From positions 6,847,074-6,911,073 of the forward strand of contig NZ_CP041186.1 of NCBI RefSeq assembly GCF_006517175.1: 64,000 nucleotides of DNA. Reading direction: 5' to 3'. Positions within the stretch are counted from its first letter, which is position 1; every line of letters begins with the position of its first letter. The position numbers and the translations under genes are program-made. This document shows, in pieces, positions 1 through 64,000 of this stretch. The stretch is from Persicimonas caeni (GTDB taxonomy: Bacteria > Myxococcota_A > Bradymonadia > Bradymonadales > Bradymonadaceae). The notes beneath the pieces are model-generated. The model did no database searches. It saw only the letters and a program-made list of their open reading frames with translations, and was not told where the DNA came from.

Positions 1-1590
1 AAAAAGCAGATCGACAAGATGTCGCGCCAGGCGCTGCCGGCGCTGACCGACGCGCTGCAGTCCGACGACGTCGGCCAGCGCGCGTTGGCGATTCGGCTGC
101 TCGGCGACCTGCACGCCGGCCCGGCGGCGCCGACTCTGGCGCGTATCGCGGTCGACCCGAAGAGTTCGCTGCGTAGCCTGGCGGTCATGTCGGTGGCGCG
201 CATCGGCGACGAGCGCGCCTCGCGTACGCTGATTCGGGCGCTCGACAGTGACGACCCGACGGTGCGCGACTTGGCCACTTGGGCGCTCGGCTTCACGGGC
301 GGATCGCAGGCGGTCAAGGCGCTCGTCGACATCGTCAAAGAGGGGCAAAACTGGTCGCAGCAGGCGCTCGCGGCCGTCAGCCTCGGTCGTATCGGCGACG
401 CGCGGTCGTCGCGGGCGCTGCTCGACGCGTTCGACTCGGCGCGGATCAGCCGCTCGTCGGACAATATCGCGATGGCGATTGTGTGGGCCTTGGGGCGCGC
501 CGAGAGTGACAAGGCGGTCGACAAGCTGACCAAGGCGCTCGAAGAGGGCTCCAAAGAGGTGCAGAGTTTGGCCGCCTGGAGTCTGGCGCGCGTCGGCAAC
601 GACGAGGCGCTCGAGGCGCTGCTCGACGCCTATTGGAGCGACGAGCCGCAGCAGCGTGAGGTCGCCGGGCGTGGTCTCGTCCAGCTCGCCGGGCGCGAGC
701 CGGAAGGGCAGGGCGCTGAGTCTACGGCGCGCGAGGTGGCCCATGACATCCAGTATATCAACGACCGCCGCCACGAGATCCAAACCGACTCGGTGCTCTC
801 GAGCCTGCGCCAGGACGCGAGCGCCATCGACGTGACGCCGGCGGGCGATTTCATCACGGATCATCTCGACACCTTCGCCCGCATGGCCAAAGGCAAGCTC
901 GAGGGCGACAACGCCCGCGTGCGCCGCATCGTGCTTCGCGACCTGGCGGATATGTCCGGTGGGATGGGCTTCGGGGTCTTGTCGCCGGCCACCGATGCCG
1001 ACAAGGCGGCGGTGAAGAAGCTGGTCGCCAAGCTCCACTCTCCGCTCCAAGAGATCGCCAAGAGCGAGGAGTCGGCGGTGCTTCGTCCGGTCGCCACGCT
1101 TTTGGGGGCGGTGGGCGACAGCGGCGACGTGCCCAAGCTGCTCGAACTCGCCAAGAGCGACGACGTCGCAGTGCGCGAGGCGGCCGTCTCGGCGCTTGGC
1201 AAGATGCCGACTTCGAAAGAGTTGGTCGAGGCAGCCAAAGCTCGCCTCGGAGACGACTCGTTCGCTGTCCGCTCCGCAGCTGCAGTGAGTCTGGGCGAGC
1301 TCGTCGGCGCGAAGGACGCCCAGGCCGACGCGATCACCAAGGCGCTGCTCGACACGCTCGGTGACGATTACCGCGCCGTGCGCGAGGCGGCGGCTGAAGG
1401 GCTCGTCGCTCTCGGAAGCGACGCGGCCATCAACGGACTGGCCGAGCGGCTGGCGAATCTGTCGCTTCCGGTGAAGTTGGTCGCGCTTCGGGCGCTGGCC
1501 GACAGTGAGTCGGAGGCGGCCAAGAAGGCGCTGGTGCCGTATGCCGACCACGCCGATATGAGGCTTCGTCGGGCGGCGGCCGGTTTGTGA
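1..1590 (+). CDS. HEAT-repeat protein, 5' part outside window
   Basis: The reading frame is already open at base 1, and the first ATG (19) has no Shine-Dalgarno sequence. This is therefore the C-terminal ~529 residues of a longer gene. The protein is made of ~30-residue helical repeats of the HEAT/PBS-lyase type, visible as recurring patterns such as ARIGDERASRTLIRAL and SLGRIGDARSSRALLDAF. They form two blocks (about residues 20-235 and 350-525) separated by a ~100-residue stretch without clear repeats. Such solenoids are protein-binding scaffolds; no catalytic motif is visible. The FHA gene follows 95 bp downstream on the same strand, so co-transcription is possible. The family call is solid; the role is unknown. 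Confidence 0.85.
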   Translation, partial: KKQIDKMSRQALPALTDALQSDDVGQRALAIRLLGDLHAGPAAPTLARIAVDPKSSLRSLAVMSVARIGDERASRTLIRALDSDDPTVRDLATWALGFTGGSQAVKALVDIVKEGQNWSQQALAAVSLGRIGDARSSRALLDAFDSARISRSSDNIAMAIVWALGRAESDKAVDKLTKALEEGSKEVQSLAAWSLARVGNDEALEALLDAYWSDEPQQREVAGRGLVQLAGREPEGQGAESTAREVAHDIQYINDRRHEIQTDSVLSSLRQDASAIDVTPAGDFITDHLDTFARMAKGKLEGDNARVRRIVLRDLADMSGGMGFGVLSPATDADKAAVKKLVAKLHSPLQEIAKSEESAVLRPVATLLGAVGDSGDVPKLLELAKSDDVAVREAAVSALGKMPTSKELVEAAKARLGDDSFAVRSAAAVSLGELVGAKDAQADAITKALLDTLGDDYRAVREAAAEGLVALGSDAAINGLAERLANLSLPVKLVALRALADSESEAAKKALVPYADHADMRLRRAAAGL

Positions 1591-1685
1591 GTTGCGAGAG
1601 CCTGAAAGCGGTCGCACCGAACACCTTGACCTGAATTGTTGTCCAGCCTAATCTGCCTGCGTCATTCACTGCAGAGGAGTGCAGC

Positions 1686-2468
1686 ATGTCGAGCTCGAGA
1701 ATTTGCACAAATTGTCAGGCAGTTGTCCCGGAGGGACATCACTTCTGCGGCCGTTGCGGCGCCCGGTACCACGAGGGCGGCGAGGCCGAGCAAGACGAGA
1801 CGCTCTACTTCGGCGCGATGATGGCGCCGGGGCGTGCGAAGCTCATCCTCATCAAGGGTGAGGGGCTCGAAGGTCTGAGCTATCATCTCAACGCGACCGA
1901 GCACGTCGCCGGTCGTGGGAACGGTGCGATTCTGTTCCCCGATGACGACTTTTTGAACAAGCGTCACGCGACGTTCCTGTATCGCGACAACAAGTTGTTC
2001 CTGCGCGACGAGCAGAGTCAGAACGGCACGTATTTGGGGATTCGCGAGCCCAAGCGTCTCGAAGACGGCGACCTGTTCATGGTCGGCGAGCAGCTGCTTC
2101 GCGTCGAGTATCTCGATCTGCAGAGTGAGTACCCGATGCAGGAAGATACGCTCATGTACGTGAGCCCGCCCAAGAACTACCGGTTCCGGGTCGTCCACGT
2201 GCTCGAAGGTGGAAAGCCCGGCGGGGCGTTCTGCTCGGTGAACAATGATATCCTGATTGGTCGTCACGGTTGTGACATCAGCTTCGAAGACGATCGCCAC
2301 GTCTCTCCGAAGCATGCGCGCATCACCTGGGAAGACGGCGCGCCAGTCATCAAGGACCTCGACTCGAAAAACGGCACCTACCTGAAGATTTCGGGCGAAG
2401 AGCGCCTGCGCCATGGAGACTATGTCCAGGTCGGAAGCGAACTGCTACGCGTCGAGATCAACGAGTAG
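1686..2468 (+). CDS. Zinc-ribbon protein with two FHA domains
   Basis: This 260-residue protein starts after a good ribosome site (GAGGAG at -11). Residues 7-24 form a CxxC...CxxC zinc ribbon. Two forkhead-associated domains follow, at about residues 60-140 (G76-R77 and N113-G-T) and 175-255 (G192-R193, SPKH, N229-G-T). FHA domains bind phosphothreonine peptides. In myxobacteria-like genomes such proteins usually read Ser/Thr-kinase signals, but no kinase is encoded here. There is no signal peptide, so it is probably cytoplasmic. The two FHA units keep the Arg and Asn-Gly residues expected for binding, so both look functional. Confidence 0.92.
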   Translation: MSSSRICTNCQAVVPEGHHFCGRCGARYHEGGEAEQDETLYFGAMMAPGRAKLILIKGEGLEGLSYHLNATEHVAGRGNGAILFPDDDFLNKRHATFLYRDNKLFLRDEQSQNGTYLGIREPKRLEDGDLFMVGEQLLRVEYLDLQSEYPMQEDTLMYVSPPKNYRFRVVHVLEGGKPGGAFCSVNNDILIGRHGCDISFEDDRHVSPKHARITWEDGAPVIKDLDSKNGTYLKISGEERLRHGDYVQVGSELLRVEINE

Positions 2469-2492
2469 GCGCCGATTCAAGTCGAGCGCAGA

Positions 2493-2747
2493 TTAAGTCG
2501 AGCGCCGCTCCTTACGGGGGTGGCGCTCTTCTTGTAATGGGGACTTTCCCTTTCGATGCACGTTGGTCGCGTGCAGCCCGTTCGGGCCCTGACAGAGCTC
2601 GAATTCGACCTTTTCTCCCTGCTCGAGCCCTCTTTGTTCATCCTCGGAGATCTGGCTGTAGTGGACGAAGATATCTTCGCCCGAGCCGCGAGTGATGAAT
2701 CCGAACCCCTTGCGCCGGTTGAACCACTTCACATGACCGGTTGCCAT
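2493..2747 (-). CDS. Cold-shock domain protein (CspA family)
   Basis: This 84-residue protein contains the nucleic-acid binding motifs KWFN, GFGFI and DIFVHYS of the single OB-fold cold-shock domain (residues 1-66). A basic, polar tail of ~18 residues follows. The start at 2747 was chosen because GGGAGG lies 8 bases upstream and the product then begins MATGHVKWFN, as in the family. A longer in-frame start at 2795 adds a non-homologous leader. The likely role is RNA/ssDNA binding as an RNA chaperone. It converges on the FHA gene with 24 bp between the stop codons. The tail-coding sequence also forms a hairpin. Confidence 0.93.
   Translation of the reverse strand: MATGHVKWFNRRKGFGFITRGSGEDIFVHYSQISEDEQRGLEQGEKVEFELCQGPNGLHATNVHRKGKSPLQEERHPRKERRST
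2500..2528. terminator. Hairpin at convergent gene ends, inside csp tail
   Basis: GAGCGCC (2500-2506) pairs with GGCGCTC (2522-2528) around a 15-nt loop, followed on the plus strand by CTTCTTG. It sits between the FHA stop and the last codons of the cold-shock gene, so it could terminate plus-strand transcription. The stem is short and the T-tract weak. Confidence 0.4.
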
Positions 2748-2929
2748 CCTGTTCCTCCCGAATCGGTTGCTGAGATGCGGCCGTGGCGTGTGCATCTGGC
2801 AGCCCCGCCCTCCCCAGAGCGGTGCGTCTGCGATGCGATTTGGACTCCCCCTCGAGAAAGTGGAGAGGGCCCACGGACATCTCTAACCAGTAGGCCCACA
2901 ACGCAGAGCGTCAAGGATGTGCAAAATCC

Positions 2930-3751
2930 TCAGTTTTTGGACTTGAGACGCCGGAGGCTGGCACGCGCCCGCTTGGCATACGGCCCGTCGGGTGCAAGTT
3001 CGAGGTACCGCCGATACGATTGTGCCGCATCCGAGTAACGCTTCATGTCCGCGAGCACCGCGGCATGGTTGTACCAGGCCTGCTCGAAGTCCGGATCGAT
3101 TTGCTGGGCCTGCTCGTAGAACTCGACGGCGAGCTTGTTGTTGTCGCGGGCCTGCTCGACGACACCCATGCCCACGTAGGGGCGAGGGTCGTCGGGGGCG
3201 AGGGAACGGATGTGGTTGTAGGTCTCGACGGCTTTGTCGTACTCGCGCATCAGCGCCAGCGCGCCGCCCAGGTTGACGAGCGTGTCGATACTCTGGCCGT
3301 CGCCCACGGCGAGGCTGGTCTTGTACGCCTTGATCGACTGGGCGTATAGGCCGCGGTTTTGGTAGATATTGCCCAGGTTGAAGTAGACCTGCGCCTCTTT
3401 GTCGCCGCCGGTGGCTAGCGCGCGATCCATGGCCGCGATCGCCTCGGAGAACTGCTGCTTGGCCGAGTGCGCAATCGCCTTGTTCATGTAAATATCCCAG
3501 CGCTGGTCGTCGCGCTCGAGCGCCTTGTCGTACAGGGCGATAGCGGCCGGGAAATCTTTTTCATCCAGCTTCTTGTTACCCTGGATGAACAACTCCTGGG
3601 CCGAAGTCTTGGGCTCGGCTTCGGTGGTCTCGACGGCCTTGGCCTTCTCTTCTTTTTTATCGGGCGTCGACGAGCAGCCCGACAGAAGACCGAGAGCGAC
3701 CGAGCCGACGATGCAGGCGGATTTGAACTTCATTGAGAGCTTCACAGACAT
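2930..3751 (-). CDS. TPR-repeat lipoprotein
   Basis: This 273-residue protein has a type II signal peptide with lipobox LLSGC, cleaved before Cys26, so it is probably an outer-membrane lipoprotein. A charged linker (residues 30-50) is followed by about six tetratricopeptide repeats, for example AIALYDKALERDDQRWDIYM and NLGNIYQNRGLYAQSIKAYK. TPRs mediate protein-protein contacts in envelope complexes, and this layout recalls Pal-system or BamD-like accessory lipoproteins, but no specific family is assigned. The start at 3751 has GGAGG 5 bases upstream. It is transcribed head-to-head with the next lipoprotein gene, only 28 bp away. Confidence 0.9.
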   Translation of the reverse strand: MSVKLSMKFKSACIVGSVALGLLSGCSSTPDKKEEKAKAVETTEAEPKTSAQELFIQGNKKLDEKDFPAAIALYDKALERDDQRWDIYMNKAIAHSAKQQFSEAIAAMDRALATGGDKEAQVYFNLGNIYQNRGLYAQSIKAYKTSLAVGDGQSIDTLVNLGGALALMREYDKAVETYNHIRSLAPDDPRPYVGMGVVEQARDNNKLAVEFYEQAQQIDPDFEQAWYNHAAVLADMKRYSDAAQSYRRYLELAPDGPYAKRARASLRRLKSKN

Positions 3752-3779
3752 GTTCCTCCAGCGAACGGATGAACCAAAG

Positions 3780-4295
3780 ATGCGATCACTTTATGGCAGA
3801 CGGTGGCGGTTGGCAAAGCACGCTGCGGCAATTCTTCTGGTGACCCTGGTGAGCACCTTGTTCACCGCGGGCTGTGCCACCGCTCCTCAAACACCGCCGC
3901 CTACAGGGATGGACGAGATGAGTCCGCCAGAAATTCTCTACCAGGCGATCGTGTCGACCTACGAGAGCCGTGAGATCCCGGTGGCGCTGTCGTCGGACAA
4001 GTTCTTGATCGTGACGTCCGAGTACGAGTCGGTGGGCCCGAACCTGCGCCGGAGGCTCGCCTCGCGGGTCGTGCGGGCGGCGCCCGGGGCGATGGGGCTC
4101 AAGGTGACGACGCAGTGGGAGCGACGCACGAAGATCGACGGCGAGGAGCGCTGGCAGCCTATCGACACCGTCGAGCTCAGAAAGCGGGGCAAGGCTGACG
4201 AACTCGACCTCGCCCGCGCCATCGAACAGCGCTTCGAGTCGTGGAAGGCGCAGTGGAAGGAGGGTCAGGACTCAGAGGCGTCGGCGTCGCCATAA
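3780..4295 (+). CDS. Small lipoprotein of unknown function
   Basis: This is a 171-residue protein with an N-terminal Arg/Lys region, a hydrophobic stretch and lipobox FTAGC, followed by a Pro-rich linker (TAPQTPPPTGM). The body is charged alpha/beta sequence with no recognised motif. An alternative ATG at 3750 would add ten residues; neither start has a strong ribosome site. The gene is divergent from the TPR lipoprotein and its 3' end overlaps the convergent gene by 24 bp (4272-4295). The predicted location is envelope-anchored. Confidence 0.75.
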   Translation: MRSLYGRRWRLAKHAAAILLVTLVSTLFTAGCATAPQTPPPTGMDEMSPPEILYQAIVSTYESREIPVALSSDKFLIVTSEYESVGPNLRRRLASRVVRAAPGAMGLKVTTQWERRTKIDGEERWQPIDTVELRKRGKADELDLARAIEQRFESWKAQWKEGQDSEASASP

Positions 4296-6026
4296 GAGGC
4301 TGCCGGCGCCCCACAAGAGCAAGCCTACCCAGCTCAATTCCACCGAACGGCCGGACGCCGAGCACGCACAGCCCGGCTCGGGGTCTTGGCCCGCGTCGCC
4401 CACGCCCATGTCGACTCCGACGTCGGCTGCGTCGGCGCTCCAGTGGCCCAGATCGCGAACAATGACCGTCGAGGAGCCGCCGCCTGTGTCCTCGACGACG
4501 TCGAAGGTCCCGGGCGTGCCCAGCTCGACGGTGTTGCCGGCGACGTCTTGCAGCACGACCTTGGCGCACCAGCGGCCCAACGTGAAGCTGTCGTCGATCT
4601 CGAGGCTGTCCTGCAGCTCGAAGGTCTCGCCGGCGCCGATCTCCAAGGCCGTGGCCTCCACGATGGCTCTCGGCGCCTGCGTCGACGCGCCGCATGCGCC
4701 CGGCGTGGCGAGGATGCTCGCCTGTGAGACGGTCACGGTGTCTGTTCCGGTATTCTCCAGGAGCGCCGAGGCGAACATCCAGTCGCCGTGGGCGTACTCG
4801 GCGGCGTTGAACGCCAGGTCGCGCGCCATCTCCAGATCGCTCAATTCACCCGAGCCGACCGCGTCGAGGCCGGGGCGGTAGCCGAAGGTGCCCGAACCGC
4901 CGTGGCCGTCGGCGACTTCGATGCGCGCCGGCGCCGCCTCGAGCGCGTCGGTCGAGGCGAGAACCTCGATGCGCTCGCTCTCGAGCTCCGAGGCCGACAG
5001 CCAATGCACGCGGTGGTGCTCGTGCGGACTCGTCCATACTCCTGGCTCGAAGGTCGCCACGGCAATCCTCCCCGACGGCACGAGCCGGGCGGTCGCGAAC
5101 TCGCCGCGAAGCTCGGCCGACTCGCCGATGTCGACCTTCCAGACCACATCGCCCTCGGTCGTGATCTCGCTCAAGCCAAAGCGTGTCGTCACCAAAAGGT
5201 TGCCGTTGGGGAGCCCCATCAGGTCGCGCAGCTCGGCGAGTTCGGGGACGATGACCGTTTCTGGGGGCGGGTCGGGGTGCTGGGCGCTCGCGAGCCGTCG
5301 AATGATCGTGGTCGGCTCGCCCGACTGTACCGTGTAGACGTCGACCGCCGAGAGTCCGAGCGCCGTCCAGTTGATCCCGAAAGCCGCGCGTTGGGACGGC
5401 AGCGCGATTGCCTGGGCGAAGGTTGCCCGCGCGCCGGGCATGGCGAAGCTCTGCTGCCAGACCCACTCGTCGTTCTGCGGGTCGACCACGAACGCCAGCG
5501 AACGATTGCTGTCGGTGACGAGGACGCGCGTCGGGGCGCCCAGACCGGCGTAGGCGGTGACCGAGGCGCTCGTGACCCTGGGGCGCTCGGTCGCCGATGC
5601 GAAGCTGTACGAGAAGCTGCCGTCGGTCTCGGTGATGGCGATGCCGCGGCCGTCGACGTCGCTGAGCAAGTTCGCGTCGTCGGGCAAGATCTTGAGGTCG
5701 CGGATGGCCACCGGCCCCAACGCGTCGCTGACCAGTTGGCGCCTGCCGCGGTCGCGCACGCGAATGTCGGCCTGGGAGGTGTCGAGGTCGAAGACGCGCG
5801 CCTCGGTGGCGCCGCCGTTGGGGATGATCGCCACGCCGTCTTCGGCCGCGGCCGTCGAAGCCATGGCGAGCAGCCCGCAGGTGACCAAAAACGTCGACCA
5901 GGTTCTTAGTGAAGTCGACCAGGTTCTTCGTGAAGTCGACCCGGTTCTTCGTGAAGCCGACCCGGTTCTTAGTGAAGCCGACAAGGTGCGCGCCATAATC
6001 GAGCCAGTGTGCAGACGAAATCTCAT
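4272..6026 (-). CDS. Surface protein with MYXO-CTERM-like sorting tail
   Basis: The product is 584 residues. The start ATG at 6026 overlaps the stop of the upstream gene (TAATG), indicating translational coupling. The N-terminus has a long basic n-region containing a 7-residue repeat, then a signal peptide ending near STAAAE. The C-terminus carries a Cys-x-Cys motif (GCACS), a hydrophobic helix (WVGLLLWGAGSLLW) and an RRRR cluster. This is the tripartite layout of MYXO-CTERM/GlyGly-CTERM-type tails, which are processed by membrane sortase-like proteases. The body has beta-propeller-like strands with blocks such as LAELRDLMGLPNGNLLVTT. The likely role is a surface-displayed partner of the upstream lipoprotein. 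Confidence 0.8.
   Translation of the reverse strand: MRFRLHTGSIMARTLSASLRTGSASRRTGSTSRRTWSTSLRTWSTFLVTCGLLAMASTAAAEDGVAIIPNGGATEARVFDLDTSQADIRVRDRGRRQLVSDALGPVAIRDLKILPDDANLLSDVDGRGIAITETDGSFSYSFASATERPRVTSASVTAYAGLGAPTRVLVTDSNRSLAFVVDPQNDEWVWQQSFAMPGARATFAQAIALPSQRAAFGINWTALGLSAVDVYTVQSGEPTTIIRRLASAQHPDPPPETVIVPELAELRDLMGLPNGNLLVTTRFGLSEITTEGDVVWKVDIGESAELRGEFATARLVPSGRIAVATFEPGVWTSPHEHHRVHWLSASELESERIEVLASTDALEAAPARIEVADGHGGSGTFGYRPGLDAVGSGELSDLEMARDLAFNAAEYAHGDWMFASALLENTGTDTVTVSQASILATPGACGASTQAPRAIVEATALEIGAGETFELQDSLEIDDSFTLGRWCAKVVLQDVAGNTVELGTPGTFDVVEDTGGGSSTVIVRDLGHWSADAADVGVDMGVGDAGQDPEPGCACSASGRSVELSWVGLLLWGAGSLLWRRRRL
5893..5976 (-). repeat. 21-bp tandem repeat in signal-peptide n-region
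   Basis: There are four near-identical head-to-tail copies of a 21-bp unit (5893-5913, 5914-5934, 5935-5955, 5956-5976) with a partial fifth. On the coding strand they encode the heptapeptide pattern S-L/R-R-T-G/W-S-T/A, which forms most of the positively charged n-region of the anchored surface protein. Because 21 is a multiple of three, copy-number change would leave the frame intact. Confidence 0.92.
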
Positions 6027-8065
6027 TAGCGACTCCCCTTGGGCAGCAGGTCGAGCCCACCCGGGAAGGCGTAGCTTACGTAGTCGTCGAATGCGTAGAC
6101 GACGATGCCAAAACGCTCGCTCGACTCCATGGTGTGGTAGCCGGCTTCGATGGCAACGTTGAAGATGTCCCACGTCTTGCCGCCCAAGTCGACCTGCCGA
6201 AGGCCCAAGCGCGCCTCGGGGGCGAGCGCCACCCCATCGAGCGCGACCGCGCCGCCCTGGGGCAAGGCCACGGCCACGTAGTTACGAGCAAAGGTGGGCG
6301 GGGAGACGAAACTGTAGCCGGTGCGGAATTGTTCCACCGGCGGCACCACGAAAAAAGACGGATCGCCCGCGTGGCTGCCGTAGCTGAGCATGCCCGTCGA
6401 CTGGTGGCCGCTGATGATCCCGCCGACCATGAGCGTGCCGGTGCTCTCCACGGCGACCGCCTTCATCGTGCCGAACTCGCAGACCTCGCCGGCGGCGAGC
6501 CGGACGCGGCCGTCCTCGAGCTTGGCGCGGCAGCTGGGCGTCGCGTCGTTGGAGCGGCTGGCAAGCGTGAGCGATTCGAGCGGCGGCTCGAAGGTAATCG
6601 TGCTGTCCTCGTCGGCGACCAGTCGCCAGTAGACCGCCTCGTGGCCGATGGTTTGGCCGTGCTTGTAGCCGCGCCGGCGCGTCGGCGTGAGCAGGTAGCG
6701 CTTGCCGAGCGTCTGAGCCGGCAGCATCTGCTCTTCGAGGTGATCGCAAGCCCACTCGTCCTGCGGCACGAAGGTGCACTCGTGGCCGGCGAAGACGGCG
6801 ATGCGCTTGTTCGCCTCGACGACGGTGCCCGACAGGTCGCGGTTGACGCTCGGGTCGCCCGCCGTGCTGGCGGTGCCGAAGGTGATCGACTCGCCGGCGT
6901 CGAGGCGCACGAGGTCGTCGCTCCAGTGAGTGTTGGGGAACCAGTCGTCGCTGAATCGCAGGTCGATGGGGCTGTCGATTTCGACCTCGGTGCCGTCTTC
7001 CTGGGCGACGACGGTCATCGTACCGTTCGAGATCGACGTGCTGTTCTCGGAGACGAGCGACGGGAAGCCGAGCACGCGGTAGCGCTCGCCGAGGGTGGTC
7101 GTCGGGAGCAGCAGGCTCGCGTCGTTGGTGTAGGTGAAATTGCAGCAGTACGGGCTGAATTGGTACGCGATGATGGGTCGCGTGCTCTCGACCCGATACG
7201 AGCGCATGCGCTTGGGCATGCCCGGATCCATCAAGAAGACCGCGGCGGCCTGAGGCGGGACTGACACCGATGCCGCCGGTGACTCGATCTGGTTGGTGCC
7301 GCTGCGAGAGGTGCCGCTGCGAGACAAGATCTCGGAGCGCACGGTCACCCGGTAACTCTGGTTGGGGAGCCTGTCGCTCGACGTGACGTCGACCTGCTCG
7401 AGGAGCTTCGACGGGGTGCCGTCGGGGTCGGTGATGGTGATCTCGGCGTCGAGGAGGCGATCGGGGTTGGCCACCACGATGGCAAAGGGCGACTCCTCGT
7501 CCGACTCGCCGCCGTAGCGGTAGGCGTTGGGGAGCTCGCGGGCGATATATTCGCAGCCGATATACGACTGCTCGCGCTCGGCCGCCGCGCAGGCGTCGAT
7601 GCACTCGCCGCCGCGACAGATATCGCCTGCGCCCTCGCAGCGGGCGGCGTCGCGCACGCTGCGGCCGTCTTCGGCGCAGGTCGCCCGGGTCTGGGTGCCC
7701 ACGCACAGCTCCTTTCCGGGGGCGCACGCAAAGTCGACGCAGCGTCCGGTGCGGCACATCTCGCCGGCGGCGCAGGCGTCGACCTCGAAGCGCTCGCCGT
7801 CGAGGTCGCATTGCTCGAAGAGGGGACTATTTTCGAACAGGCAGCGGCGCTCGCCGGGGCGACAATACGAGCGCAGAGGCTGATCGTTCGGACCGGCGTC
7901 CCCGCCGGCGTCGACGTAGCCCAGATCGGGTCGCAACGACGGCCCGCTCCCGCCCGATACCCCCGTGGGGCCGAGCTCCGGCTCGCCTTCACAGCCACAC
8001 ACCACGACCGCCACGGCAAGGGTGGCGAAAATCGGCAGAATGCGGCACCATATGCGGGTCATCAT
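6026..8065 (-). CDS. IgGFc-binding-domain lipoprotein
   Basis: This 679-residue lipoprotein (hydrophobic signal ending VVVCGC) carries a Cys-rich, EGF/notch-like segment of four C-rich modules at about residues 55-150. Residues ~190-640 match the IgGFc-binding-protein N-terminal domain, including the landmark AVFAGHECTFVPQ, then DHLEEQMLPAQTLGKRYLL. In bacteria this domain occurs in large secreted adhesins. The start was set at ATG 8065; a TTG six bases upstream is possible. The stop overlaps the next gene's start, so the two products are probably made stoichiometrically and displayed together. Confidence 0.88.
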   Translation of the reverse strand: MMTRIWCRILPIFATLAVAVVVCGCEGEPELGPTGVSGGSGPSLRPDLGYVDAGGDAGPNDQPLRSYCRPGERRCLFENSPLFEQCDLDGERFEVDACAAGEMCRTGRCVDFACAPGKELCVGTQTRATCAEDGRSVRDAARCEGAGDICRGGECIDACAAAEREQSYIGCEYIARELPNAYRYGGESDEESPFAIVVANPDRLLDAEITITDPDGTPSKLLEQVDVTSSDRLPNQSYRVTVRSEILSRSGTSRSGTNQIESPAASVSVPPQAAAVFLMDPGMPKRMRSYRVESTRPIIAYQFSPYCCNFTYTNDASLLLPTTTLGERYRVLGFPSLVSENSTSISNGTMTVVAQEDGTEVEIDSPIDLRFSDDWFPNTHWSDDLVRLDAGESITFGTASTAGDPSVNRDLSGTVVEANKRIAVFAGHECTFVPQDEWACDHLEEQMLPAQTLGKRYLLTPTRRRGYKHGQTIGHEAVYWRLVADEDSTITFEPPLESLTLASRSNDATPSCRAKLEDGRVRLAAGEVCEFGTMKAVAVESTGTLMVGGIISGHQSTGMLSYGSHAGDPSFFVVPPVEQFRTGYSFVSPPTFARNYVAVALPQGGAVALDGVALAPEARLGLRQVDLGGKTWDIFNVAIEAGYHTMESSERFGIVVYAFDDYVSYAFPGGLDLLPKGSR

Positions 8066-8227
8066 TTCCAAATCCGTGCTCGCTGGAGGAGCTCGGCCGG
8101 GGCGCGCCCGACTGATCTTTCTCAGGTGGCACTATACGAAAAGTTGCAGTGTGGTAAAAAGCCCGTCCGAAGATCCCGTTCTATCATGTCTTTGCCTCTC
8201 GGGTTTGCTGTGGGGCAGGGAGTAGTC

Positions 8228-9979
8228 ATGACTCGACCCGATATCGACGCCATTCGCTACACCGGCGCTCCTCAGCTCACTGAGGGCGGCGCCGAAGTGC
8301 TCGCCTTTCACTTTCACCGTTATTTGGCCACCTGGCTCGAGCAGGAGCGCCGTGCGCGCGTGCTGGTGACGGTGGGCTTCGAGAATAGCGAGGTGCAATC
8401 GGCCACCTTCGACGCTTCGATCGCGCGCTGCGAGATCGTCGAGGTCGCCTGGACCTTCGAGGACCTGTGCCGCATCTACCGGCAGGGCGACGGGCGGCTG
8501 CACGTCGAGCAGCGCGGCGAGAGCGGGCATACGGTCGTCTACGACCTGGTGCCGCTGTTGGACACGCCCGTCTCCGGCGGCGAGGCCCGCGTGCTGCTCG
8601 GCTTCGCGCTCGTCGACGAAGCCGACGTCATGGGCCCCGACGGCCTCGGCCAGCTCGCCGCCCAGGCGACCGAGGCAATCCGCGCCGCGCGCCGCAACGC
8701 CATGCGGCTCTTCTTCGACGACATGAAGACGCTGCCCATCAAGACGACCCTGTACGGGCTCATGGAGCATCTGCCCGAGTGGACCGGCTGCGATCACTCC
8801 GCGGCGATGCTCATGACGAGCAGCTTGGAGGCGATGACGCTCGGCTCGTCGGGCGAGTCGCGCTTCGATTTCCTGGCCGAGCGCCTCTACTGCGACGACG
8901 ACGAAGGCGCGCCGCGCCGGCTTGTGGGCATGTCGGTAAGCCTCTCCGATGCGACCGCGGGGTTCTTGGGCCAAGCCGTCGAGCGACAGGCCCGCGACCC
9001 CGAGCAGCCGATCCAGATCTACGTGCGTTCCGACGACGACCCGCAGAGTTGGTGCGCGATCGAAGACGGCGACGATTGCGTCCCCTCCTTCCACCACTGT
9101 GAGGAGCGCGCCGACGAGTCGATGTACGTGTTGGTGCCGTTGCTCGCCCACGACGTCTCCGAGACCGAGCTTCTGGGGTTCGTGTCGCTCGTCTACAAGC
9201 ACCGGCGCGAACTCGCCGCCTCGACGCGCGACATCCTCGACGAGCTGAGCCAGAACCTCAGTTCGATGCTTCGCTACTCGCCGCTGTACACGCTCAACGC
9301 GCGCAAGCTGTGGATCTTGCGCCAGACGCGCGCGGCCCTCGAAGAGGCGATCGTCGGCTCGAACGGCGCGAACGCCCGCGTCGAGAGCCTCATCGGCGAG
9401 GTCACCTCGCTGATCGTGGAACACGTCGACATCCCGAGCTTCGCCATCGCGTATATGCGCCGCGAGGGCGACAACGGCGCTCAGAAGCGCTTTTTGCGCT
9501 ACGCCCACCCCCACGGCTGGACCCACTTCGAGCAGCTGAACCTGCCGGTCGACGTCGACTTCGGCGAGCACGCCGATTCGGGCGTGTCGAGCCTGGCGGT
9601 GCGCATCAACCGCCCGCTGGTGCTCGCCGGCGGCCGCGGCGAGGGCGACCAACTCGCCTTCAAGAACTACCTATTCGTCGACGAGACCCGCGGCGTGGTC
9701 ATCGACGCGCGCAGCCCGCAGGCCGCCGGCGTGGCCGATGAGACCGGCTGGGTGCGCCTGTCCGACTACTACAAGCCGGCGCGCTCGTCGTCGTATGCGA
9801 CCCTGGCGTACCCGATCTCGTTTGGCGGCGAGCCCCTGGGCGTGATCTCGCTGGAGGTCGAGCGGTCGACGAGTTGGTTGTGGTGGACGGGGTTTGGGGC
9901 GCAGTTGTTTTGGAGTCTGCTCGCCAATGAGTTGGCGTATGCGTTTCATGCGTTGGGGGTGGGGGGCCAAGAAACGTGA
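8228..9979 (+). CDS. GAF-domain protein
   Basis: This 583-residue protein starts after GGGAG (7 bases upstream of ATG 8228). It has no signal peptide or membrane segment, so it is cytoplasmic. Two GAF-type sensory domains are suggested: about residues 190-340 (YVLVPLLAHDVSETELLGFV) and 370-565, ending with PISFGGEPLGVISLEVERS, a typical final GAF strand. No kinase, cyclase or helix-turn-helix follows, so it may sense a ligand and act through partners. The N-terminal ~180 residues are unassigned. It is divergent from the adhesin pair across a 160-bp promoter region. Confidence 0.75.
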   Translation: MTRPDIDAIRYTGAPQLTEGGAEVLAFHFHRYLATWLEQERRARVLVTVGFENSEVQSATFDASIARCEIVEVAWTFEDLCRIYRQGDGRLHVEQRGESGHTVVYDLVPLLDTPVSGGEARVLLGFALVDEADVMGPDGLGQLAAQATEAIRAARRNAMRLFFDDMKTLPIKTTLYGLMEHLPEWTGCDHSAAMLMTSSLEAMTLGSSGESRFDFLAERLYCDDDEGAPRRLVGMSVSLSDATAGFLGQAVERQARDPEQPIQIYVRSDDDPQSWCAIEDGDDCVPSFHHCEERADESMYVLVPLLAHDVSETELLGFVSLVYKHRRELAASTRDILDELSQNLSSMLRYSPLYTLNARKLWILRQTRAALEEAIVGSNGANARVESLIGEVTSLIVEHVDIPSFAIAYMRREGDNGAQKRFLRYAHPHGWTHFEQLNLPVDVDFGEHADSGVSSLAVRINRPLVLAGGRGEGDQLAFKNYLFVDETRGVVIDARSPQAAGVADETGWVRLSDYYKPARSSSYATLAYPISFGGEPLGVISLEVERSTSWLWWTGFGAQLFWSLLANELAYAFHALGVGGQET

Positions 9980-10131
9980 ACGTGCACGTGCACCTGAACG
10001 GCAGTTAAACCTGCAGTGACTTCGAGAACCCAGATAGCTTCGGTTGAGCTACATCGGTCAGCCGGAAAGCAGTCCTTCGTTTGTGTTCATTGCAGATGAA
10101 AAGGCCGTTTACGTTCAGGTGCACGTTCACG
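9975..10131. repeat. Inverted repeat between convergent genes
   Basis: The left arm (9975-10000) and right arm (10112-10131) are reverse complements over 20 bases, except that the left arm has an extra GTGCAC duplication. They bracket ~111 bp of non-coding DNA between the GAF gene and the sirtuin gene. It could form a long-loop hairpin, or be a small non-autonomous element. No coding potential is seen. Confidence 0.7.
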
Positions 10132-10138
10132 GGACTGC

Positions 10139-10885
10139 TTACGCCAAGAGGCGATCAATCTCCGGCAACACCTCCCCCGTCTTCCCCCGAATCACCACAT
10201 CGGCAATCTCAGACAATTCGGTCGGGTTGGGGTTGATCTCGATGAGCTTGGCGCCGTGTGAGCGGGCCAGGCCGGGGATCGTGGCGGCGGGGTAGACGAT
10301 GCCCGAGGTCCCGAGCAGGAGCACCACGTCGGCGACGTGGGCGGCGCCCTGGGCGCGCAGGTAGGGCGCCTCGGGGAGCATTTCGCCGAAGAGGGTGACG
10401 TCGGGGCGGATGATGCCGCCGCATTCGTCGCATTCGGCGGCGGTGTAGTCGGTAGGGGGCTCCTCGAGGGGCTCGTCGCACACGTCGCAGCGTGAGCGGA
10501 ACAGCGAGCCGTGCAGGTGCCAGATGCCTTCTTTGGTGAGGCCCTCGCGCAAGAACGCGCTCTCGAGCAGGCGGTCGACGTTCTGGGTGGCGATGGTGCA
10601 GTCGCGCTCGGCGCAGATGCGGGCGAGGGCGTAGTGGCCCGGGTTGGGCTCGTAGTCGTCGATCATGTCGCGCATCTTCTGGAACCAGGCCAGGGCGGCC
10701 TCGGGCTCCTCGCGAAGCGCGTCGGCGTGCGCGTAGCGCAGCACGTCGGGGTTGGAGTACATGCCGTCTTCGCCGCGAAAGGTGGGGATGCCCGACTCGG
10801 CGGACAGCCCGCTGCCGGCGAAGACCAGGATATGCCCGGCGCGGTCGATGAGTTCGGCGGCGCGTTTCAGTTTGCGTTTGTCCAT
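10139..10885 (-). CDS. cobB: Sir2-family NAD-dependent protein deacylase
   Basis: This 248-residue sirtuin has the Rossmann signature FAGSGLSAESGIPTFRG (residues ~21-37), the ribose/nicotinamide motif TQNVDRL, the catalytic His in HLHGSLF, and a complete zinc knuckle (CDVC ... CDEC). It removes acyl groups from lysines using NAD+ and acts in the cytoplasm. The upstream TTG (10888) is a less likely start than ATG 10885. It lies 22 bp downstream of the alpha/beta hydrolase gene on the same strand, so the pair is probably an operon. The family is certain; the acyl preference cannot be read from the sequence. Confidence 0.95.
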   Translation of the reverse strand: MDKRKLKRAAELIDRAGHILVFAGSGLSAESGIPTFRGEDGMYSNPDVLRYAHADALREEPEAALAWFQKMRDMIDDYEPNPGHYALARICAERDCTIATQNVDRLLESAFLREGLTKEGIWHLHGSLFRSRCDVCDEPLEEPPTDYTAAECDECGGIIRPDVTLFGEMLPEAPYLRAQGAAHVADVVLLLGTSGIVYPAATIPGLARSHGAKLIEINPNPTELSEIADVVIRGKTGEVLPEIDRLLA

Positions 10886-10907
10886 CAATGATTCCGGTGG
10901 GGCAGCA

Positions 10908-11708
10908 TTAGCGTTCCAAAAACTCGCGAACCAACCGTCTAAATTCCTCGGGGGCCTCGATGGGAATCGTGTGCCCGACGCCCGTGACCAGGGCGTGCTC
11001 GCCGCCGGCCAGCTCGGCCAGCTCGCGTGCGCCCTCGGGGGTGACGAGCAGATCTTTGTCGGCCGACACCACCAGGGTGGGGGTGGACACGTTCTTGGCC
11101 AGATCGGACAGGTCGGGGTAGTCCATCATCGCCTCGAGCAGCGCGCGCACGCCTTCTTCGCTGTTGCGCTGCACCGACGCCCTGACGATGCCCTTGAGGA
11201 TATTCTCGTTCTTCTCCAGAAAGTTGTTGCCCAAAATGGTGGGCAGCGCGCTCCAGCTCATGGCGGTGAGCCCGCCGTTGGTGAGCACGCCGTGCCAGGC
11301 GCGCACGATGGTGCGGGCGAGGGCGGTGGGCCGGGCGGTCGCGCTGCACAAGACGAGCTTGCCCAGGCGGTCGGCGTGGTAGTTGGCCACGCCGAGCGCG
11401 ATGCGCGCGCCGTGGCTGAACCCGGCCAGATGGGCGCGGTCGACCTCGAGCTCGTCGAGCAGCGCGTCGAGGTCGTGGGCGTGTTGGTCGAGCGTGAGCT
11501 CGGCGTCGCCCAGCTCGCTGTCGCCCTGGCCGCGCGCGTCGTAGGTGAGCACGCGGTAGCCGGCCTCGGCGAACGCCTTGGCCTGGCTGTTCCAGTGGGC
11601 CGTCGACTGGGTCATCCCGTTGAGGAAGACGAGGACGTCGCCGTCGTTGTCGAAGCCGGTCGTTTTGTAGTGGAGCGTGGTGCCGTCGAAGGTGGTGAAC
11701 TTGGGCAT
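10908..11708 (-). CDS. Alpha/beta-hydrolase
   Basis: This 266-residue hydrolase has an oxyanion-hole region FLNGMTQST, the conserved DARGQGDS segment, a nucleophile elbow GFSHGAR (Ser), a catalytic Asp in SADKDLLV and a catalytic His in GVGHTIPIEAPEEF. The triad is therefore intact. The architecture resembles 3-oxoadipate enol-lactonase/non-heme peroxidase-like hydrolases, but the substrate cannot be inferred. The start at MPKFTTFDG (11708) is preferred over a 49-residue N-terminal extension that looks non-coding. It is first in a two-gene unit with the sirtuin. Confidence 0.9.
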   Translation of the reverse strand: MPKFTTFDGTTLHYKTTGFDNDGDVLVFLNGMTQSTAHWNSQAKAFAEAGYRVLTYDARGQGDSELGDAELTLDQHAHDLDALLDELEVDRAHLAGFSHGARIALGVANYHADRLGKLVLCSATARPTALARTIVRAWHGVLTNGGLTAMSWSALPTILGNNFLEKNENILKGIVRASVQRNSEEGVRALLEAMMDYPDLSDLAKNVSTPTLVVSADKDLLVTPEGARELAELAGGEHALVTGVGHTIPIEAPEEFRRLVREFLER

Positions 11709-11833
11709 GGCGTTGGGAGTCGTGCGTCGGGAAATGGTCTTGGCCCGCAGACTATGCACAATTTTTGACAAGAGGGCCACCCGCACGGACAATCCGGGCT
11801 CGAATGCTTCTGTCTGCCCCGCTGATTGCCTTG

Positions 11834-12934
11834 ATGCGAAAGCTCCTCTTAACACTGATCACTACGGCGCTCGTCACGGGCGCGCTGAGCGTGGCTTGCA
11901 CCAAGGCCGCCGGCCCGCCCAAGCCCGACGACGGCGATAAGCTGATCGCGCAAACCCAGACGACAAGCGCGCCTGCGGCCAAGACGCCCGCGCCGGCCGT
12001 GGAGGCTCCCTCCGAGCCCGACGACAGCGCGCGCAGCATTCGGATCGCGGTCGTCTCCGACCTCAACGGAAGCTACGGCTCGACGCACTACCGCGACGAG
12101 GTTCACGGCGCGGTGCGCTGGCTCGTCGACGACATCCGACCCGACGCGGTGCTCTCGACGGGCGACATGGTCGCCGGCCAAAAGCGCGGCCTCGACTACG
12201 AGGCGATGTGGGCGGGCTTCCACGCCGCGGTCACCCGCCCCTTGGCCCGCGCGGGCATTCCGTTCATGGTCACCCCCGGCAACCACGACGCCTCAGCGGG
12301 CGCGGTCTTCATGGAAGAGCGCATCACCTTCGTCGAGCAGTGGAAGCGCCACCGCCCGAAGGTGCGCTTCGTCGACGACGCGTTCTACCCGCTGTACTAC
12401 GCCTTCGAAATCGGGCCGGCCCTGTTCATCTCGCTCGACGCCACGGTCACCGGCCCCATCGACGCTGCCCAGCGCCGCTGGCTTCGCGGCGTGCTCGAGC
12501 GCCACCGCGACAAGAAGGCCAAGGTCGTCTTCGGTCACGTGCCCCTGTACCCGTTCTCCGAGGAGCGCAAGACCGAGATCCTGGGCGACACGGCCCTCGA
12601 AGAGCTCTTCGCCGAGCACGACGTCGATCTGATGCTCAGCGGCCACCACCACGCCTACTACCCGGGCCGCCGCGACGAGCTGCGCCTGGTGAGCATGGCG
12701 TGTTTGGGCTCGGGGCCGCGCACGCTCGTGGGCACCGACCACACAAGCGAGAAGAGCGTGGCCGTCGTCGACATCTCGCCGGACGGCGAGATCGTGGTGG
12801 AGGCGTACGAGGCGAGCGAGCATCGCAAGATCGAGCGGTCGGGGTTGCCGGAGTCGCTCGGGTCGGGGGGGCAGAAGATTTGGCGTGACGATGTGGAACG
12901 GCATGTGAACCGCAAAGGTCGCGAAGGGCGCTAA
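11834..12934 (+). CDS. Metallophosphoesterase lipoprotein
   Basis: This 366-residue protein has a lipoprotein signal (lipobox LSVAC), a Pro/Ala-rich linker and a calcineurin-like phosphoesterase domain. The metal-binding motifs are all present in order: SDLN, STGDMV, PGNHD, FGHVPLY and SGHHHAYYPG. It is probably a periplasmic or outer-membrane-anchored phosphoesterase requiring two divalent metals. Start ATG 11834 gives a classical signal peptide; an in-frame ATG at 11804 would lengthen it. It is divergent from the hydrolase/sirtuin unit across 125 bp. The substrate is unknown. Confidence 0.92.
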   Translation: MRKLLLTLITTALVTGALSVACTKAAGPPKPDDGDKLIAQTQTTSAPAAKTPAPAVEAPSEPDDSARSIRIAVVSDLNGSYGSTHYRDEVHGAVRWLVDDIRPDAVLSTGDMVAGQKRGLDYEAMWAGFHAAVTRPLARAGIPFMVTPGNHDASAGAVFMEERITFVEQWKRHRPKVRFVDDAFYPLYYAFEIGPALFISLDATVTGPIDAAQRRWLRGVLERHRDKKAKVVFGHVPLYPFSEERKTEILGDTALEELFAEHDVDLMLSGHHHAYYPGRRDELRLVSMACLGSGPRTLVGTDHTSEKSVAVVDISPDGEIVVEAYEASEHRKIERSGLPESLGSGGQKIWRDDVERHVNRKGREGR

Positions 12935-12956
12935 GGGAGCAAAGGGGGGGTGTGGG

Positions 12957-13019
12957 GTCACGGCGCCACGGTTTTCAGGAGCGCGGCGATCTCTAGGAGC
13001 GCGGCATGCCAGGCCGCAT
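12957..13019 (+). repeat. Inverted copy of a ~45-bp repeat (partner at 15000)
   Basis: CACGGCGCCACG...TTTCAGGAGCGCGGC and GGCATGCCAGGCCGCA at this position are the reverse complement of 15000-15043, with a short extra segment here. Together they bracket the 42-bp array, the first composite repeat and two lipoprotein genes in inverted orientation. Confidence 0.7.
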
Positions 13020-13084
13020 AGGCCTCAAAAGCCGTTGCATTGGTTGCGAGGGCATCGCTCTTTCGCATGGATGGGCTCTTCCCG

Positions 13085-13425
13085 GGTGCGAGCCCGTCGG
13101 CTCGGCGAATTGAGGGGATGTTCCAGGTGCGAGGGCTCGGGAGGAACGCGCCGGAGGCGATGTTTCAGGGGAATGGGCATCATCGGAGCTGGCCGGAGGG
13201 CTTGTCTCAGGTGATCGGGCATCGTGTCGGAGAGTCGATGCGTTTGCACCCGGTGATCGGGCATCATTTTGGCGACGGGGTGCCCGTACACCTGGTGATC
13301 GGGCATCATTTTGGCGAGAGAATGCGATCGCACGTGAGACAAGGGGGTCTTTTTTTATCGGCAATGCCCTCGCACGTGAGACATGGCCTCTGATCGATTT
13401 GTCCGATGCGATCGCACCTCGGGCA
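13085..13425. repeat. 42-bp-period degenerate tandem array A
   Basis: About eight degenerate units recur at exactly 42-bp spacing. GGGC(A/T)(T/C) occurs at 13133, 13175, 13217, 13259 and 13301, and CGCAC at 13329, 13371 and 13413. The best-conserved block is GTGATCGGGCATCATTTTGG. The flanking ATGCGATCGCAC is palindromic. No gene with a ribosome site is seen. All minus-strand frames stay open as 14-residue repeats, because 42 is a multiple of three. There is no invariant repeat/unique-spacer structure, so it is not CRISPR. Confidence 0.85.
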
Positions 13426-13428
13426 TAG

Positions 13429-13890
13429 CAGTGGTTGTCGCAGAAGGCCGCCGTCGTTTGGAGGCCGCGCTTGCAGCATTTGGAGGCAGCGCTTCCAGCG
13501 CTGGTTGCAGGAGCGTGCGGCCTTGCTACCAGGGCAAGATGCCCTGCCTCCAAAGGCTTTCGCGACAGTCTCGAGACGACCGCGCCCCGATCAGGCTGAG
13601 CGCCCCGGCCAGGCTGAGCGCCCCAATGGGGTCGGGGCGCGGTGCTCTGCGCCGCCGCGACGCGTCTCGCGTCGGCTTGCGTGGACGAGGTGCGACCGGC
13701 CCAACACGTGCGGCGGGCCGGAGCACGGTCAACCCGCATAATGCGCCGCCGGCGGTCGAGACGAGGCTGTCGCAAACGGCCGCCGTCGTTTGGAGGCAGC
13801 GCTTCCAGCGCTGGTTGCAGGAGCGTGCGGCCTTGCTACCAGGGCAAGATGCCCGGCCTCCTAAAGCCCTTGCGTCTTCTGCGGTTCAAC
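13429..13890 (+). repeat. Composite repeat, copy 1
   Basis: About 460 bp that recurs at 16119-16727. It carries two ~75-bp palindromic elements (13479-13555 and 13788-13862) with GGAGGCAG...CTGCCTCC ends, separated by a block rich in GGCTGAGCGCC repeats and CGCGACGCGTCTCGCG. No convincing gene lies inside. Both copies flank the three-lipoprotein island as direct repeats. Confidence 0.9.
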
Positions 13891-13982
13891 CCACACGACC
13901 TCGCTCGTAAGGTCACTAACGGATCGGGATTTGCACACCAATTTGTGCGCAATCGAGGACTCTTAGTGGGCGGAGCGACAAC

Positions 13983-14438
13983 ATGAGCAGGCGCAGGCAC
14001 TTCATCCGAGCAATCACACCGCTGACGTTGGCCGCGCTGTTTGCGACGGCCGGCTGCGGCGATAGCGGGCAGGCCGAAGGCGCTCGCCCGGAGAGTGGAA
14101 CCGCGGCGAGTTTCTGCGAGCTCGTCTCGACACAGCCGCGCACCTACGGCGGCTGCATAAGCGGTTCGGTGCACCTGCAGCACCGCGGCTACTGGTGCCA
14201 CGACTATCAGACGGTGACCTGTAACGCCGAGACCTATCCGGGCGGGGTCGAGTTCACTCCGACCGAGCAGATCGTCTCTCGCGTCGATGAAGAGGGGCGG
14301 TGCTGGTCGATGTCCGGGATGTGGCCGGCGAGGTGGACGCCACCCGAGGCTGGAGACGTCTGTTACACGAGCATTTCGTGTGAAGACTTGTGTCGGCAAC
14401 TGGCGGCCCAAGATGGGCGGCAAGGAGAGTCGCAATGA
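13983..14438 (+). CDS. Small cysteine-rich lipoprotein
   Basis: This is a 151-residue protein with signal peptide and lipobox ATAGC, preceded by GCGGAG nine bases upstream of the ATG. The mature part contains about ten cysteines (for example YGGCISG, YWCHDY, VTCNAE, EDLCRQ), suggesting a disulfide-stabilised extracytoplasmic domain. No known family is recognised. Its TGA overlaps the ATG of the following lipoprotein gene (ATGA), so the two are translationally coupled. It is located between large direct repeats, suggesting an accessory gene. Confidence 0.75.
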   Translation: MSRRRHFIRAITPLTLAALFATAGCGDSGQAEGARPESGTAASFCELVSTQPRTYGGCISGSVHLQHRGYWCHDYQTVTCNAETYPGGVEFTPTEQIVSRVDEEGRCWSMSGMWPARWTPPEAGDVCYTSISCEDLCRQLAAQDGRQGESQ

Positions 14439-14914
14439 GCATTGTTCGCAACGCGGTACTGATTGCGGCGCTGGCGTTTTTTGCCGGCTGCAGCGACGAC
14501 ACAGGCGAGGGCTGGCAACTCGACGACCAGCCCGACGCCGAGTCGGAGCCAGATGCTGCGAGCAGCGCGTACGAGTACACGTTCGCAGACCAGCCGATGG
14601 GCTGTTGTGATATCATCAATATCTACGCCGAGCGCTCCGACGGCGGCCAGTGTGTGTATGCCAAGTTGTGGTGGCCCGGCGAGGATGCCGGCTACGACGT
14701 GGAGGTGCCGGAGGGATGGTTGCTCGACGAGATTCATGTGAGTGAATCGCGCTGTGATGCGAGCCCCGCGGCCGCCGAAGCAGTGGCCGAACGTGCAGAA
14801 GGGCGGATTTGGTTTCGCGATCCCGGCGACCCGTACGGCTCGATCGCCTTCGACCTGGCGGTCACGTTCGGCGAGCCGATCGATGAGACCATTCACTTGG
14901 TGGGAGAGCGCTAG
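14435..14914 (+). CDS. Small lipoprotein, coupled to preceding gene
   Basis: This 159-residue protein starts at ATG 14435, inside the stop of the previous gene, with AAGGAGAG just upstream. The signal peptide has lipobox FFAGC; an acidic Asp/Glu/Ser linker follows. The body has aromatic-rich beta-like sequence (KLWWPGEDAGYDVEVPEGW) and four or five cysteines. No family is recognised. Coupling suggests the two products act together at the cell envelope. Downstream are only repeats. Confidence 0.72.
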   Translation: MSIVRNAVLIAALAFFAGCSDDTGEGWQLDDQPDAESEPDAASSAYEYTFADQPMGCCDIINIYAERSDGGQCVYAKLWWPGEDAGYDVEVPEGWLLDEIHVSESRCDASPAAAEAVAERAEGRIWFRDPGDPYGSIAFDLAVTFGEPIDETIHLVGER

Positions 14915-15218
14915 AGACTCGCGAGGCCACTCTCGCGATGCTCGCTGGTTGGGCGACGTCGCGGGGGCTAAACAACAGCCCCCGGCTCCGCCCCCCCATT
15001 GCGGCCTGGCATGCCGCGCTCCTGAAAGACGTGGCGCCGTGAGCTGAAGCTCCCCTTTGCTTTCTTTGCGCCCTTCGCGACCGTTGCGGTTCACCCCCGA
15101 GAACCCCGTTCATTGCAGATCCGTTTCGCGAAACCCTCGTTACTGTTCGTTGGCGTGGTGCTTGCAGCGAACATCTCCTGTGTAAGCATCTTCACGCTAC
15201 TTTGGTCACTGGTGGGTT
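14915..15218. repeat. Repeat-filled spacer
   Basis: No gene is seen here. Bases 14940-15010 share a ~70-bp direct repeat with 16049-16118 (core GTCGCGGGGG...CCCCCGGCTCCGCC, itself able to form a hairpin). Bases 15000-15043 are the inverted partner of 12957-13019. The rest (15050-15218) is unremarkable and would hold the promoter of the next lipoprotein gene. Confidence 0.75.
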
Positions 15219-16016
15219 ATGAAGCTCGAGTCGTCTGAATCCGTTTCGCTTGTTGGGCCGTCACCGACGTGGCTTCTTGCCGCGGCGACTCTCCTTGCGG
15301 CGTGCGGCTCGGCTGTCGAGCCGTCCAGTGAAGATGCCGCAGCGGACGCACCTGGACTCCCGACGGAATGTCAGGTCGATTCCGATCTTCGGGTGCAAGA
15401 CGCCTTCGGGAGCCACTGGACGAGCTCCGGCCCGGCCATCTGGGAGGGGCAGCGAGACGGCATGGGCCGAGTCGTGCTGACCCACGATGGCTCTTGTGGC
15501 GACGAATGCCACAAAACGTGCGTGATGACGCTGGAAGAAACAGACCAGAGCTGTCCGCGCTTGGTTTCGTACGAGTGTGAGCAGTGGGATCTATACCTCG
15601 GAAGGTGGTCGTGGAGCGAAGATGGGACGCTTCGACTGCAACAGTGGGACCCTCATGGTGTCGTCATTGGGTACTTCGAACGCGAGAGGCCGGACCTCCA
15701 GCTGCATCCGGGCACGATGATTTGGGCCAACCTCGGCGTCGACGGCGTCGGGCTGCCGGTTGGGACGCCCTGCGACGAGGATAGTCGGTGTGCTTCCGGC
15801 AATTGCTGGGATATTGAGGCAGTTTATCCGTTGTGCTCGCGGCGCTTTTGCACGGATAGTTGCAGCGACGACGTGCAGTGCCAGCAGTGGTTCGACCAAG
15901 CCGGTTTCAGGAGGTCGGATCAGGCGGTGTGTCTGGAAACCGGGGAGTGTGGGTTCGAACGTGCCGAGACCACCGGCGAAGACGCGGGTGTGAATTTGTG
16001 GTGCCGGGTCGAATAG
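15219..16016 (+). CDS. Cysteine-rich lipoprotein
   Basis: This 265-residue protein has a signal peptide with lipobox LLAAC, then an acidic linker. The mature domain contains at least 17 cysteines, including a DEDSRCASGNCWD module and CTDSCSDDVQCQQW. Such small Cys-rich modules (C..D.C.SG.C) recur in myxobacterial surface proteins. No enzymatic motif is visible. The ribosome site is weak (GGTGGG). It is third in the island of small lipoproteins between the two composite repeats, but the 304-bp gap makes it a separate transcription unit. Confidence 0.75.
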   Translation: MKLESSESVSLVGPSPTWLLAAATLLAACGSAVEPSSEDAAADAPGLPTECQVDSDLRVQDAFGSHWTSSGPAIWEGQRDGMGRVVLTHDGSCGDECHKTCVMTLEETDQSCPRLVSYECEQWDLYLGRWSWSEDGTLRLQQWDPHGVVIGYFERERPDLQLHPGTMIWANLGVDGVGLPVGTPCDEDSRCASGNCWDIEAVYPLCSRRFCTDSCSDDVQCQQWFDQAGFRRSDQAVCLETGECGFERAETTGEDAGVNLWCRVE

Positions 16017-16048
16017 CTGAGGCTACGGAGGCGCCGCGCGCTCGCGAA

Positions 16049-16118
16049 GCTCGCTGGTTGAGGAACGTCGCGGGGGTTAAAGGGCAACCCCCGGCTCCGC
16101 CGCCCCCATGCAGCCTGG
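16049..16118 (+). repeat. ~70-bp direct repeat (partner at 14940)
   Basis: GCTCGCTGGTTG and GTCGCGGGGG...CCCCCGGCTCCGCC are shared with 14940-15010 with a few mismatches. This is directly followed by the second composite repeat. It is non-coding. Confidence 0.75.
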
Positions 16119-16727
16119 CAGTGGTTGTCGCAGAAGGCCGCCGTCGTTTGGAGGCAGCGCTTCCAGCGCTGGTTGCAGGAGCGTGCGGCCTTGCTACCAG
16201 GGCAAGATGCCCTGCCTCCAAAGGTTTTCGTGACAGCCTTGAGACGACCGCGCCCGGATCAGGCTGAGCGCCCCGGCCAGGCTGAGCGCCCCAATGGGGT
16301 CGGGGCGCGGTGCTCTGCGCCGCCGCGACGCGTCTCGCGTCGGCTTGCGTGGTCGAGGTGCGGCGCTCGTCCACGTACGGCGGGCCAGAGGCGCCGCCGG
16401 CGGTCGAGACGACCGCGCCCCGGCCAGGCTGAGCGCCCCGGCCAGGTTGAGCGCCCTAATGGGGTCGGGGCGCGGTGCTCTGCGCCGCCGCGACGCGTCT
16501 CGCGTCGGCTTGCGTGGACGAGGTGCGACCGGCCCAACACGTGCGGCGGGCCGGAGCACGGTCAACCCGCATAATGCGCCGCCGGCGGTCGAGACGAGGC
16601 TGTCGCAGAAGGCCGCCGTCGTTTGGAGGCAGCGCTTCCAGCGCTGGTTGCAGGAGCGTGCGGCCTTGCTATCAGGGCAAGATGCCCTGCCTCCAAAGGC
16701 GTTCGCGACCTTTGCAGTTCAACCCGC
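16119..16727 (+). repeat. Composite repeat, copy 2 (expanded)
   Basis: Nearly the same sequence as 13429-13890 but ~150 bp longer, because the internal block (GGCTGAGCGCC repeats plus CGCGACGCGTCTCGCG) is duplicated. It carries palindromic elements at about 16147-16223 and 16623-16699. Same orientation as copy 1, so recombination between copies could delete or duplicate the ~2.7 kb lipoprotein island. Confidence 0.9.
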
Positions 16728-16732
16728 CCTAG

Positions 16733-16893
16733 TGGTGTGACACCGAGATTCGATTCACCTTCGCCGGACTAGCACCACCAGCTTCGGCGCTCACTCCTCG
16801 ACGATGCGCTGCATCGCCTGCGGGGTTCGCATCCGAATCTGGCGGCGCTATCCTCGCCGAAAGGTTGAATCTCACTTCGGTGTCACCCCACTA
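16733..16893. repeat. MITE-like palindromic element
   Basis: Ends are imperfect inverted repeats of ~30 bases: GTGTGACACCGAG...GATTCACCTT (16734-16766) against the complement of AGGTTGAATCTCAC...CGGTGTCACCCC (16862-16892). The ~95 bp between them holds no gene. The right end runs into the stop codon of the peptidase gene, so it may also act as its transcription stop. Confidence 0.72.
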
Positions 16894-19839
16894 AAACCCC
16901 CCGCCATACCGCAAATACCACTCGCTCACGCCCCCCTCGTCCAACCCGTGCGCGTAGCCCAGGCGCAGCGCGCCGCCCAAGAAGTAGCCGAAGGTCGCGT
17001 CGAGTTGGACTTCGCCGCCGACCGAGCTGAGCAGGTCGGCGTCGGTGAGGTAGCCGTCGTAGGCGGCGCCGACGTCGGCGAAGAGTTGGCCTTTGAGACG
17101 GCGGAAGAAGACCGGGACCGTCGAGAAGCCCTGGTCGAAGTTGTGGATGGGGAAGCGGTATTCGCCCGACCAGACCTGGTATTGCGAGCCGCGGGTGAAC
17201 CCGGGCGGGTATCCGCGCAGGGCGAATTGGCCGCTGGGTTGCTGCAGGACGAGGTCGGTGAGGATGTCCTGGGGGGAGTAGCCGCCGATGGCAAAGCCGC
17301 GTGAGCCGGGGAAGTTCGAGCGGATGATGCCGCCGTTCATCTTGATGGCCGCCACGTGGTGGTCGAACCAGGGGATGGAGACGTAGGCGCCCAGCCCGTA
17401 GGTCAGGCTGACCGAGTTGATGTCGGTGTCGGACAGGTCGTTTTGCAGGTTGAACGAGATGTGGGTGTGCCAGCCGTCGGTGACGCTGACGCCCTGGGGG
17501 TAATACTCGAGGTCGCTGTAGGAGAGCGACAGGCGAAGGTCGCCCGAGAAGCCGTGGTCGGGGTAGCGCGGCTCGATGTCGGCCGGGTCGTGGTCGACCT
17601 GGGGCTCGTCGAGGAACTCGTTGAAGCGCACGCCCACGCTCGTGGACAGGCGCAGCGAGTCGTCGACGCTGCGGATGGGGTAGCTCGCGCGGCCGCTGAG
17701 CGAGTAGGCGCGCTCGGTGAACGGGATGTAGCGGTTCTCGGCGACCAGGCTGCGGGTGTCGGGGAAGGTGCGCACGCTGGCGCTCACCCCGAGGTCGACG
17801 GGGAGCGCGCCGTAGGCGTACGAGCCGCTGAGAAGCGAGCTGCTGTCGGTGAGGTTGGGGCCGGTGGTCCACAGCGCGCTCAGCGCCCAGCCGTGGTGGC
17901 TGATGGGGTCGTAGCCCTGCAGGGTGCCGCCGACGCCCGTGCCGCTGAAGAGCACGGACAGCTCGGGGGTGAAGAAGAGCGGGGCGAGCCAGCGCCACGG
18001 CTGGTAGTCGTGGGTGACCCAGTCGGAGGTGTCGACGTGCGGGTAGTCGCGGCGGGCGGGCCCGGCGTAGCTCTCGGGGGCTTCGCGCCACAGCCTCGTC
18101 GGCTTGCGGAAGCGGGCGATCTCGTAGCCGTCGGAGGTGTAGGCGGACACGTAGATCCACTGGCCGTCGTTCGACGGGCGCGGGCTGAACACGCCGTTGA
18201 CGACGTTGCTCAACTGCCAGGTCTTCTGGGCGTCGAGGTCCATCACGTAGGCGTTGTAGATGCCCGTGCGGTCGGAGGCGAAGTAGAGCTTGCCGTCGTC
18301 GGCAAAGTGCGGGTCGAGGTCGTGGGCGGCGTCGTCGGTCAGGTTCGTCAGCCGCTCGCCGGCGGGTTTGTCGAACTCGTAGAGCCACAGGTCGCGTTGG
18401 CGGGTGTCGAGGCGCCACCAGCTAAAGACGAGCGCCTTGCCGTCGGGGCGCCAGGTGGGCTGCGAGATCTGTTGCCAGTGGCGCTCGTCGTCGCCGGGCC
18501 ACTTGCTCGAGCCGACGAGGACCTCGCTCTTTTTGCCGGGGCCCGAGGCCAGCGGGCGCACGGCGAGTTCCATGGAGCCGTGGGTGTTGCGCACGTAGGC
18601 GATGCGCTCTCCGTCGGGCGAGACGGCCGGCTCGCGAGCGCGTTCGCCCTCGGTCAGGCGGCGGTCGCGGCCGGTGTCGAGGTTGCGCACGTACAGGTCC
18701 GAGAAGGCGTAGACGTTCTCGATGATGGTGCGCCGGCCGTACACGAGCGACTCGCCGTCGGGCGTCCAGTCGTGCGGGCCGCTGGCGCCGTTGACCTCGA
18801 AGAGGACGTCGTGGTCGGTGCCGGTGGTGCGCGTGACGGAGAAGGCGGCGTGCGACTCGAGGTCGGCGCGGTGGAAGCTCATCTGGCCGGAGTCGGGCCG
18901 GGGCGTGGGGTAGCGGTTTCCGCCGCCGCCCGAGGTCACGAAGTCGAGTTGGGTCTGGCCCTTGGCGCGCACGGCGATGCGTTTGGCTAACGCGTCGGCC
19001 TGTTCGTGGGCCGTCCACTCTCGCCACAGCTCGTGGAAGGTCTCGCCGCCGGCCTTCTCGGCGGTCTGGTTGAGGCTGAACGGGATGAGCCGGCTTCCGT
19101 ACTCGTGGTTGAACTTGCGCACGAACTCCTGGCCGCGCGTTTCGGTGACGTAGTCCATGAAGAAGCCGCCGTACAGGTACGCGGCGCTGCCCATGGGCCA
19201 CTCGACCGGCGAGCCTGTGGCGGTGCCCAGCGTGAAGAATTTCTCCTCCAGGGCGGCGGTGCGAAGCCACATCTGGAACAGCGAGCTCTCGATGCGCCCG
19301 GTGCCCGTGCGGTGCGACTCGTACATCGTGGCTAGGCCCTCGATATACCAGCGGGGCAAGACCTGGTTGGGGTTGAGCTGCTTGCCGATAACCGAGTTGA
19401 TGATGGGCGCTTCCTCGGTAGTGGTGTCCAGGTGCAGGATGTGGACGTACTCGTGGTAGACGAGGATGCGCAGCCAGTCGTCGTAGTAGCCGAGCACGCC
19501 CTCGGGCTCCGGGGGCATGCTGTAGATGACCACACGATTGCGCCCGTAGACGTTGGCCGAGCCGTTGGCCGTATCGGTCTTGTCGGTGATGACCACGTGG
19601 GTCTTGTCGGCCGGTGTCCAGTCGAGCAGCGGCGACAAGATGATATGCGCCTCCTCGTGGACCTTGGCCACGCGGTGGGCGAAGTCTTCGAGCCCCGAGT
19701 AGTAGTGGACGTAGAAGTGGGGCGTCTCGAGGGTGTAGTACTCGAGGTCGGGGTCGTCGAGCGCCGTGGCGCGCACGGGGAGCGTCAACGCAAAGAGCGT
19801 CAGGAGTGCGGCCAGGAGGCGGTGGAAACGGTTCGGCAA
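16891..19839 (-). CDS. Secreted metallopeptidase / beta-propeller / outer-membrane barrel protein
   Basis: This 982-residue protein has a signal peptide (cleavage near VRATA-LDDP). Residues ~35-280 form a gluzincin-like (peptidase MA) domain with H129-E-Y-V-H133 and a third ligand E167 in RWYIEGLA. Residues ~290-590 show TolB/PD40 propeller blades (DWTPDGESLVYGR, AVSPDGERIAYVR, FADDGKLYFASDR). Residues ~600-982 look like an Omp85/surface-antigen barrel with a C-terminal aromatic residue (YLRYGGGF). It would be an outer-membrane-anchored protease presenting a propeller. The start is TTG 19839, 8 bp after the stop of the upstream membrane-protein gene, so the two are probably cotranscribed. Confidence 0.88.
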   Translation of the reverse strand: MPNRFHRLLAALLTLFALTLPVRATALDDPDLEYYTLETPHFYVHYYSGLEDFAHRVAKVHEEAHIILSPLLDWTPADKTHVVITDKTDTANGSANVYGRNRVVIYSMPPEPEGVLGYYDDWLRILVYHEYVHILHLDTTTEEAPIINSVIGKQLNPNQVLPRWYIEGLATMYESHRTGTGRIESSLFQMWLRTAALEEKFFTLGTATGSPVEWPMGSAAYLYGGFFMDYVTETRGQEFVRKFNHEYGSRLIPFSLNQTAEKAGGETFHELWREWTAHEQADALAKRIAVRAKGQTQLDFVTSGGGGNRYPTPRPDSGQMSFHRADLESHAAFSVTRTTGTDHDVLFEVNGASGPHDWTPDGESLVYGRRTIIENVYAFSDLYVRNLDTGRDRRLTEGERAREPAVSPDGERIAYVRNTHGSMELAVRPLASGPGKKSEVLVGSSKWPGDDERHWQQISQPTWRPDGKALVFSWWRLDTRQRDLWLYEFDKPAGERLTNLTDDAAHDLDPHFADDGKLYFASDRTGIYNAYVMDLDAQKTWQLSNVVNGVFSPRPSNDGQWIYVSAYTSDGYEIARFRKPTRLWREAPESYAGPARRDYPHVDTSDWVTHDYQPWRWLAPLFFTPELSVLFSGTGVGGTLQGYDPISHHGWALSALWTTGPNLTDSSSLLSGSYAYGALPVDLGVSASVRTFPDTRSLVAENRYIPFTERAYSLSGRASYPIRSVDDSLRLSTSVGVRFNEFLDEPQVDHDPADIEPRYPDHGFSGDLRLSLSYSDLEYYPQGVSVTDGWHTHISFNLQNDLSDTDINSVSLTYGLGAYVSIPWFDHHVAAIKMNGGIIRSNFPGSRGFAIGGYSPQDILTDLVLQQPSGQFALRGYPPGFTRGSQYQVWSGEYRFPIHNFDQGFSTVPVFFRRLKGQLFADVGAAYDGYLTDADLLSSVGGEVQLDATFGYFLGGALRLGYAHGLDEGGVSEWYLRYGGGF

Positions 19840-19847
19840 AGTGTGAC

Positions 19848-21425
19848 TCAGTCTCGGCGTACGAATAAGATGTTGTGCTCGTCCTCGTAGACGTTCGCCC
19901 AGTCGTCGGAGGCGCGTATGCGCTCGACGAGCGGGGCTTGGCGCTCGAGGCTCAAGACGGCGGCGTCGATCTCGAATTGCTGGAAAACCCCTCTCCAGGC
20001 GGGCGTATCAATGACCGTCTCGTAGAGTCGCCAGACGTCCTGGGGCGGCAGCTCGATGCGCTGATCGACGAAGACCAGTTGCTGCGGGTTGGCGTCCGTC
20101 AGGTGAAAGGTCAGGAATCCCGCGTACTTCTGGTCGTGGAAAATATGCAACCCTTTGCGGTACTTACGCAAGAGCTCTGTGTGGGCGACCGGCGTTTCGG
20201 CGGTCACGAGGCCGGCCAACGGGGCGCGCGTGCGCACCGGGATGGGCTGGTAGGTCGTGACGATGTCGCGGTGCCAGGTCGTGCCCGGCTGCAGCAGGAT
20301 GCCCGCGGCGAGCAAGGCGAGGGCGATGAGCAGGTTGACGACGCGCAGCACCATGGGCGGCGTGTCTTGTCGCGCGTCCTGTCGCCCAGCTTCATCGAGG
20401 CTCAGGTACGGGGCGAGCGTGATGGGCGCGGCGAGGCCGAACCACATGAGCCCGCGCGCCGAGAAGGCGGCGACGATGGCGAACCCTGCAAAGAGCAGGA
20501 CGTCGGCGGCGTCGAGTTCGTCGCGGGCGCGCCAGAACAAGAACGCGCCGGCGGCGAGCACGAGGTAGAAGACGATGCCGATGCCCGCGGGGTTGGTGAA
20601 CGTCGTGGGCATCCACTCGGTGACCGTCGACTGGATCTCGGCGTTGGTCATCAGGTCGAAGACGTAGCCGTAGATCTCGGAGCCGCGCGGGTTGATGAGC
20701 GGCGCGGCGAGCGAGGCGGCGAAGGTGGCGGTCCAGGCGAAGACGCGCGTCGCCGAGAATTCGTGGGCGCCGGTGTAGCGGTCGAGGCCGGCGGCGGCGC
20801 CGAAGGCCAAGGCGATCGCCCCGACGACGAAGAACGAGCCGTGCAGGTTCGCCCACAGGGCCGCCGCGGCCGGAAAGAGCACGAGCAGCCATAGCGGCGC
20901 GCGGCGGGTGCGAACGCGGGTGCCGAGCCAGACGAGCAGCACGAAGAGCGGCCACACGAACATGTGGGTGCGCGCGGCGATGAGCTGGAAGGCGATGAGG
21001 AAGCCCACGAGCGTGAGCACCGCGCCGCGCATGGCCGAGCCGCTGCGTTTCATCGTCCACAGGCCGACCCAGCCGAAGACGACGGCGGCGAGCAGGTTGC
21101 GGGCGAGCAAGGCGAGCTGCAGGCCGCCTGTGTCGTGCAGCCAGAAGAGGGCCCACTGCGACAGCCAGGGCTGGACGAACGAGGGGGCGTCGGCCTCCAT
21201 CGTGTACAGGAAATGGTTGGCCGCAGGCACTGCGCCCCAGTAGTGGATGAGCCGGCCCATGGTGATATGCCACCAATAGTCCCACGAGCGCAGCGGGAGC
21301 AGGCCGAAGCAGATCAGGGCGAGGGCGAAGGGGACGACCAGCCACACCAAGTCGAGGGTGAATGGGGGCTTGAGGGCGTTCCGGAGCTTCCAGGCCGTGG
21401 TGGGTTTTTGGGGATCTGCGGGCAT
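19848..21425 (-). CDS. Polytopic membrane protein, GT-C-like
   Basis: This 525-residue protein has about ten hydrophobic helices. The first extracytoplasmic loop has RSWDYWWHITMGRLI followed by QPWLSQWALF. This pattern is common in large, mostly uncharacterised membrane proteins resembling GT-C glycosyltransferases (family 39/PMT-like), with acidic residues in the first loop. The C-terminal ~130 residues are soluble. The role is unproven; a lipid-linked sugar transferase is the best guess. It precedes the peptidase-barrel gene by 8 bp and probably shares its mRNA. Confidence 0.75.
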   Translation of the reverse strand: MPADPQKPTTAWKLRNALKPPFTLDLVWLVVPFALALICFGLLPLRSWDYWWHITMGRLIHYWGAVPAANHFLYTMEADAPSFVQPWLSQWALFWLHDTGGLQLALLARNLLAAVVFGWVGLWTMKRSGSAMRGAVLTLVGFLIAFQLIAARTHMFVWPLFVLLVWLGTRVRTRRAPLWLLVLFPAAAALWANLHGSFFVVGAIALAFGAAAGLDRYTGAHEFSATRVFAWTATFAASLAAPLINPRGSEIYGYVFDLMTNAEIQSTVTEWMPTTFTNPAGIGIVFYLVLAAGAFLFWRARDELDAADVLLFAGFAIVAAFSARGLMWFGLAAPITLAPYLSLDEAGRQDARQDTPPMVLRVVNLLIALALLAAGILLQPGTTWHRDIVTTYQPIPVRTRAPLAGLVTAETPVAHTELLRKYRKGLHIFHDQKYAGFLTFHLTDANPQQLVFVDQRIELPPQDVWRLYETVIDTPAWRGVFQQFEIDAAVLSLERQAPLVERIRASDDWANVYEDEHNILFVRRD

Positions 21426-21500
21426 TGGATTCTTGAGGGTTGGTTGGGGAGATGTCGCGTTGCAAGACGAAACGATCGCCTTGTGGGGTTGTGGCGCCAG

Positions 21501-21629
21501 CTACATAGGCAATTAAGGACATAGGGGTTGCGTATCGTCCAAAAGTGGCGGCTCGCAGTGCCTAAAAGGGGTTGCGTATCATCCGTGAGTGGCGGCGCGC
21601 AGCCCCTATGTCCTTAGATGCTTATGTAG
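21501..21629. repeat. MITE-like element with 27-bp inverted ends
   Basis: Arms 21501-21527 and 21603-21629 (CTACATAGGC...GGACATAGGGG and complement) pair with about three mismatches. Inside are two direct copies of GGGTTGCGTATC(G/A)TCC. The core GCGTATC and the overall layout recur at 54087-54171. It lies upstream of the membrane-protein gene and contains no ORF of note. Confidence 0.75.
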
Positions 21630-21684
21630 CAGGCGTGACGCATCTGCAAGGCCAACACTCTTGCCAGCACACCCGCCAAGACGC

Positions 21685-23409
21685 CTACATCCGCCGGCGT
21701 AGCGACCCCGCGCCGAGTCGGATCGTGGCGGCCGCCACGGCGAACGGTAGCAATAGACCAATGACGGTCAACACGTAATGTATTCCACCGATGGGCCAGG
21801 CGTTCTTGCCGTCGATGACCGCGCCCCAATGCATCGTCACCCGGAAGGTGCAGGCGAGCACGATGAGGATGACGATCATGCCCGAGATCATGTAGATGAC
21901 CGCGCCGAAGCTCGACGCGATCTTGGCGGCGTTGGGGTTGTGGAATTGCGGGTAGACTGCGCCCAGGCCCACGGCCATGGCGGCGACCGACATCGACAAG
22001 ATGAAGATGAGCAGGCTGCCGGCGAGCATCAAGAACCAGTTCTGTACGACCAGCAGGTTCGACGCCCAGATGAGGAGCTGGCCGACGACGACCACCGGGA
22101 GCATCGCGCCGATCCACTTGCCGACGAGGAATTTCTCGAGCGAGATGGGCGCCTGCAAGATGAGCCAGAAGCTGCGGCCTTCGATGCTGACCGAGGGAAA
22201 CAAAAAGCGCCCGGAGAGCGCGACGACGACGAAGCCGCAGGCGGCCAGGTTGAAGAAGAAGAGGCCCACGTCGCCGAACAGACGCTCGTCGGCGGCGACC
22301 TCGAAGTATTTGTAGTTGACCAGGTAGATGACGATGATGGCGACGACGACCAGCAGCTGGGACCACTGGCTGGCGTCGCGCAAAAAGATCTTCTGGTCCT
22401 TCTTCACCAGCATCTTGAAGGGCGACACGATCTTGGAGCCGGCCTTGTCGAGCTCGTCCAGGTTCTCGTCGAGGTCGCCGCGCATCTCGGCGGTGCGCTG
22501 CAGGAGCCAGTCGCGCACCACCTGCAAGAGGCTGGCGCCGTGGCGGCCTTCCTGGGCCTTCGAGTAGCCGCGCTCGTACCATTTGCGGTGACACCAGGCG
22601 GCCACGAAGAAGAGCGCGGCGGGCGTGCTGTAGAGCATGGCCACCGACCACCAGTCGGGGCTGCCCGAGTTGAAGAGCACGGGGATGACCGCGTTCATGC
22701 ACCAGTCGCTGGGCAGATACGCGCTCGTCGGCGCGCTCAACAGGTTGAGCATCTCGCCGATGGATTCGAAGCTGTCGGGGTTGAGCAGGCGCTCGGGGCG
22801 AAGCGCGCGCACCATGATGAAGAGGATCGAAAACGCGACCAGCCCGAAGAAGAGCATCGCGTCGCGGGTGCGGTTCGCCTCCAGGATATTGGTCACGAGC
22901 AGCGCCACGAGGGTGGCAAAGGCCGTGGGCAGCGCCACGAAAGGTAGCAGCACCCCCGCGAGCATGGCGTAGTAGTGCCAGGGGGCGTTCGCGCCGACGC
23001 CGGCGGCGATGAAGACGGGCAGGCCGAAGAGCAAGACGATCCACGACGACTGGGTCAGCGACTCGATAAAGCGCGAGCTGAAGAGCGAGTCGCGTGGGAT
23101 CGGCTTCGACATCAAGAACTGCAGGTCGTCGGCCAGATAAAAGGTCGTAAAGGCGGTGACGATATTCGAGAAGGCGAGCAGGCCGAAAAAGACCAGGAAG
23201 GCGATCGACAAGAGCTTCTGGATGAGAAGCTCGCCCACCGGCTCGATGGTGATGGCCTGCTCGACGAGCCAGAGGCTGCCGCGAAAGAGCATCACCCAGA
23301 AGAGAATGCTCAAGGCGAGGAAGACCGGGCCGCGAAAGCGGCCGTCCTGCTCGGAGCGCAGGCTGCCGCGGGCCATGCGAAGCTTTACGCCGATGAGGTT
23401 GCTGATCAC
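21685..23409 (-). CDS. ABC-2-type exporter permease
   Basis: This 574-residue membrane protein has some 10-12 hydrophobic helices (for example FLALSILFWVMLF, VVVAIIVIYLVNY, VVVVGQLLIWASNLLVV), in two halves separated by a hydrophilic segment around residues 280-330. The layout fits a large ABC-2-like exporter permease. The start is GTG 23409, overlapping the stop of the ATPase gene (GTGA), so it is translationally coupled; a much longer open frame upstream is not supported. It is third in the operon 25314-21685. The substrate is unknown. Confidence 0.87.
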   Translation of the reverse strand: MISNLIGVKLRMARGSLRSEQDGRFRGPVFLALSILFWVMLFRGSLWLVEQAITIEPVGELLIQKLLSIAFLVFFGLLAFSNIVTAFTTFYLADDLQFLMSKPIPRDSLFSSRFIESLTQSSWIVLLFGLPVFIAAGVGANAPWHYYAMLAGVLLPFVALPTAFATLVALLVTNILEANRTRDAMLFFGLVAFSILFIMVRALRPERLLNPDSFESIGEMLNLLSAPTSAYLPSDWCMNAVIPVLFNSGSPDWWSVAMLYSTPAALFFVAAWCHRKWYERGYSKAQEGRHGASLLQVVRDWLLQRTAEMRGDLDENLDELDKAGSKIVSPFKMLVKKDQKIFLRDASQWSQLLVVVAIIVIYLVNYKYFEVAADERLFGDVGLFFFNLAACGFVVVALSGRFLFPSVSIEGRSFWLILQAPISLEKFLVGKWIGAMLPVVVVGQLLIWASNLLVVQNWFLMLAGSLLIFILSMSVAAMAVGLGAVYPQFHNPNAAKIASSFGAVIYMISGMIVILIVLACTFRVTMHWGAVIDGKNAWPIGGIHYVLTVIGLLLPFAVAAATIRLGAGSLRRRM

Positions 23410-24263
23410 GGCGTCCCCCGTCCGTCCTCCGAGGCGTCGTACTCGTGGCCGAAGCGCTCGGCCACGGCCTGGGCGCGCTCCTCTTTGCTCTCCTCGGTCA
23501 GCCGCAAGAAGACCTGCTCGAGGGAGCCGTCGTCCTCGCCGGACTCGGTTCTGAGCTCGTTGAGCGTGCCGCGGGCGATGATATTGCCGTGGTTGATGAT
23601 GACGATGTTGTCGCAGACCTCCTCGGCGACCTCGAGGGTGTGCGTCGACAAGAGCACCGTCATGCCGATCTCGTGGGCGAGCTCTTTGAAGAGGTTCTTG
23701 ATGAGCCGGTGGCCCTTGGGGTCGAGGCCGACCATCGGCTCGTCGACGACCAGGAGCCTGGGCTTGGGGAGCAGGGCGCCGGCGAAGACCAGGCGCTGCT
23801 TCATGCCGTGCGAGAAGCTCTCGATGAGGCTGTCGCCCCACTCGCGCAACTCGAAGAGCTCGAGCATCTCGCGCATGCGCTCGGCGATGCGCTTCGAGGG
23901 CATGTTGTAGAGCCCGCCGATGAACTTGAGGTACTCGAAGGCGGTGAGCTTGTCGTAGACGTAGGGGCGGTCGGGGATGAATCCGGTGACGCTCTTGGCG
24001 GCCACCGAGTCCTCGCCCATGTCGTGCCCGTCGATGGTGATGCTGCCCGAGGTGGGCTTGAGCAGCCCGGTGATCATGCGCAGCGTCGTCGTCTTGCCCG
24101 CCCCGTTGGGGCCGAGCACCCCGAAGACCTGCCCGTAGGGCACGTCGAGGTCGATATGGTCGACGGCGGTGAACTCGCCGTACTTTTTGTGGAGCTTTCG
24201 AAGCTGGACGATGTAGCCCTGCCGGTCGGATTGTTCGGCGGTCGCGGTTGCTGTCTCAGTCAT
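23406..24263 (-). CDS. ABC transporter ATP-binding protein
   Basis: This 285-residue ATPase has Walker A GPNGAGKT, a signature in the variant form SHGMKQRLVFAGALL, Walker B LLVVDEP and a switch His in LLSTHTLEVAEEVC. The start ATG at 24263 gives the usual short leader (MTETATATAEQ). It belongs to the ABC-2 exporter class (drug/polysaccharide/Nod-like branch). It is 4 bp downstream of the membrane-anchored protein gene and overlaps the permease gene, forming a tight three-gene operon that energises export through the permease. Confidence 0.95.
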   Translation of the reverse strand: MTETATATAEQSDRQGYIVQLRKLHKKYGEFTAVDHIDLDVPYGQVFGVLGPNGAGKTTTLRMITGLLKPTSGSITIDGHDMGEDSVAAKSVTGFIPDRPYVYDKLTAFEYLKFIGGLYNMPSKRIAERMREMLELFELREWGDSLIESFSHGMKQRLVFAGALLPKPRLLVVDEPMVGLDPKGHRLIKNLFKELAHEIGMTVLLSTHTLEVAEEVCDNIVIINHGNIIARGTLNELRTESGEDDGSLEQVFLRLTEESKEERAQAVAERFGHEYDASEDGRGTP

Positions 24264-24267
24264 ACAG

Positions 24268-25314
24268 TCAGTCCGTCCCTGCGTTGTCTTCGTTACTGCC
24301 TGCGGCTTCGTCGGTGCCCGAATCGTCGGTCTTCTCGTCGGCTTTCTGGGCGTCGTCGGCGCCGTCGGCTTGTTGCGTGTCTTCGGCCTCGTCGGCTTTT
24401 TCGGCCTCATCAGGCGCGCCGATGCCGACCTTCTCCGGGGCGACCTGGCCGCCCAGAAGCTCCATGGCCGTGCCCAGGTTGAAGTCGAATTGGCCGGCGC
24501 CGGGCTTTGTCTTCTGCTGCTTTTTGCGCTCTTCGAGCTTGCGGCGGATCGACGAGGCTCGAGTGCGGCCGAGCTCGGCGGGCACGCGCGCGCCGACCAT
24601 GCGCAGCGGGAACTCCTGGATGAGGATCTCGCCCTTGTCGTCGACGTAGACGTCGAGCTCGTTGCCGGCGACCTTCTGGAGGATGTGGTGGGCGGGCACC
24701 TTTTCTTCGTACACGTCGACGGTCTTCTTGCCCTTGTAGAGCATGACCATCTCGGTCATCTGCATGGTGGTGGGGTCGAAGAAGCGCTCGGAGAACTCGT
24801 CGCCGGCCTCGATATCGCCCGAGGCCAACAGTTGGTTGAACGCGCTGGTGGACAGGCGGGGCTTGTCCTGCAGCTCGATGGTCTGCGTCTTGGGCTCGCC
24901 GAGCAGGTTGAGGGTGGTGCTGATAGTCTTGCCGTCGACCTCGCCTTTGGCCTTGAAGGAGCGGCCCGAGGCTTTGACGTCGGCGGTGAACTCGGTCAGG
25001 TAGCCGTCCGTGTCGAGGCGAGATTTGACGGTGGTGTCGATCGCCCGCTCGGTGCCGAGCAGCTGGATGGTCATGAGCATGTCGTACTCGAGCAACCAGC
25101 CGTCGCCCAGGTTGGTGCGCGTCTGGTGGACGAAGCCGACCTCCTTGCCCTCACGGCGAAGCACCAGCCAAGTCTCGCCCTCGTGCATCGAAAACTCGCC
25201 GTCGATCCCCTGGGCCGCGGACGGCTCGGAGAACTCGGCGTCGTAGACGTACATGCCGGCGAGCACCACCCAGGCGGCTACGACCAGGGCGCCAACTACG
25301 TCGAACAGCTTCAA
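24268..25314 (-). CDS. Membrane-anchored periplasmic protein of ABC operon
   Basis: This 348-residue protein has a single N-terminal helix (VVGALVVAAWVVLAGMYVY) and no lipobox, so it is probably anchored with the rest outside. The body is beta-rich. The last ~50 residues are an acidic low-complexity tail of DEAEKADEAEDTQQ type. No known family is assigned. The start is TTG 25314 with a GAGAG upstream. As first gene of the ABC operon it may be an accessory or substrate-handling component. The acidic tail is unusual for a secreted domain and may bind cations or basic partners. Confidence 0.75.
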   Translation of the reverse strand: MKLFDVVGALVVAAWVVLAGMYVYDAEFSEPSAAQGIDGEFSMHEGETWLVLRREGKEVGFVHQTRTNLGDGWLLEYDMLMTIQLLGTERAIDTTVKSRLDTDGYLTEFTADVKASGRSFKAKGEVDGKTISTTLNLLGEPKTQTIELQDKPRLSTSAFNQLLASGDIEAGDEFSERFFDPTTMQMTEMVMLYKGKKTVDVYEEKVPAHHILQKVAGNELDVYVDDKGEILIQEFPLRMVGARVPAELGRTRASSIRRKLEERKKQQKTKPGAGQFDFNLGTAMELLGGQVAPEKVGIGAPDEAEKADEAEDTQQADGADDAQKADEKTDDSGTDEAAGSNEDNAGTD

Positions 25315-25382
25315 CGGGATACTCTCACGGTGTGGGTTGGGTGAGTCGACGTGGGGATTGTAGATGACAAGGGTTCATCATT

Positions 25383-25435
25383 GAAGCTTCGATGCGACGG
25401 GAACCGTTCGAGGTGCGCCGTCGCATCGAAGCTTC
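25383..25435. terminator. 18-bp perfect stem hairpin
   Basis: GAAGCTTCGATGCGACGG (25383-25400) and its exact complement (25418-25435) flank a 17-nt loop. It sits 7 bp after the stop of the EGF-fibrinogen gene and upstream of the ABC operon. The T-tract is poor on both strands, so it may be a mRNA 3' stabiliser or a Rho-dependent or structural barrier as well as a terminator. Confidence 0.65.
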
Positions 25436-25442
25436 GCATGGC

Positions 25443-27218
25443 TCAGCGAACGAAGACCTCGACCCAGACCACTTTGCAGCTGGCATCGTAGCACTGGGCG
25501 GACTGGGTTTGGCTCAGTCCATTGTCATTGCACGGCCACTGTCCGGTGGTGCACGCCTGCGGAACAATATTGCTCAGCTTGACCATGGAGTGGTCCTCGG
25601 TCTGCCAGGTGGCTTGGCCCGAGGGCGTGTTCGACAGGCCGTCGACCCAGCAGCAGTCGGCGGCGAGCACCGAGATGGCGGTGTTTTCGTTGCCGTTGGG
25701 GAAGCAATCGGCGTTGCTGTCGTGGCCGCGGTAGGTGTAGCCGAAGGTGTCGAGCTGGGTCTGGGTGAGGTTGCGACCGAAGTCGGCACCCGAGCGCATC
25801 CAGGTGGTGTTGCACGTCGACGGCCAGTTGGCGTTGATATGGGCGTCGTAGGTCATGTTGCCGAGGAGTCCGCGGTAGCCCAGGTTGTACTCGGCGTTGT
25901 TGAGCATCAGGTCGTCGCCGGCCACGGTGGTCCAGGCGGGAGACTTGAAGTCGGCGCTGTGCCGGTTGGCGATGCTTCCGAAGGTCGTCGCGTCGGTGAT
26001 GACCGACTGCGAATCCCAGTTGCGCTGCCCGTCCTGGTTGACCTGGGTGCCCAGGAGGGTCCATCCGCCGCCGTCGGTGGTCATGTCGCAGTAGACGTCG
26101 AAGGGGGCGTTCGCGCCGGTGCCGTCGGCGTCGATGGTGTAGGTGCCGTCGCCGGTGTTGATGCTGTTGTTGAGCGCGTCCATGCACGAGGTCGGGTAGC
26201 GGCAGGTGATGCCGTCGCCGATCATCGTCGACGGGCACTCACACGTGAACGAGCCGTCGGTGTTGGTGCAGGTGGCGTTGGCGTCGCAGTTGTCGGTGTC
26301 GGTAGCGCACTCGTCGACGTCGGTGCAGGTGACGCCGTCGCCGGTGAAGCCGGAGTCGCAGGCGCAGGTGAAGGTGCCCGGCTCGTTGGTGCAGGTGGCG
26401 TTGGCGTCGCAGTTGTCGGTGTCGGTAGCGCACTCGTCGACGTCGGTGCAGGTGGTGCCGTCGCCGGTGAAGCCGGAGTCGCAGGCACAGCTGAACGAGC
26501 CCGGCTCGTTGGTGCAGGTAGCGTTGGCGTCGCAGTTGTCGATTTGGTTGGCGCACTCGTCGACATCCGTGCAGGTGGTGCCGTCGCCGGTGTATCCGGA
26601 GTCGCACTCGCAGGTGAAGGAGCCGTCGGTGTTGGTGCAGGTGGCGTTGTCAGCGCAGTCGTCGGTGCCGTCCGAGCACTCGTCGACATCCGTGCAGGTG
26701 GTGCCGTCGCCGGTGTAGCCCTCATCGCACGCACAGAACCACTGGCCCTGGTCGTCCTCGCTGCACGAGGCGTGCGTGTCGCACAGGTCGCACTCGGTGC
26801 CCTCACAGCCGGGGCCTTGACCGTAGCCGTCACCATCGGGGTCTTCGCAGTATTCGGTCGGCACGCAGGTGCCCTCGAAGCAAGAGACGGCCTCTCCCTC
26901 GCAGGTCTCGTCACAGTCGGTCGTGCAGATCTGGGTGTCGCCGAACGTCTCGCAGCGGCCCGACTCGCACTCGTCGTCGGTCGAGCACACCTCGCCGATC
27001 TCACTCAGCGCGGGAGCGTCAACCGCGTCGATGTCCGCGTCCTCCGAGGAGGTGTCCTCGGAGACGTCTAGGGCGGCGTCAGCCACGCCTGTGTCGGCTT
27101 CGTTAACTGGACCGCCCCCGGCGGTTTCGTCTCCACAGCCAGCGGCCATAAGTACACTAAAGCAAAGCACCGCGAAGAGCTTCGATGCTGCGAATGTTCT
27201 CGACCTTGTACAATTCAT
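25443..27218 (-). CDS. EGF-repeat / fibrinogen-like lipoprotein
   Basis: This 591-residue lipoprotein (lipobox MAAGC) has an acidic linker and a Cys-rich segment. Five EGF-like modules follow (about residues 140-340), four of them calcium-binding type with DVDEC...C.N..GS/TF.C.C..G..GDG.TC. The C-terminal ~245 residues resemble a fibrinogen-related/intelectin-like domain: VYCDMTTDGGGWTLL is the hallmark, followed by a Cys-rich end (CCWVD, CKVVWVEVFVR). This animal-like architecture suggests a surface lectin or adhesin. Start ATG 27218 lacks a strong ribosome site. EGF modules 2-5 are near-identical at DNA level, so copy number may vary. Confidence 0.88.
   Translation of the reverse strand: MNCTRSRTFAASKLFAVLCFSVLMAAGCGDETAGGGPVNEADTGVADAALDVSEDTSSEDADIDAVDAPALSEIGEVCSTDDECESGRCETFGDTQICTTDCDETCEGEAVSCFEGTCVPTEYCEDPDGDGYGQGPGCEGTECDLCDTHASCSEDDQGQWFCACDEGYTGDGTTCTDVDECSDGTDDCADNATCTNTDGSFTCECDSGYTGDGTTCTDVDECANQIDNCDANATCTNEPGSFSCACDSGFTGDGTTCTDVDECATDTDNCDANATCTNEPGTFTCACDSGFTGDGVTCTDVDECATDTDNCDANATCTNTDGSFTCECPSTMIGDGITCRYPTSCMDALNNSINTGDGTYTIDADGTGANAPFDVYCDMTTDGGGWTLLGTQVNQDGQRNWDSQSVITDATTFGSIANRHSADFKSPAWTTVAGDDLMLNNAEYNLGYRGLLGNMTYDAHINANWPSTCNTTWMRSGADFGRNLTQTQLDTFGYTYRGHDSNADCFPNGNENTAISVLAADCCWVDGLSNTPSGQATWQTEDHSMVKLSNIVPQACTTGQWPCNDNGLSQTQSAQCYDASCKVVWVEVFVR
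26230..26720 (-). repeat. ~123-bp intragenic EGF tandem repeat
   Basis: Four head-to-tail copies encode DVDEC...GDG.TCT. The middle copies differ by only a few bases, which indicates recent amplification or gene conversion within the adhesin gene. Confidence 0.85.
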
Positions 27219-27410
27219 GATACGTTCACTTTTAAGCGAGTGTGGGTTGAGCGCGCACTTGTGCACCCGTACATTCAGTCTGTTTAAGTCGAGGATGCCA
27301 CACCTAGAAGGCATGAGAAAGGACGAATGGGCATCTTGCACCACTGGCCGACGCATTGCATCATGAACGTCGCAACCCCACCCCCGTCAGCCTCACCGAG
27401 GGAGTAGCAG

Positions 27411-27818
27411 ATGTCGTCCGAGGAGACAGTCCGGTTCCAGTTCAACTTTCGCGGCGTGCAGGTCGAGATTTCCGGCGAGCGCCGGTTCGTCGACGAGATG
27501 TATCAGGAGTTGATGCGCGATATCGAGGCGGCGCGCCTCGGGGCGTCGGAGCGCAAGGATGAGCTGAAGTTGCCCGATGACGAGGGGCTGGTGTGGGTGC
27601 ACCGCTGCAGCAGCATGATGCGTAAGATCTACATGGCCACGACCGACGATATCGGCTTTACGCTGTTGTCGAACGCGCTCGATGCGCGCCAGTTGAGCAG
27701 CATCTATGTGGACAAGCAGGTCTTCGACCGGTTCATGCCGAATATTGCGAAAGATCGCACGTTGTGGGCGGAGCTGACCGAAGAGGGGCGTCGGACGATC
27801 AACAGTGCGTCGGAGTGA
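27411..27818 (+). CDS. Small soluble protein of unknown function
   Basis: This is a 135-residue acidic protein beginning MSSEETVRFQFNFRGVQVEI, with an N-terminal beta-hairpin-like segment followed by mostly helical sequence (EMYQELMRDIEAARLG, then MMRKIYMATTDDIGFTLLSN). There is no signal peptide, membrane helix or cysteine cluster. Its codon use matches its neighbours and it stands alone between a divergent lipoprotein gene and the group II intron region, so it is probably a genuine monocistronic gene. No family was recognised. Confidence 0.7.
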   Translation: MSSEETVRFQFNFRGVQVEISGERRFVDEMYQELMRDIEAARLGASERKDELKLPDDEGLVWVHRCSSMMRKIYMATTDDIGFTLLSNALDARQLSSIYVDKQVFDRFMPNIAKDRTLWAELTEEGRRTINSASE

Positions 27819-27826
27819 GGGAGCGA

Positions 27827-27856
27827 TTGTCTACGAGGGCAAGATGCCCCCGCACG
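27827..27856 (+). repeat. 30-bp palindromic repeat unit (5' exon of intron)
   Basis: TACGAGGGCAAGATGCCCCC followed by GCAC contains the hairpin GGGCA-AGA-TGCCC. The unit continues, after the intron, as two further head-to-tail copies at 28690-28749, the second diverged at its 3' end. The same sequence occurs in reverse orientation at 49 kb. Confidence 0.85.
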
Positions 27857-28689
27857 TGCGCTGGAGAGTTTAGACAGCGCGATGGTGAGAGTCCATCCGG
27901 GGCAAGTTCCGCCCCGAAGTTGAAGGTAACTGCGTCGCCGCGAGGCGGGGTGGGAAGCAACCGAGGTAACGAAGAACCAGTCCGTAGCGAAAGCGAACTC
28001 GATTCAGCCAAAGGCACTCGGCGAGCCTATGTGCGGTCGGCGAAGCCCGGATGCCGACGAGCGGTAAAACAGATACGGGAGAAGGGCAAAACCCGTACCC
28101 CAAAGCCCACGGCCCCGAACAGACACGGCTCGGTTCGAGGGAACGAAACAGGAGCGTACGCTCGAAGGAAGCCACGCGCACCAAGGAACACACGGTGACG
28201 CGATGGGAGTGCATGGTGGTTGGAGACAGAATGGTTCTTAGTGGCTGTCTAGATGAATCCAGGAGATCTGCCGACGGGTCAAAAGACGCCGGCAGAAGTC
28301 AGAGCATTCGTAGTAGCGAGGAAACCTGGGAAAGCAGGTGGAGCGAAGGGATGCAGGAAAGTGGAATCAGGAAGGAAAAGAGCGATGGAAGACCAATCGA
28401 CGTCAGTGTCCTGCGGGACTAAACAAGTCGAAGACACCCCGACCCAATGGACGTGGGTGGAACCAGCGATCTGGACCGACCGGATGCTCGAGGCGCTCGA
28501 AAGGGGCGTCAAAGGAGGCAACAGCGCCTATTTTGCCAACGACGGGCTTTTCTTTATGGCCGAAGCCCGACGGCTGGAACTCGAGTCCTTACGAAAAGGA
28601 ACCCGCTGACTGGAAAGCCGTATGCGGGAAATCCGCACGTACGGTTTGGAGGGAGGGGCGCCCGGTGAACCGGGGGTCCCTACCCCTAT
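27857..28689 (+). mobile_element. Group II intron lacking its reverse transcriptase
   Basis: The 833-bp element begins GTGCGC (group II 5' consensus GUGYG) and ends ...CCCCTAT (AY end). Domain V is clear at about 28614-28647 (AAGCCGTATGCGGG-AAAT-CCGCACGTACGGTT), followed by a domain VI hairpin. Removing it restores exactly the 30-bp repeat found intact at 28690-28719 (CCCCCGCAC joined to CGAGTTTACG), which fixes both boundaries. GTGCGG at 28031-28036 is a perfect complement of the last six exon bases and is an EBS1 candidate. Insertion just after the GGGCAAGATGCCC hairpin fits group IIC target choice. Only the ends of the intron protein remain, so mobility would need a protein in trans. Confidence 0.88.
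28385..28609 (+). pseudogene. Internally deleted intron-encoded reverse transcriptase
   Basis: The 74-codon frame starts MEDQSTSVSCG. It contains WTWVEPAIWTDRMLEALERG, typical of the N-terminus of group II intron proteins (..EP.VWT.RML..L..GVKGG). After GVKGG it jumps directly to SAYFANDGLFFMAEARR, typical of their extreme C-terminus. All reverse-transcriptase palm, maturase and endonuclease regions (~350-400 residues expected) are missing, but the junction is in frame. A functional protein is not expected. Confidence 0.82.
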
Positions 28690-28757
28690 CGAGTTTACGA
28701 GGGCAAGATGCCCCCGCACCGAGTTTACGAGGGCAAGATGCCCTTGCTCCGAGGGTT
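28690..28757 (+). repeat. Tandem 30-bp GGGCAAGATGCCC repeats
   Basis: Units at 28690-28719 and 28720-28749 (CGAGTTTACGAGGGCAAGAT... each) form the 3' exon of the intron and end a few bases before the stop of the convergent AsmA-like gene. Each unit has a 5-bp-stem hairpin. They are likely located in the shared 3' untranslated region. Confidence 0.85.
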
Positions 28758-28760
28758 TGC

Positions 28761-30893
28761 TCAGAAAATCTTGTCTAGCAGCCCGCCCACGGGGCCGAAG
28801 AGGCCCTTGAGCTGCTGGGTCTTGAGACGGTCGCAGATCTCCGAGATCGATCCCTTCTTGCCGCGACCGTAGGCGCCGTCCAGGCGCACTTTGCGGCCTC
28901 CACGCTTCAACGTGAGTGATTTCAAGACGACGGCGTCGTCTTTGAAGAGGACCAGGCCGGGCTTGCGTGTCTTCCAGCGCATGCCGGGGCGGCCGAGCGA
29001 CATCTTGTCGACGGCGAGCGCCTTCAGGTCGCGGGCGTGGCGGCCTTTGATGTCGAGGTAGATGGGGAGGCGCAGCTTGGCGACCGAGATCTTGGTCTTC
29101 GAGCGGAAGCGAAACTTCTGCTCGTCGAGCAGGCTCAGCTTCATCTGTACGGAGTTGAACTTCTCACCTTTGATTCGCACGCCGGTCATCAGCGCCGACA
29201 CGGCGCCTTTGCCCAGCGGGAACGCGCCGCGCACGTTCAGGTTCACGGCGACGCGACGGGCGCGGAGCTTCTCGTGGCGGTAGCCGTCCAGATCGATGCC
29301 GCCGCGGGCTTTCAGGGTGTCGAGGGGCCATTGGGCGCCGTCTTTGGCGGGGCGGAATGCGCCGCTGACCAACATGCGCGCCTTCTCGGCGCGGTGGTCG
29401 CCCACGCGTATGTCGGTGAGGATCCCGCGTGTCTTGAAGGCGAGCATGCGCTCGTCGCGGTCCTTTCGTTGCACGGACGGGACGAGGAGTTCGAGCGAGC
29501 CGCTCGAGGCGCCGTAGCGGTTGCCGTCGAGCACGAGGTCACGCGCGGTCCACTTGGACTCGGTGTCGGCGTGGGCGAGCATTTGCAGCGGGTCGCGCGC
29601 GGAGTCGGCGAGCGCCGACAGGTCGAGCTTTCCGTTCGCCTTCGTCCAAACGCGCACCCGCGTGGCGTCGTCCAGCGGGATGGCGAGGCGTTTGGCGAGC
29701 CGGCGGGCGTGCTTGTTGCCGGTGGTGTTCAGGGCCATCGACAGCGCGAATTTGCCGGCCTCGGTGACGTGGCCGCTGGTGTTCAGTGAGGTCTTCGAGG
29801 CTTTGAGGTCGAGCTTGTCGACCTGCAGGCGACCCTTCACCGCACGCGCGATGAGTCGAAGGGTGTCGACGCGCTCGCCGGCGAGGGCGATGTCGTTCGC
29901 GCTCCAGCGCAGGGTGGTGTCCATCTCGTCGCGCGACCAGCCGCGCCCGGCGATGCTTCCCTTGCCGTCGAGGACGAGCCACGACCAGTCGGGCGCGCCT
30001 GGCCAGGTGCGAGGCTCGAAGTCGCGGGCTTCGAGGTCGAAGTCGTAGGCGTCGTCGTCGCTCATCTGGCCTTCGACGTCTAGCCAGCCGCCGTCGGGCG
30101 TCGAGGCTCGACCGGAGACGGCAATCGGGGTTTCGGGCGGAGCTTCGCTGCGTGGAATCGACACGTCGAGCTTGTCGAGGCGCCAGTGCTCGTCGACCTC
30201 GAGTGTGTCGGCGGTGATATCGCAGGTGATCTCGTTCTTCTCGACGCGTGTGCCCGTCGCGCGAACCTTGCGAAGGGTGGGGGAGAAGGTGGAGACGACG
30301 TCGGCTTCGAAGCGGTCGAGACGCTTGACGACAGTTTTGTGTGAGAGCACGCGAAGCTGTCCCTTGGCCTGAACCTCTTGTGCGGTGACGACTCTCGAAG
30401 GCTTATCGGGTTCGATGGAGTTAACGTAATATATCTTACCGTCGATGACCTCCGCCTCGGTCATCTCGAAGAGCACCTGGCCCGCCGGGCGAGGGGGGCG
30501 CGATTCGGCGCCCGACCTTCGTGAGCGGAAGACGTGCTCGACGTTGCGGTTGCCGTCGGGCAACTCCTCGACGAAGACCACCGGGCGGACGAGCCGCGCT
30601 TTGTCGAAGCGAAAGTCACCGTTGAGAAGGGCGAAGGCCGAAACCTCGACCTGCAGCTCGTCGATGTGGGCGACGGGGCCGCCGTAGACGTCGCGGATCT
30701 CGACGTCGTGCGCGGTAAACCCGTGGACGAGCGACCCGGTGAGCCGTCGCGCCTCGAAGTCTCCCTCGAACTTCTCGTCGAGCTTGCGCTCGAGCTCGTC
30801 GAGGACGTGCTCGTGCACTTTGCCGGCGTCGTACGCGGCAAACGCCACCGCGCCGAGCGCGATCGGGACGAGCGAAAATGAGAGTAGGCGCAT
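28761..30893 (-). CDS. AsmA/TamB-like membrane-anchored protein
   Basis: This 710-residue protein has an N-terminal hydrophobic helix (FSLVPIALGAVAFAAYDAGK), then the pattern of AsmA-family proteins: FEARRLTGSLVHGFTAHDVEI, AHIDELQVEVSAFALLNGDF. Long beta-rich stretches follow, continuing to the C-terminus. AsmA/TamB proteins form hydrophobic-groove bridges for lipids across the periplasm or act in outer-membrane biogenesis. This is a mid-sized member without a recognisable C-terminal TamB translocation domain. It is monocistronic, convergent with the intron region. Start ATG 30893. Confidence 0.75.
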   Translation of the reverse strand: MRLLSFSLVPIALGAVAFAAYDAGKVHEHVLDELERKLDEKFEGDFEARRLTGSLVHGFTAHDVEIRDVYGGPVAHIDELQVEVSAFALLNGDFRFDKARLVRPVVFVEELPDGNRNVEHVFRSRRSGAESRPPRPAGQVLFEMTEAEVIDGKIYYVNSIEPDKPSRVVTAQEVQAKGQLRVLSHKTVVKRLDRFEADVVSTFSPTLRKVRATGTRVEKNEITCDITADTLEVDEHWRLDKLDVSIPRSEAPPETPIAVSGRASTPDGGWLDVEGQMSDDDAYDFDLEARDFEPRTWPGAPDWSWLVLDGKGSIAGRGWSRDEMDTTLRWSANDIALAGERVDTLRLIARAVKGRLQVDKLDLKASKTSLNTSGHVTEAGKFALSMALNTTGNKHARRLAKRLAIPLDDATRVRVWTKANGKLDLSALADSARDPLQMLAHADTESKWTARDLVLDGNRYGASSGSLELLVPSVQRKDRDERMLAFKTRGILTDIRVGDHRAEKARMLVSGAFRPAKDGAQWPLDTLKARGGIDLDGYRHEKLRARRVAVNLNVRGAFPLGKGAVSALMTGVRIKGEKFNSVQMKLSLLDEQKFRFRSKTKISVAKLRLPIYLDIKGRHARDLKALAVDKMSLGRPGMRWKTRKPGLVLFKDDAVVLKSLTLKRGGRKVRLDGAYGRGKKGSISEICDRLKTQQLKGLFGPVGGLLDKIF

Positions 30894-31039
30894 GAGGTAC
30901 TGCAGACTGTGGGGGCTCGCTCGTCCGGGCGGCTACAACGAGGTGCTCGGGAACATCGGGAGCGACGAGCGTACGGATGCCGGGTGGGTTAACTCGACAG
31001 AGTCTGCAGTAATTTCATAGTTTTACAGAAGGGGCGGAT

Positions 31040-31131
31040 GGCGAAGGGCGAAGGGCGAAGGAGCGAAGGAGTAAAGGAGCAAAGGGGCGAAGGAGCGAAG
31101 GAGTAAAGGAGCGAAGGAGCGAAGGAGCGAA
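31040..31131. repeat. 8-bp purine minisatellite
   Basis: About eleven imperfect copies of GCGAAGGA/GTAAAGGA run without interruption; the plus strand is almost entirely purine. It lies between the AsmA-like gene start and the end of tatD. A related 16-bp version occurs at 37943-38090. Confidence 0.9.
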
Positions 31132-31177
31132 TTAGCTCGGGACCCCCTTTGCTACCTTTGCGGTTCATTCCCCGCGA

Positions 31178-31951
31178 TCACGTCCAATCAAAGACACGCG
31201 CCGCGTTGTCCCATACGAAGCTTTCGAGCTCGTCGAGGGTGATGCCGCGGGCGTCGGCGATCTTTTGGGCGGTGTGGCGTACGTAAGCCGGCTCGTTGGT
31301 CTTGCCGCGGTTGGGGACCGGGGCGAGGTAGGGCGAGTCGGTTTCGACGAGGATGCGGTCCTCGGGGGTGTCGCAGGCGATCTCGAGCAGCTCTTTGGCG
31401 CTGTTGAAGGTCACGATGCCCGAGAAGGACAGGTAGAAGTCGAGCTCGAAGAGGCGCTCGGCCATCCAGCGGCTGCCGGTGAAGCAGTGCAGGATGCCGC
31501 CGGTGACGCCGGTCTCCTCGAGCAGGGCGATGGTGTCCTCGTCGGCGTCGCGGCTGTGGATGATGACCGGCTTGTCGACCTCTTTGGACATCTCGAGGAA
31601 TTGGCGAAAGGCCCACTTCTGCTGCTCGACCGGCGCGTTGTCGTAGTAGTAGTCGAGGCCGGTCTCGCCGATGCCCACGACCTGGTCGTGCTCGGAGAAC
31701 TCGCGGCGGATGGTCTCGACGACCTCCTCGGTGGCCTGCTCGGCGTCGTGCGGGTGGATGCCGGCGGTGCAGCGAATCCAGTCGTGCTCTTTGGCGATGT
31801 CGAGCGCGCGGTAGTTGCTGTCGAGCCCGCGGCTGGCCCCGATGGTCACGATGCGCTCGACGCCGGCGTCGCGTGCGTTCTGCAGGACCTCGTCGAAGCG
31901 ATCTTGGAGTTTCGGAAAATCGAGATGTGCGTGTGTGTCGATTAACGGCAT
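31178..31951 (-). CDS. tatD: TatD-family metal-dependent DNase
   Basis: This 257-residue TIM-barrel hydrolase has the N-terminal metal motif DTHAHLDF, GIHPHDA, the catalytic Glu in GIGETGLDYY, VIIHSRDAD, ILHCFTGS and the C-terminal ETDSPYLAP. All TatD metal ligands are present. It is a cytoplasmic 3'-5' exonuclease/deoxyribonuclease family. It is the last gene of the cluster holB-ricT-metG-(HEAT)-tatD, which resembles the Firmicutes order. No clear ribosome site was seen before ATG 31951; it follows the HEAT gene by 23 bp. Confidence 0.95.
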   Translation of the reverse strand: MPLIDTHAHLDFPKLQDRFDEVLQNARDAGVERIVTIGASRGLDSNYRALDIAKEHDWIRCTAGIHPHDAEQATEEVVETIRREFSEHDQVVGIGETGLDYYYDNAPVEQQKWAFRQFLEMSKEVDKPVIIHSRDADEDTIALLEETGVTGGILHCFTGSRWMAERLFELDFYLSFSGIVTFNSAKELLEIACDTPEDRILVETDSPYLAPVPNRGKTNEPAYVRHTAQKIADARGITLDELESFVWDNAARVFDWT

Positions 31952-31974
31952 GGGAGGGTTTCGGGGTTAGGGGT

Positions 31975-33105
31975 TTAGGGGTTTCGGAGGGCGTCGCTGT
32001 TCTGCAAGGCCTGCTTTGCAAGTTCGCGAACTTCTGAATCACTGTGCTTTTTGACGACATCCTCGAGCACCGCACGGGCCTGTTGGCCGCCGTAGTCGGC
32101 CAGGGCGAGCACGGCGGTGTCGGCGTGGTAGTCGTCGCTTCGGGCGACGCGGTCGAGCTCGTCGAAATACTCGCTGATGCGCAGGCGTCCGACCAGCCGC
32201 AGGGCGTAGCCGCGGGCGTCCTTGCGGCTGCTGTTGAGCGATTTCTCCAAGTGAGCGGTGCCGCTGGCCTTGCCCAGTTCGTGCAGGGCTCCGGCGGCTT
32301 CGACCTTGAGGATCGGGTGGGCGAACCAGCGCTTGACGACATTTTCGAGGGCGTCGACGGCGCGCTCGGAGCGCAACTGCACCAGCGCCTGACTCGCCGC
32401 GGCGATGGTCTCTTCTTCCTCGAGGGCTGCGATGAGCTCGTCGGTGATGGCGTCCAGCACCTCGCCGGGGACCTCGGCGCCGTGTTGGGTGTGCAATTCG
32501 CTGAGCGACAGGGCGATCTGGAGCTTGTCGGTGCCCCCGAGCTCGCGCCACTGCTCGAGCAGCTTGGCGGTGTTCTGGGTCCAGCCGTGCTGGGCGGTGA
32601 TCTGAGCGGCGACCACGACGACCTCGGGGTCCTCGTCGTCGAGGCGCGATGCGACGAGCTCTCCGAAGGCGTCGCCAGAGGCGTCGAGCTCGTGCAGCGA
32701 GACGAGCGCCTGGTAGCGCACGTCGGGCGAGTCGTCTGTGCCTGCGTGGAGCAGGGCGGAGACGGTTCTCGGGTTGTGGGAGGTGCGCAGGGCCAGGCAG
32801 GCGGCCTCGCGGAACGGCGCGTCGGGCGTGGGGATGGCGCTCGGCTCGACGCCGAGCTCACCCGCCTGTGCCACGGCGCCTTCGGGCTCGCCGACCACGA
32901 GCGAGCGAAGCGCCTCGTCGAAGGTCTCGTCGTCGCGGTCGGCGCTGGCCAGAGCGGCTTGGTGGCGAAGCGGCGGATAGGAATCCGCCATCGCCTCGAG
33001 CAAGGTGCGTCGCACCTGAGTGTCGGAGCCCTCCCGAAGACGCAGCTCGAATTCGGAGAGCCGCGTCTTCGGGTTGGAGATATCGGCGAGGCGGGATTGG
33101 GTCAT
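31975..33105 (-). CDS. Cytoplasmic HEAT-repeat protein
   Basis: This 376-residue protein is composed of HEAT/PBS-type helical repeats from about residue 20 to the end (EAMADSYPPLRHQAALASAD, ACLALRTSHNPRTVSALL, VEAAGALHELGKASGTAHLE). It has no signal peptide and no catalytic motif, and is probably a binding scaffold. It is inserted between metG and tatD on the same strand (23 bp before tatD), where most genomes have none. It may interact with one of these products, but that is inference. Confidence 0.85.
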   Translation of the reverse strand: MTQSRLADISNPKTRLSEFELRLREGSDTQVRRTLLEAMADSYPPLRHQAALASADRDDETFDEALRSLVVGEPEGAVAQAGELGVEPSAIPTPDAPFREAACLALRTSHNPRTVSALLHAGTDDSPDVRYQALVSLHELDASGDAFGELVASRLDDEDPEVVVVAAQITAQHGWTQNTAKLLEQWRELGGTDKLQIALSLSELHTQHGAEVPGEVLDAITDELIAALEEEETIAAASQALVQLRSERAVDALENVVKRWFAHPILKVEAAGALHELGKASGTAHLEKSLNSSRKDARGYALRLVGRLRISEYFDELDRVARSDDYHADTAVLALADYGGQQARAVLEDVVKKHSDSEVRELAKQALQNSDALRNP

Positions 33106-33168
33106 GGTTCGTGGTCTATATGTACGCCTTACTGGTTCGTGGCCTCAACCCCCCGGCGCTTCGCGCCT

Positions 33169-33196
33169 GCCCCCCAACGCCGATGGCTTGGGGGGC
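33169..33196 (-). terminator. GC-rich hairpin between metG and HEAT gene
   Basis: GCCCCCCAA (33169-33177) pairs perfectly with TTGGGGGGC (33188-33196) around a 10-nt loop. A second small hairpin (GGCGC-TTC-GCGCC) follows in the direction of transcription. There is no T-tract, so it is more likely an attenuating or mRNA-stability structure than a strong terminator. Confidence 0.45.
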
Positions 33197-33208
33197 GAAT
33201 GGTCGGCC

Positions 33209-35149
33209 TTACGAGATGCGAGTGCCCGGCTTGACGTTCTCGGAGAAGAACGCCAGCTCCAGCTTGCCTTCGTCGGTCTCGGCGGCGAGCACCATCGCCT
33301 CGCTCTTGATGCCGAAGAGCTTGGCGGGCTTGAGGTTGGTGACCATGGCCACCTGCTTGCCCTCGAGGTCGCTCGGGTCCCAGCTCTTGGCCAGGCCGGC
33401 GACGATGGTGCGGTTGTTGTCTTCGCCGACGTCGGCCGACAGCTTCAGGAGCTTGTCGGCGCCCTCGACCTTCTCGGCCGACTCGATGCGCCCGACGCGA
33501 AGTTCGATATTCATGAAGTCGCCGAACTCGACCAGGCCGGTCTTCTCGGAGTCTCCCTTCTTGCCCTTGGACTTCTTCTGCTTCTTCTCGACCATTTTGG
33601 TCTGCTCTTCCTCTTTGGCGATGGCCTCGAGGTCGATCTTGTCGAACAGAACGTCCGGGGTCTCCACCGTGTTTCCGGCCGGCAGGCCGCCCCACTTGAG
33701 CGAGGCGAGCTGCAGGTCGTCGTCGCTCGTGAGCTGCAGGGCGCCCAGAATCTTCTGCGCGGCATCGGGTACGAACGCCGAGGCGAGCACGGCGACCCAG
33801 CGGATGCCTTCGAGGGCGTGGTACAGGATGTGCTGGACGCGCTCGATGTCACCTTCTTTGTTGTACTTCCAGGGCTGGGTGGTCTGGATGTACTGGTTGA
33901 GGTCCTTGGCGAAGCTCATGATGGCGTCGAGCGCGTTGTGCGGCTCGCGCTTGTTCATGGCGTCGCGCACGGTCGCCAGGATGACGTCGGCGGCCTTGCG
34001 AAGGGCCACGTCGTGCTCGTTCTGCGTCTCGGTGTACGCGGGCACCTCACCGTCGATGAAGCTCTGGACCATCTTGGTGGTGCGGTTGACGAGGTTGCCA
34101 AGGTTGTCGGCGAGCTCGCTGTTGTTGCGCTCGACGATGCGCTCCTGGACGAAGTTGCCGTCGCTGCCCAGCGGGATCTCGCGCACCATAAAGTAGCGAA
34201 GAAGGTCGAGCGGGTACTCGTCGGCCAGTTCGAAGGCGTCGATCCAGTTGCCCTTCGACTTGCTCATCTTCTCGCCCTCGACGGTCCACCAACCGTGAGC
34301 GAAGACCTGCTTGGGCAGGTCGACGCCGGCGCTGAGGAGAAAGGCAGGCCAGTAGACGGCGTGGAAGCGCAGGATGTCTTTGCCGATGAGGTGGACGTCG
34401 CACGGCCAGAACCCGCCGGTCTCGCCGGCCTCGTCGAAGCCGCCCACGCCGCTCAGGTAGTTGGTCAGCGCGTCGACCCACACGTACAGCACGTGCTCGG
34501 GGTCGTCGGGGAACGGGATGCCCCAGTCGAAGGTCGTGCGGCTGATGGACAGGTCCTTGAGGCCGCCGTCGACGAAGGCGCGCACTTCGTTGCGACGCGC
34601 CTTGGGGCGCACCGGGACCGTGTCGCTGTCGTACCACTCGATGAGCTGGTCTTGGTATTTGCTCAGCTTGAAGAAGTAGCTCGCCTCCTCGACCCACTCG
34701 ACCTCCGAGCCGGTGGCGACGGCCTTGCCGTCTTCGATCTCGTCTTCGGCGTAATACGCCTCGTCGGAGGCCGAGTACCACCCCTCGTAGGTGTCGAGGT
34801 AGATGTCGCCCGACTCCTTCATGCGCCGAATCATCTCCAGGACCGTCTCTTTGTGGTCCGCATCGGTGGTGCGGATGAACCGGTCGTGGCTCAGCTCGAG
34901 CTTCTCGAACAGGTCGCGGAACTTCGCCGAGTTCTCGTCGACCAGCTCTTGGGGCTCGATGCCGCGGTCTTCGGCGGCGCGCTGGATCTTGAGGCCGTGC
35001 TCGTCGGTGCCGGTCAAGAAGAAGACGTCGTCACCGCGCTGCCGGTAGTGGCGCGCGAAGACGTCGGCGACGATGGTCGTGTAGGCGTGGCCGATATGCG
35101 GCGCGCCGTTGACGTAATAGATCGGAGTGGTGATGTAGAAATTCGCCAT
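33209..35149 (-). CDS. metG: Methionyl-tRNA synthetase
   Basis: This 646-residue class I synthetase has the HIGH motif (residues 18-21, in NGAPHIGHAYTT), FFLTGTDEHGLKIQ, and KMSKSKGN near residue 294. The anticodon-binding helical domain follows. A fused C-terminal tRNA-binding OB-fold (residues ~535-646: NIELRVGRIESAEKVEGADK) is joined through a Lys-rich linker. It charges tRNA-Met in the cytoplasm. No four-Cys zinc knuckle is seen in the connective region, so it is of the shorter, zinc-free type. It belongs to a holB-ricT-metG-tatD-like cluster. Confidence 0.97.
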   Translation of the reverse strand: MANFYITTPIYYVNGAPHIGHAYTTIVADVFARHYRQRGDDVFFLTGTDEHGLKIQRAAEDRGIEPQELVDENSAKFRDLFEKLELSHDRFIRTTDADHKETVLEMIRRMKESGDIYLDTYEGWYSASDEAYYAEDEIEDGKAVATGSEVEWVEEASYFFKLSKYQDQLIEWYDSDTVPVRPKARRNEVRAFVDGGLKDLSISRTTFDWGIPFPDDPEHVLYVWVDALTNYLSGVGGFDEAGETGGFWPCDVHLIGKDILRFHAVYWPAFLLSAGVDLPKQVFAHGWWTVEGEKMSKSKGNWIDAFELADEYPLDLLRYFMVREIPLGSDGNFVQERIVERNNSELADNLGNLVNRTTKMVQSFIDGEVPAYTETQNEHDVALRKAADVILATVRDAMNKREPHNALDAIMSFAKDLNQYIQTTQPWKYNKEGDIERVQHILYHALEGIRWVAVLASAFVPDAAQKILGALQLTSDDDLQLASLKWGGLPAGNTVETPDVLFDKIDLEAIAKEEEQTKMVEKKQKKSKGKKGDSEKTGLVEFGDFMNIELRVGRIESAEKVEGADKLLKLSADVGEDNNRTIVAGLAKSWDPSDLEGKQVAMVTNLKPAKLFGIKSEAMVLAAETDEGKLELAFFSENVKPGTRIS

Positions 35150-35289
35150 TGTTCAACTCTGTCGATTTTCAGGCAAGCCCCAGCAGGAACACAATGGTTG
35201 GGGCGAATGGACCAAATTCAAGGTGGTTCTTAGAACTTGGAGGTGGGTTTGGCAAGGCTTCGGTGCTCGGGCCACTCGACTCATTTCAA

Positions 35290-35582
35290 TGCCCCGCCGA
35301 AAAGCCAAAGGCCATCCAGAATCCATTTTAGCGGGCTCAGAAAAAGTTGGGGGCACACAAACGCCGTTTCATCGGGCTCGCAAAAAGCGATGGGGCACAC
35401 AGACGCCATTTTGTCGGGCTCAGAGGGAGCGGAGGGCACCGAAACGTCGTTTCATCGGTCTTGGGAAAAGATTTGGGGCACTGAAATGTCTGTGCGACGG
35501 TCTTGGGAAAAGATTTGGGGCACTGAAATGCCGTTTCAATGGCCTCCGCAGATTCTGAGGGCATCGAAATGGCGTTCGTGAG
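35290..35582. repeat. 42-bp-period tandem array B
   Basis: Six clear units of 41-42 bp start at 35332 (then about 35373, 35415, 35456, 35498, 35540), with a decayed unit before. The best-matching pair is 35456-35497 and 35498-35539 (CGGTCTTGGGAAAAGATTTG then GGGCACTGAAATG...). TGAAATGCCGTTTCA inside the unit is a near palindrome. No gene with a ribosome site is apparent. The period equals that of array A at 13 kb although the unit sequence differs. Confidence 0.88.
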
Positions 35583-35674
35583 GCGGGATCGGGTTCGGGA
35601 GGCGTGGTTGATGAGGATCAAAGCCCCGCGGCAAGCCGTAGGGCTGCACGGGCGCCGCAAAAGGCGCGGCGAGT

Positions 35675-35700
35675 TCCGCTGGGGGCGAGCCCCCGCTCCG
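35675..35700 (-). terminator. GGGGGC-GA-GCCCCC hairpin after ricT
   Basis: A tight GC stem (GGGGGCGAGCCCCC) lies 15-35 bp beyond the ricT stop codon. It resembles the centre of the dispersed GC-rich repeat seen at 14.97 and 16.08 kb. T-tract absent. Confidence 0.4.
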
Positions 35701-35713
35701 CGAAAGGCAACGG

Positions 35714-36820
35714 CTACTTCTTCTTGCCGCGACCGCCGCGTTTGCCGCGTTTGCCGCGTTTGCGGCGCCGGGAGCCGCGGCGTCGCGACTTTTTGCCCGA
35801 TTTCTTCTGCTTGTTGTTAGACGATTCTTGGCCGCCGTCGGCAGCCAGGTCGGGGATGCCGACGAATTCGACGCTGCCTGGGGCATCGTCGTTCCAAAGG
35901 TAGCGCTCGTGGCGCTCGTCGGGCGGGGTGTCGACGGTTTCGTCGAGCTTCTTGGCGTCGATGATCTCGATTTCGTCGACTGGGAAGAGTTGGCGGTTCT
36001 CGTCATGCAGCTTGATGGTGACCCGCCGGTTGATGACGTCGAGGTCGATGATTTCGCCCACGCCCATGGCGGTCTGTGCCTTTTGGCCGGCCCGCGGCAA
36101 CGACTTCTTCATGCGCCGGTACATCTGCTGCTCGTAGACGAGGCAGCACATCAGGCGGCCGCACATGCCCGAGACCTTCGAGGGGTTGAGCGTCAAGCCC
36201 TGCTGTTTGGCCATGCGAATCGAGACCGGGGAGAACTCCTGCAAGAAGGTGCTGCAGCACAGCTCGCGCCCGCACGGGCCGATGCCGCCGAGCATGCGGG
36301 CGCCGTCGCGCACGCCGATCTGGTGCATCTCGATGCGGGTGCGGAAGCGGTGGGCGAGGTCTTTGACCAGGTCGCGAAAGTCGATGCGGCCGTCGGCGCT
36401 GAAGTAGAAGACGATCTTCGAGCCGTCGTGCATGTACTGAGCGCGGATGAGCTTCATGGGCAGGTTTCGTGCCCGGATGCGCTCGATGCAGAATCGGTAG
36501 GCGTCGCGCTCGCGCTCTTCGTTTTTGTCGGCGTGGCGCACGTCGCCGTCGTTGGCCTTGCGCAGCACGCGCTGGATGCTGCCGGTGGGCAAGAGCTTTC
36601 GCTGCACGTGGCCGGTGATCTTGGCGATGGCCGGGCCGCGGTCGGTTTCGACGATGACCTGGTCGCCCGGGTAGAGCTGCAGCTCGCGGGCGTCGAAGTC
36701 GTGCTTGATGAAGTTCGTGCGAAATTTGGCCTGCACGACGTTGTAGAGGCGCTTTTTGCCGCCGAACGGCTCGCCGCCGGTCTTGTCGTGGGCTGTGTTG
36801 TCGGTGGTCGTGGTGGTCAT
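35714..36820 (-). CDS. ricT: PSP1-domain protein, RicT/YaaT-like
   Basis: This 368-residue protein has a PSP1 conserved domain (residues ~25-265), including the paired cysteine clusters GPCGRELCCSTF and GMCGRLMCCLVYE, which in RicT proteins coordinate iron-sulfur centres. The last ~60 residues are Lys/Arg-rich (RRRGSRRRKRGKRGKRGG) and probably bind RNA; this tail is not standard for the family. In Bacillus, RicT acts with RicA/RicF on RNase Y-dependent RNA maturation. Its place between holB and metG copies the Firmicutes synteny. It is separated from holB by 41 bp, so likely co-transcribed. Confidence 0.92.
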   Translation of the reverse strand: MTTTTTDNTAHDKTGGEPFGGKKRLYNVVQAKFRTNFIKHDFDARELQLYPGDQVIVETDRGPAIAKITGHVQRKLLPTGSIQRVLRKANDGDVRHADKNEERERDAYRFCIERIRARNLPMKLIRAQYMHDGSKIVFYFSADGRIDFRDLVKDLAHRFRTRIEMHQIGVRDGARMLGGIGPCGRELCCSTFLQEFSPVSIRMAKQQGLTLNPSKVSGMCGRLMCCLVYEQQMYRRMKKSLPRAGQKAQTAMGVGEIIDLDVINRRVTIKLHDENRQLFPVDEIEIIDAKKLDETVDTPPDERHERYLWNDDAPGSVEFVGIPDLAADGGQESSNNKQKKSGKKSRRRGSRRRKRGKRGKRGGRGKKK

Positions 36821-36861
36821 GGGGTTCCGACTGTCGCTACAGAACGTTCGTTTTTCGAGCT

Positions 36862-37887
36862 TCAGGCCGACGCGCCGTGGCGTCGGAAGTTGCCCAGCAG
36901 GTTCTCGGTGATGAGCTGGGCGTGCACGTTTCGCATCAACAAGCGTTGGGCCTCGCGGATTTCATCGAGGAGTCCGAGGAGCTCGTCGAGGGAGACGCGG
37001 TCGCTGTAGGAGGCGACGAGGTCGACCAGGTCGGTGTTGATGAGCCGATCGGCGTTGCCGGCGGCCTTATAGAGCATGACGTCGCGCAAAAAGAGCTTGA
37101 GGACGTCGAGCTTGCGCTCGAGCTCGTTTTTGTTCGAGCTCAGCTCTTCGGCCAGGTCCAGCAGAGGGACGGGTTGGCCGGCGGGCAGGTTGACGATCTG
37201 CTCGACGAACTCGCGCCGGGCGTCGAGCATGCCCGACTCGACCACCGCGAAGGTGCGCCCGACGCTCCCCTCGCCGTAGCCGGCGGCGACCTCCAGCAGC
37301 TTGGCGTCGGGGCGCTCGATGTCCTCGTTCTCTTCGAGGAGCTCGTCGAGCAGCTCGACGACGTCCGATTCTTCGAGCGCGCCGAAGCGCAGCACCTGGC
37401 AGCGCGAGATGATCGTATCGAGCAGGCCGTGGGGCTGGTCGGTCACGAGGATGAGGCGCATGCGCTTGGAGGGCTCTTCGAGCGTCTTCAACAGCGCGTT
37501 GGCCGCCTCTTCGGTCATCGTGTGAGCGTCGTCGATGAGGACGATGCGAAAGCGCCCCTCGTAAGGCGCCTTCATGGCGGCTTTCTGGATCTCGCGGATC
37601 TGGGCGATCTTGATGCGCCCCTTCTCGGGCTCGACGAAGAGGACGTCGGGGTGCTGGCGGCCGTCGATCTTGCGGCAGCTACTGCATTCGCCGCAGGCGT
37701 CGCGGAACTCGCCCTCGGGGCGGTGGGCGCAGTTGACCACGGCCGCGAAGGTCTGGGCGGTCAAGAATTTGCCGACCCCCTGCAGACCGGTGAACAGGTA
37801 CGCGTGGTGGACGCGGCCGGTGTTGAGGGCCGTCTTCAAGATGTCGAGCGGGCGTTCTTGCCCCCGAATTTGCGACCAGTGCAGCAC
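36862..37887 (-). CDS. holB: DNA polymerase III delta' subunit
   Basis: This 341-residue clamp-loader AAA+ protein has RGQERPLDILKTALNTGRVH, a P-loop-like GLQGVGKF, a zinc module (CAHRPEGEFRDACGECSSC), IDDAHTMTEEAANALLKTLE and the sensor SRCQVLRFG. The start is GTG 37887 with GAGGA 7 bases upstream. It loads the sliding clamp during replication in the cytoplasm. It is first gene of the holB-ricT unit. The P-loop has GVGK and so may retain nucleotide binding, unlike E. coli delta'. Confidence 0.95.
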   Translation of the reverse strand: MLHWSQIRGQERPLDILKTALNTGRVHHAYLFTGLQGVGKFLTAQTFAAVVNCAHRPEGEFRDACGECSSCRKIDGRQHPDVLFVEPEKGRIKIAQIREIQKAAMKAPYEGRFRIVLIDDAHTMTEEAANALLKTLEEPSKRMRLILVTDQPHGLLDTIISRCQVLRFGALEESDVVELLDELLEENEDIERPDAKLLEVAAGYGEGSVGRTFAVVESGMLDARREFVEQIVNLPAGQPVPLLDLAEELSSNKNELERKLDVLKLFLRDVMLYKAAGNADRLINTDLVDLVASYSDRVSLDELLGLLDEIREAQRLLMRNVHAQLITENLLGNFRRHGASA

Positions 37888-37942
37888 GGTGATGTCCTCG
37901 GAAGGGCGCGAAGTTAAGACGCCCGCGATGCTAGCGCAACGC

Positions 37943-38090
37943 GGGCGAAAAAGTAAAAGAGCGAAAAAGCAAAGGAGCGAAAAAGTAAAAGAGTGAAGAA
38001 GTAAAGGAGTGAAAAAGTAAAGGAGTGAAAAAGTAAAGGAGTGAAAAAGTAAAGGAGTGAAAAAGTAAAGGAGTGAAAAAGTAAAAGAGC
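37943..38090. repeat. 16-bp purine minisatellite
   Basis: Tandem GTGAAAAAGTAAAGGA units (exact 16-bp period, for example 38041 and 38057), grading at the left into 8-bp variants. The plus strand is almost pure purine over ~150 bp. Its end pairs with the complementary pyrimidine tract at 38119-38153. It lies between holB and htrA. Confidence 0.92.
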
Positions 38091-38118
38091 AAAGGCGGTA
38101 CGTGTCGACCGCCTTTGC
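38089..38118 (-). terminator. Rho-independent terminator of htrA
   Basis: An 11-bp perfect stem GCAAAGGCGGT/ACCGCCTTTGC with an 8-nt loop lies 37 bp past the htrA stop. On the minus strand it is followed by TCTTTTACTTTTTCACTCC, a T-rich tract. Good structure for intrinsic termination. Confidence 0.75.
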
Positions 38119-38154
38119 TTCTTCGCTTCTTTACCCTTTTGCTTTTTCGCTCTC

Positions 38155-39609
38155 CTATCGCGTCACCGCGATATAAACGACGCGTCCGCCGCGCACGACC
38201 TTCAGGCGTACGACGTCGCCGCGCTCGAAGGCTTTGATCGCTTTGTCGAACTCTTTGGAGTCGGTCACCTTGTCTTCGCCGACCTCGGTGATGACGTCGC
38301 GTTGGCGAAGGCCGGCGCCGTGGGCGGCCGATTGAGAGCCGACGTTGGTGACGACGACGCCGTCGGTGCTGCTGGCGCCCAATTGGCGGGCGAGCGAGTC
38401 GGTCAGGGCTTTGACCGAGACGCCGAATTCAGCGCTCTTGGGGGCGCTGGCGTTGCTGGCGTCGAAGCTGGGGATATTGGGGTGATCCTGGTCGGGGAGT
38501 TTTTCGAGCTTGATGTCGAGCTTCATCTGCTTTTTGCCGCGGAGCAATTTGACGTCGACCGTCTTGCCGGCGCCTGCGGTGGAGGCGAGCCAGGGGAGCT
38601 TGTCGCTCGACTTCAACGGGGCGCCGTCGAACTCGAGGATGACGTCGCCGGCTTTGACCCCGCCTTTGGCCGCCGGGCTGTTGTTGACGACCTCGGTCAC
38701 CAGCGCGCCGGTCGGTTTGTCGAGGCCGAAGGTAGCGGCGAGCTTTTTGTCGAGTTCTTGGACCCGGATGCCCAACCAACTGCGCACCACGTAGCCGTGA
38801 TTGGCCAGGTGGGGTAAGAGCTTTTTGACCATGTTGATGGGGATGGCAAAGCCGATCCCCTGGCCGTTGCGGTTGATGGCGGTGTTCATGCCGATGACCT
38901 CGCCGGAGAGCCCGATGAGCGGGCCGCCCGAGTTGCCCGGGTTGATGGAGGCGTCGGTCTGGATGAATTCGGCGTAGGCGTCGTTGTCGATGCCCAGATC
39001 GCGGCGTCCCAGTGCGCTGACGATGCCGGTGGTCACCGTGTGGCTCAGCCCCAGCGGGTTGCCGATGGCCAGCACGTGCTCGCCGACCTTGACGCGGTCG
39101 CTGTCGCCCAGCGCGATGGCGGGCAGCTTGCGCTCGGTGTCGATCTTGAGCAGGGCGACGTCGGTGTCGGGGTCCATGCCCACCACGCGGGCGGCGTACT
39201 CGGTCTTGTCGAGCAGCTTGATCTTGATGGCGCTCGCGCTCTCGACGACGTGGTTGTTGGTCAGGATATAGCCGTCGGGATGGATGATGAAGCCGGTGCC
39301 CTGGGCCATCGAAGTCGGCCCGCCAGACCATTCGCCTTTGCCCAGGAGGCGCTCGATTTCGTCGCTCTGCCCGTAGCTGACGATGATATTGACCACCGAC
39401 GGGCTGAGCTTCTCGGCGAGCTTCGACAGGCTCGAGAAGCGCAGCGGGGCGTTGGGGTCGATGCCCTGGTGCGACGACTCTTCGACCCACACCTCGTCGG
39501 GCGCCTGGTCGTCCTGGGCGAACGAGGTCGTCGCGCCGAGGGACAACGCGGTCGCCACGAGGCCGGAGAGCAAGAGCCGGGAGATTCGCCGTTTTAGGGT
39601 GCCAGTCAT
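38155..39609 (-). CDS. HtrA/DegP-family periplasmic serine protease
   Basis: This 484-residue protein has signal peptide cleavage near TTSFA-QDD. The trypsin-like domain shows the complete triad: H120 (ILTNNHVV), D150 (DTDVALL) and S227 (NPGNSGGP). Two PDZ domains follow at about residues 275-370 and 395-480. It degrades or refolds damaged envelope proteins. Start ATG 39609 is preferred over an upstream in-frame start, since it gives a canonical signal peptide. It is transcribed alone and ends at an intrinsic terminator; it is divergent from the PPC lipoprotein gene. Confidence 0.96.
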   Translation of the reverse strand: MTGTLKRRISRLLLSGLVATALSLGATTSFAQDDQAPDEVWVEESSHQGIDPNAPLRFSSLSKLAEKLSPSVVNIIVSYGQSDEIERLLGKGEWSGGPTSMAQGTGFIIHPDGYILTNNHVVESASAIKIKLLDKTEYAARVVGMDPDTDVALLKIDTERKLPAIALGDSDRVKVGEHVLAIGNPLGLSHTVTTGIVSALGRRDLGIDNDAYAEFIQTDASINPGNSGGPLIGLSGEVIGMNTAINRNGQGIGFAIPINMVKKLLPHLANHGYVVRSWLGIRVQELDKKLAATFGLDKPTGALVTEVVNNSPAAKGGVKAGDVILEFDGAPLKSSDKLPWLASTAGAGKTVDVKLLRGKKQMKLDIKLEKLPDQDHPNIPSFDASNASAPKSAEFGVSVKALTDSLARQLGASSTDGVVVTNVGSQSAAHGAGLRQRDVITEVGEDKVTDSKEFDKAIKAFERGDVVRLKVVRGGRVVYIAVTR

Positions 39610-39938
39610 CGTCGTCGGGGGGCTTGAGACTTCCTGCAGTGCGTCGCGCTCGGCGCACGTCAGGCGCTTGTCGCTCGACTTCTCTACCAATAAACGTCGC
39701 CACAGCAGCGCTCTCTATCAAGATGCAACTCGGGCCGCTCAGGTGGCAAAACACTCGGGGGAGAGGGAATAGTCCTGTTTTCTAATTATGCCGGTTATCG
39801 AAGCGCTCTCAAAGGAGCCGTGTGGATTTTCTTTGGGCAACGCGCGTCAACCCTTTGATGTGCGTTTGTGTGTGTGCTAATCCTCCACCGATCGAAACCT
39901 TTTTTCGATGCGCTACTTGTTTCAAAGGAGTGATTAGT
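39610..39938. promoter_or_regulatory. Divergent promoter region, htrA / PPC lipoprotein
   Basis: This 329-bp non-coding space lies between two divergent envelope genes and must hold both promoters. It includes an A/T-richer patch (TTTTCTAATTATG at 39778-39790), a GT-rich run (39859-39878) and a strong ribosome site AAAGGAG before 39939. No operator could be assigned. Confidence 0.4.
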
Positions 39939-42020
39939 ATGAAGCGCAATCTATTGATTCTGTTGCTCGCCGCCGGCCTGATGGCCGCTTGTGGTGACGA
40001 CGACGAGCCGAGTAACAACACGCCCTCCGAAGACGTGGGCACTGACGTGGAGGCCGACGCGGGCCCGGACGCCGAGACCGATGTCGAAGATGATGTCGAA
40101 GATGACGTCGAGAATGACGTCGAGGACGACGGCGGCACGCAGGGCGACTTCACCGAAGAGGAGCCGAACAACACCGAGGAGGAGGCCAACACCTTCACCG
40201 TCGGAGAGCCGATCACCGGCCAGATCTCGCAGGGCTCCGGTGAGAACAGCGATATCGACATCTTCCAGGTCGACCTGACCGGCGGCAAGATCTTCGAATT
40301 CGAGCTGACGGAAGTGGGCTCGGGCTTCGACACCGCCGACGGCAACATGGCTACGGTTGTCTTCGCCGATGCCGAGGGCACCTTCAGTCGCGCGCTCATC
40401 CCCGACTTCGGCACCAAGCGCCAGGCTTTCGTGCCCGCCGACGGCACCTACTTGGTGTACGTGTACGACGCACGCTCGGGAGCCGAAGAGCCCATCGAGC
40501 ACGGAGGGGCGGACAGCACCTACGAAATCGCCACCTCGGTGGTCGATCCGAGCCCGACTTCGGTCGACGTGCCGGTCGATCAGGACGACGAGCTCGAAGA
40601 AGACGGCGTGGACGTGTTCGAGGTCAGCCCGGCCGACGACACCACGCTGATTGCCGAGACGACGGCCACGCGCGCCCCGGTCTCCAGCGACCTGGACACC
40701 GTGCTGTACGCATGGAGCGCCGCGGACAGTCAGACGATCGCGACCAACGATGATTTCCCGGGGCAGGACGGAACCTACGACTCGAGCATGGCGTTCAGCG
40801 CCACCGGTGGGCAGACCTACTGGATCGTGGTCGACTCGTACTCCAACGCCCAGGACGCGTCGTACAACCTGAGCGTGACCGAGACCGACGATGCGCCCAC
40901 CGCACGTCGCGCGATCGGCGCCGGCGATTCGCTGACCGGTGAGATCTCGGACGCAGGCGCCGACGACTTCGACACCGACTACTTTGAAGTGACTCTGCAG
41001 CCGGGCGAGACCATTCGCCTCGAGGCGACGGCCGACGACGCGATGCAGCCGCGCATCGACGTGCTCGTGTCGAGCTTCTTTGGGCCGATCTCCATCGCCG
41101 AAGGCCGTCCGGTCGAAGGCGTGGCCGCCGTCGAGCTGGCGCATCCGAGCTCTGCCGATGGAGCGGGCACCTATCAGGTCAACGTCGACGACGCGCGCAA
41201 CGTGCCGCTCGACGAGAACACCGACCCGGAGAACGTCGGTGGAAGCACCTTCGGCTACACCTTCACCGGCACCGACATCAGTTGGACGGCGACGACCGAG
41301 ACGCTGCCTTTCACCAGCGCCGGGAGCATCGCTAACGTCGGTAACTACGACTGGTACGAGTTCGCCGTGACGGCCAACACCGTCGTCGGTCTGCAGGTCG
41401 GTGGCGCCGCCACGGCCGACTTCGAACCGGTCGCCGCGCTGCTTCTCGACGGCGCTGCTACCACTGGCGACTCCATCGCCTACGTGGCCACCGCCGCTAC
41501 CGACATCACCGCCGGCATGCGCGACGCGTACTTCCGCGGCGGCACCGGCTTTGACGCCGACATGTCGTTCATCAACGTCAGCTACGACGGCGTGACCTTC
41601 ACGGACGTGGCCGAGAGCGAGTCGAACGACCAGCAGAGCGAAGCCAACGACCTCACCGCCGACATCCCGGCGGCCGTCACCGGCACGCTCGACGGCGCCG
41701 GCCCCAGTGACCTCGGCTCCGACTACTTCCAGGTCACTCTCACCGAGGGCGACCAGCTCGGCTTCATCGCCGAAGCGGGCGCGGACGGCGACACCGACGA
41801 TGCCGACACGGTCGTCACGGTCGTCGACAGCAACGGCGACGTGGTCTTCGAAAACGACGACTACCTTCCGCAGGAAAATGGCTTCTTCAGCGCCGGCGCC
41901 TTCGCCGCGCCTGCTGATGGCGACTACTTCATCGTGGTCGAGCCGTACTGCACCACCGATCCGAACGCCACGGACTGCAGTGGTAACGGCGATTACACGC
42001 TCAAAGTGTTCATGAACTGA
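39939..42020 (+). CDS. Lipoprotein with repeated PPC-type beta domains
   Basis: This 693-residue lipoprotein (lipobox LMAAC) begins after a strong AAAGGAG site. Residues ~25-70 are an acidic repeat of DVEDDVEDDVENDVEDD type. The rest consists of four or five beta-sandwich units resembling pre-peptidase C-terminal (PPC) domains: EEEPNNTEEEANTFTVGEPI ... SDIDIFQVDL; ISDAGADDFDTDYFEVTLQP; ESNDQQSEANDLTADIP ... LGSDYFQVTL. PPC domains usually accompany secreted peptidases, but no peptidase domain is present here. It is highly acidic, so it may bind calcium. Monocistronic, ending in a repeat-rich spacer. Confidence 0.85.
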   Translation: MKRNLLILLLAAGLMAACGDDDEPSNNTPSEDVGTDVEADAGPDAETDVEDDVEDDVENDVEDDGGTQGDFTEEEPNNTEEEANTFTVGEPITGQISQGSGENSDIDIFQVDLTGGKIFEFELTEVGSGFDTADGNMATVVFADAEGTFSRALIPDFGTKRQAFVPADGTYLVYVYDARSGAEEPIEHGGADSTYEIATSVVDPSPTSVDVPVDQDDELEEDGVDVFEVSPADDTTLIAETTATRAPVSSDLDTVLYAWSAADSQTIATNDDFPGQDGTYDSSMAFSATGGQTYWIVVDSYSNAQDASYNLSVTETDDAPTARRAIGAGDSLTGEISDAGADDFDTDYFEVTLQPGETIRLEATADDAMQPRIDVLVSSFFGPISIAEGRPVEGVAAVELAHPSSADGAGTYQVNVDDARNVPLDENTDPENVGGSTFGYTFTGTDISWTATTETLPFTSAGSIANVGNYDWYEFAVTANTVVGLQVGGAATADFEPVAALLLDGAATTGDSIAYVATAATDITAGMRDAYFRGGTGFDADMSFINVSYDGVTFTDVAESESNDQQSEANDLTADIPAAVTGTLDGAGPSDLGSDYFQVTLTEGDQLGFIAEAGADGDTDDADTVVTVVDSNGDVVFENDDYLPQENGFFSAGAFAAPADGDYFIVVEPYCTTDPNATDCSGNGDYTLKVFMN

Positions 42021-42439
42021 GCAACGAGCGTATTGTGGCGTAGTTGCTACGTGGCGTCCGCTATTTGGGGCGCCTGAACTACGGCGCGAACGGCAATTTG
42101 AGTGTCGAGTTGTCGATGCGCCTTTCAAGGTTGGTGCCCGCTATTTGGGGCGCCTGAACTACGGCGCGAACTACAATTTGGGTGTTCCCCGATGCACCAC
42201 ATAAGGTGATTGGGGAACACCCAAATTGCTTTTTCGCGAGGGCGTTTTTGCCCTCGCCCAAAATAGCGCGCGCCGCACGTCACAAAACCCACGCCTCCCC
42301 CTTCCTACTTCTTCCCCCCCCATCCTAACCCTTCCCCCCCTCACTGCCCCCCACGTTGACAGATCCCCATCCGGCTACTACGTCTGAGTTCGAGCACCGA
42401 CTCACGTACCCAACCCTACGTCAAACCGGAGGACGCACG
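42021..42439. repeat. Palindromic repeat cluster
   Basis: Two direct copies of CGCTATTTGGGGCGCCTGAA...GCGCGAAC lie at 42059-42091 and 42139-42171. The second is part of a nested palindrome: outer arms CGCTATTTGGGGCG and CGCCCAAAATAGCG (to 42271); inner 17-bp perfect stem 42174-42190/42212-42228; and a further GAGGGC-GTTTTT-GCCCTC hairpin. A third copy is at 54.19 kb. The remaining 42272-42420 is C/T-rich with no gene. Confidence 0.85.
42174..42228 (+). terminator. 17-bp-stem hairpin with T-run
   Basis: CAATTTGGGTGTTCCCC pairs perfectly with GGGGAACACCCAAATTG, and inner CACC/GGTG extends it. It is followed by CTTTTTCG. It is part of a dispersed repeat but is well placed to terminate the PPC lipoprotein transcript. 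Confidence 0.65.
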
Positions 42440-43420
42440 ATGAAACTCGGAACCCTCAAAGATGGAACTCGCGACGGTCGTCTCGTCGTGGTCAAGCGCG
42501 ACAACTCGGTCTACGCCACCGCCGACGGCATCGCCAAGTCGATGCAGGAAGCGCTGGACAACTGGGACGAAGCCGAGCCCAAGCTCCAAGAGCTGTTCGA
42601 GAAGCTCGAAGCCGGCGAGGTCGACGGTGAGCCGGTCGACGTCAACGACTTCCACTCGCCGCTGCCGCGCGCCTACGAGTGGATCGACGGGTCGGCCTAC
42701 ATCAACCACATCGTCCTGGTCCGCAAAGCTCGCGACGCCGAGCCCCCCGAGACCCTCGAGACCGATCCGCTGGTCTACCAGGGCGGCTCGGGCCACTTCT
42801 TGGCGCCGACCGAGGACATCCCGCTGCCGAACCCGGAGTGGGGGCTGGACTTCGAAGCCGAGATCGCCGTCGTCATGGGCGACACCCCGCGCGGCGTCTC
42901 CAAAGAGGAGGCCGGCGAGCACGTCAAGCTGCTGATGCTCGTCAACGACAACACCTTCCGCAACCTGATCCCGGGCGAGCTGGCCAAGAGCTTCGGCTTC
43001 TTCCAGTCCAAGCCGGCGACGACGTTCTCGCCGTTCGCAGTGACCCCCGACGAGCTGGGCGACAAGTGGGACGGCGGCCGCGTCAACCTGCCGCTCGAGA
43101 CCGACTACAACGGTGAGTTCTTCGGCGACCCCGAGGCCGGCCCCGAGATGCACTTCTCGTTCTTCGACCTCATCCAGCACGTCACCAAGACGCGCTCGTT
43201 CACCGCGGGCACCATCCTCGGTAGCGGCACGGTCTCCAACGAAGACCAGTCGAAAGGCTCGTCGTGCCTCTCCGAGAAGCGCATGCTCGAGAAGATCGAG
43301 ACCGGTGAGTTCAAGACGCCGTACATGCAGGTCGGAGACACGGTCAAAATCGAGATGAAGGACGAAGAAGGCAACAACATCTTCGGTACTATCCAGCAGA
43401 AGGTGGTTGACGCCTCGTAA
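42440..43420 (+). CDS. Fumarylacetoacetate hydrolase family protein
   Basis: This 326-residue protein starts after CGGAGG. It has the FAH fold with the metal-ligand segment GLDFEAEIAVVMGDTP, followed by LLMLVNDNTFRNL and FFQSKPATTFSPFAV, and GTILGSGTVSNED. It fits bacterial fumarylacetoacetases that split 4-fumarylacetoacetate to fumarate and acetoacetate. The following gene is a maleylacetoacetate isomerase, the preceding pathway step, which supports a role in homogentisate/tyrosine degradation. The other enzymes (HPPD, homogentisate dioxygenase) are not in the window. Confidence 0.92.
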   Translation: MKLGTLKDGTRDGRLVVVKRDNSVYATADGIAKSMQEALDNWDEAEPKLQELFEKLEAGEVDGEPVDVNDFHSPLPRAYEWIDGSAYINHIVLVRKARDAEPPETLETDPLVYQGGSGHFLAPTEDIPLPNPEWGLDFEAEIAVVMGDTPRGVSKEEAGEHVKLLMLVNDNTFRNLIPGELAKSFGFFQSKPATTFSPFAVTPDELGDKWDGGRVNLPLETDYNGEFFGDPEAGPEMHFSFFDLIQHVTKTRSFTAGTILGSGTVSNEDQSKGSSCLSEKRMLEKIETGEFKTPYMQVGDTVKIEMKDEEGNNIFGTIQQKVVDAS

Positions 43421-43458
43421 CATGGCAGCGAGATGGCCGCTCTTGCCGGTTTGAAACT

Positions 43459-43533
43459 GTTCTTGGTTCTTGGTTCTTGGTGAAGGCAGCACGGTCAGCC
43501 AGGGCCAAGAACCAAGAACCAAAAACCAAGAAC
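43459..43533 (+). repeat. Inverted GTTCTTGG repeats between fah and maiA
   Basis: The left arm (43459-43480) is three copies of GTTCTTGG-type sequence. The right arm (43505-43533) is its complement with one extra unit. The loop is ~24 bp. The hairpin would form in the mRNA just before the maiA start and leaves no obvious Shine-Dalgarno there. Confidence 0.8.
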
Positions 43534-43541
43534 AAAATACA

Positions 43542-44186
43542 ATGAAATTGTATAGTTATTGGCGAAGCTCCTCGAGTTGGCGGGTGCGCACGGCGCTCGC
43601 CTTCAAGGGGCTCGACTACGAATACGAGGCGATTCACCTGCTCGAGCAGGGTGGCATCCAGCACAGCGAGGCGCACAAAGCGCGCAACTCGATGGAGCAG
43701 GTGCCGGTGCTCGAGGTCGACATCGACGGCGAGACGCGCCACCTGGCGCAGTCGATGGCGATCCTCGAATTCTTGGAGGAGACCCATCCCGAGCCGGCGC
43801 TCTTGCCCGAGGATGCATTCGGTCGGGCGCGCTCGCGCCAGCTCGCCGAGATCGTCAACAGCGGCATCCAGCCGGTGCAAAACCTGCTTTTGCTCCAGCG
43901 ACTCGGCCGATCGTTCGACGTCGACGCCAAAGCCTGGTGTGCGCCGTTCATCGCCGACGGCCTCGCCGCCTACGAAAAGCTCGCCCGCGAGACCGCCGGC
44001 GATTTTTCGGTCGGCGACGCGCCGACGTTTGCGGATATCTGTCTGATTCCGCAGATGTACAACGCGCGGCGCTTCAAGGTGGACATGAGCGAGATGGAGC
44101 TCTTGCTCCAGATCGAGCAGAACTGCATGGCGCTCGACGCCTTCAAGGCGGCGCACCCGGACCAGCAGCCGGACGCGGCCGTTTGA
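43542..44186 (+). CDS. maiA: Maleylacetoacetate isomerase (zeta-class GST)
   Basis: This 214-residue GST-fold protein has the zeta-class signature YWRSSSSWRVRTAL (Ser9-Ser12 in the glutathione site), followed by QVPVLEVD and an all-alpha C-terminal domain with SVGDAPTFADICLIPQM. It isomerises maleylacetoacetate to fumarylacetoacetate using glutathione. The usual SSCSWR contains Cys; here it is Ser, which is an accepted variation though worth noting. It lies 121 bp after the fumarylacetoacetase gene. Start ATG 43542 is set by alignment to the family rather than by a ribosome site. Confidence 0.93.
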   Translation: MKLYSYWRSSSSWRVRTALAFKGLDYEYEAIHLLEQGGIQHSEAHKARNSMEQVPVLEVDIDGETRHLAQSMAILEFLEETHPEPALLPEDAFGRARSRQLAEIVNSGIQPVQNLLLLQRLGRSFDVDAKAWCAPFIADGLAAYEKLARETAGDFSVGDAPTFADICLIPQMYNARRFKVDMSEMELLLQIEQNCMALDAFKAAHPDQQPDAAV

Positions 44187-44191
44187 AAAAC

Positions 44192-44252
44192 ATCCTTCGG
44201 AGGCAGCGCTTCCAGCGCTGGTCCAGACCTAGAAGGTCTGCCTCCGAAGGAT
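44192..44252. repeat. GGAGGCAG/CTGCCTCC palindromic element
   Basis: Perfect 15-bp inverted ends ATCCTTCGGAGGCAG and CTGCCTCCGAAGGAT enclose CGCTTCCAGCGCTGG and CCAGACCTAGAAGG. Same family as the elements at 13.5, 13.8, 16.15 and 16.65 kb, and the one inside the DUF192 gene. It sits between maiA and the acetyltransferase gene and could also terminate transcription. Confidence 0.88.
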
Positions 44253-44270
44253 CTCTTCCCCCCGCCAAAT

Positions 44271-44717
44271 ATGGACCACGCGACCCTTCAAATCGACATC
44301 AAGCACTACCGCGACCTGACCAAAGATGAGCTCTACGCCATCATGGTCCTGCGCGACCTCGTCTTCGTGGTCGGCCAGAAGATCACCGCCGTGCCGGAGG
44401 TCGACGGGCGCGACCCGGAGTGCGAGCACGCCATGCTCTACGACGGCGAGCAGTTGATTGGGACCGCGCGGCTCTTCGCGGGCGAAGACCCGGTGGTCGT
44501 CGGTCGCGTGGCCATCCATCCGGAGCGCCAACGTCAAGGATTGGGGAGCGTCTTGATGCGCGCCGTTCAAGAGCATTTGGGGGCGCGCCACGCCGAACTC
44601 CACGCGCAGGCGCACCTCGAGGAATGGTACGCGAGTCTGGGCTGGGAACGGTTCGGCGAGCCCTTCGACGAAGCCGAGATCCCGCATGTGATGATGCGCT
44701 GGGTGCCGACGCGATAA
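44271..44717 (+). CDS. ElaA-like GNAT acetyltransferase
   Basis: This 148-residue protein has LYAIMVLRDLVFVVGQK at the N-terminus and VGRVAIHPERQRQGLGSVLM, the GNAT acetyl-CoA loop (R/Q-x-x-G-x-G/L). EWYASLGWERFGE at the C-terminus is typical of the ElaA branch. It probably transfers an acetyl group from acetyl-CoA to a small molecule or protein; the substrate is unknown. It begins shortly after a palindromic element, so its own promoter may lie within or just after that repeat. Confidence 0.9.
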   Translation: MDHATLQIDIKHYRDLTKDELYAIMVLRDLVFVVGQKITAVPEVDGRDPECEHAMLYDGEQLIGTARLFAGEDPVVVGRVAIHPERQRQGLGSVLMRAVQEHLGARHAELHAQAHLEEWYASLGWERFGEPFDEAEIPHVMMRWVPTR

Positions 44718-44731
44718 GTTGGGGCCGACGA

Positions 44732-45376
44732 TTACGCCGGCGGCGCGCTGCCGCCGCCGAGGTGCTGTCGAGGCCGGTACTCGCGCTGGGGCTTGAGGCG
44801 TTGCTCGAGTATTTCGTGCTGCCGGCGGATCATGCTCGCGTTCTCGGCGCGTGTCTTCGCCTCGATTATCCAGTCGCGAATCCCCATAAATGCCGCTTCG
44901 TCGAGGCCCACGCGGTAGACGAGATCCGATGGGCCCCACCCGAAGTCGAGCCGGGCGCGGTAGAGCAGGCGACTGCGATTTGTGGCGAACGGCTCGACCA
45001 AAAGCGACCAGCTCGCTTGCCGTTTGTGGCCGTCGTCGGCGGGTACGAGGACCAAATCGTGGTTTGGGTTGACCGCCTCGACGCGCAAGCTTCCGGCAGC
45101 GCCCATCGAGAGAATATCTCCCTCCTCGAGTTTCCCTCCGGCTCGCTCGGCGAGCGCCGGCCAAATATCGACGGGCATCGCCTCGATGACGAACGCGCGG
45201 TTGGTGATGACGGTGGGGTCGTCGACGAGTTCATCGCCGGGCATGGGGCGCTTGACGTCGATGGGGGCTGCGCCCCACTTGCGCTCCCAGGAGCGGACCA
45301 TGAGACGACGGGCAGCCGCTGCGGTGCCGATGAGCGCGGCAGCCCATCCGAGGACCTTCTTGGTGCGTACTTCCAC
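44732..45376 (-). CDS. SRPBCC-family protein with membrane anchor
   Basis: This 214-residue protein starts at GTG 45376, preceded by AAGGAGG with 5-base spacing. An ATG one frame over in the same site gives a shadow product. A hydrophobic N-terminal helix (VLGWAAALIGTAAAARRL) precedes a START/SRPBCC-like domain (residues ~55-185: ITNRAFVIEAMPVDIWPALA, WSLLVEPFATNRSRLLYRA). Such domains bind hydrophobic ligands. It converges with the acetyltransferase gene (14 bp between stops) and follows the EamA gene by 113 bp. Confidence 0.8.
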   Translation of the reverse strand: MEVRTKKVLGWAAALIGTAAAARRLMVRSWERKWGAAPIDVKRPMPGDELVDDPTVITNRAFVIEAMPVDIWPALAERAGGKLEEGDILSMGAAGSLRVEAVNPNHDLVLVPADDGHKRQASWSLLVEPFATNRSRLLYRARLDFGWGPSDLVYRVGLDEAAFMGIRDWIIEAKTRAENASMIRRQHEILEQRLKPQREYRPRQHLGGGSAPPA

Positions 45377-45489
45377 TGCATCCTCCTTGTGATTCGTGAG
45401 GCAACTCAATCGGTTGTGCGACCGAGTCACTCGGGAATCTAGGCAGGCGGCTGTTGCAGCCAAGCAGGGCTCAGCCAAGCAAGCAGGGT

Positions 45490-46407
45490 TCAGCCAAGGA
45501 AGAGCACGGCCACGCCGACCACGGCGACACACGCGCCCAGAATGGAGCGCGCCGACAGCTTTTCCTTTTCGATGAAGTAGGCCAGGGGGAGGATGAAGAT
45601 GGGACTGGTCGACGACAGCGTCGACGCGATGCCGGTGTAGGTGTAGCGAAGGCCCGCGTTCATCAGCCAGATGCCCAAAAAGGTGCCCAGAAAGGTCGCT
45701 GCGAAGAGCAGGGCGAAGGTGCGCCCGTCGCGCAGCGGCTCGGCCGAGCGTGCCAGCCGGCCCATCGCGCCGAGCACAATCGCCAGGCCGCCGATACCGA
45801 AAGCCAGGCGTACGATGCTGATCTCGAGCGCGGTGATCTCGCTTCCGCCGAGCTTGGTGAGCACGTTTCCCGCTGCTTGGCCGAAGGCGGCGAGGATGCC
45901 AAAGCCGATGCCGGCCTTCTCGGCGCCGCTCAGTCCGCTGTCGGCCTCGTCGCGCTCGACGTCGGCGACCTGGTCGTCGCCGGGATGGCGCTCGAGGATC
46001 ACCCACACCACGCCGCCCAACGTCAGCCCCATGCCTACAAGCAGGCCGAAGGTGATCGGCTCGTCGAGCACGAAGACGGCCATGATAGCGGTCATCGGCG
46101 GGGTGAGCGCAGCCAAGAGCAGCGTGCGACGCGGGCCCAGTCGGTTCAGCGCGTTGAAGTAGGCCGTGTCGCCCAGGGTAAGACCGGCCAGCCCGCTCAG
46201 CGCGAGCATGCCGGTCTCGAACGTCGAAAGCCCAGCCGGCCACAGACGCCCATCGAGCACCAGTAGGACCACGAACATCAACGCCAAGGCGATGACGCAC
46301 TTGAGGATATTGATCACCAGCGGCCCGATGGATTTACCGAGCCGAGCGAACATCAAACTGGCGGTCGCCCACAGGGCGCTGGCGGAAAGGGCGGCGATTT
46401 CTCCCAT
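45490..46407 (-). CDS. EamA/DMT-family transporter
   Basis: This 305-residue membrane protein has ten hydrophobic helices in two EamA repeats (helices 1-5 about residues 1-140, 6-10 about 165-305), with a charged loop EDSGLSG-like between them. GDTAYFNALNRLGPRRTLLL and GTFLGIWLMNAGLRYTYTGI are typical internal motifs. It is a drug/metabolite exporter superfamily member of unknown substrate. It is divergent from the cysteine cluster across 325 bp. Because some DMT members export cysteine pathway metabolites, a link is conceivable but unproven. Confidence 0.93.
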   Translation of the reverse strand: MGEIAALSASALWATASLMFARLGKSIGPLVINILKCVIALALMFVVLLVLDGRLWPAGLSTFETGMLALSGLAGLTLGDTAYFNALNRLGPRRTLLLAALTPPMTAIMAVFVLDEPITFGLLVGMGLTLGGVVWVILERHPGDDQVADVERDEADSGLSGAEKAGIGFGILAAFGQAAGNVLTKLGGSEITALEISIVRLAFGIGGLAIVLGAMGRLARSAEPLRDGRTFALLFAATFLGTFLGIWLMNAGLRYTYTGIASTLSSTSPIFILPLAYFIEKEKLSARSILGACVAVVGVAVLFLG

Positions 46408-46732
46408 AAATTCTGCTCCGGAGGCATCGGGTGCTGCATCTCTGCCTATAGGCGGGGCGATGGCACATGTCCACAGCCATCAGGCTCGCTGGCGCCTCCG
46501 TTCACACCCATCGAGTTTGACGACCGTGTCCCTTGGAGTTATTAATTGCCTAGTAACTCAGTGGGGATTGTGTGTATAGCAGGCGCAATCGCCCGCCGCG
46601 CCGGCGACGGCTGGATCTTTATTCGTCGGGAACGTATGCTGCTCGCCGCTTGTTTGGAGCGTGAAAGGGCATTCCTTGCCGGTCGGTTTTGTGCCGCCTG
46701 ATTCTGTACCGCTCGATAGGGCGTGACATTTT
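46408..46732. promoter_or_regulatory. Divergent control region of cysteine cluster
   Basis: This 325-bp non-coding region lies between the EamA gene and the cysteine-synthase-like pseudoenzyme gene. An AT-rich dyad GAGTTA(N12)TAACTC is present at 46536-46559, overlapping TTATTAATTGCCTAGTAA. It would be a reasonable operator or promoter core. No riboswitch-like structure was recognised. Confidence 0.3.
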
Positions 46733-47701
46733 ATGAAAGCAGTAACCGAGAAACTCGAAGCCACTGTCAACAGCACCGATTCGGGTGCCGAACGAGCGGG
46801 GACGGATTTGCGAGCCGTGCGACGCATAGACGAGCTGGTCGGGCAGACGCCTCTGGTCAAGCTCAATCGAGTCGTCGATGACGATGGCCCGGACGTCTAC
46901 GTCAAGATGGAGAACGTCAACCCGAGCGGGTCGATTCGCGACCGGTACGTCAGCGAGATCGTCACCCGTGCGGTCGACGCCGGCTATATCGTGGCCGGGG
47001 ACGAGCTGGCCATCGCCGGCGTGGACGACTCGTCGGTGGCCGCCGCGCTGCTGACCAACCTGTTGCAGCTGCGCCTGCGCGTGTTTGCTCCGTCGCACTC
47101 GAGCAAGCGGCTGTTGCCGCTCATCGAGCGCTACGGCGCAGAGATTGTGTGGACGGATGAAGACAAAGGTCTGGGCGGCGCCATCGACGCGGCTGCCACC
47201 TGGGCGCGCCAGGCGGCCGACCGCATGTACGTCGACGGTTACCGGCGCCAAGCAGTCACCGACTCGTATGCCGACATGGCTGACGAACTCCTCGAGGCGC
47301 TCCATGGGCGCATTCTCGGGGCGTTCATCACGTCAGTGACCACCGGCGGCACCTTCCGCCACGTGGCCAAGGAGTTGCGTGAGACTCACCCGGCCTTGCA
47401 GGTCGGGGGCGCGGTGTTGACCGACAATGACTTTTCGGATTTGACCGGTCACGCTTATAACCGGCTGCGCAAGGTCAGCCTGAGCGAGGCCTGGGAGATG
47501 CGCGACCGCATCGCCCGAGAGGAGGGGCTGCTTTTGGGGCCCAAAGGCGCTGCCGCAGTGCTCCTCGCCATCGAGATGCGCAAAGATGTGCCCGAACAAG
47601 AGGCGATCGTGGCGTTGAACCCGGATTCGGGCCAGCGATATCTCGGTTGGGAGCAAAAACAACTCTTCGAGGTGACCTTTCACCCCGACTCGGCCCACTG
47701 A
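46733..47701 (+). CDS. Catalytically dead cysteine-synthase paralog
   Basis: This 322-residue protein has the fold-type II PLP enzyme pattern of CysK/CysM: ELVGQTPLVKLNRV at the start, KMENVNPSGSIRDRYV, TTGGTFRHVAKEL, and the C-terminal LNPDSGQRYLGWE. Two invariant elements are lost. The PLP Schiff-base lysine (NPxGSxKDR) is Arg69 (codon CGC at 46937). The substrate loop TSGNTG is replaced by AGVDDSS at ~95-101. PLP-dependent cysteine synthesis is therefore not expected. It precedes a sulfur carrier and an intact CysM on the same strand, so a regulatory or partner subunit role is likely. Confidence 0.85.
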   Translation: MKAVTEKLEATVNSTDSGAERAGTDLRAVRRIDELVGQTPLVKLNRVVDDDGPDVYVKMENVNPSGSIRDRYVSEIVTRAVDAGYIVAGDELAIAGVDDSSVAAALLTNLLQLRLRVFAPSHSSKRLLPLIERYGAEIVWTDEDKGLGGAIDAAATWARQAADRMYVDGYRRQAVTDSYADMADELLEALHGRILGAFITSVTTGGTFRHVAKELRETHPALQVGGAVLTDNDFSDLTGHAYNRLRKVSLSEAWEMRDRIAREEGLLLGPKGAAAVLLAIEMRKDVPEQEAIVALNPDSGQRYLGWEQKQLFEVTFHPDSAH

Positions 47702-47769
47702 GGCCTTTACAGATTCAATTCTGTAGCTCGAATCTACCACCCCTAACTACGAACGATTACGGAGTGACG

Positions 47770-48045
47770 ATGACTGTCAGTGTGAGAATCCCGACCCCGC
47801 TGCGAAAGTACACCGATGGCCAAGATCAGGTCAGCGTCGAGGGCGCGACCGTCGGCGAGGCCCTCGCCAACTTGGCTGAAGCTCACCCCGAGCTCAAAAG
47901 CCGCATCTTCGATGACAGCGGCTCGGTGCGTCGCTTCGTCAACGTCTTCGCCAATGACGAAGATATCCGCTTCCAGGACCAGCTCGACACCGAGCTGTCC
48001 GATGGCGACCAGGTCTCGATCGTTCCCGCCATCGCCGGAGGCTGA
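47770..48045 (+). CDS. cysO: Ubiquitin-like sulfur carrier (CysO/MoaD/ThiS family)
   Basis: This 91-residue beta-grasp protein (MTVSVRIPTPLRKYTDG ... LSDGDQVSIVPAIAGG) ends exactly in Gly-Gly, the tail that is adenylated and converted to a thiocarboxylate. Start ATG 47770 has GGAGTGA upstream. Adjacent to CysM-type synthase and JAMM peptidase genes, it matches CysO of the Mycobacterium CysO-CysM-Mec pathway rather than MoaD or ThiS. The thiocarboxylated tail donates sulfur to O-phosphoserine-derived aminoacrylate. The E1-like activator (MoeB/MoeZ) is not in this window. Confidence 0.88.
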   Translation: MTVSVRIPTPLRKYTDGQDQVSVEGATVGEALANLAEAHPELKSRIFDDSGSVRRFVNVFANDEDIRFQDQLDTELSDGDQVSIVPAIAGG

Positions 48046-48046
48046 A

Positions 48047-48994
<948 letters not shown>

Positions 48995-48995
48995 T

Positions 48996-49227
48996 ACTCG
49001 GTGCGGGGGCATCTTGCTCAAAACTCGGTGCGGGGGCATCTTGCCCTCGTTTGCGAGAGCAGGGATGCACTCGCGCCGAAAGAGGATACCAAAACTCGGT
49101 GCGGGGGCATCTTGCCCTCGTTTGCGAGAGCAGGGATGCACTCGCACCGAAAGAGGATACCAAAACTCGGTGCGGGGGCATCTTGCCCTCGTTTGCGAGA
49201 GCAGGGATGCACTCGCACCGAAAGAGG
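48996..49227 (-). repeat. 71-bp tandem repeats between cysM and JAMM genes
   Basis: There are three copies of a 71-bp unit (AACTCGGTGCGGGGGCATCT... at 49022, 49093 and 49164), preceded by a truncated unit at 48996-49018. Each contains CTCGGTGCGGGGGCATCTTG then CCCTCG, the exact reverse complement of the repeat unit hosting the group II intron at 28 kb. There is no promoter-like sequence other than the AAAGAGGGTGG ribosome region before 49236. Confidence 0.93.
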
Positions 49228-49235
49228 GTGGATCA

Positions 49236-49742
49236 ATGACTGATATTTGGACGAAGGATATTCTCGACAAGGTCGTCGCCTGGCTCGAGGCGGCCTATCC
49301 GGTCGAAGGTTGTGGGCTCATCCTCGAAAACGACGGCGAGTATCGCGTCCTCGAGTGTGAGAACCTCGCCGACAAGTACCACCAGATGGATCCGGAGCAG
49401 TTTCCCCGAACCGCCCGCGAGTTCTATATCATCGACCCGATGGAGTTCATGCGCGCCGAGGACCGCGGTGAGCGTGTGGCGGTGGTCTTCCACAGCCACG
49501 CCGATGTGGGCGATTACTTTAGCGACGAGGACGTCAACGCGGCCACGTTGCCGCGCGACAGCGACGACGAGCCGCTCGAGCCGAGCCACCCCGGGGTCGA
49601 CTACCTGGTCGTCTCCACCCGCGAAGACGGCGCCGACCACGCCACGCTCTTTCGCTTCGACGAAGAAGAGGAGGGCTTCCCCTCCGTCCTCGAGATCGAG
49701 ATCGAAGACGGCGAGTACGAGTTGAGCACGGTTACAAGCTGA
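49236..49742 (+). CDS. JAMM/Mov34 zinc peptidase (Mec-like)
   Basis: This 168-residue protein has the JAMM+ motif E24 (YPVEGCGLIL), H86-S-H88-(x7)-S96-xx-D99 (VVFHSHADVGDYFSDED). Zinc ligands and the catalytic Glu are therefore complete. In mycobacteria the equivalent Mec+ enzyme releases cysteine from the CysO-cysteine adduct. Immediate linkage to carrier and synthase genes supports that role here. The ribosome site AAAGAGGG is at the edge of the last 71-bp repeat. Its 3' end overlaps the convergent MBL gene by 11 bp. Confidence 0.92.
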   Translation: MTDIWTKDILDKVVAWLEAAYPVEGCGLILENDGEYRVLECENLADKYHQMDPEQFPRTAREFYIIDPMEFMRAEDRGERVAVVFHSHADVGDYFSDEDVNAATLPRDSDDEPLEPSHPGVDYLVVSTREDGADHATLFRFDEEEEGFPSVLEIEIEDGEYELSTVTS

Positions 49743-50595
49743 CCGGCACCGCCTTGGGGCGGCCGCGCTCGTCGTGCTCGACGCGTGCGCAGCCCATCTT
49801 CGGGTCGTGCTCGAAGATGAGGACCCAGTCGTTCTTGGCGGCCTCGTACAAGACCTCCCGTTTCTCCTCCACAGTGACCAGCGGCTGCAGATCGTAGCCC
49901 ATCACGTACGGGTCGCGCATATGCGAACTCGTGGGGATGAGGTCGGCCAGGTGCACGAAGGTGTGCTCGGCGGTCTCGACTTTGACGAGCTGCATGCCGA
50001 AGGTGTGTCCGTGGACCGGAAGCACCTCGATGCCCGGCATGATCTCGGCGATGCCGTCGACCAATTCGAGCGGCGGCGCGTCGTCGGAGGTCTCGAAAAA
50101 GCCGAAGTCGAGCTTTCGGTAGCTGCCGCCGTCGCGCGCGCTGGGGCTGTTGGCCCAGGACCAGTTTCGACGCTGCACCCAGTGGGTGGCGTTGGGGAAG
50201 GTCGCGCGCACTGTCTCTGCGTCGTCGGCGAACTCGCTGACGCCGCCGGCGTGGTCGAAGTGCAGGTGGGTCAGGATGACGTCGTCGATGGCCTCAGTCG
50301 ACAGCTCACGCTCGTCGAGCGCGGCGCGCAGGCCATCGTCTTGGTCGTGAATTTTGTAGATGCCGCGCTCTTTGTCGCTCCACTTCGAGCCGATGCCGGT
50401 GTCGACGAGTACGGTGCGGTCGCCATACTCGACCAACAGGCAGCGGCAGGCCATGTCGATGCGGTTATTCTCGTCGGGCGGGTTCGTCTTGCCCCAAAGC
50501 GGACGTGGGATGATGCCGAACATCGCTCCACCGTCGAGTCCGAAGCGTGCCTCGACCAACGGCGTGACGCGCAAGGGAAGATTCTTGTTGCTCAT
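49732..50595 (-). CDS. Metallo-beta-lactamase-fold hydrolase
   Basis: This 287-residue protein has the metal motif THLHFDHAGG, an inner His in PVHGHTFGMQLV and Asp in FVHLADLIPTSSH. It resembles the lactonase/quorum-quenching branch of MBL hydrolases (CLLVEYGDRTVLVDTGIGSK). It lacks a signal peptide when started at ATG 50595. Its stop overlaps the end of the JAMM gene. The substrate is unknown; it might be a lactonase or thioester hydrolase. It is transcribed divergently from the DUF368 gene with 135 bp between starts. Confidence 0.92.
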   Translation of the reverse strand: MSNKNLPLRVTPLVEARFGLDGGAMFGIIPRPLWGKTNPPDENNRIDMACRCLLVEYGDRTVLVDTGIGSKWSDKERGIYKIHDQDDGLRAALDERELSTEAIDDVILTHLHFDHAGGVSEFADDAETVRATFPNATHWVQRRNWSWANSPSARDGGSYRKLDFGFFETSDDAPPLELVDGIAEIMPGIEVLPVHGHTFGMQLVKVETAEHTFVHLADLIPTSSHMRDPYVMGYDLQPLVTVEEKREVLYEAAKNDWVLIFEHDPKMGCARVEHDERGRPKAVPVSL

Positions 50596-50730
50596 CGTAT
50601 TTCTCATGTGATTATGGTTGGCGCATGATGCGCCACATACGCTAATGCACCCTGCCGCGGTCGCCAAGACCCCAACGCAGTTACGTAGTCCCGAGAGCCC
50701 AAGACCCCCAGACCCCGAAACCCCGATCCT

Positions 50731-51987
50731 ATGAACCGAATCGCACTCTTCTTCAAGGGCGTCTGCATGGGCCTTGCCGACATCGTCCCCGGTGTCAGCG
50801 GCGGAACCATGGCGCTCATTCTGGGCATCTACACCGAGTTCATCGACTCCATCAAAGGCTTGCACCTTCGCTGGGTCAAGCCGCTGTTGCGTTGGCTGAC
50901 CGGCGGGCGCAAGCAGGAGGACTGGGACGCGCTCAAAGCCGAGCTCGGGACGCTCAACTTACCGTTTCTGATCACGCTCGGCGGGGGCATCCTCGTGGCG
51001 CTCGGTATCGGCAGCATGGTCATCCCGACGCTGATGGCCGAGTATCCGGTGCAGATGCGCGCGTTCTTCTTCGGCCTGATTCTGGCCAGCGTCTGGGTGC
51101 CGCTCCGCATGATCCAGACCGGCAAGGGCCCCAAGCTCGCCGGCGTGATCTTGGCGGCGGTGCTCGGTGCCGGGTTCGGGTTCGTGGTCACCAACCCCGG
51201 CAACACCTTCGAGATTACGCGTGAGTGGACCGAGGTGACCTCCGAGGGAGAGACCCTCGAGCACCTCGCCCGTCGCGCGCCGAGCGCGATTCCGACCGAC
51301 GCGATTTACTGGTCGCCCAAAAACGAAGCGCTGCGCGAGTCGATGGCCGCCAGCGAGCCCGAGGTCGCCACGAAGCTCGACACGCTGCACCACGGGGAGG
51401 GTAAGATCGACGAGACCGACAAGAAGGCGCTCAAGGCGCGCGCCGAGCCGTATAACGAAATCATGGTGCCCGCAGGCGTGAGCGTGCAGGTTCCGCGACC
51501 TGCCTATTGGTACGTTTTCGCCGCCGGCGCGGTCGCCATCTCGGCGATGCTGCTGCCCGGCATCAGCGGCTCGTATATCTTGCTGATTCTGGGGGCGTAT
51601 TTCTTCATCCTCAACGCCCTCAAAGGCTTCATCAAGACGCTGCTGGGCGGCGCTATTCCGGTGGCGCAGGCGGGCTACGTGGTCGTCTTCCTCGCCGGCG
51701 TCTCCATCGGCATCCTGACGTTCGCGCGCATCCTGAGCTACCTGTTGCACAAGTTTCCCGCTTACACGCTCTCCGCGCTCGTGGGGCTGATGATCGGCTG
51801 TCTACGAGGCATCTGGCCCTTCCGGTCGCAGATCGAGGGCGTGGTGGTCAACGTGTGGCCGTCGGCGATGTCAGGCCCGGTGGTGTCAGCGCTGGTGACG
51901 TTCGTCGTCGGCATGCTGATCGTCGGCACGCTTACGTGGCTGGGGTCGGCCAACGAGGACGAAGAGACGGCCAAGGCGACAAGCTAA
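50731..51987 (+). CDS. DUF368 membrane protein (PopT-like polyprenyl-phosphate transporter)
   Basis: This 418-residue membrane protein has two related halves: LADIVPGVSGGTMALILGIY (residues ~15-34) and AMLLPGISGSYILLILGAYF (~272-291). These are the signature re-entrant segments of DUF368, recently reported as undecaprenyl-phosphate flippases. Between the halves there is an unusually long hydrophilic insert (about residues 165-255: TREWTEVTSEGETLEHLARR..., predicted outside), which is absent from short members of the family. It recycles lipid carrier for cell-wall and polysaccharide assembly if the family role holds. Confidence 0.88.
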   Translation: MNRIALFFKGVCMGLADIVPGVSGGTMALILGIYTEFIDSIKGLHLRWVKPLLRWLTGGRKQEDWDALKAELGTLNLPFLITLGGGILVALGIGSMVIPTLMAEYPVQMRAFFFGLILASVWVPLRMIQTGKGPKLAGVILAAVLGAGFGFVVTNPGNTFEITREWTEVTSEGETLEHLARRAPSAIPTDAIYWSPKNEALRESMAASEPEVATKLDTLHHGEGKIDETDKKALKARAEPYNEIMVPAGVSVQVPRPAYWYVFAAGAVAISAMLLPGISGSYILLILGAYFFILNALKGFIKTLLGGAIPVAQAGYVVVFLAGVSIGILTFARILSYLLHKFPAYTLSALVGLMIGCLRGIWPFRSQIEGVVVNVWPSAMSGPVVSALVTFVVGMLIVGTLTWLGSANEDEETAKATS

Positions 51988-51996
51988 CTTGGTTTG

Positions 51997-52026
51997 TTGG
52001 CGTGAAGTCTTCGAGTTGCCTATAGT
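51997..52026 (+). promoter_or_regulatory. Candidate sigma70 promoter for TSP3 gene
   Basis: TTGGCG and TATAGT are separated by 18 bp and lie 61 bp before the ATG at 52087. Suggestive only. Confidence 0.35.
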
Positions 52027-52086
52027 GGAACTGCGCTCCGGAAGTGCCGGGGCGCTCGTTCGAAGTAGTATTGCAGGGGCTCCATC

Positions 52087-53436
52087 ATGCATCGCAGTGT
52101 CCGCGACGGCTCGGTTCGTCGCCTTTTCATCAGTCTGCTCGCCTTCTTGGCTCTGTCCGGGCTTGTGCTCGCCTGCACCGGCTCGGACTTCGACGAGGAC
52201 GGCATCGCCGACGTCGACGACAACTGCCCCAAGATTGCCAACCCCAACCAGAATGATCCCGACAAGGACGATTTGGGCGACGTGTGCGACAATTGTCCCA
52301 CCGTCGACAATCCGGATCAGGCCGACAGGGACGACGACGGGGTCGGTGATGCGTGCGACAACTGTCCGGATGACCCTAACGGGCTGCAGCACGACACCGA
52401 CACCGACGGCATTGGCGATAGCTGCGACGACGATATCGATAACGATGGCGTAGCCAACGCGGACGACAACTGCCCGAACACGGCGAACGCCGATCAGGCC
52501 GACGATGACAACGACGGCACCGGCGAGGTGTGTGACGTGTGCCCCGGGCTCTCCAACCCCGACCAGGCCGATCAAGACGGCGACGGGGTGGGCGACGACT
52601 GCGACATTTGCCCCGAAAATGAAGACCCCGAGCAGCTCGAGAGCGACGGCGACACCATCGGTGACGCCTGCGACAACTGCCCGAATATCGCCAACGAAGA
52701 TCAATTCGACGGCGACCAAGATGGCGTGGGTAACCCGTGCGACAACTGCCCCGGCGTGCGAAACCCCGACCAAGAAGACCTCGACCGCGACGGCCTGGGA
52801 AATGCCTGTGACGACGACATCGACGGCGACTCGGTGCCCGACACGGAGGACAACTGCCCCGAAGACCCCAACTCCGACCAGAAGGATAGCGACCGCGACG
52901 GGAAGGGCGACGCCTGCGACAACTGCCCGGTCGATCCGAACGTCGAGCAGACCGACGTCGACGACGATTTGATTGGCGACGCTTGCGACGTCTGTCCCAC
53001 GATCGTCGACTACGACCAGGCCGACGCCGACTCAGACACCTACGGCGACCTGTGCGACAACTGTCCCGACGACGCCAACCGCGACCAGCAAGATCGCGAC
53101 GGCGACGGCGTCGGCGATGCCTGCGACAACTGCCTGCGCACCGAGAACCCCGACCAGACCGATTCAGACGGCGACGGCTTTGGAGACGCTTGCGACAACT
53201 GTACGGGCGCGCCCAACAGCCAGCAGGAAGACTCGGATTCGGACGGGATTGGAAACGCGTGCGACAACTGCCCAGCCGTCTCCAATCCTGCTCAAGAGGA
53301 CGAGGACGGGGACGGGCAGGGCGACGCCTGCGAAGACGACTGCGGCGATCGCGATACTGACGGGGACGGAATCCCCGACGACTGCGACAATTGCCCCGAC
53401 ACGTACAACCCCAACCAGTCGCCGAATTGTGGCTGA
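52087..53436 (+). CDS. Thrombospondin type-3 repeat lipoprotein
   Basis: This 449-residue protein has signal peptide and lipobox LVLAC. Essentially all the rest is about sixteen calcium-binding type-3 repeats of the form D-x-CP...NPDQ-D-D-DG-x-GD-x-CD (for example DNCPTVDNPDQADRDDDGVG). There is no other domain. The rigid, Ca-loaded rod would project from the outer membrane as a spacer or adhesin. It has a GCAGGGG ribosome site. The strong Asp content is typical of such repeats, so its skewed composition is not evidence of transfer. It converges on the Rrf2 gene with 17 bp between stops. Confidence 0.93.
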   Translation: MHRSVRDGSVRRLFISLLAFLALSGLVLACTGSDFDEDGIADVDDNCPKIANPNQNDPDKDDLGDVCDNCPTVDNPDQADRDDDGVGDACDNCPDDPNGLQHDTDTDGIGDSCDDDIDNDGVANADDNCPNTANADQADDDNDGTGEVCDVCPGLSNPDQADQDGDGVGDDCDICPENEDPEQLESDGDTIGDACDNCPNIANEDQFDGDQDGVGNPCDNCPGVRNPDQEDLDRDGLGNACDDDIDGDSVPDTEDNCPEDPNSDQKDSDRDGKGDACDNCPVDPNVEQTDVDDDLIGDACDVCPTIVDYDQADADSDTYGDLCDNCPDDANRDQQDRDGDGVGDACDNCLRTENPDQTDSDGDGFGDACDNCTGAPNSQQEDSDSDGIGNACDNCPAVSNPAQEDEDGDGQGDACEDDCGDRDTDGDGIPDDCDNCPDTYNPNQSPNCG

Positions 53437-53453
53437 CGAAGGCGTCAGCCCGC

Positions 53454-53903
53454 TCAGATTTGGTAGATCGGTTTGAAGTCGTCGCCGGCGAGTTCGGGGA
53501 CGGCGTCGGCGATCGATTGGATGGTGTAGGTCTGCAGCACCCGAATGGTCGCCGCACGCACCTCTTTCCAGACCGGGTGGAAGGCCTTTTGGCGGTCGGT
53601 AAGCGCGTCGCCGGCCGTCTTGTCGTGCAAAGCCACCGGCGCGACCGGGCCGTCGAGGTGGCGAATGATGTCGAGCAGCGTGATCTCGCTGGCCGGACGA
53701 GCCAGAAGATAGCCGCCGTTGGCGCCACGCTTGCTGCGCACGAAGCCGCCTCGTTTCAGGTCGGCCATGATCCCTTCGAGAAATTTGGCGGGAAGAGCCT
53801 CTTCGTCAGCGATGGCTTGAATGCTCATCGGGTCGTCGGAGCGAGCATTGGCGAGGGTGACGAGCGCTCGCAGCCCGTACATTGTGCGTGCACTGATATC
53901 CAT
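53454..53903 (-). CDS. Rrf2-family regulator without cysteines
   Basis: This 149-residue winged-helix regulator has MDISARTMYGLRALVTLA, MSIQAIADEEALPAKFLEGI and RSKRGANGGYLLARP of the Rrf2 family. It has no cysteine at all, so it cannot carry the Fe-S cluster of IscR or NsrR. In this it resembles CymR, the cysteine-metabolism regulator whose activity depends on CysK binding. A sulfur-carrier cysteine cluster lies 4-7 kb upstream, making CymR-like control a hypothesis. Start ATG 53903. Confidence 0.9.
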   Translation of the reverse strand: MDISARTMYGLRALVTLANARSDDPMSIQAIADEEALPAKFLEGIMADLKRGGFVRSKRGANGGYLLARPASEITLLDIIRHLDGPVAPVALHDKTAGDALTDRQKAFHPVWKEVRAATIRVLQTYTIQSIADAVPELAGDDFKPIYQI

Positions 53904-53940
53904 GAGACTACCGGGTTGGGTTAAGATAATGGGGGATTTG

Positions 53941-54265
53941 GCGCCCACTATAGGGAAAAACCGGTGGGGGGGCCACTGCATTTCCCGAATTCAGGTGGGG
54001 ATGGTGGGGATTGGTCGCGCGCTCGATACGCGCCTCAATGGTGGCCATAGTTTTTAGTTGAGGGCCTTCAGGAACCGAGGCGCCCACTATTAGGGGCTAA
54101 GGCCATTAGAGAGCAGCGAGTTGGAAGGCGTAGCAGATACGCGATTCCCTAGTGGCCTAAGCCCCTAATAGATGGCCTCCAGAAACCGAGGCGCGCTATT
54201 TGAGGCGCCTGAACTGCGGCGCGAAAAGGCAATTTGAGTGCTGACTTTAGGCGCCGCTTTTCAGG
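53941..54265. repeat. Cluster of palindromic repeats
   Basis: A 23-bp imperfect inverted pair (54087-54109 and 54149-54171; CTATTAGGGGCTAAGG...) is flanked by direct copies of ACCGAGGCGC(C/G)...CTATT (about 54075 and 54185). GCGCCCACTATAGGG at 53941 is a decayed copy. CGCTATTTGAGGCGCCTGAA at 54193 is the third copy of the 42-kb repeat. No gene is seen in 53904-54279. Confidence 0.8.
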
Positions 54266-54279
54266 GATGAGGCGCGATT

Positions 54280-57200
54280 CTAGAAATTCGGCTGCGGCAA
54301 ATAGTCCAGACGCATTTTCTGGCCCACGTACACCTCCTCGACGCCCTCGTAGACGCGCAGGTAGAGCGACAGGAAGCGGATGACCTTTTTGACGTAGCCG
54401 CGCGCCTCGTTGAACGGGATCTCCTCGACGAATTCGTCCATCGGCATGTTGCGGCCGCGCTTGTCCATCCAGGCGGCGACGCGGTGTGGGCCGCCGTTGT
54501 AGCCGGCGATGGCCAAAAGCTCTTGGCCGCGGAACTTCTTGACCAGCTTGCTGAAGTAGAATGCGCCGTGCTGGATGGCGATGTCTTCGTCGAGCAGGTC
54601 CATGGGGCCGAAGTCTTCGTCGCCGAGCATCTCGGCGGTCTTCAGCCCGGTGCGCGGGATGACCTGCAGCAGGCCGAGCGCGTCGGCCGGGCTGATCGAG
54701 TCGGGGTTATACGAACTCTCCACCGTCATGAGCGCCCACACCAGGTACGGATTGACTCCGTTCTTGATGCTCTCGCGCAAGACTTGTCGCGGGAAGGCGC
54801 GCGGGTAGGCCTGCATCCACTTGTAGCGCATCGGCCCCTGCGGGTCCTTGCGGTACCAAGGGCCGGTGCCCAACGTGAAGCGGCGCACCAGGTGGTAGTC
54901 ACCCACGTCCTTCATCGCGTCGAGCATCAGCTTGTCGAGCTCGTCGCGCTTCTCGTAAATCTTCTGATGGCGCTCGAGCATGCGCTTCTTGGCGCGGGCC
55001 GAGTCGGGCACCGGATAGCGCTCCTCGTCGGAGCTGTAGCCCCAGAAGCCTGCCTCGCGGCGGCGGTTGTCGATGAGGTGCTCCCAGCGCTCGTAGGGGA
55101 GCTCGTGCGGCTTGGAGTAGGGCTTTCCACGGCGCGACAGTCCGCGGAACTCGAGCGCCGCGTCACGGATGGCCCAGCGCGAAAACTTGGTGTAGCCGGC
55201 GTCGCGCAGCCACTGGGCGCGCTCGAGTTGCGGGAACAGCTCGCCGACCGTGTCGACCGCGCGGGCGAGTCCGCCGTGATAGTCTTCCTGATCGTACGCC
55301 CACGGCTCGTCGGGAAGCGGTCCGATGACCTGGCCTTTCTCGGCTTTGACGAACGCCACCGGCGAGTCGCTTCGGCCCTCCCAATAGATGCGTGCTTCGG
55401 TGTTGTAGCGGATACGCGGGGCAGTGCGGGTCTTCTCGGTGACCTGGATGCCGCGGCGCGGCGCGGGCGCGTCGGCGCCGGCTTTGTCGCCCAGCTCGAC
55501 GACATCGTTACTCTCGTCATCGTCAAACGCGGCCTCGGCGACCTGATCGGGGGTCATCCCCGGCATGCCCGTCGAAAGCAGCCCGGAGTAGGGGCGCATC
55601 GGAGCGAGCGCCATCATCAGCGCCTTCTTGCTCCTGCCGGTGAGCTTGCCGGCCATCAACTCGCAAAACTGTTGGTCCTCGGGGGTCTCGGCCTCGCATT
55701 TTACGTGCGAGACCTGGTCGGCGACCTGCGGCGGGGCGGCCGGTTCGCCCTCGCCGGTGCGTTGCACCAGACGCGGGTCGCGATACGGTGCCTGCGTCTG
55801 CTTTTTGGCCAGCGCGTCGCCGGCGCGGTCCATCTCTTCGAGCACCTCGTCGCCTCGCTCGACCAGGCCCTGGGTGCCGGCGAGCACCGAGCCGTCGACG
55901 GCCTTGCGCTGCTGGATATCGAGCAGGCGGTTGCGCGCTTGGATGCCGTAATAGCCGAGCTCGTAGGCCTCGGAGACGTCCCCGTACAGCTTGGCGGCTT
56001 CTTCGAGGTTGCCGCCACGCTCCAGGGTGCGCGCCGCCCAGTACATGTACTTCGCCCGGCGCTGGCCGCGCGAGCGTTCGGCCAGGCGTGTCAGGTTCTC
56101 GTAGGCCTGCTGGAACTCACCGGTTTTGTAGAGCAGCCAGGTGTATTGCCAGCCGCGCTTGCGCCACTTCGAGTAGAACGTGTCGTAGATCTGCTTGGCA
56201 CGATCGTACATGCCGTGATCATCGAAGAACTGCGCCTTCTCTGAGCGCAGGGTGTAGCTGCCCCGATTCTCGTAGGCCTTCTCGAGCATCGCCAGGGCCT
56301 TGTCGAGCTGGCCCATCCGCGAGTAGGTGCGGCTCAAGTACTTGTAGAGAAACTCGTCGTCGATGCCGGCGGTGTGGCCTGCCTCGTAGGCTTTGCGCAG
56401 CTTCTCGAGCCAGGCGAATGCCTCTTCGTAGTTCTGAGGCACGTAATCGTTGAGCGCGAGCTGCACGAGGATCTGGTGCTCGAAGGCCGAATGGCCGTCT
56501 TCGGTCTTGTTCGCCTCCAACAGCTCCAAGAAGAGCTTCTCGGCCAGCGGCCAGTGCTTGTTGATGCGCAGGCGGCGGTAGCGCGAGAAGAGCTCGTCGC
56601 GGTCGATTTCGGGGGCCTCGTGGCCCTGCTTGGCGAGCTGGCGCACCTTTTGGCGCGCCTTCACTCCCGTGTCTTTGTGCGGGAACTCGAACCAGGCCTC
56701 CTGGTAGGCGGCCGCAGCATCGTCGAGCTTGCCGAGCGCCTCGAGCGCCCGAGCGCGCTGGTAGAGCAGCAGATAGCGACGCGGATAGTCCGGGAATTTA
56801 TCGATCGACTCTTCGAGCACCGGCAGCGCTTCTTTCCACTGCTTGGCGTCGGCGAGGGCATGTGCCTGCTCGACGCGGGCGCGCAGCTTCACCAAGGTGG
56901 TGTCTTTTTTGTAAGCCGACTCGTAGAGCTTGGCGGCCTGGGCCGGCTTGCCGGCGGCGTGGAGTGAGCGCGCGTGCAACCAGTCGACGAAGTCGCCGAC
57001 GGGCGTGTCGTCCGAAATTTTGGCGAAGACCTTGGCGGCCTGGGCGTGTTGATCGGTCTCGCTATACAAGTGGGCGAGCAGCAGGCGAGCCTTGTCGAGC
57101 TCGCGCTCGATCGCGGTCGTGCGCTTCGCTTGCTCGCTGTTCGCTTGCTGTGTCGATCGGTGCTCGATCAGCGCGCGCAAGAGTTGCTCGGCCTCGTCGT

Positions 57201-57504
57201 AGCGTCGCTCGACGAACGCTTGGTGAGCGCGCGTGAGCGCCTCCCCTTCAATTTGGGCGTAGGCCTTGGCTTGCGCTCGCGCACGCGCGTCGACCAGCTT
57301 GGCGCTGGCTGTGGCTGTCACCCCTGGGACTTCGAGTTGCTTTCGGACCTGCTCGACGCCCTCGGCGTCGATCGGAGCGGCGTCCACTCCGCCTGCGGTC
57401 CCCTGAAAGCGTTGAGCGGCCAACTCGGGAACGAGCGAGACGGCTGCCGCGGCAAAACAGATGACTCCGAGCGATTTGTACCAGAAGCTTCGATGCTCCG
57501 TCAT
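54280..57504 (-). CDS. TPR-rich lytic transglycosylase (Slt70-like)
   Basis: This 1074-residue protein has GGAAGG before ATG 57504 and a signal peptide ending near PELAAQRF. Residues ~90-560 are tetratricopeptide-like helices forming a superhelix. The C-terminal ~150 residues are the SLT domain: catalytic E929 in ALMTVESSYNPDS, ADALGLLQVIPRTG, AIAGYNGGPHRVAAW. It cleaves peptidoglycan to 1,6-anhydroMurNAc products during cell-wall turnover. At ~1070 residues it is far longer than E. coli Slt (~645). The middle ~300 residues (560-860) are charged linker-like sequence. Confidence 0.93.
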   Translation of the reverse strand: MTEHRSFWYKSLGVICFAAAAVSLVPELAAQRFQGTAGGVDAAPIDAEGVEQVRKQLEVPGVTATASAKLVDARARAQAKAYAQIEGEALTRAHQAFVERRYDEAEQLLRALIEHRSTQQANSEQAKRTTAIERELDKARLLLAHLYSETDQHAQAAKVFAKISDDTPVGDFVDWLHARSLHAAGKPAQAAKLYESAYKKDTTLVKLRARVEQAHALADAKQWKEALPVLEESIDKFPDYPRRYLLLYQRARALEALGKLDDAAAAYQEAWFEFPHKDTGVKARQKVRQLAKQGHEAPEIDRDELFSRYRRLRINKHWPLAEKLFLELLEANKTEDGHSAFEHQILVQLALNDYVPQNYEEAFAWLEKLRKAYEAGHTAGIDDEFLYKYLSRTYSRMGQLDKALAMLEKAYENRGSYTLRSEKAQFFDDHGMYDRAKQIYDTFYSKWRKRGWQYTWLLYKTGEFQQAYENLTRLAERSRGQRRAKYMYWAARTLERGGNLEEAAKLYGDVSEAYELGYYGIQARNRLLDIQQRKAVDGSVLAGTQGLVERGDEVLEEMDRAGDALAKKQTQAPYRDPRLVQRTGEGEPAAPPQVADQVSHVKCEAETPEDQQFCELMAGKLTGRSKKALMMALAPMRPYSGLLSTGMPGMTPDQVAEAAFDDDESNDVVELGDKAGADAPAPRRGIQVTEKTRTAPRIRYNTEARIYWEGRSDSPVAFVKAEKGQVIGPLPDEPWAYDQEDYHGGLARAVDTVGELFPQLERAQWLRDAGYTKFSRWAIRDAALEFRGLSRRGKPYSKPHELPYERWEHLIDNRRREAGFWGYSSDEERYPVPDSARAKKRMLERHQKIYEKRDELDKLMLDAMKDVGDYHLVRRFTLGTGPWYRKDPQGPMRYKWMQAYPRAFPRQVLRESIKNGVNPYLVWALMTVESSYNPDSISPADALGLLQVIPRTGLKTAEMLGDEDFGPMDLLDEDIAIQHGAFYFSKLVKKFRGQELLAIAGYNGGPHRVAAWMDKRGRNMPMDEFVEEIPFNEARGYVKKVIRFLSLYLRVYEGVEEVYVGQKMRLDYLPQPNF

Positions 57505-57797
57505 AGCTATGCCTTCCCGTGCTGTGCGGCGACCGCAGATCTGTAAACCACGCAGATCCTTACGGATAGGCCCCGCGGATCATCATTATAAATGTTTTGG
57601 CGTCTAGCACCAGAATCTAAGCGCGACTCTGCGTTCGTCGCCCTCGAGGGACTCACAGCGGCTTCTGCAGGCTCTTTTTGCACGGAACTTTACTGTGGCG
57701 AGGATGATGGTAGCGTAAACTTTAGCACAAAGCTTAACGAGATAGGCCCATGAACCGGATAAGGTTTCTGTTACGGTTACTGAAATAGGAGCGGCCG

Positions 57798-59180
57798 ATG
57801 GATAAATTCCAACGCGTCGCTCGGGTGCGGGACATTTTTGCCAGTTACCGGCGAGGTGAGTTCGACTCATTGACCTGGTGGCAGCGCGCACTGGTGATGC
57901 CGGTCGAACTTGTCTGGATGGTCGTGCGCCAATTTCGCCACGACGACGCCGTAACTCTGGCGAGCAGCCTGGCGTTTATCTCGGCTCTGTCGGTGGTGCC
58001 GATGTTGTCGGTGGCCACCTCGCTGATGGCCGCCTTCGGAGTCTTCGAGTCGGAGACGGGCTTCATCAACGACGTGCTGGCCACGGTCACCCCGTCGGCC
58101 GCCGGCGACATCGCCGCCTACCTCAAGGATTTTGCCACCAACAGCGCCAACACCGTCGGAGGCATCGGCGGCGTGGCCTTGGTCATCATCAGCTTGGTCT
58201 TGACCCACAAGATCGAGCAGACCTTCACCAACATCTGGAGGGGCACCCACGATCGCCCCTTGTTGGCAAAATTTCTGACCTTCTACGCTATCATCACGCT
58301 CGGGCCGGTGCTCTTGTCGCTGTCTTTCATCCACTCGGCGCGCTTGCAGATTTATTTGAGCCGGTTCGGCATCGACACCGGCTTTTTCTCGCAGAGCCTG
58401 CCGGTGATCTATGCGCTGGTGCTCTTTACGCTGATGAACAAATTGTTGCCCAACGCCAGGGTCAGCTGGAAGGCGGCGTTGGTCGGCGGGCTCTTCACGG
58501 CGGTGGCCTTCGAGTTGGCCAAGTGGGGGTTCAATCAGTACATCAATCTGGTTATCTTGGACGCCTACAACAAGATCTACGGAGCGTTGGGGCTCATCCC
58601 GATCTTTCTGATCTGGATCTACATCACGTGGTCGATCATCCTCATCGGCGCCGAGATGGCCTATTGCTTCCAGAATCTTCGCAGCATGCTATTGACGCGC
58701 CAGCGCGACGAGCACTCTCACGGAGGAAGTCGTCAGTTGTACGATCCTCTGGTCGCCCTCGAGATCTTCGCGCCGGTGGCCTCGGCATTTCACCGCGGTG
58801 ACTCGCCGGTGAGCGAGAGGGCGCTGGTAGAGAGCACCCATTACGACCCGACCATCGTGCGTGAGACGATCAAGCGGCTGCTCAAGAGTAACTTTTTGCG
58901 TCGGGCCCAGGACAAAAAGAGTAGGGGGCTGTTGCCCGCGCGCTCGCTCGACACGATTCGGCTCGATGAACTTGTCGCGGTCTTTTTGCAGGACCACGTC
59001 GCCCAGGGTTCGCGGCCGGTCGACCGTCTGTGGGAGGAATTCCGCACGAGCACCCGACGCACCCTGGAAGGGTATACAGCACTGGAGTTGGTCGATTTTG
59101 ATGCCTTGCCTCCCGAAATCGAGGAGGCGTTCGACGAGCCGGCGGTCGACGAGCCTGCGGCCGACGGGATGGCGGTCTGA
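57798..59180 (+). CDS. YihY/BrkB-family membrane protein with extra C-terminal domain
   Basis: This 460-residue protein starts after TAGGAG. It has about six helices (residues ~45-300) in the YihY/UPF0761 pattern: LASSLAFISALSVVPMLSVA, IEQTFTNIWRG and the highly conserved GLIPIFLIWIYITWSIILIGAEMAY. Residues ~310-440 form an added soluble domain with a winged-helix-like stretch (DSPVSERALVESTHYDPTIV ... RRAQDKKSRGLLPARSLD). BrkB proteins lack a proven biochemical role, despite an old ribonuclease BN label. It is followed by a 13-bp-stem hairpin. Confidence 0.92.
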   Translation: MDKFQRVARVRDIFASYRRGEFDSLTWWQRALVMPVELVWMVVRQFRHDDAVTLASSLAFISALSVVPMLSVATSLMAAFGVFESETGFINDVLATVTPSAAGDIAAYLKDFATNSANTVGGIGGVALVIISLVLTHKIEQTFTNIWRGTHDRPLLAKFLTFYAIITLGPVLLSLSFIHSARLQIYLSRFGIDTGFFSQSLPVIYALVLFTLMNKLLPNARVSWKAALVGGLFTAVAFELAKWGFNQYINLVILDAYNKIYGALGLIPIFLIWIYITWSIILIGAEMAYCFQNLRSMLLTRQRDEHSHGGSRQLYDPLVALEIFAPVASAFHRGDSPVSERALVESTHYDPTIVRETIKRLLKSNFLRRAQDKKSRGLLPARSLDTIRLDELVAVFLQDHVAQGSRPVDRLWEEFRTSTRRTLEGYTALELVDFDALPPEIEEAFDEPAVDEPAADGMAV

Positions 59181-59197
59181 CGGCGCCAAGAAACGCG

Positions 59198-59223
59198 AAA
59201 GCCGCTGCTCGAGCAGCGGCTTT
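59198..59223. terminator. 13-bp-stem hairpin after BrkB-type gene
   Basis: AAAGCCGCTGCTC/GAGCAGCGGCTTT is perfectly palindromic (59198-59223) and lies between convergent genes, so it can end both transcripts; A/T edges (AAA...TTT) give a short U-run each way. Confidence 0.7.
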
Positions 59224-59254
59224 GGGCGTTATTCGAGCCCGTCGGGGGCTCGGC

Positions 59255-59458
59255 CTATCCTTGCATCGACATCATCTTGTCCTTGATCGCCAGCTTCTTC
59301 TTCTTGATGCGCTGCATCTCTGCGAGTTCCTCCGGTGATTTGGAGCGGGGGCGGCTTAGCATTCGTAGACGGTGCTCGAGATTTTGATGCTCGCTTTTCA
59401 GCTGCTCGAGCGATGCTTCCTCGAAAAGATCGTCGCGTCTAGCTGTCGATTTGGACAT
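59255..59458 (-). CDS. DUF465 (YdcH-like) small coiled-coil protein
   Basis: This 67-residue protein with ATG 59458 (GGAGG 6 bases upstream) has the DUF465 pattern EQLKSEHQNLEHRLRML ... EMQRIKKKKLAIKDKM. It is an all-helical coiled coil with a Lys-rich second half and no signal peptide. The family is widespread in Proteobacteria but has no established biochemical role. It is convergent with the BrkB-like gene across a hairpin. Its upstream region is a 480-bp spacer shared with the tRNA promoter. Confidence 0.9.
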   Translation of the reverse strand: MSKSTARRDDLFEEASLEQLKSEHQNLEHRLRMLSRPRSKSPEELAEMQRIKKKKLAIKDKMMSMQG

Positions 59459-59841
59459 GCGTGCCTCCATAGTCACAGGGGCTGAGTTGGGTTGGGGACG
59501 GACATGCGTCAAACGCACCTGCAGCGGTGTCAGCCGAGGGGCTGACGGGATGGGACAAGGCTCGAGTGGGGAAAAATGAGACGAAGCGACGCTCGTGAGG
59601 AGTGATGGATTGTGCCCGGAGAATGTGGACACCCATGGCGCTCGCCTCGGTGGTGTGAGAGCCAGACTGCAAGCCCGCTTAACTCCCCTACACGATAGCC
59701 ACGCCCCGAGAGGGTGTCAATGTGGTGCAAAGGTTTTCGATTTCGTTAATAGACGCCGAAATACGCGTCTGTTCTTCCCTGTTATGGGGAGGTGTCAAAA
59801 CCACGTGTCGCGCCGGTGAGCAGCACGCAGGCAAAAAGACG
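59459..59841. other. Spacer without recognised gene
   Basis: About 380 bp with no supported reading frame, repeat or RNA structure. It presumably contains the promoter of the DUF465 gene. Confidence 0.4.
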
Positions 59842-59870
59842 TTGACACAGCATAGGTCGTCTCTTATAAC
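59842..59870 (+). promoter_or_regulatory. Strong sigma70 promoter of tRNA operon
   Basis: Perfect -35 TTGACA (59842-59847), 17-bp spacer and TATAAC (59865-59870), 74 bp upstream of tRNA-Gln. This is the closest match to the consensus seen in the window and fits a highly expressed stable-RNA unit. Confidence 0.75.
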
Positions 59871-59943
59871 GCCGTGCGCTTGCAGCGGCTCAATGATTCG
59901 GCCGCCGAGACAAAACGCAAGATTCAAGCGCTTCGTCGCTTGT

Positions 59944-60014
59944 TCGGGCATCGTCTAACGGCAGGACATCGGGTTCTGGTCCCGAGAGTCAAGGTTCGAA
60001 TCCTTGTGCCCGAA
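59944..60014 (+). tRNA. tRNA-Gln (CTG anticodon)
   Basis: A cloverleaf can be drawn: acceptor stem TCGGGCA/TGCCCGA, D-arm GTC...GAC, anticodon arm TCGGG-TTCTGGT-CCCGA with anticodon CTG, and T-arm CAAGG-TTCGAAT-CCTTG; discriminator A. CCA is not encoded. It is followed 5 bp later by tRNA-Glu, so the two are co-transcribed. Confidence 0.92.
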
Positions 60015-60019
60015 TTTGT

Positions 60020-60092
60020 GGCCCGTTCGTCTAGGGGTTTAGGACGCCGGCCTCTCACGCCGGTAACACGGGTTCGAATCCCGTACGGGCTA
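60020..60092 (+). tRNA. tRNA-Glu (CTC anticodon)
   Basis: Acceptor GGCCCGT/ACGGGCT (one G-U pair), anticodon arm CCGGC-CTCTCAC-GCCGG with anticodon CTC, T-arm ACGGG-TTCGAAT-CCCGT, discriminator A, no encoded CCA. It is transcribed with tRNA-Gln and probably with the zinc-ribbon gene 37 bp downstream. Confidence 0.93.
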
Positions 60093-60129
60093 TTGACTGA
60101 AGGTTGTCTTTTTCTTAGGAGAGTGACTC

Positions 60130-60336
60130 ATGGCACGTAAACCAGCAAAGATCGCTAGTCAGAAGCGCGACGCAGGCATCAAGAAGACCTGTCCGACGTG
60201 CGAGAGCGAGATGGAGATGACGCGCGTGATGCGCAGCGAAGGCCCCAGCGGCATGTACTGGGTGTGCACCGACTACAAGTGCGCCACGGTCTTGACCAAA
60301 ACGGGCGTGCAGCTCGAGCAGCTCGAGCTTCGCTAA
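60130..60336 (+). CDS. Small zinc-ribbon protein
   Basis: This is a 68-residue basic protein with CPTCESEMEMT and WVCTDYKC, i.e. a C-x2-C...C-x4-C zinc knuckle, and a Lys-rich N-terminus (ARKPAKIASQKRDAGIKK). It has AGGAG before the ATG and lies 37 bp after tRNA-Glu, so it is likely to be on the same transcript. A role in nucleic acid or ribosome binding is plausible from its size, charge and context, but no named family was recognised. Confidence 0.82.
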   Translation: MARKPAKIASQKRDAGIKKTCPTCESEMEMTRVMRSEGPSGMYWVCTDYKCATVLTKTGVQLEQLELR

Positions 60337-60400
60337 ACCGCGTGAACAATCTGGACCACGCCGCCCCGAGCCTCGGTGTCGAGGTGGCGCTGGTGTCGAG

Positions 60401-60420
60401 ATGCCCGCTTCGGCGGGCAT
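60401..60420 (+). terminator. UUCG-loop terminator
   Basis: ATGCCCGC-TTCG-GCGGGCAT is a perfect stem with a stable UUCG tetraloop, followed by TTCCATTT. It ends the tRNA/zinc-ribbon transcription unit. Confidence 0.72.
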
Positions 60421-60566
60421 TTCCATTTGTGGATCGACGGCGCGAGCGGTAAAACGTCTCACGCGAAATGGAATGAAATCCCATTTCGCTCGTCTTATTG
60501 GTCGATGGTCGGCACAAGCTGCCCAAGAGCACTCGACGCGAGTACAGATTTAGGAGAGTTGACGCG

Positions 60567-62903
60567 ATGCGTTGCGGATTACTTGACCGTTTTCGTCCCC
60601 TCACTGCCAGCGCCCACGCCAGCCGAGCCAAGGGCGTGTTTGCCGCAGCCGTTGCTGCGCTAGCCTTCGTTGCCGCCAGTCCGTCGATGGCCTGGGCCGA
60701 GGGTGGGACCGTGCGCTACTCCTACGAGCGTGTCGATTTGCCCACCGGCGAGCACTATGTTCTGGTGCCTGTCGATGAGTACAAAGAGCTCAAGGGCAAG
60801 CTGAGCAAGTCGACCTTGTTCGATGCGTTCAACCTGCTCAAAGACGATAAGAAGGCGACTTACGGCCACTCGAGCATTCGCATCACCGGCCGTTTCCCGG
60901 GCAACCCCAAGGTCTCGGTCAAGATCGACTCGTCCAAGAAGGGCTACGCCTCGATCATCATGGCCGAGACGGTCTACACGCTCACCGAATTGGGCGTCAA
61001 AGAGGTCGAGTTTCCGGGCTATTACGAAGGCGCGATGACTCGGGCGGACGTGCCGTTCTCGGCGTATAGCTTGACCCTGCCGATGTGGCGCGCGCTTCCG
61101 CTTTCGGACACTTCCCACGCTCAGATCCGCCTGCCAGACGGCGAGTTGATTTCGGCCAGCGAGTTCGCTCGCCGCTGGAAGAAGGGGGACGACAAGCTTC
61201 AAAAAGCGTTGTTCACCTACCTCGGCGACGGCCTGCCGTTTACCGTCAACCAGGTGCTGAGCCTGTTGCCCAAGCTCGACGTCGAATATGTCGGCGAGGT
61301 CACTCCGCTGCTGACCCACGACAGTGTCTCGGTGCGCAAAAAGGCGCTTTCGGTCCTCGAGAAGCACCGCAACGACGACAAGGTGCTGACTGCAGTCGAA
61401 AAGATGATGGAGTCGGACAAGAGCGACAAGCTCGCCCGTGCGGCCGCCGAGTTCTTGGGCAAGGCCAAGTCCGATAAGTTCAACGTGCTCGAGGCGCTCT
61501 ATCTGCTCGACAAGGGCTCCGAGAAGGAGGCGGTCGACGCGGCCGCCAAGCTGGGCAAGCGAAAGGGCGACGAGCGAGTCGTCGACGCGCTCTACACTCA
61601 CTTGAGTGACAAACGTGCCCCGGTCAGCCAGGCCTCCGCCGACGCCCTGGAGGCGCTCGACGCCGATGCCAAGCAACTCGAGGCGCTCGAGAACAAGAAG
61701 ATTGGCGACGAGCTTCGCCTCTCCATCGCGCGCACCTTGGCCGAAGACAAAGACGATAAGTCGAAGATTGTGGGGCTGACGTATATCGCCGAGAACACCA
61801 CCGCGCGCTCGGCCGAGCTGGCGCTGCGCAAGCTTGGTAAGGTCGACTCCGATGAGGCCCGCAAGGCCGTCGAGGAGTTCCTGAGCGCCGAGACGCGTCG
61901 CAAGCGCCTGACAGCCGCAGACGTGCTCGCCGAAGGGGGCAAGGTCGAGTCGCTGCCGGCGTTGACCAAGGCGGTGGCCAAAGGCGAGAATGCCCACGAG
62001 ATCGAAGAGTACGCCTACAAGCTCTTGGTCGCCCAACCGCTCGATTCGGTGCTCGAAAAGACCGACTCGCGCGACAAGGTCATCAAGCGGCTGGCCTACC
62101 AGGCGCTGGGTGAGCGGGCGGTCAAGCAGGGCAAAGGCCGCAAGGTGTTCGACAAGCTGGTCCAAGGCGCAGACAGCCGCGATGCGGCCATCCGCGGCGC
62201 CTCGGCGCAAGCCATCGGCGCGTTCGCCAACGACAAGGCGCTCGAGGTGCTCGAGAAGCTCGCCGACGACAAGAGCGCGGCGGTGCGTGCCGGCGTGGCT
62301 CACGGTCTGGCGAATTACAAAGGCGGCGAGATGTTCGATACCCTCGCCGGATATCTCGACGACAAGTCGCCCGAGGTCGTCGCCGCGGCCATCGACGCGA
62401 TGGCGCAGCGCCGCGAGGCGACCAAGTGGAACGAGATCAAGAAGCTGACCGAGGCGAAAGACCCCAGGGTGCGCGCGAATGCGCTCCGCGCCCTGAGCCA
62501 GCTCGTGTCACGTGAAGACAAGACCGGCGTGCGTAACGTCATCAGCATGCTCAGCGGCTCGGTCTCCGACGACAACCGCGCCGTGCAGCTGACCGCGATT
62601 CGCCAACTGGCGACCTTCAAAGATGGCAAGGCGACGACCGGTATCGCCATTCAGCTCAACGCCGCCGATCCGAACCTGCGCGTGGCGGCCATCGAAGCGC
62701 TCGGCAAGACCGGTCACGAGAGCGCGACCGAGCTTGTGCTGAGCGTGCTCGAAGATCCCAACCCGGACATTCGACGCGCGGCGATCGTGGCGCTGGGGGA
62801 GCTCGACGACAAGTCCGCCGAGTCGAACCTCGAGGCGCTGCTCGACAAAGAAGAAGATCCGGACCTCAAGAAACTGATCCAGAAGACGCTTCGCAAGATA
62901 TGA
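60567..62903 (+). CDS. Secreted HEAT-repeat protein
   Basis: This 778-residue protein starts at ATG 60567, with AGGAG ten bases upstream. The N-terminal ~45 residues are a signal peptide (AAAVAALAFVAASPSMAWA-EG). After a ~200-residue non-repeat domain (VDLPTGEHYVLVPVDEYKEL ...), residues ~250-778 are HEAT/PBS-type repeats (RAAAEFLGKAKSDKFNVLEA, RAGVAHGLANYKGGEMFDTL, DIRRAAIVALGELDDKSAES). It is probably periplasmic or surface-exposed and likely a scaffold. Its stop overlaps the ATG of the DUF192 lipoprotein (ATGA), implying coupled expression. Confidence 0.9.
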   Translation: MRCGLLDRFRPLTASAHASRAKGVFAAAVAALAFVAASPSMAWAEGGTVRYSYERVDLPTGEHYVLVPVDEYKELKGKLSKSTLFDAFNLLKDDKKATYGHSSIRITGRFPGNPKVSVKIDSSKKGYASIIMAETVYTLTELGVKEVEFPGYYEGAMTRADVPFSAYSLTLPMWRALPLSDTSHAQIRLPDGELISASEFARRWKKGDDKLQKALFTYLGDGLPFTVNQVLSLLPKLDVEYVGEVTPLLTHDSVSVRKKALSVLEKHRNDDKVLTAVEKMMESDKSDKLARAAAEFLGKAKSDKFNVLEALYLLDKGSEKEAVDAAAKLGKRKGDERVVDALYTHLSDKRAPVSQASADALEALDADAKQLEALENKKIGDELRLSIARTLAEDKDDKSKIVGLTYIAENTTARSAELALRKLGKVDSDEARKAVEEFLSAETRRKRLTAADVLAEGGKVESLPALTKAVAKGENAHEIEEYAYKLLVAQPLDSVLEKTDSRDKVIKRLAYQALGERAVKQGKGRKVFDKLVQGADSRDAAIRGASAQAIGAFANDKALEVLEKLADDKSAAVRAGVAHGLANYKGGEMFDTLAGYLDDKSPEVVAAAIDAMAQRREATKWNEIKKLTEAKDPRVRANALRALSQLVSREDKTGVRNVISMLSGSVSDDNRAVQLTAIRQLATFKDGKATTGIAIQLNAADPNLRVAAIEALGKTGHESATELVLSVLEDPNPDIRRAAIVALGELDDKSAESNLEALLDKEEDPDLKKLIQKTLRKI

Positions 62904-63649
62904 GCGTGCTCGACGACGTCGCCAACTTGATCGGAGGCAGGTTTTCTCGACCTGGTGGAAAGGCTGTCGCGCCTGGCCACCAGACTTGGAAGGTCTGCCT
63001 CCTTTGCGTCGCCGTCTTGGTCGCCGCGGTCGGGTGCGAGCAGAAGACCGCCAAAACTCGGCCCGACCAGGCTCGGGCTGAGGCCAATGGTACCGAGAAG
63101 GGGGCCGACAAAGCGGCCAGCAAGTCGGGGCCGGAGGGAGTAGGCAAGAGTTGCGCGACCATCGAGGATTGCGACAGCTACTTGTCTTGCATCGAAGGCA
63201 GCTGTCAGGTGCCTCCGGCGGTGACCGGTCGGCATGAATCGGACACGCCTCGTGTTACCTTCATCGACGGCAACGGCGACGAGGTCGCCGAGTTCTACGT
63301 CGAGCTTGCGATTACCCCGGCCGAGCAGACCAAAGGTCTGATGTTTCGCCGCGAGATGAAAGACGACTGGGGCATGCTCTTCATCTATCCCGATGAGGCG
63401 CCTCGCAGTTTCTGGATGCAGAACACCTTCATCCCGCTCGACATGATCTTCATCGACGGTCGGGGGCGCGTCGTCAACATCATCGAGGCAGCCGAGCCGC
63501 TCACGCGCGTTCGGCGCCAATCGAAGGGACCGACGCGCTACGTTCTGGAGCTCGTCGCCGGTCGCGCCGCTGAGGTGGGCATCGAGCCGGGCCAGCAGTT
63601 GCAGCTCGACCATATCGACGAAAAGCACGCGCCCCGCGCGCCAAAATAG
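62900..63649 (+). CDS. DUF192 lipoprotein
   Basis: This 249-residue protein starts within the preceding stop codon. A long n-region leads to the hydrophobic VCLLCVAVLVAAVGC (lipobox VAAVGC), then a charged linker and a Cys-containing stretch (CATIEDCDSYLSC). Residues ~112-240 are a DUF192 domain: VELAITPAEQTKGLMFRREM, RSFWMQNTFIPLDMIFI and VLELVAGRAAEVGI. Residues ~12-35 are encoded by a 70-bp palindromic repeat element of the same family as the GGAGGCAG repeats elsewhere, so the start of the signal peptide was partly recruited from a repeat. Confidence 0.87.
   Translation: MSVLDDVANLIGGRFSRPGGKAVAPGHQTWKVCLLCVAVLVAAVGCEQKTAKTRPDQARAEANGTEKGADKAASKSGPEGVGKSCATIEDCDSYLSCIEGSCQVPPAVTGRHESDTPRVTFIDGNGDEVAEFYVELAITPAEQTKGLMFRREMKDDWGMLFIYPDEAPRSFWMQNTFIPLDMIFIDGRGRVVNIIEAAEPLTRVRRQSKGPTRYVLELVAGRAAEVGIEPGQQLQLDHIDEKHAPRAPK
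62933..63002 (+). repeat. Palindromic repeat inside the DUF192 coding region
   Basis: GGAGGCAG (62933-62940) and CTGCCTCC (62995-63002) bound a 70-bp element. It shares CCAGAC(C/T)T(A/G)GAAGGTCTGCC with the intergenic element at 44192-44252. It is translated as residues 12-35. Confidence 0.82.
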
Positions 63650-63666
63650 CCTCTTCGAGACTCTGG

Positions 63667-64000
63667 ATGCAGCCTGTCCGAACCTTTTTGTCCTGGCTCG
63701 CGCCGACGCACGTGTACGCCGCTGCGTTCATCATGACCGCGTTGGCAGGCGTCCTCTCCTGCTTTATCCCCCTGGTCAACCTGCTGGGCTACGAATCGGC
63801 GGCGGTCTTTGGCGTCCTCGGCGGTATCACGACCACCTTTCTGACACTGCACGCGGTCAACGGCGACGTCCTTCGCGCGCCGCTGGCTGACGAACGCGAC
63901 GTTTCTCCGACATCCGACTTCTTCGTGCTGTTGGTGCGCCACGAGCTTCTGCTCGTCGTGCCCGCGCTCCTCTTGAGCCTCAACGCGCTTCGGGTGGTCA
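63667..64000 (+). CDS. Membrane protein, truncated by window end
   Basis: The frame beginning MQPVRTFLSWLAPTHVY is open to the last base (111 codons). It has hydrophobic segments at about residues 17-40 (AAAFIMTALAGVLSCFIPLV), 45-70 (AAVFGVLGGITTTFLTL) and 85-111 (HELLLVVPALLLSLNALRVV), so it is a polytopic membrane protein start. No strong ribosome site; the DUF192 gene ends 17 bp before. Family undetermined. Confidence 0.7.
   Translation, partial: MQPVRTFLSWLAPTHVYAAAFIMTALAGVLSCFIPLVNLLGYESAAVFGVLGGITTTFLTLHAVNGDVLRAPLADERDVSPTSDFFVLLVRHELLLVVPALLLSLNALRVV

Follow-up and report, generated by a model that had tools for sequence, protein, structure and literature searches.

The 64,000-nucleotide stretch of DNA analysed here (the window) belongs to the genome of Persicimonas caeni, a single 8.05 Mb contig, and carries a short gene cluster headed by what is almost certainly a pseudoenzyme of the cysteine-synthase fold, here called PSK, with genes for a sulfur carrier, CysM and a JAMM peptidase after it (Table 1). 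The initial annotation had described the same company of an intact CysM, a sulfur carrier and a JAMM peptidase, and family profiles and motifs confirm it. It had also read the first gene as a CysK/CysM fold with Arg69 in place of the invariant Schiff-base lysine, with which the reading frame, the family match and the alignment all agree: the motif NPSGSIRDR occupies residues 63-71, which puts an arginine at residue 69, and Pfam PALP (PF00291) matches with an E value of 4e-37, as expected of a fold type II PALP protein. Measured against the curated NCBIfam cut-offs, PSK reaches 138.5 bits where TIGR01136 (CysK/CysM) demands 344.15, and 125.6 bits where the CysM equivalog demands 394.2, but the adjacent true CysM is also slightly under both (325 and 350 bits), so that the cut-off by itself is weak evidence on PSK. 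What a member of TIGR01136 should have, i.e., the Schiff-base lysine and the TSGNTG substrate loop, is missing from PSK. Automatic annotation would name this gene a cysteine synthase, wrongly on the present reading.

Table 1. Features of the PSK locus (positions are those of the window)
Feature	Position	Strand	Basis or remark
Inverted repeat GAGTTA-N12-TAACTC upstream of PSK, candidate operator	46536..46559	.	window sequence
PSK (cysteine-synthase-fold pseudoenzyme, 322 aa)	46733..47701	+	ATG start; ORF translation, family profile, Pfam, model, alignment
Arg69 codon CGC, site of the PLP Schiff-base lysine (CysK Lys41)	46937..46939	+	sequence and column comparison
Arg171-Arg172, invariant PSK-specific pair at CysK residues 144-145 (Asn145)	47243..47248	+	ortholog alignment
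Lys271, invariant PSK-specific residue at CysK Ser272 (PLP-N1 ligand)	47543..47545	+	ortholog alignment
ThiS/MoaD-fold sulfur carrier (CysO-like), C-terminus AIAGG	47770..48045	+	profile and sequence
CysM, catalytic Lys and TSGNTG intact, NPGGSVKDR, GTG start	48047..48994	+	profile and sequence
JAMM/Prok-JAB peptidase, Mec-like, metal motif HSH-x7-SxxD intact	49236..49742	+	profile; motif from sequence
Rrf2-family regulator type B, C-terminus ...KPIYQI, candidate PSK partner	53454..53906	-	5.8 kb downstream of PSK

The active site was compared, in CysK numbering, across an alignment of 18 PSK with 68 further proteins of the PALP family, drawn from these genomes and related ones. Lys41 is an arginine in 18/18 PSK and a lysine in 67 of the 68 others; Ser272, which we take to be the residue binding N1 of PLP, is a lysine in 18/18 PSK and a serine or threonine in 66/68 others; and Asn145 is an arginine in 18/18 PSK as against an asparagine in 67/68 others. 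Position 144 is likewise an arginine throughout the 18, the Gln142 column holds Gly, Ala or Ser, the QFxNPA motif has become xRRxA in every PSK aligned, and the GIGAGF active-site segment (some 20 residues) is deleted from all 18. The initial annotation considered the TSGNTG loop to be gone, which is true of the motif only, as a loop of equal length, G-x-[DNTS]-[DN]-[SC]-[AS], stands in its place and the segment really lost is the later GIGAGF. Every aligned PSK is set apart by these changes from the O-acetylserine sulfhydrylases (CysK/CysM), with which it shares the fold, the PLP phosphate loop (Thr177 and Gly178 in 18/18, Thr180 in 16/18), the NPxGSxxDR frame and the C-terminal DSGQRYLG.

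From the alignment columns it follows that four basic residues (Arg69, Arg171, Arg172 and Lys271) are fixed in or around the old active site, and together they look like a new anion-binding pocket and not like mere loss. PLP binding in the usual way seems unlikely, and PSK is probably free of the cofactor. Lys271 was considered as a migrated Schiff-base lysine and judged unlikely to be one, since its alignment column is that of Ser272, the N1 ligand, which puts it on the side of the ring away from where a Schiff base would form.

Within the same family, 15 of the 20 other genomes have a full PSK ortholog, as do four of five further genomes of the order; the carriers include Lujinxingia vulgaris TMQ2 and one Lujinxingiaceae MAG (Bradymonadales). 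All 20 full orthologs (19 relatives and P. caeni itself) have the arginine at the lysine site, and so does one partial copy (G010). As for the five same-family genomes with no full PSK, G010 and G020 have partial copies at contig ends, the contigs of G002 and G015 stop just upstream of cysM or inside cysO, and in G014 the search found no PSK. When the family profile was run against 379 genomes of the phylum, the full orthologs scored 378-504 bits and all other proteins at most 177, with the truncated copy of G010, at 180 bits, as the sole exception, a gap far wider than chance would give. A scan of the genome collection for two motifs conserved in PSK recovered, besides these orthologs, a single Oscillospiraceae protein, which is unrelated. 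The PSK family is restricted to one order. The Oscillospiraceae protein (L083:700-1527, in a MAG from goat rectum) belongs to the PALP family, has NPSGSLRDR and is without TSGNTG or the operon context; by its sequence it appears to be an independent case of lysine-to-arginine replacement.

Among three close species, dN/dS is 0.036-0.051 for PSK and 0.018-0.047 for CysM; PSK is under strong purifying selection and is not decaying. In a maximum-likelihood tree the PSK proteins form one clade (98/90) outside the operon CysM, which makes PSK an old paralog and rules it out as a tandem copy, or recent duplicate, of its CysM neighbour. PSK is almost certainly a conserved, non-catalytic paralog, and the earlier description of a conserved but catalytically dead paralog beside the active enzyme gains from both the invariance of the arginine and the low dN/dS. 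The loss of its catalytic residues, and the fact that one neighbouring CysM (in G022) also has no lysine, might give the impression of a degenerating relic or an artefact, but this is scarcely credible given the identical arginine in 21/21 sequences covering the site, dN/dS ratios so low, intact reading frames and conserved synteny. Homologs with the same arginine are thus not isolated, the gene is not pseudogenised in relatives, and a sequencing error at the CGC codon is rejected together with the pseudogene. The lysine-less operon CysM of G022 (L050:6935-7969; NPGGSVSDR, RASGDTG), which sits beside an intact PSK, could be either another dead paralog or a gene in decay.

Elsewhere in its genome P. 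caeni has a separate cysK beside cysE, a gene resembling cystathionine beta-synthase, and a MoeZ-like E1 whose N-terminus carries a rhodanese-like segment. Since a carrier ending in GG, a CysM, a JAMM peptidase and an activating E1 are all present, a complete CysO-type cysteine pathway is plausible in this genome, as judged by targeted searches only. The published Bradymonadales genomes, of 5.0-8.0 Mb, are those of bacteria described as amino-acid auxotrophs in which cysteine synthesis could still be completed from later intermediates (PMC7460792). The arrangement resembles the mycobacterial CysO-CysM-Mec system, where the GG-ending carrier, CysM and JAMM share one operon and a MoeZ-like E1 with a rhodanese segment is encoded elsewhere, and differs from it by what stands ahead of the carrier: an extra dead cysteine-synthase paralog and, for most relatives, an Rrf2 regulator gene. 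Neither of these two additions appears in the published open-access description of CysO-CysM-Mec.

PSK adjoins CysM in 16 of the 18 loci where the contig permits the test, those of G001 and G012 among them. G005 (one contig of 5.85 Mb) and G023 keep a PSK with its arginine and have no operon CysM. Targeted searches found no CysO in G001, G005 and G012, all of which keep PSK; in G004, which keeps it too, the sole CysO match is distant (28% identity) and lies elsewhere in the genome; and JAMM was not found in G001 and G012. In G005 (L046:7977-9341) PSK is followed directly by a divergent JAMM gene, with neither CysO nor CysM. The PSK-adjacent CysM of G001 and G012 (L047:841-1761 and L048:8885-9802) has itself diverged, with NPGGSGKDR and with STGSIG for TSGNTG.

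In 12 of 20 loci PSK is directly preceded by a same-strand gene for an Rrf2/CymR-like regulator, here type A, which the initial annotation does not mention; eight of these loci are in the same family (G006, G009, G011, G013, G016, G017, G018 and G019) and four in other genomes of the order (G022-G025). Type A is absent upstream of PSK in P. caeni, where a second type, B, occurs on the opposite strand instead. Type B is common across the family, and in G000, G003, G004, G005 and G008, none of which has type A, it is found some 4-11 kb from PSK. In G001 and G012, whose assemblies are incomplete (84-87%), neither type was detected. The Rrf2 protein matches Pfam Rrf2 with an E value of 5e-35, and on the CymR equivalog NF047409 the Rrf2 proteins score 69-102 bits, below the cut-off of 195; the type B protein of the window is closer to CymR than to IscR (102 against 56 bits), an order that is reversed in the operon types.

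Regulators of this kind also occur in other families. A second family of the class (G027, G030, G036, G039 and G041) has the gene order rrf2, a more diverged lysine-less paralog, cysO, cysM and JAMM, the contig of G039 stopping inside cysM, and in G033 rrf2, cysO and JAMM occur without PSK. The paralog of that family, which stands where PSK does in the operon, is a PALP-like protein of 244-281 amino acids in which Trp or His takes the place of the lysine (L063:1674-2408, L178:1839-2585, L183:7941-8786); its place on the tree is unsure, its branches being long, and it may be orthologous to PSK or may have lost the lysine independently. In four genomes of a third family a related Rrf2 gene lies beside or overlaps a JAMM-type match, and the Rrf2 proteins end in YMYFI.

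All the operon Rrf2 proteins, and the type B protein of the window, share a C-terminus of the form aromatic-x-Ile (EGFVYVI, EGFTYVI, FIYII, FSYVI, LTYTI, PIYQI), with Tyr149 and Ile151 invariant in 15/15 aligned sequences and YQI at the end of all ten type B proteins checked, whilst none of the 13 other Rrf2 proteins from the identical search ends this way. Such a tail is of importance here because CymR is an Rrf2 regulator that represses in complex with CysK (PMC2869319), CysK stabilises it about 7-fold on DNA (PMC4961446), and a C-terminal isoleucine is the signal by which partners dock into the active site of CysK (PMC12895370), providing the greater part of the binding energy for CysE and being present in several other partners as well (PMC12895370; PMC4961446). 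Serine acetyltransferase was considered as the tail-docking partner and dropped, the CysE C-termini that were read having no terminal isoleucine and none ending in aromatic-x-Ile. The initial annotation had listed a regulator among the possible partners of the dead paralog, and this suggestion is now favoured by an adjacent Rrf2/CymR-like gene with a tail of the CysK-docking form.

Compared with the CymR-CysK pair, then, we find a regulator near its would-be partner (directly upstream in 12/20 loci, 5.8 kb away in the window) and a regulator tail ending in isoleucine, but not the residues that hold the tail carboxylate in CysK. Thr68, Ser69 and Gln142 are replaced in PSK and only the change of Thr72 to Ser is conservative, so canonical docking of the tail cannot simply be assumed. 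An AlphaFold2 model of the PSK monomer (pLDDT 80.5, pTM 0.76) retrieved cysteine synthases throughout when searched by VIA-align, the best rows being entries of S. aureus CysK; among them 8t2c, which contains a CymR peptide, gave Z 27.9 and rmsd 3.7 over 280 residues. As rows within 1 Z are tied, the top place of a CymR-peptide entry is not evidence of CymR binding by PSK.

Upstream of the rrf2 start, at 26-51 bp, stands a palindrome, TTGAC-N7-GTCAA, which is exact in G006, G009, G030 and G036, has one mismatch in G019 and two in G018 and G027. The exact form was never reached in 2,000 base-shuffled trials of each 70-base stretch, a result to be read with the motif having been picked after inspection and with G030 and G036 being near-copies. 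It was not found at the remaining loci, several PSK loci among them. This suggests possible autoregulation of the operon in the lineages that bear the motif and has no bearing on the window. The inverted repeat upstream of PSK in the window (Table 1) was tried as a conserved operator and given up, as it was not found in relatives.

The explanation we prefer, and hold tentatively, is that PSK could be a dedicated non-catalytic partner of the Rrf2/CymR-like regulator controlling the cysO-cysM-JAMM operon. An old CysK/CysM-like paralog would have given up catalysis, by changing Lys41 to Arg and Ser272 to Lys and by deleting the GIGAGF loop, would have kept its fold and phosphate loop, and would have gained the basic set Arg69, Arg171, Arg172 and Lys271 in the old active site. 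Such a site would suit an anionic ligand, which might be the carboxylate that ends the Tyr-x-Ile tail of the regulator or, alternatively, a sulfur or serine metabolite reporting the status of the pathway. PSK would presumably bind the tail and modulate binding of the Rrf2 protein to DNA, and the pair would be a split-off version of the CymR-CysK complex, produced by division of labour. It is possible, and we put this more tentatively still, that the dead paralog encoded after a CymR-like regulator is a sensor, where the tail or an anionic sulfur metabolite in the basic site switches the thiocarboxylate operon. The Rrf2 adjacency, the Tyr-x-Ile tails, the purifying selection and the four invariant basic residues all point towards a regulator partner. 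Several facts speak against it, however. Its main weakness is that the residues holding the isoleucine carboxylate in CysK are themselves changed in PSK, and that the same genomes have active enzymes of the CysK, CysM and CBS types, at which the Rrf2 tail may really be aimed. Moreover, P. caeni has no type A gene and its type B gene is 5.8 kb off, in the opposite orientation; PSK is kept by G001 and G012, where neither Rrf2 type was detected; G033 has rrf2-cysO-JAMM without PSK; and the palindrome is missing at several PSK loci.

The main rival, unlikely as we see it yet deserving serious thought, is that PSK serves the neighbouring CysM (or CysK) as an allosteric or stabilising subunit, forming a heterodimer and tuning the activity. 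Cysteine synthases are dimers and inactive paralogs tune activity in this manner in other enzyme families, and the near-constant adjacency of PSK to CysM extends even to G001 and G012, where no CysO, JAMM or Rrf2 of type A or B was found. Nevertheless, the retention of an arginine-bearing PSK in G005 and G023 without an operon CysM weakens the earlier suggestion of CysM where an obligate partner is meant, PSK is not a duplicate of that neighbour, and its conserved novelty sits in the old active site, which heterodimerisation alone leaves unexplained. A changed enzyme, which might bind PLP non-covalently or through Lys271, or use its basic pocket to act, without PLP, on a phosphorylated or carboxylated substrate, would make sense of the kept phosphate loop, the invariant Lys271 and the strong purifying selection; we consider it improbable, as Lys271 is at the N1 side of PLP and not at C4', the substrate loop is replaced and the GIGAGF loop deleted, and no gene of a new pathway is consistently attached. 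Doubtful to a slightly greater degree is a role for PSK in holding or presenting CysO in its thiocarboxylated form, with the basic pocket of PSK binding the (thio)carboxylate at the carrier's C-terminus. The two genes do share an operon, PSK has the pocket, and in the mycobacterial pathway it is the thiocarboxylated C-terminus of CysO on which CysM acts (PMC3227635), but PSK with Arg69 persists in G001, G005 and G012, where CysO is not detectable, and in G004, where the only match is remote, so that the sulfur carrier, also suggested earlier, is not supported as an obligate partner. Of the regulatory or scaffold role proposed in the initial annotation, it is the regulatory half that comes out strengthened, by the adjacent Rrf2 gene, and the carrier and CysM as obligate partners that do not.

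If PSK is indeed a partner of the Rrf2 regulator, its closest known parallel would be the CymR-CysK complex of Bacillus subtilis and Staphylococcus aureus, which also joins an Rrf2 regulator of cysteine genes to a protein of the cysteine-synthase fold that accepts C-terminal isoleucine tails. There, however, CysK is an active enzyme, which takes the CymR tail into its active site, and the complex is physical, whereas PSK is catalytically dismantled, is encoded right after the regulator in most relatives, and is a putative partner of Rrf2. The rice mutant ASTOL1 S189N is alike in that an O-acetylserine (thiol)lyase acts through its complex with SAT and not through catalysis (PMC7925690), and unlike in being a plant point mutant, PSK being a naturally occurring paralog, found across an order, whose site has been rebuilt. 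The Planctomyces limnophila entry PDB 5xoq combines, by its title, a cysteine-synthase fold with a transcription-factor peptide, but is listed as an O-acetylserine sulfhydrylase.

Pseudoenzymes and the moonlighting of CysK are already known, CysK being a classic moonlighting enzyme that both makes cysteine and offers CymR, SAT and other proteins a place to dock. A search of the open-access literature, outside which most subscription papers lie, returned no case in which an inactive cysteine synthase goes together with an Rrf2 regulator; a natural, order-wide example inside a CysO operon, encoded along with a regulator of the CymR kind, would be new to that literature. If the preferred explanation is true, evolution has separated the two jobs of CysK and kept docking or sensing in a dead paralog, which would offer a clean system, free of enzyme activity, for finding out what the CymR-CysK complex senses. 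PSK and Rrf2 would also add a regulator to the CysO-CysM-Mec pathway, for which open-access descriptions gave none.

The window also has, between cysM and the JAMM gene (49019-49227), a 71-bp tandem repeat in 2.9 copies with a 99% match, an 18-mer of which recurs at 28704-28721, suggesting a dispersed repeat.
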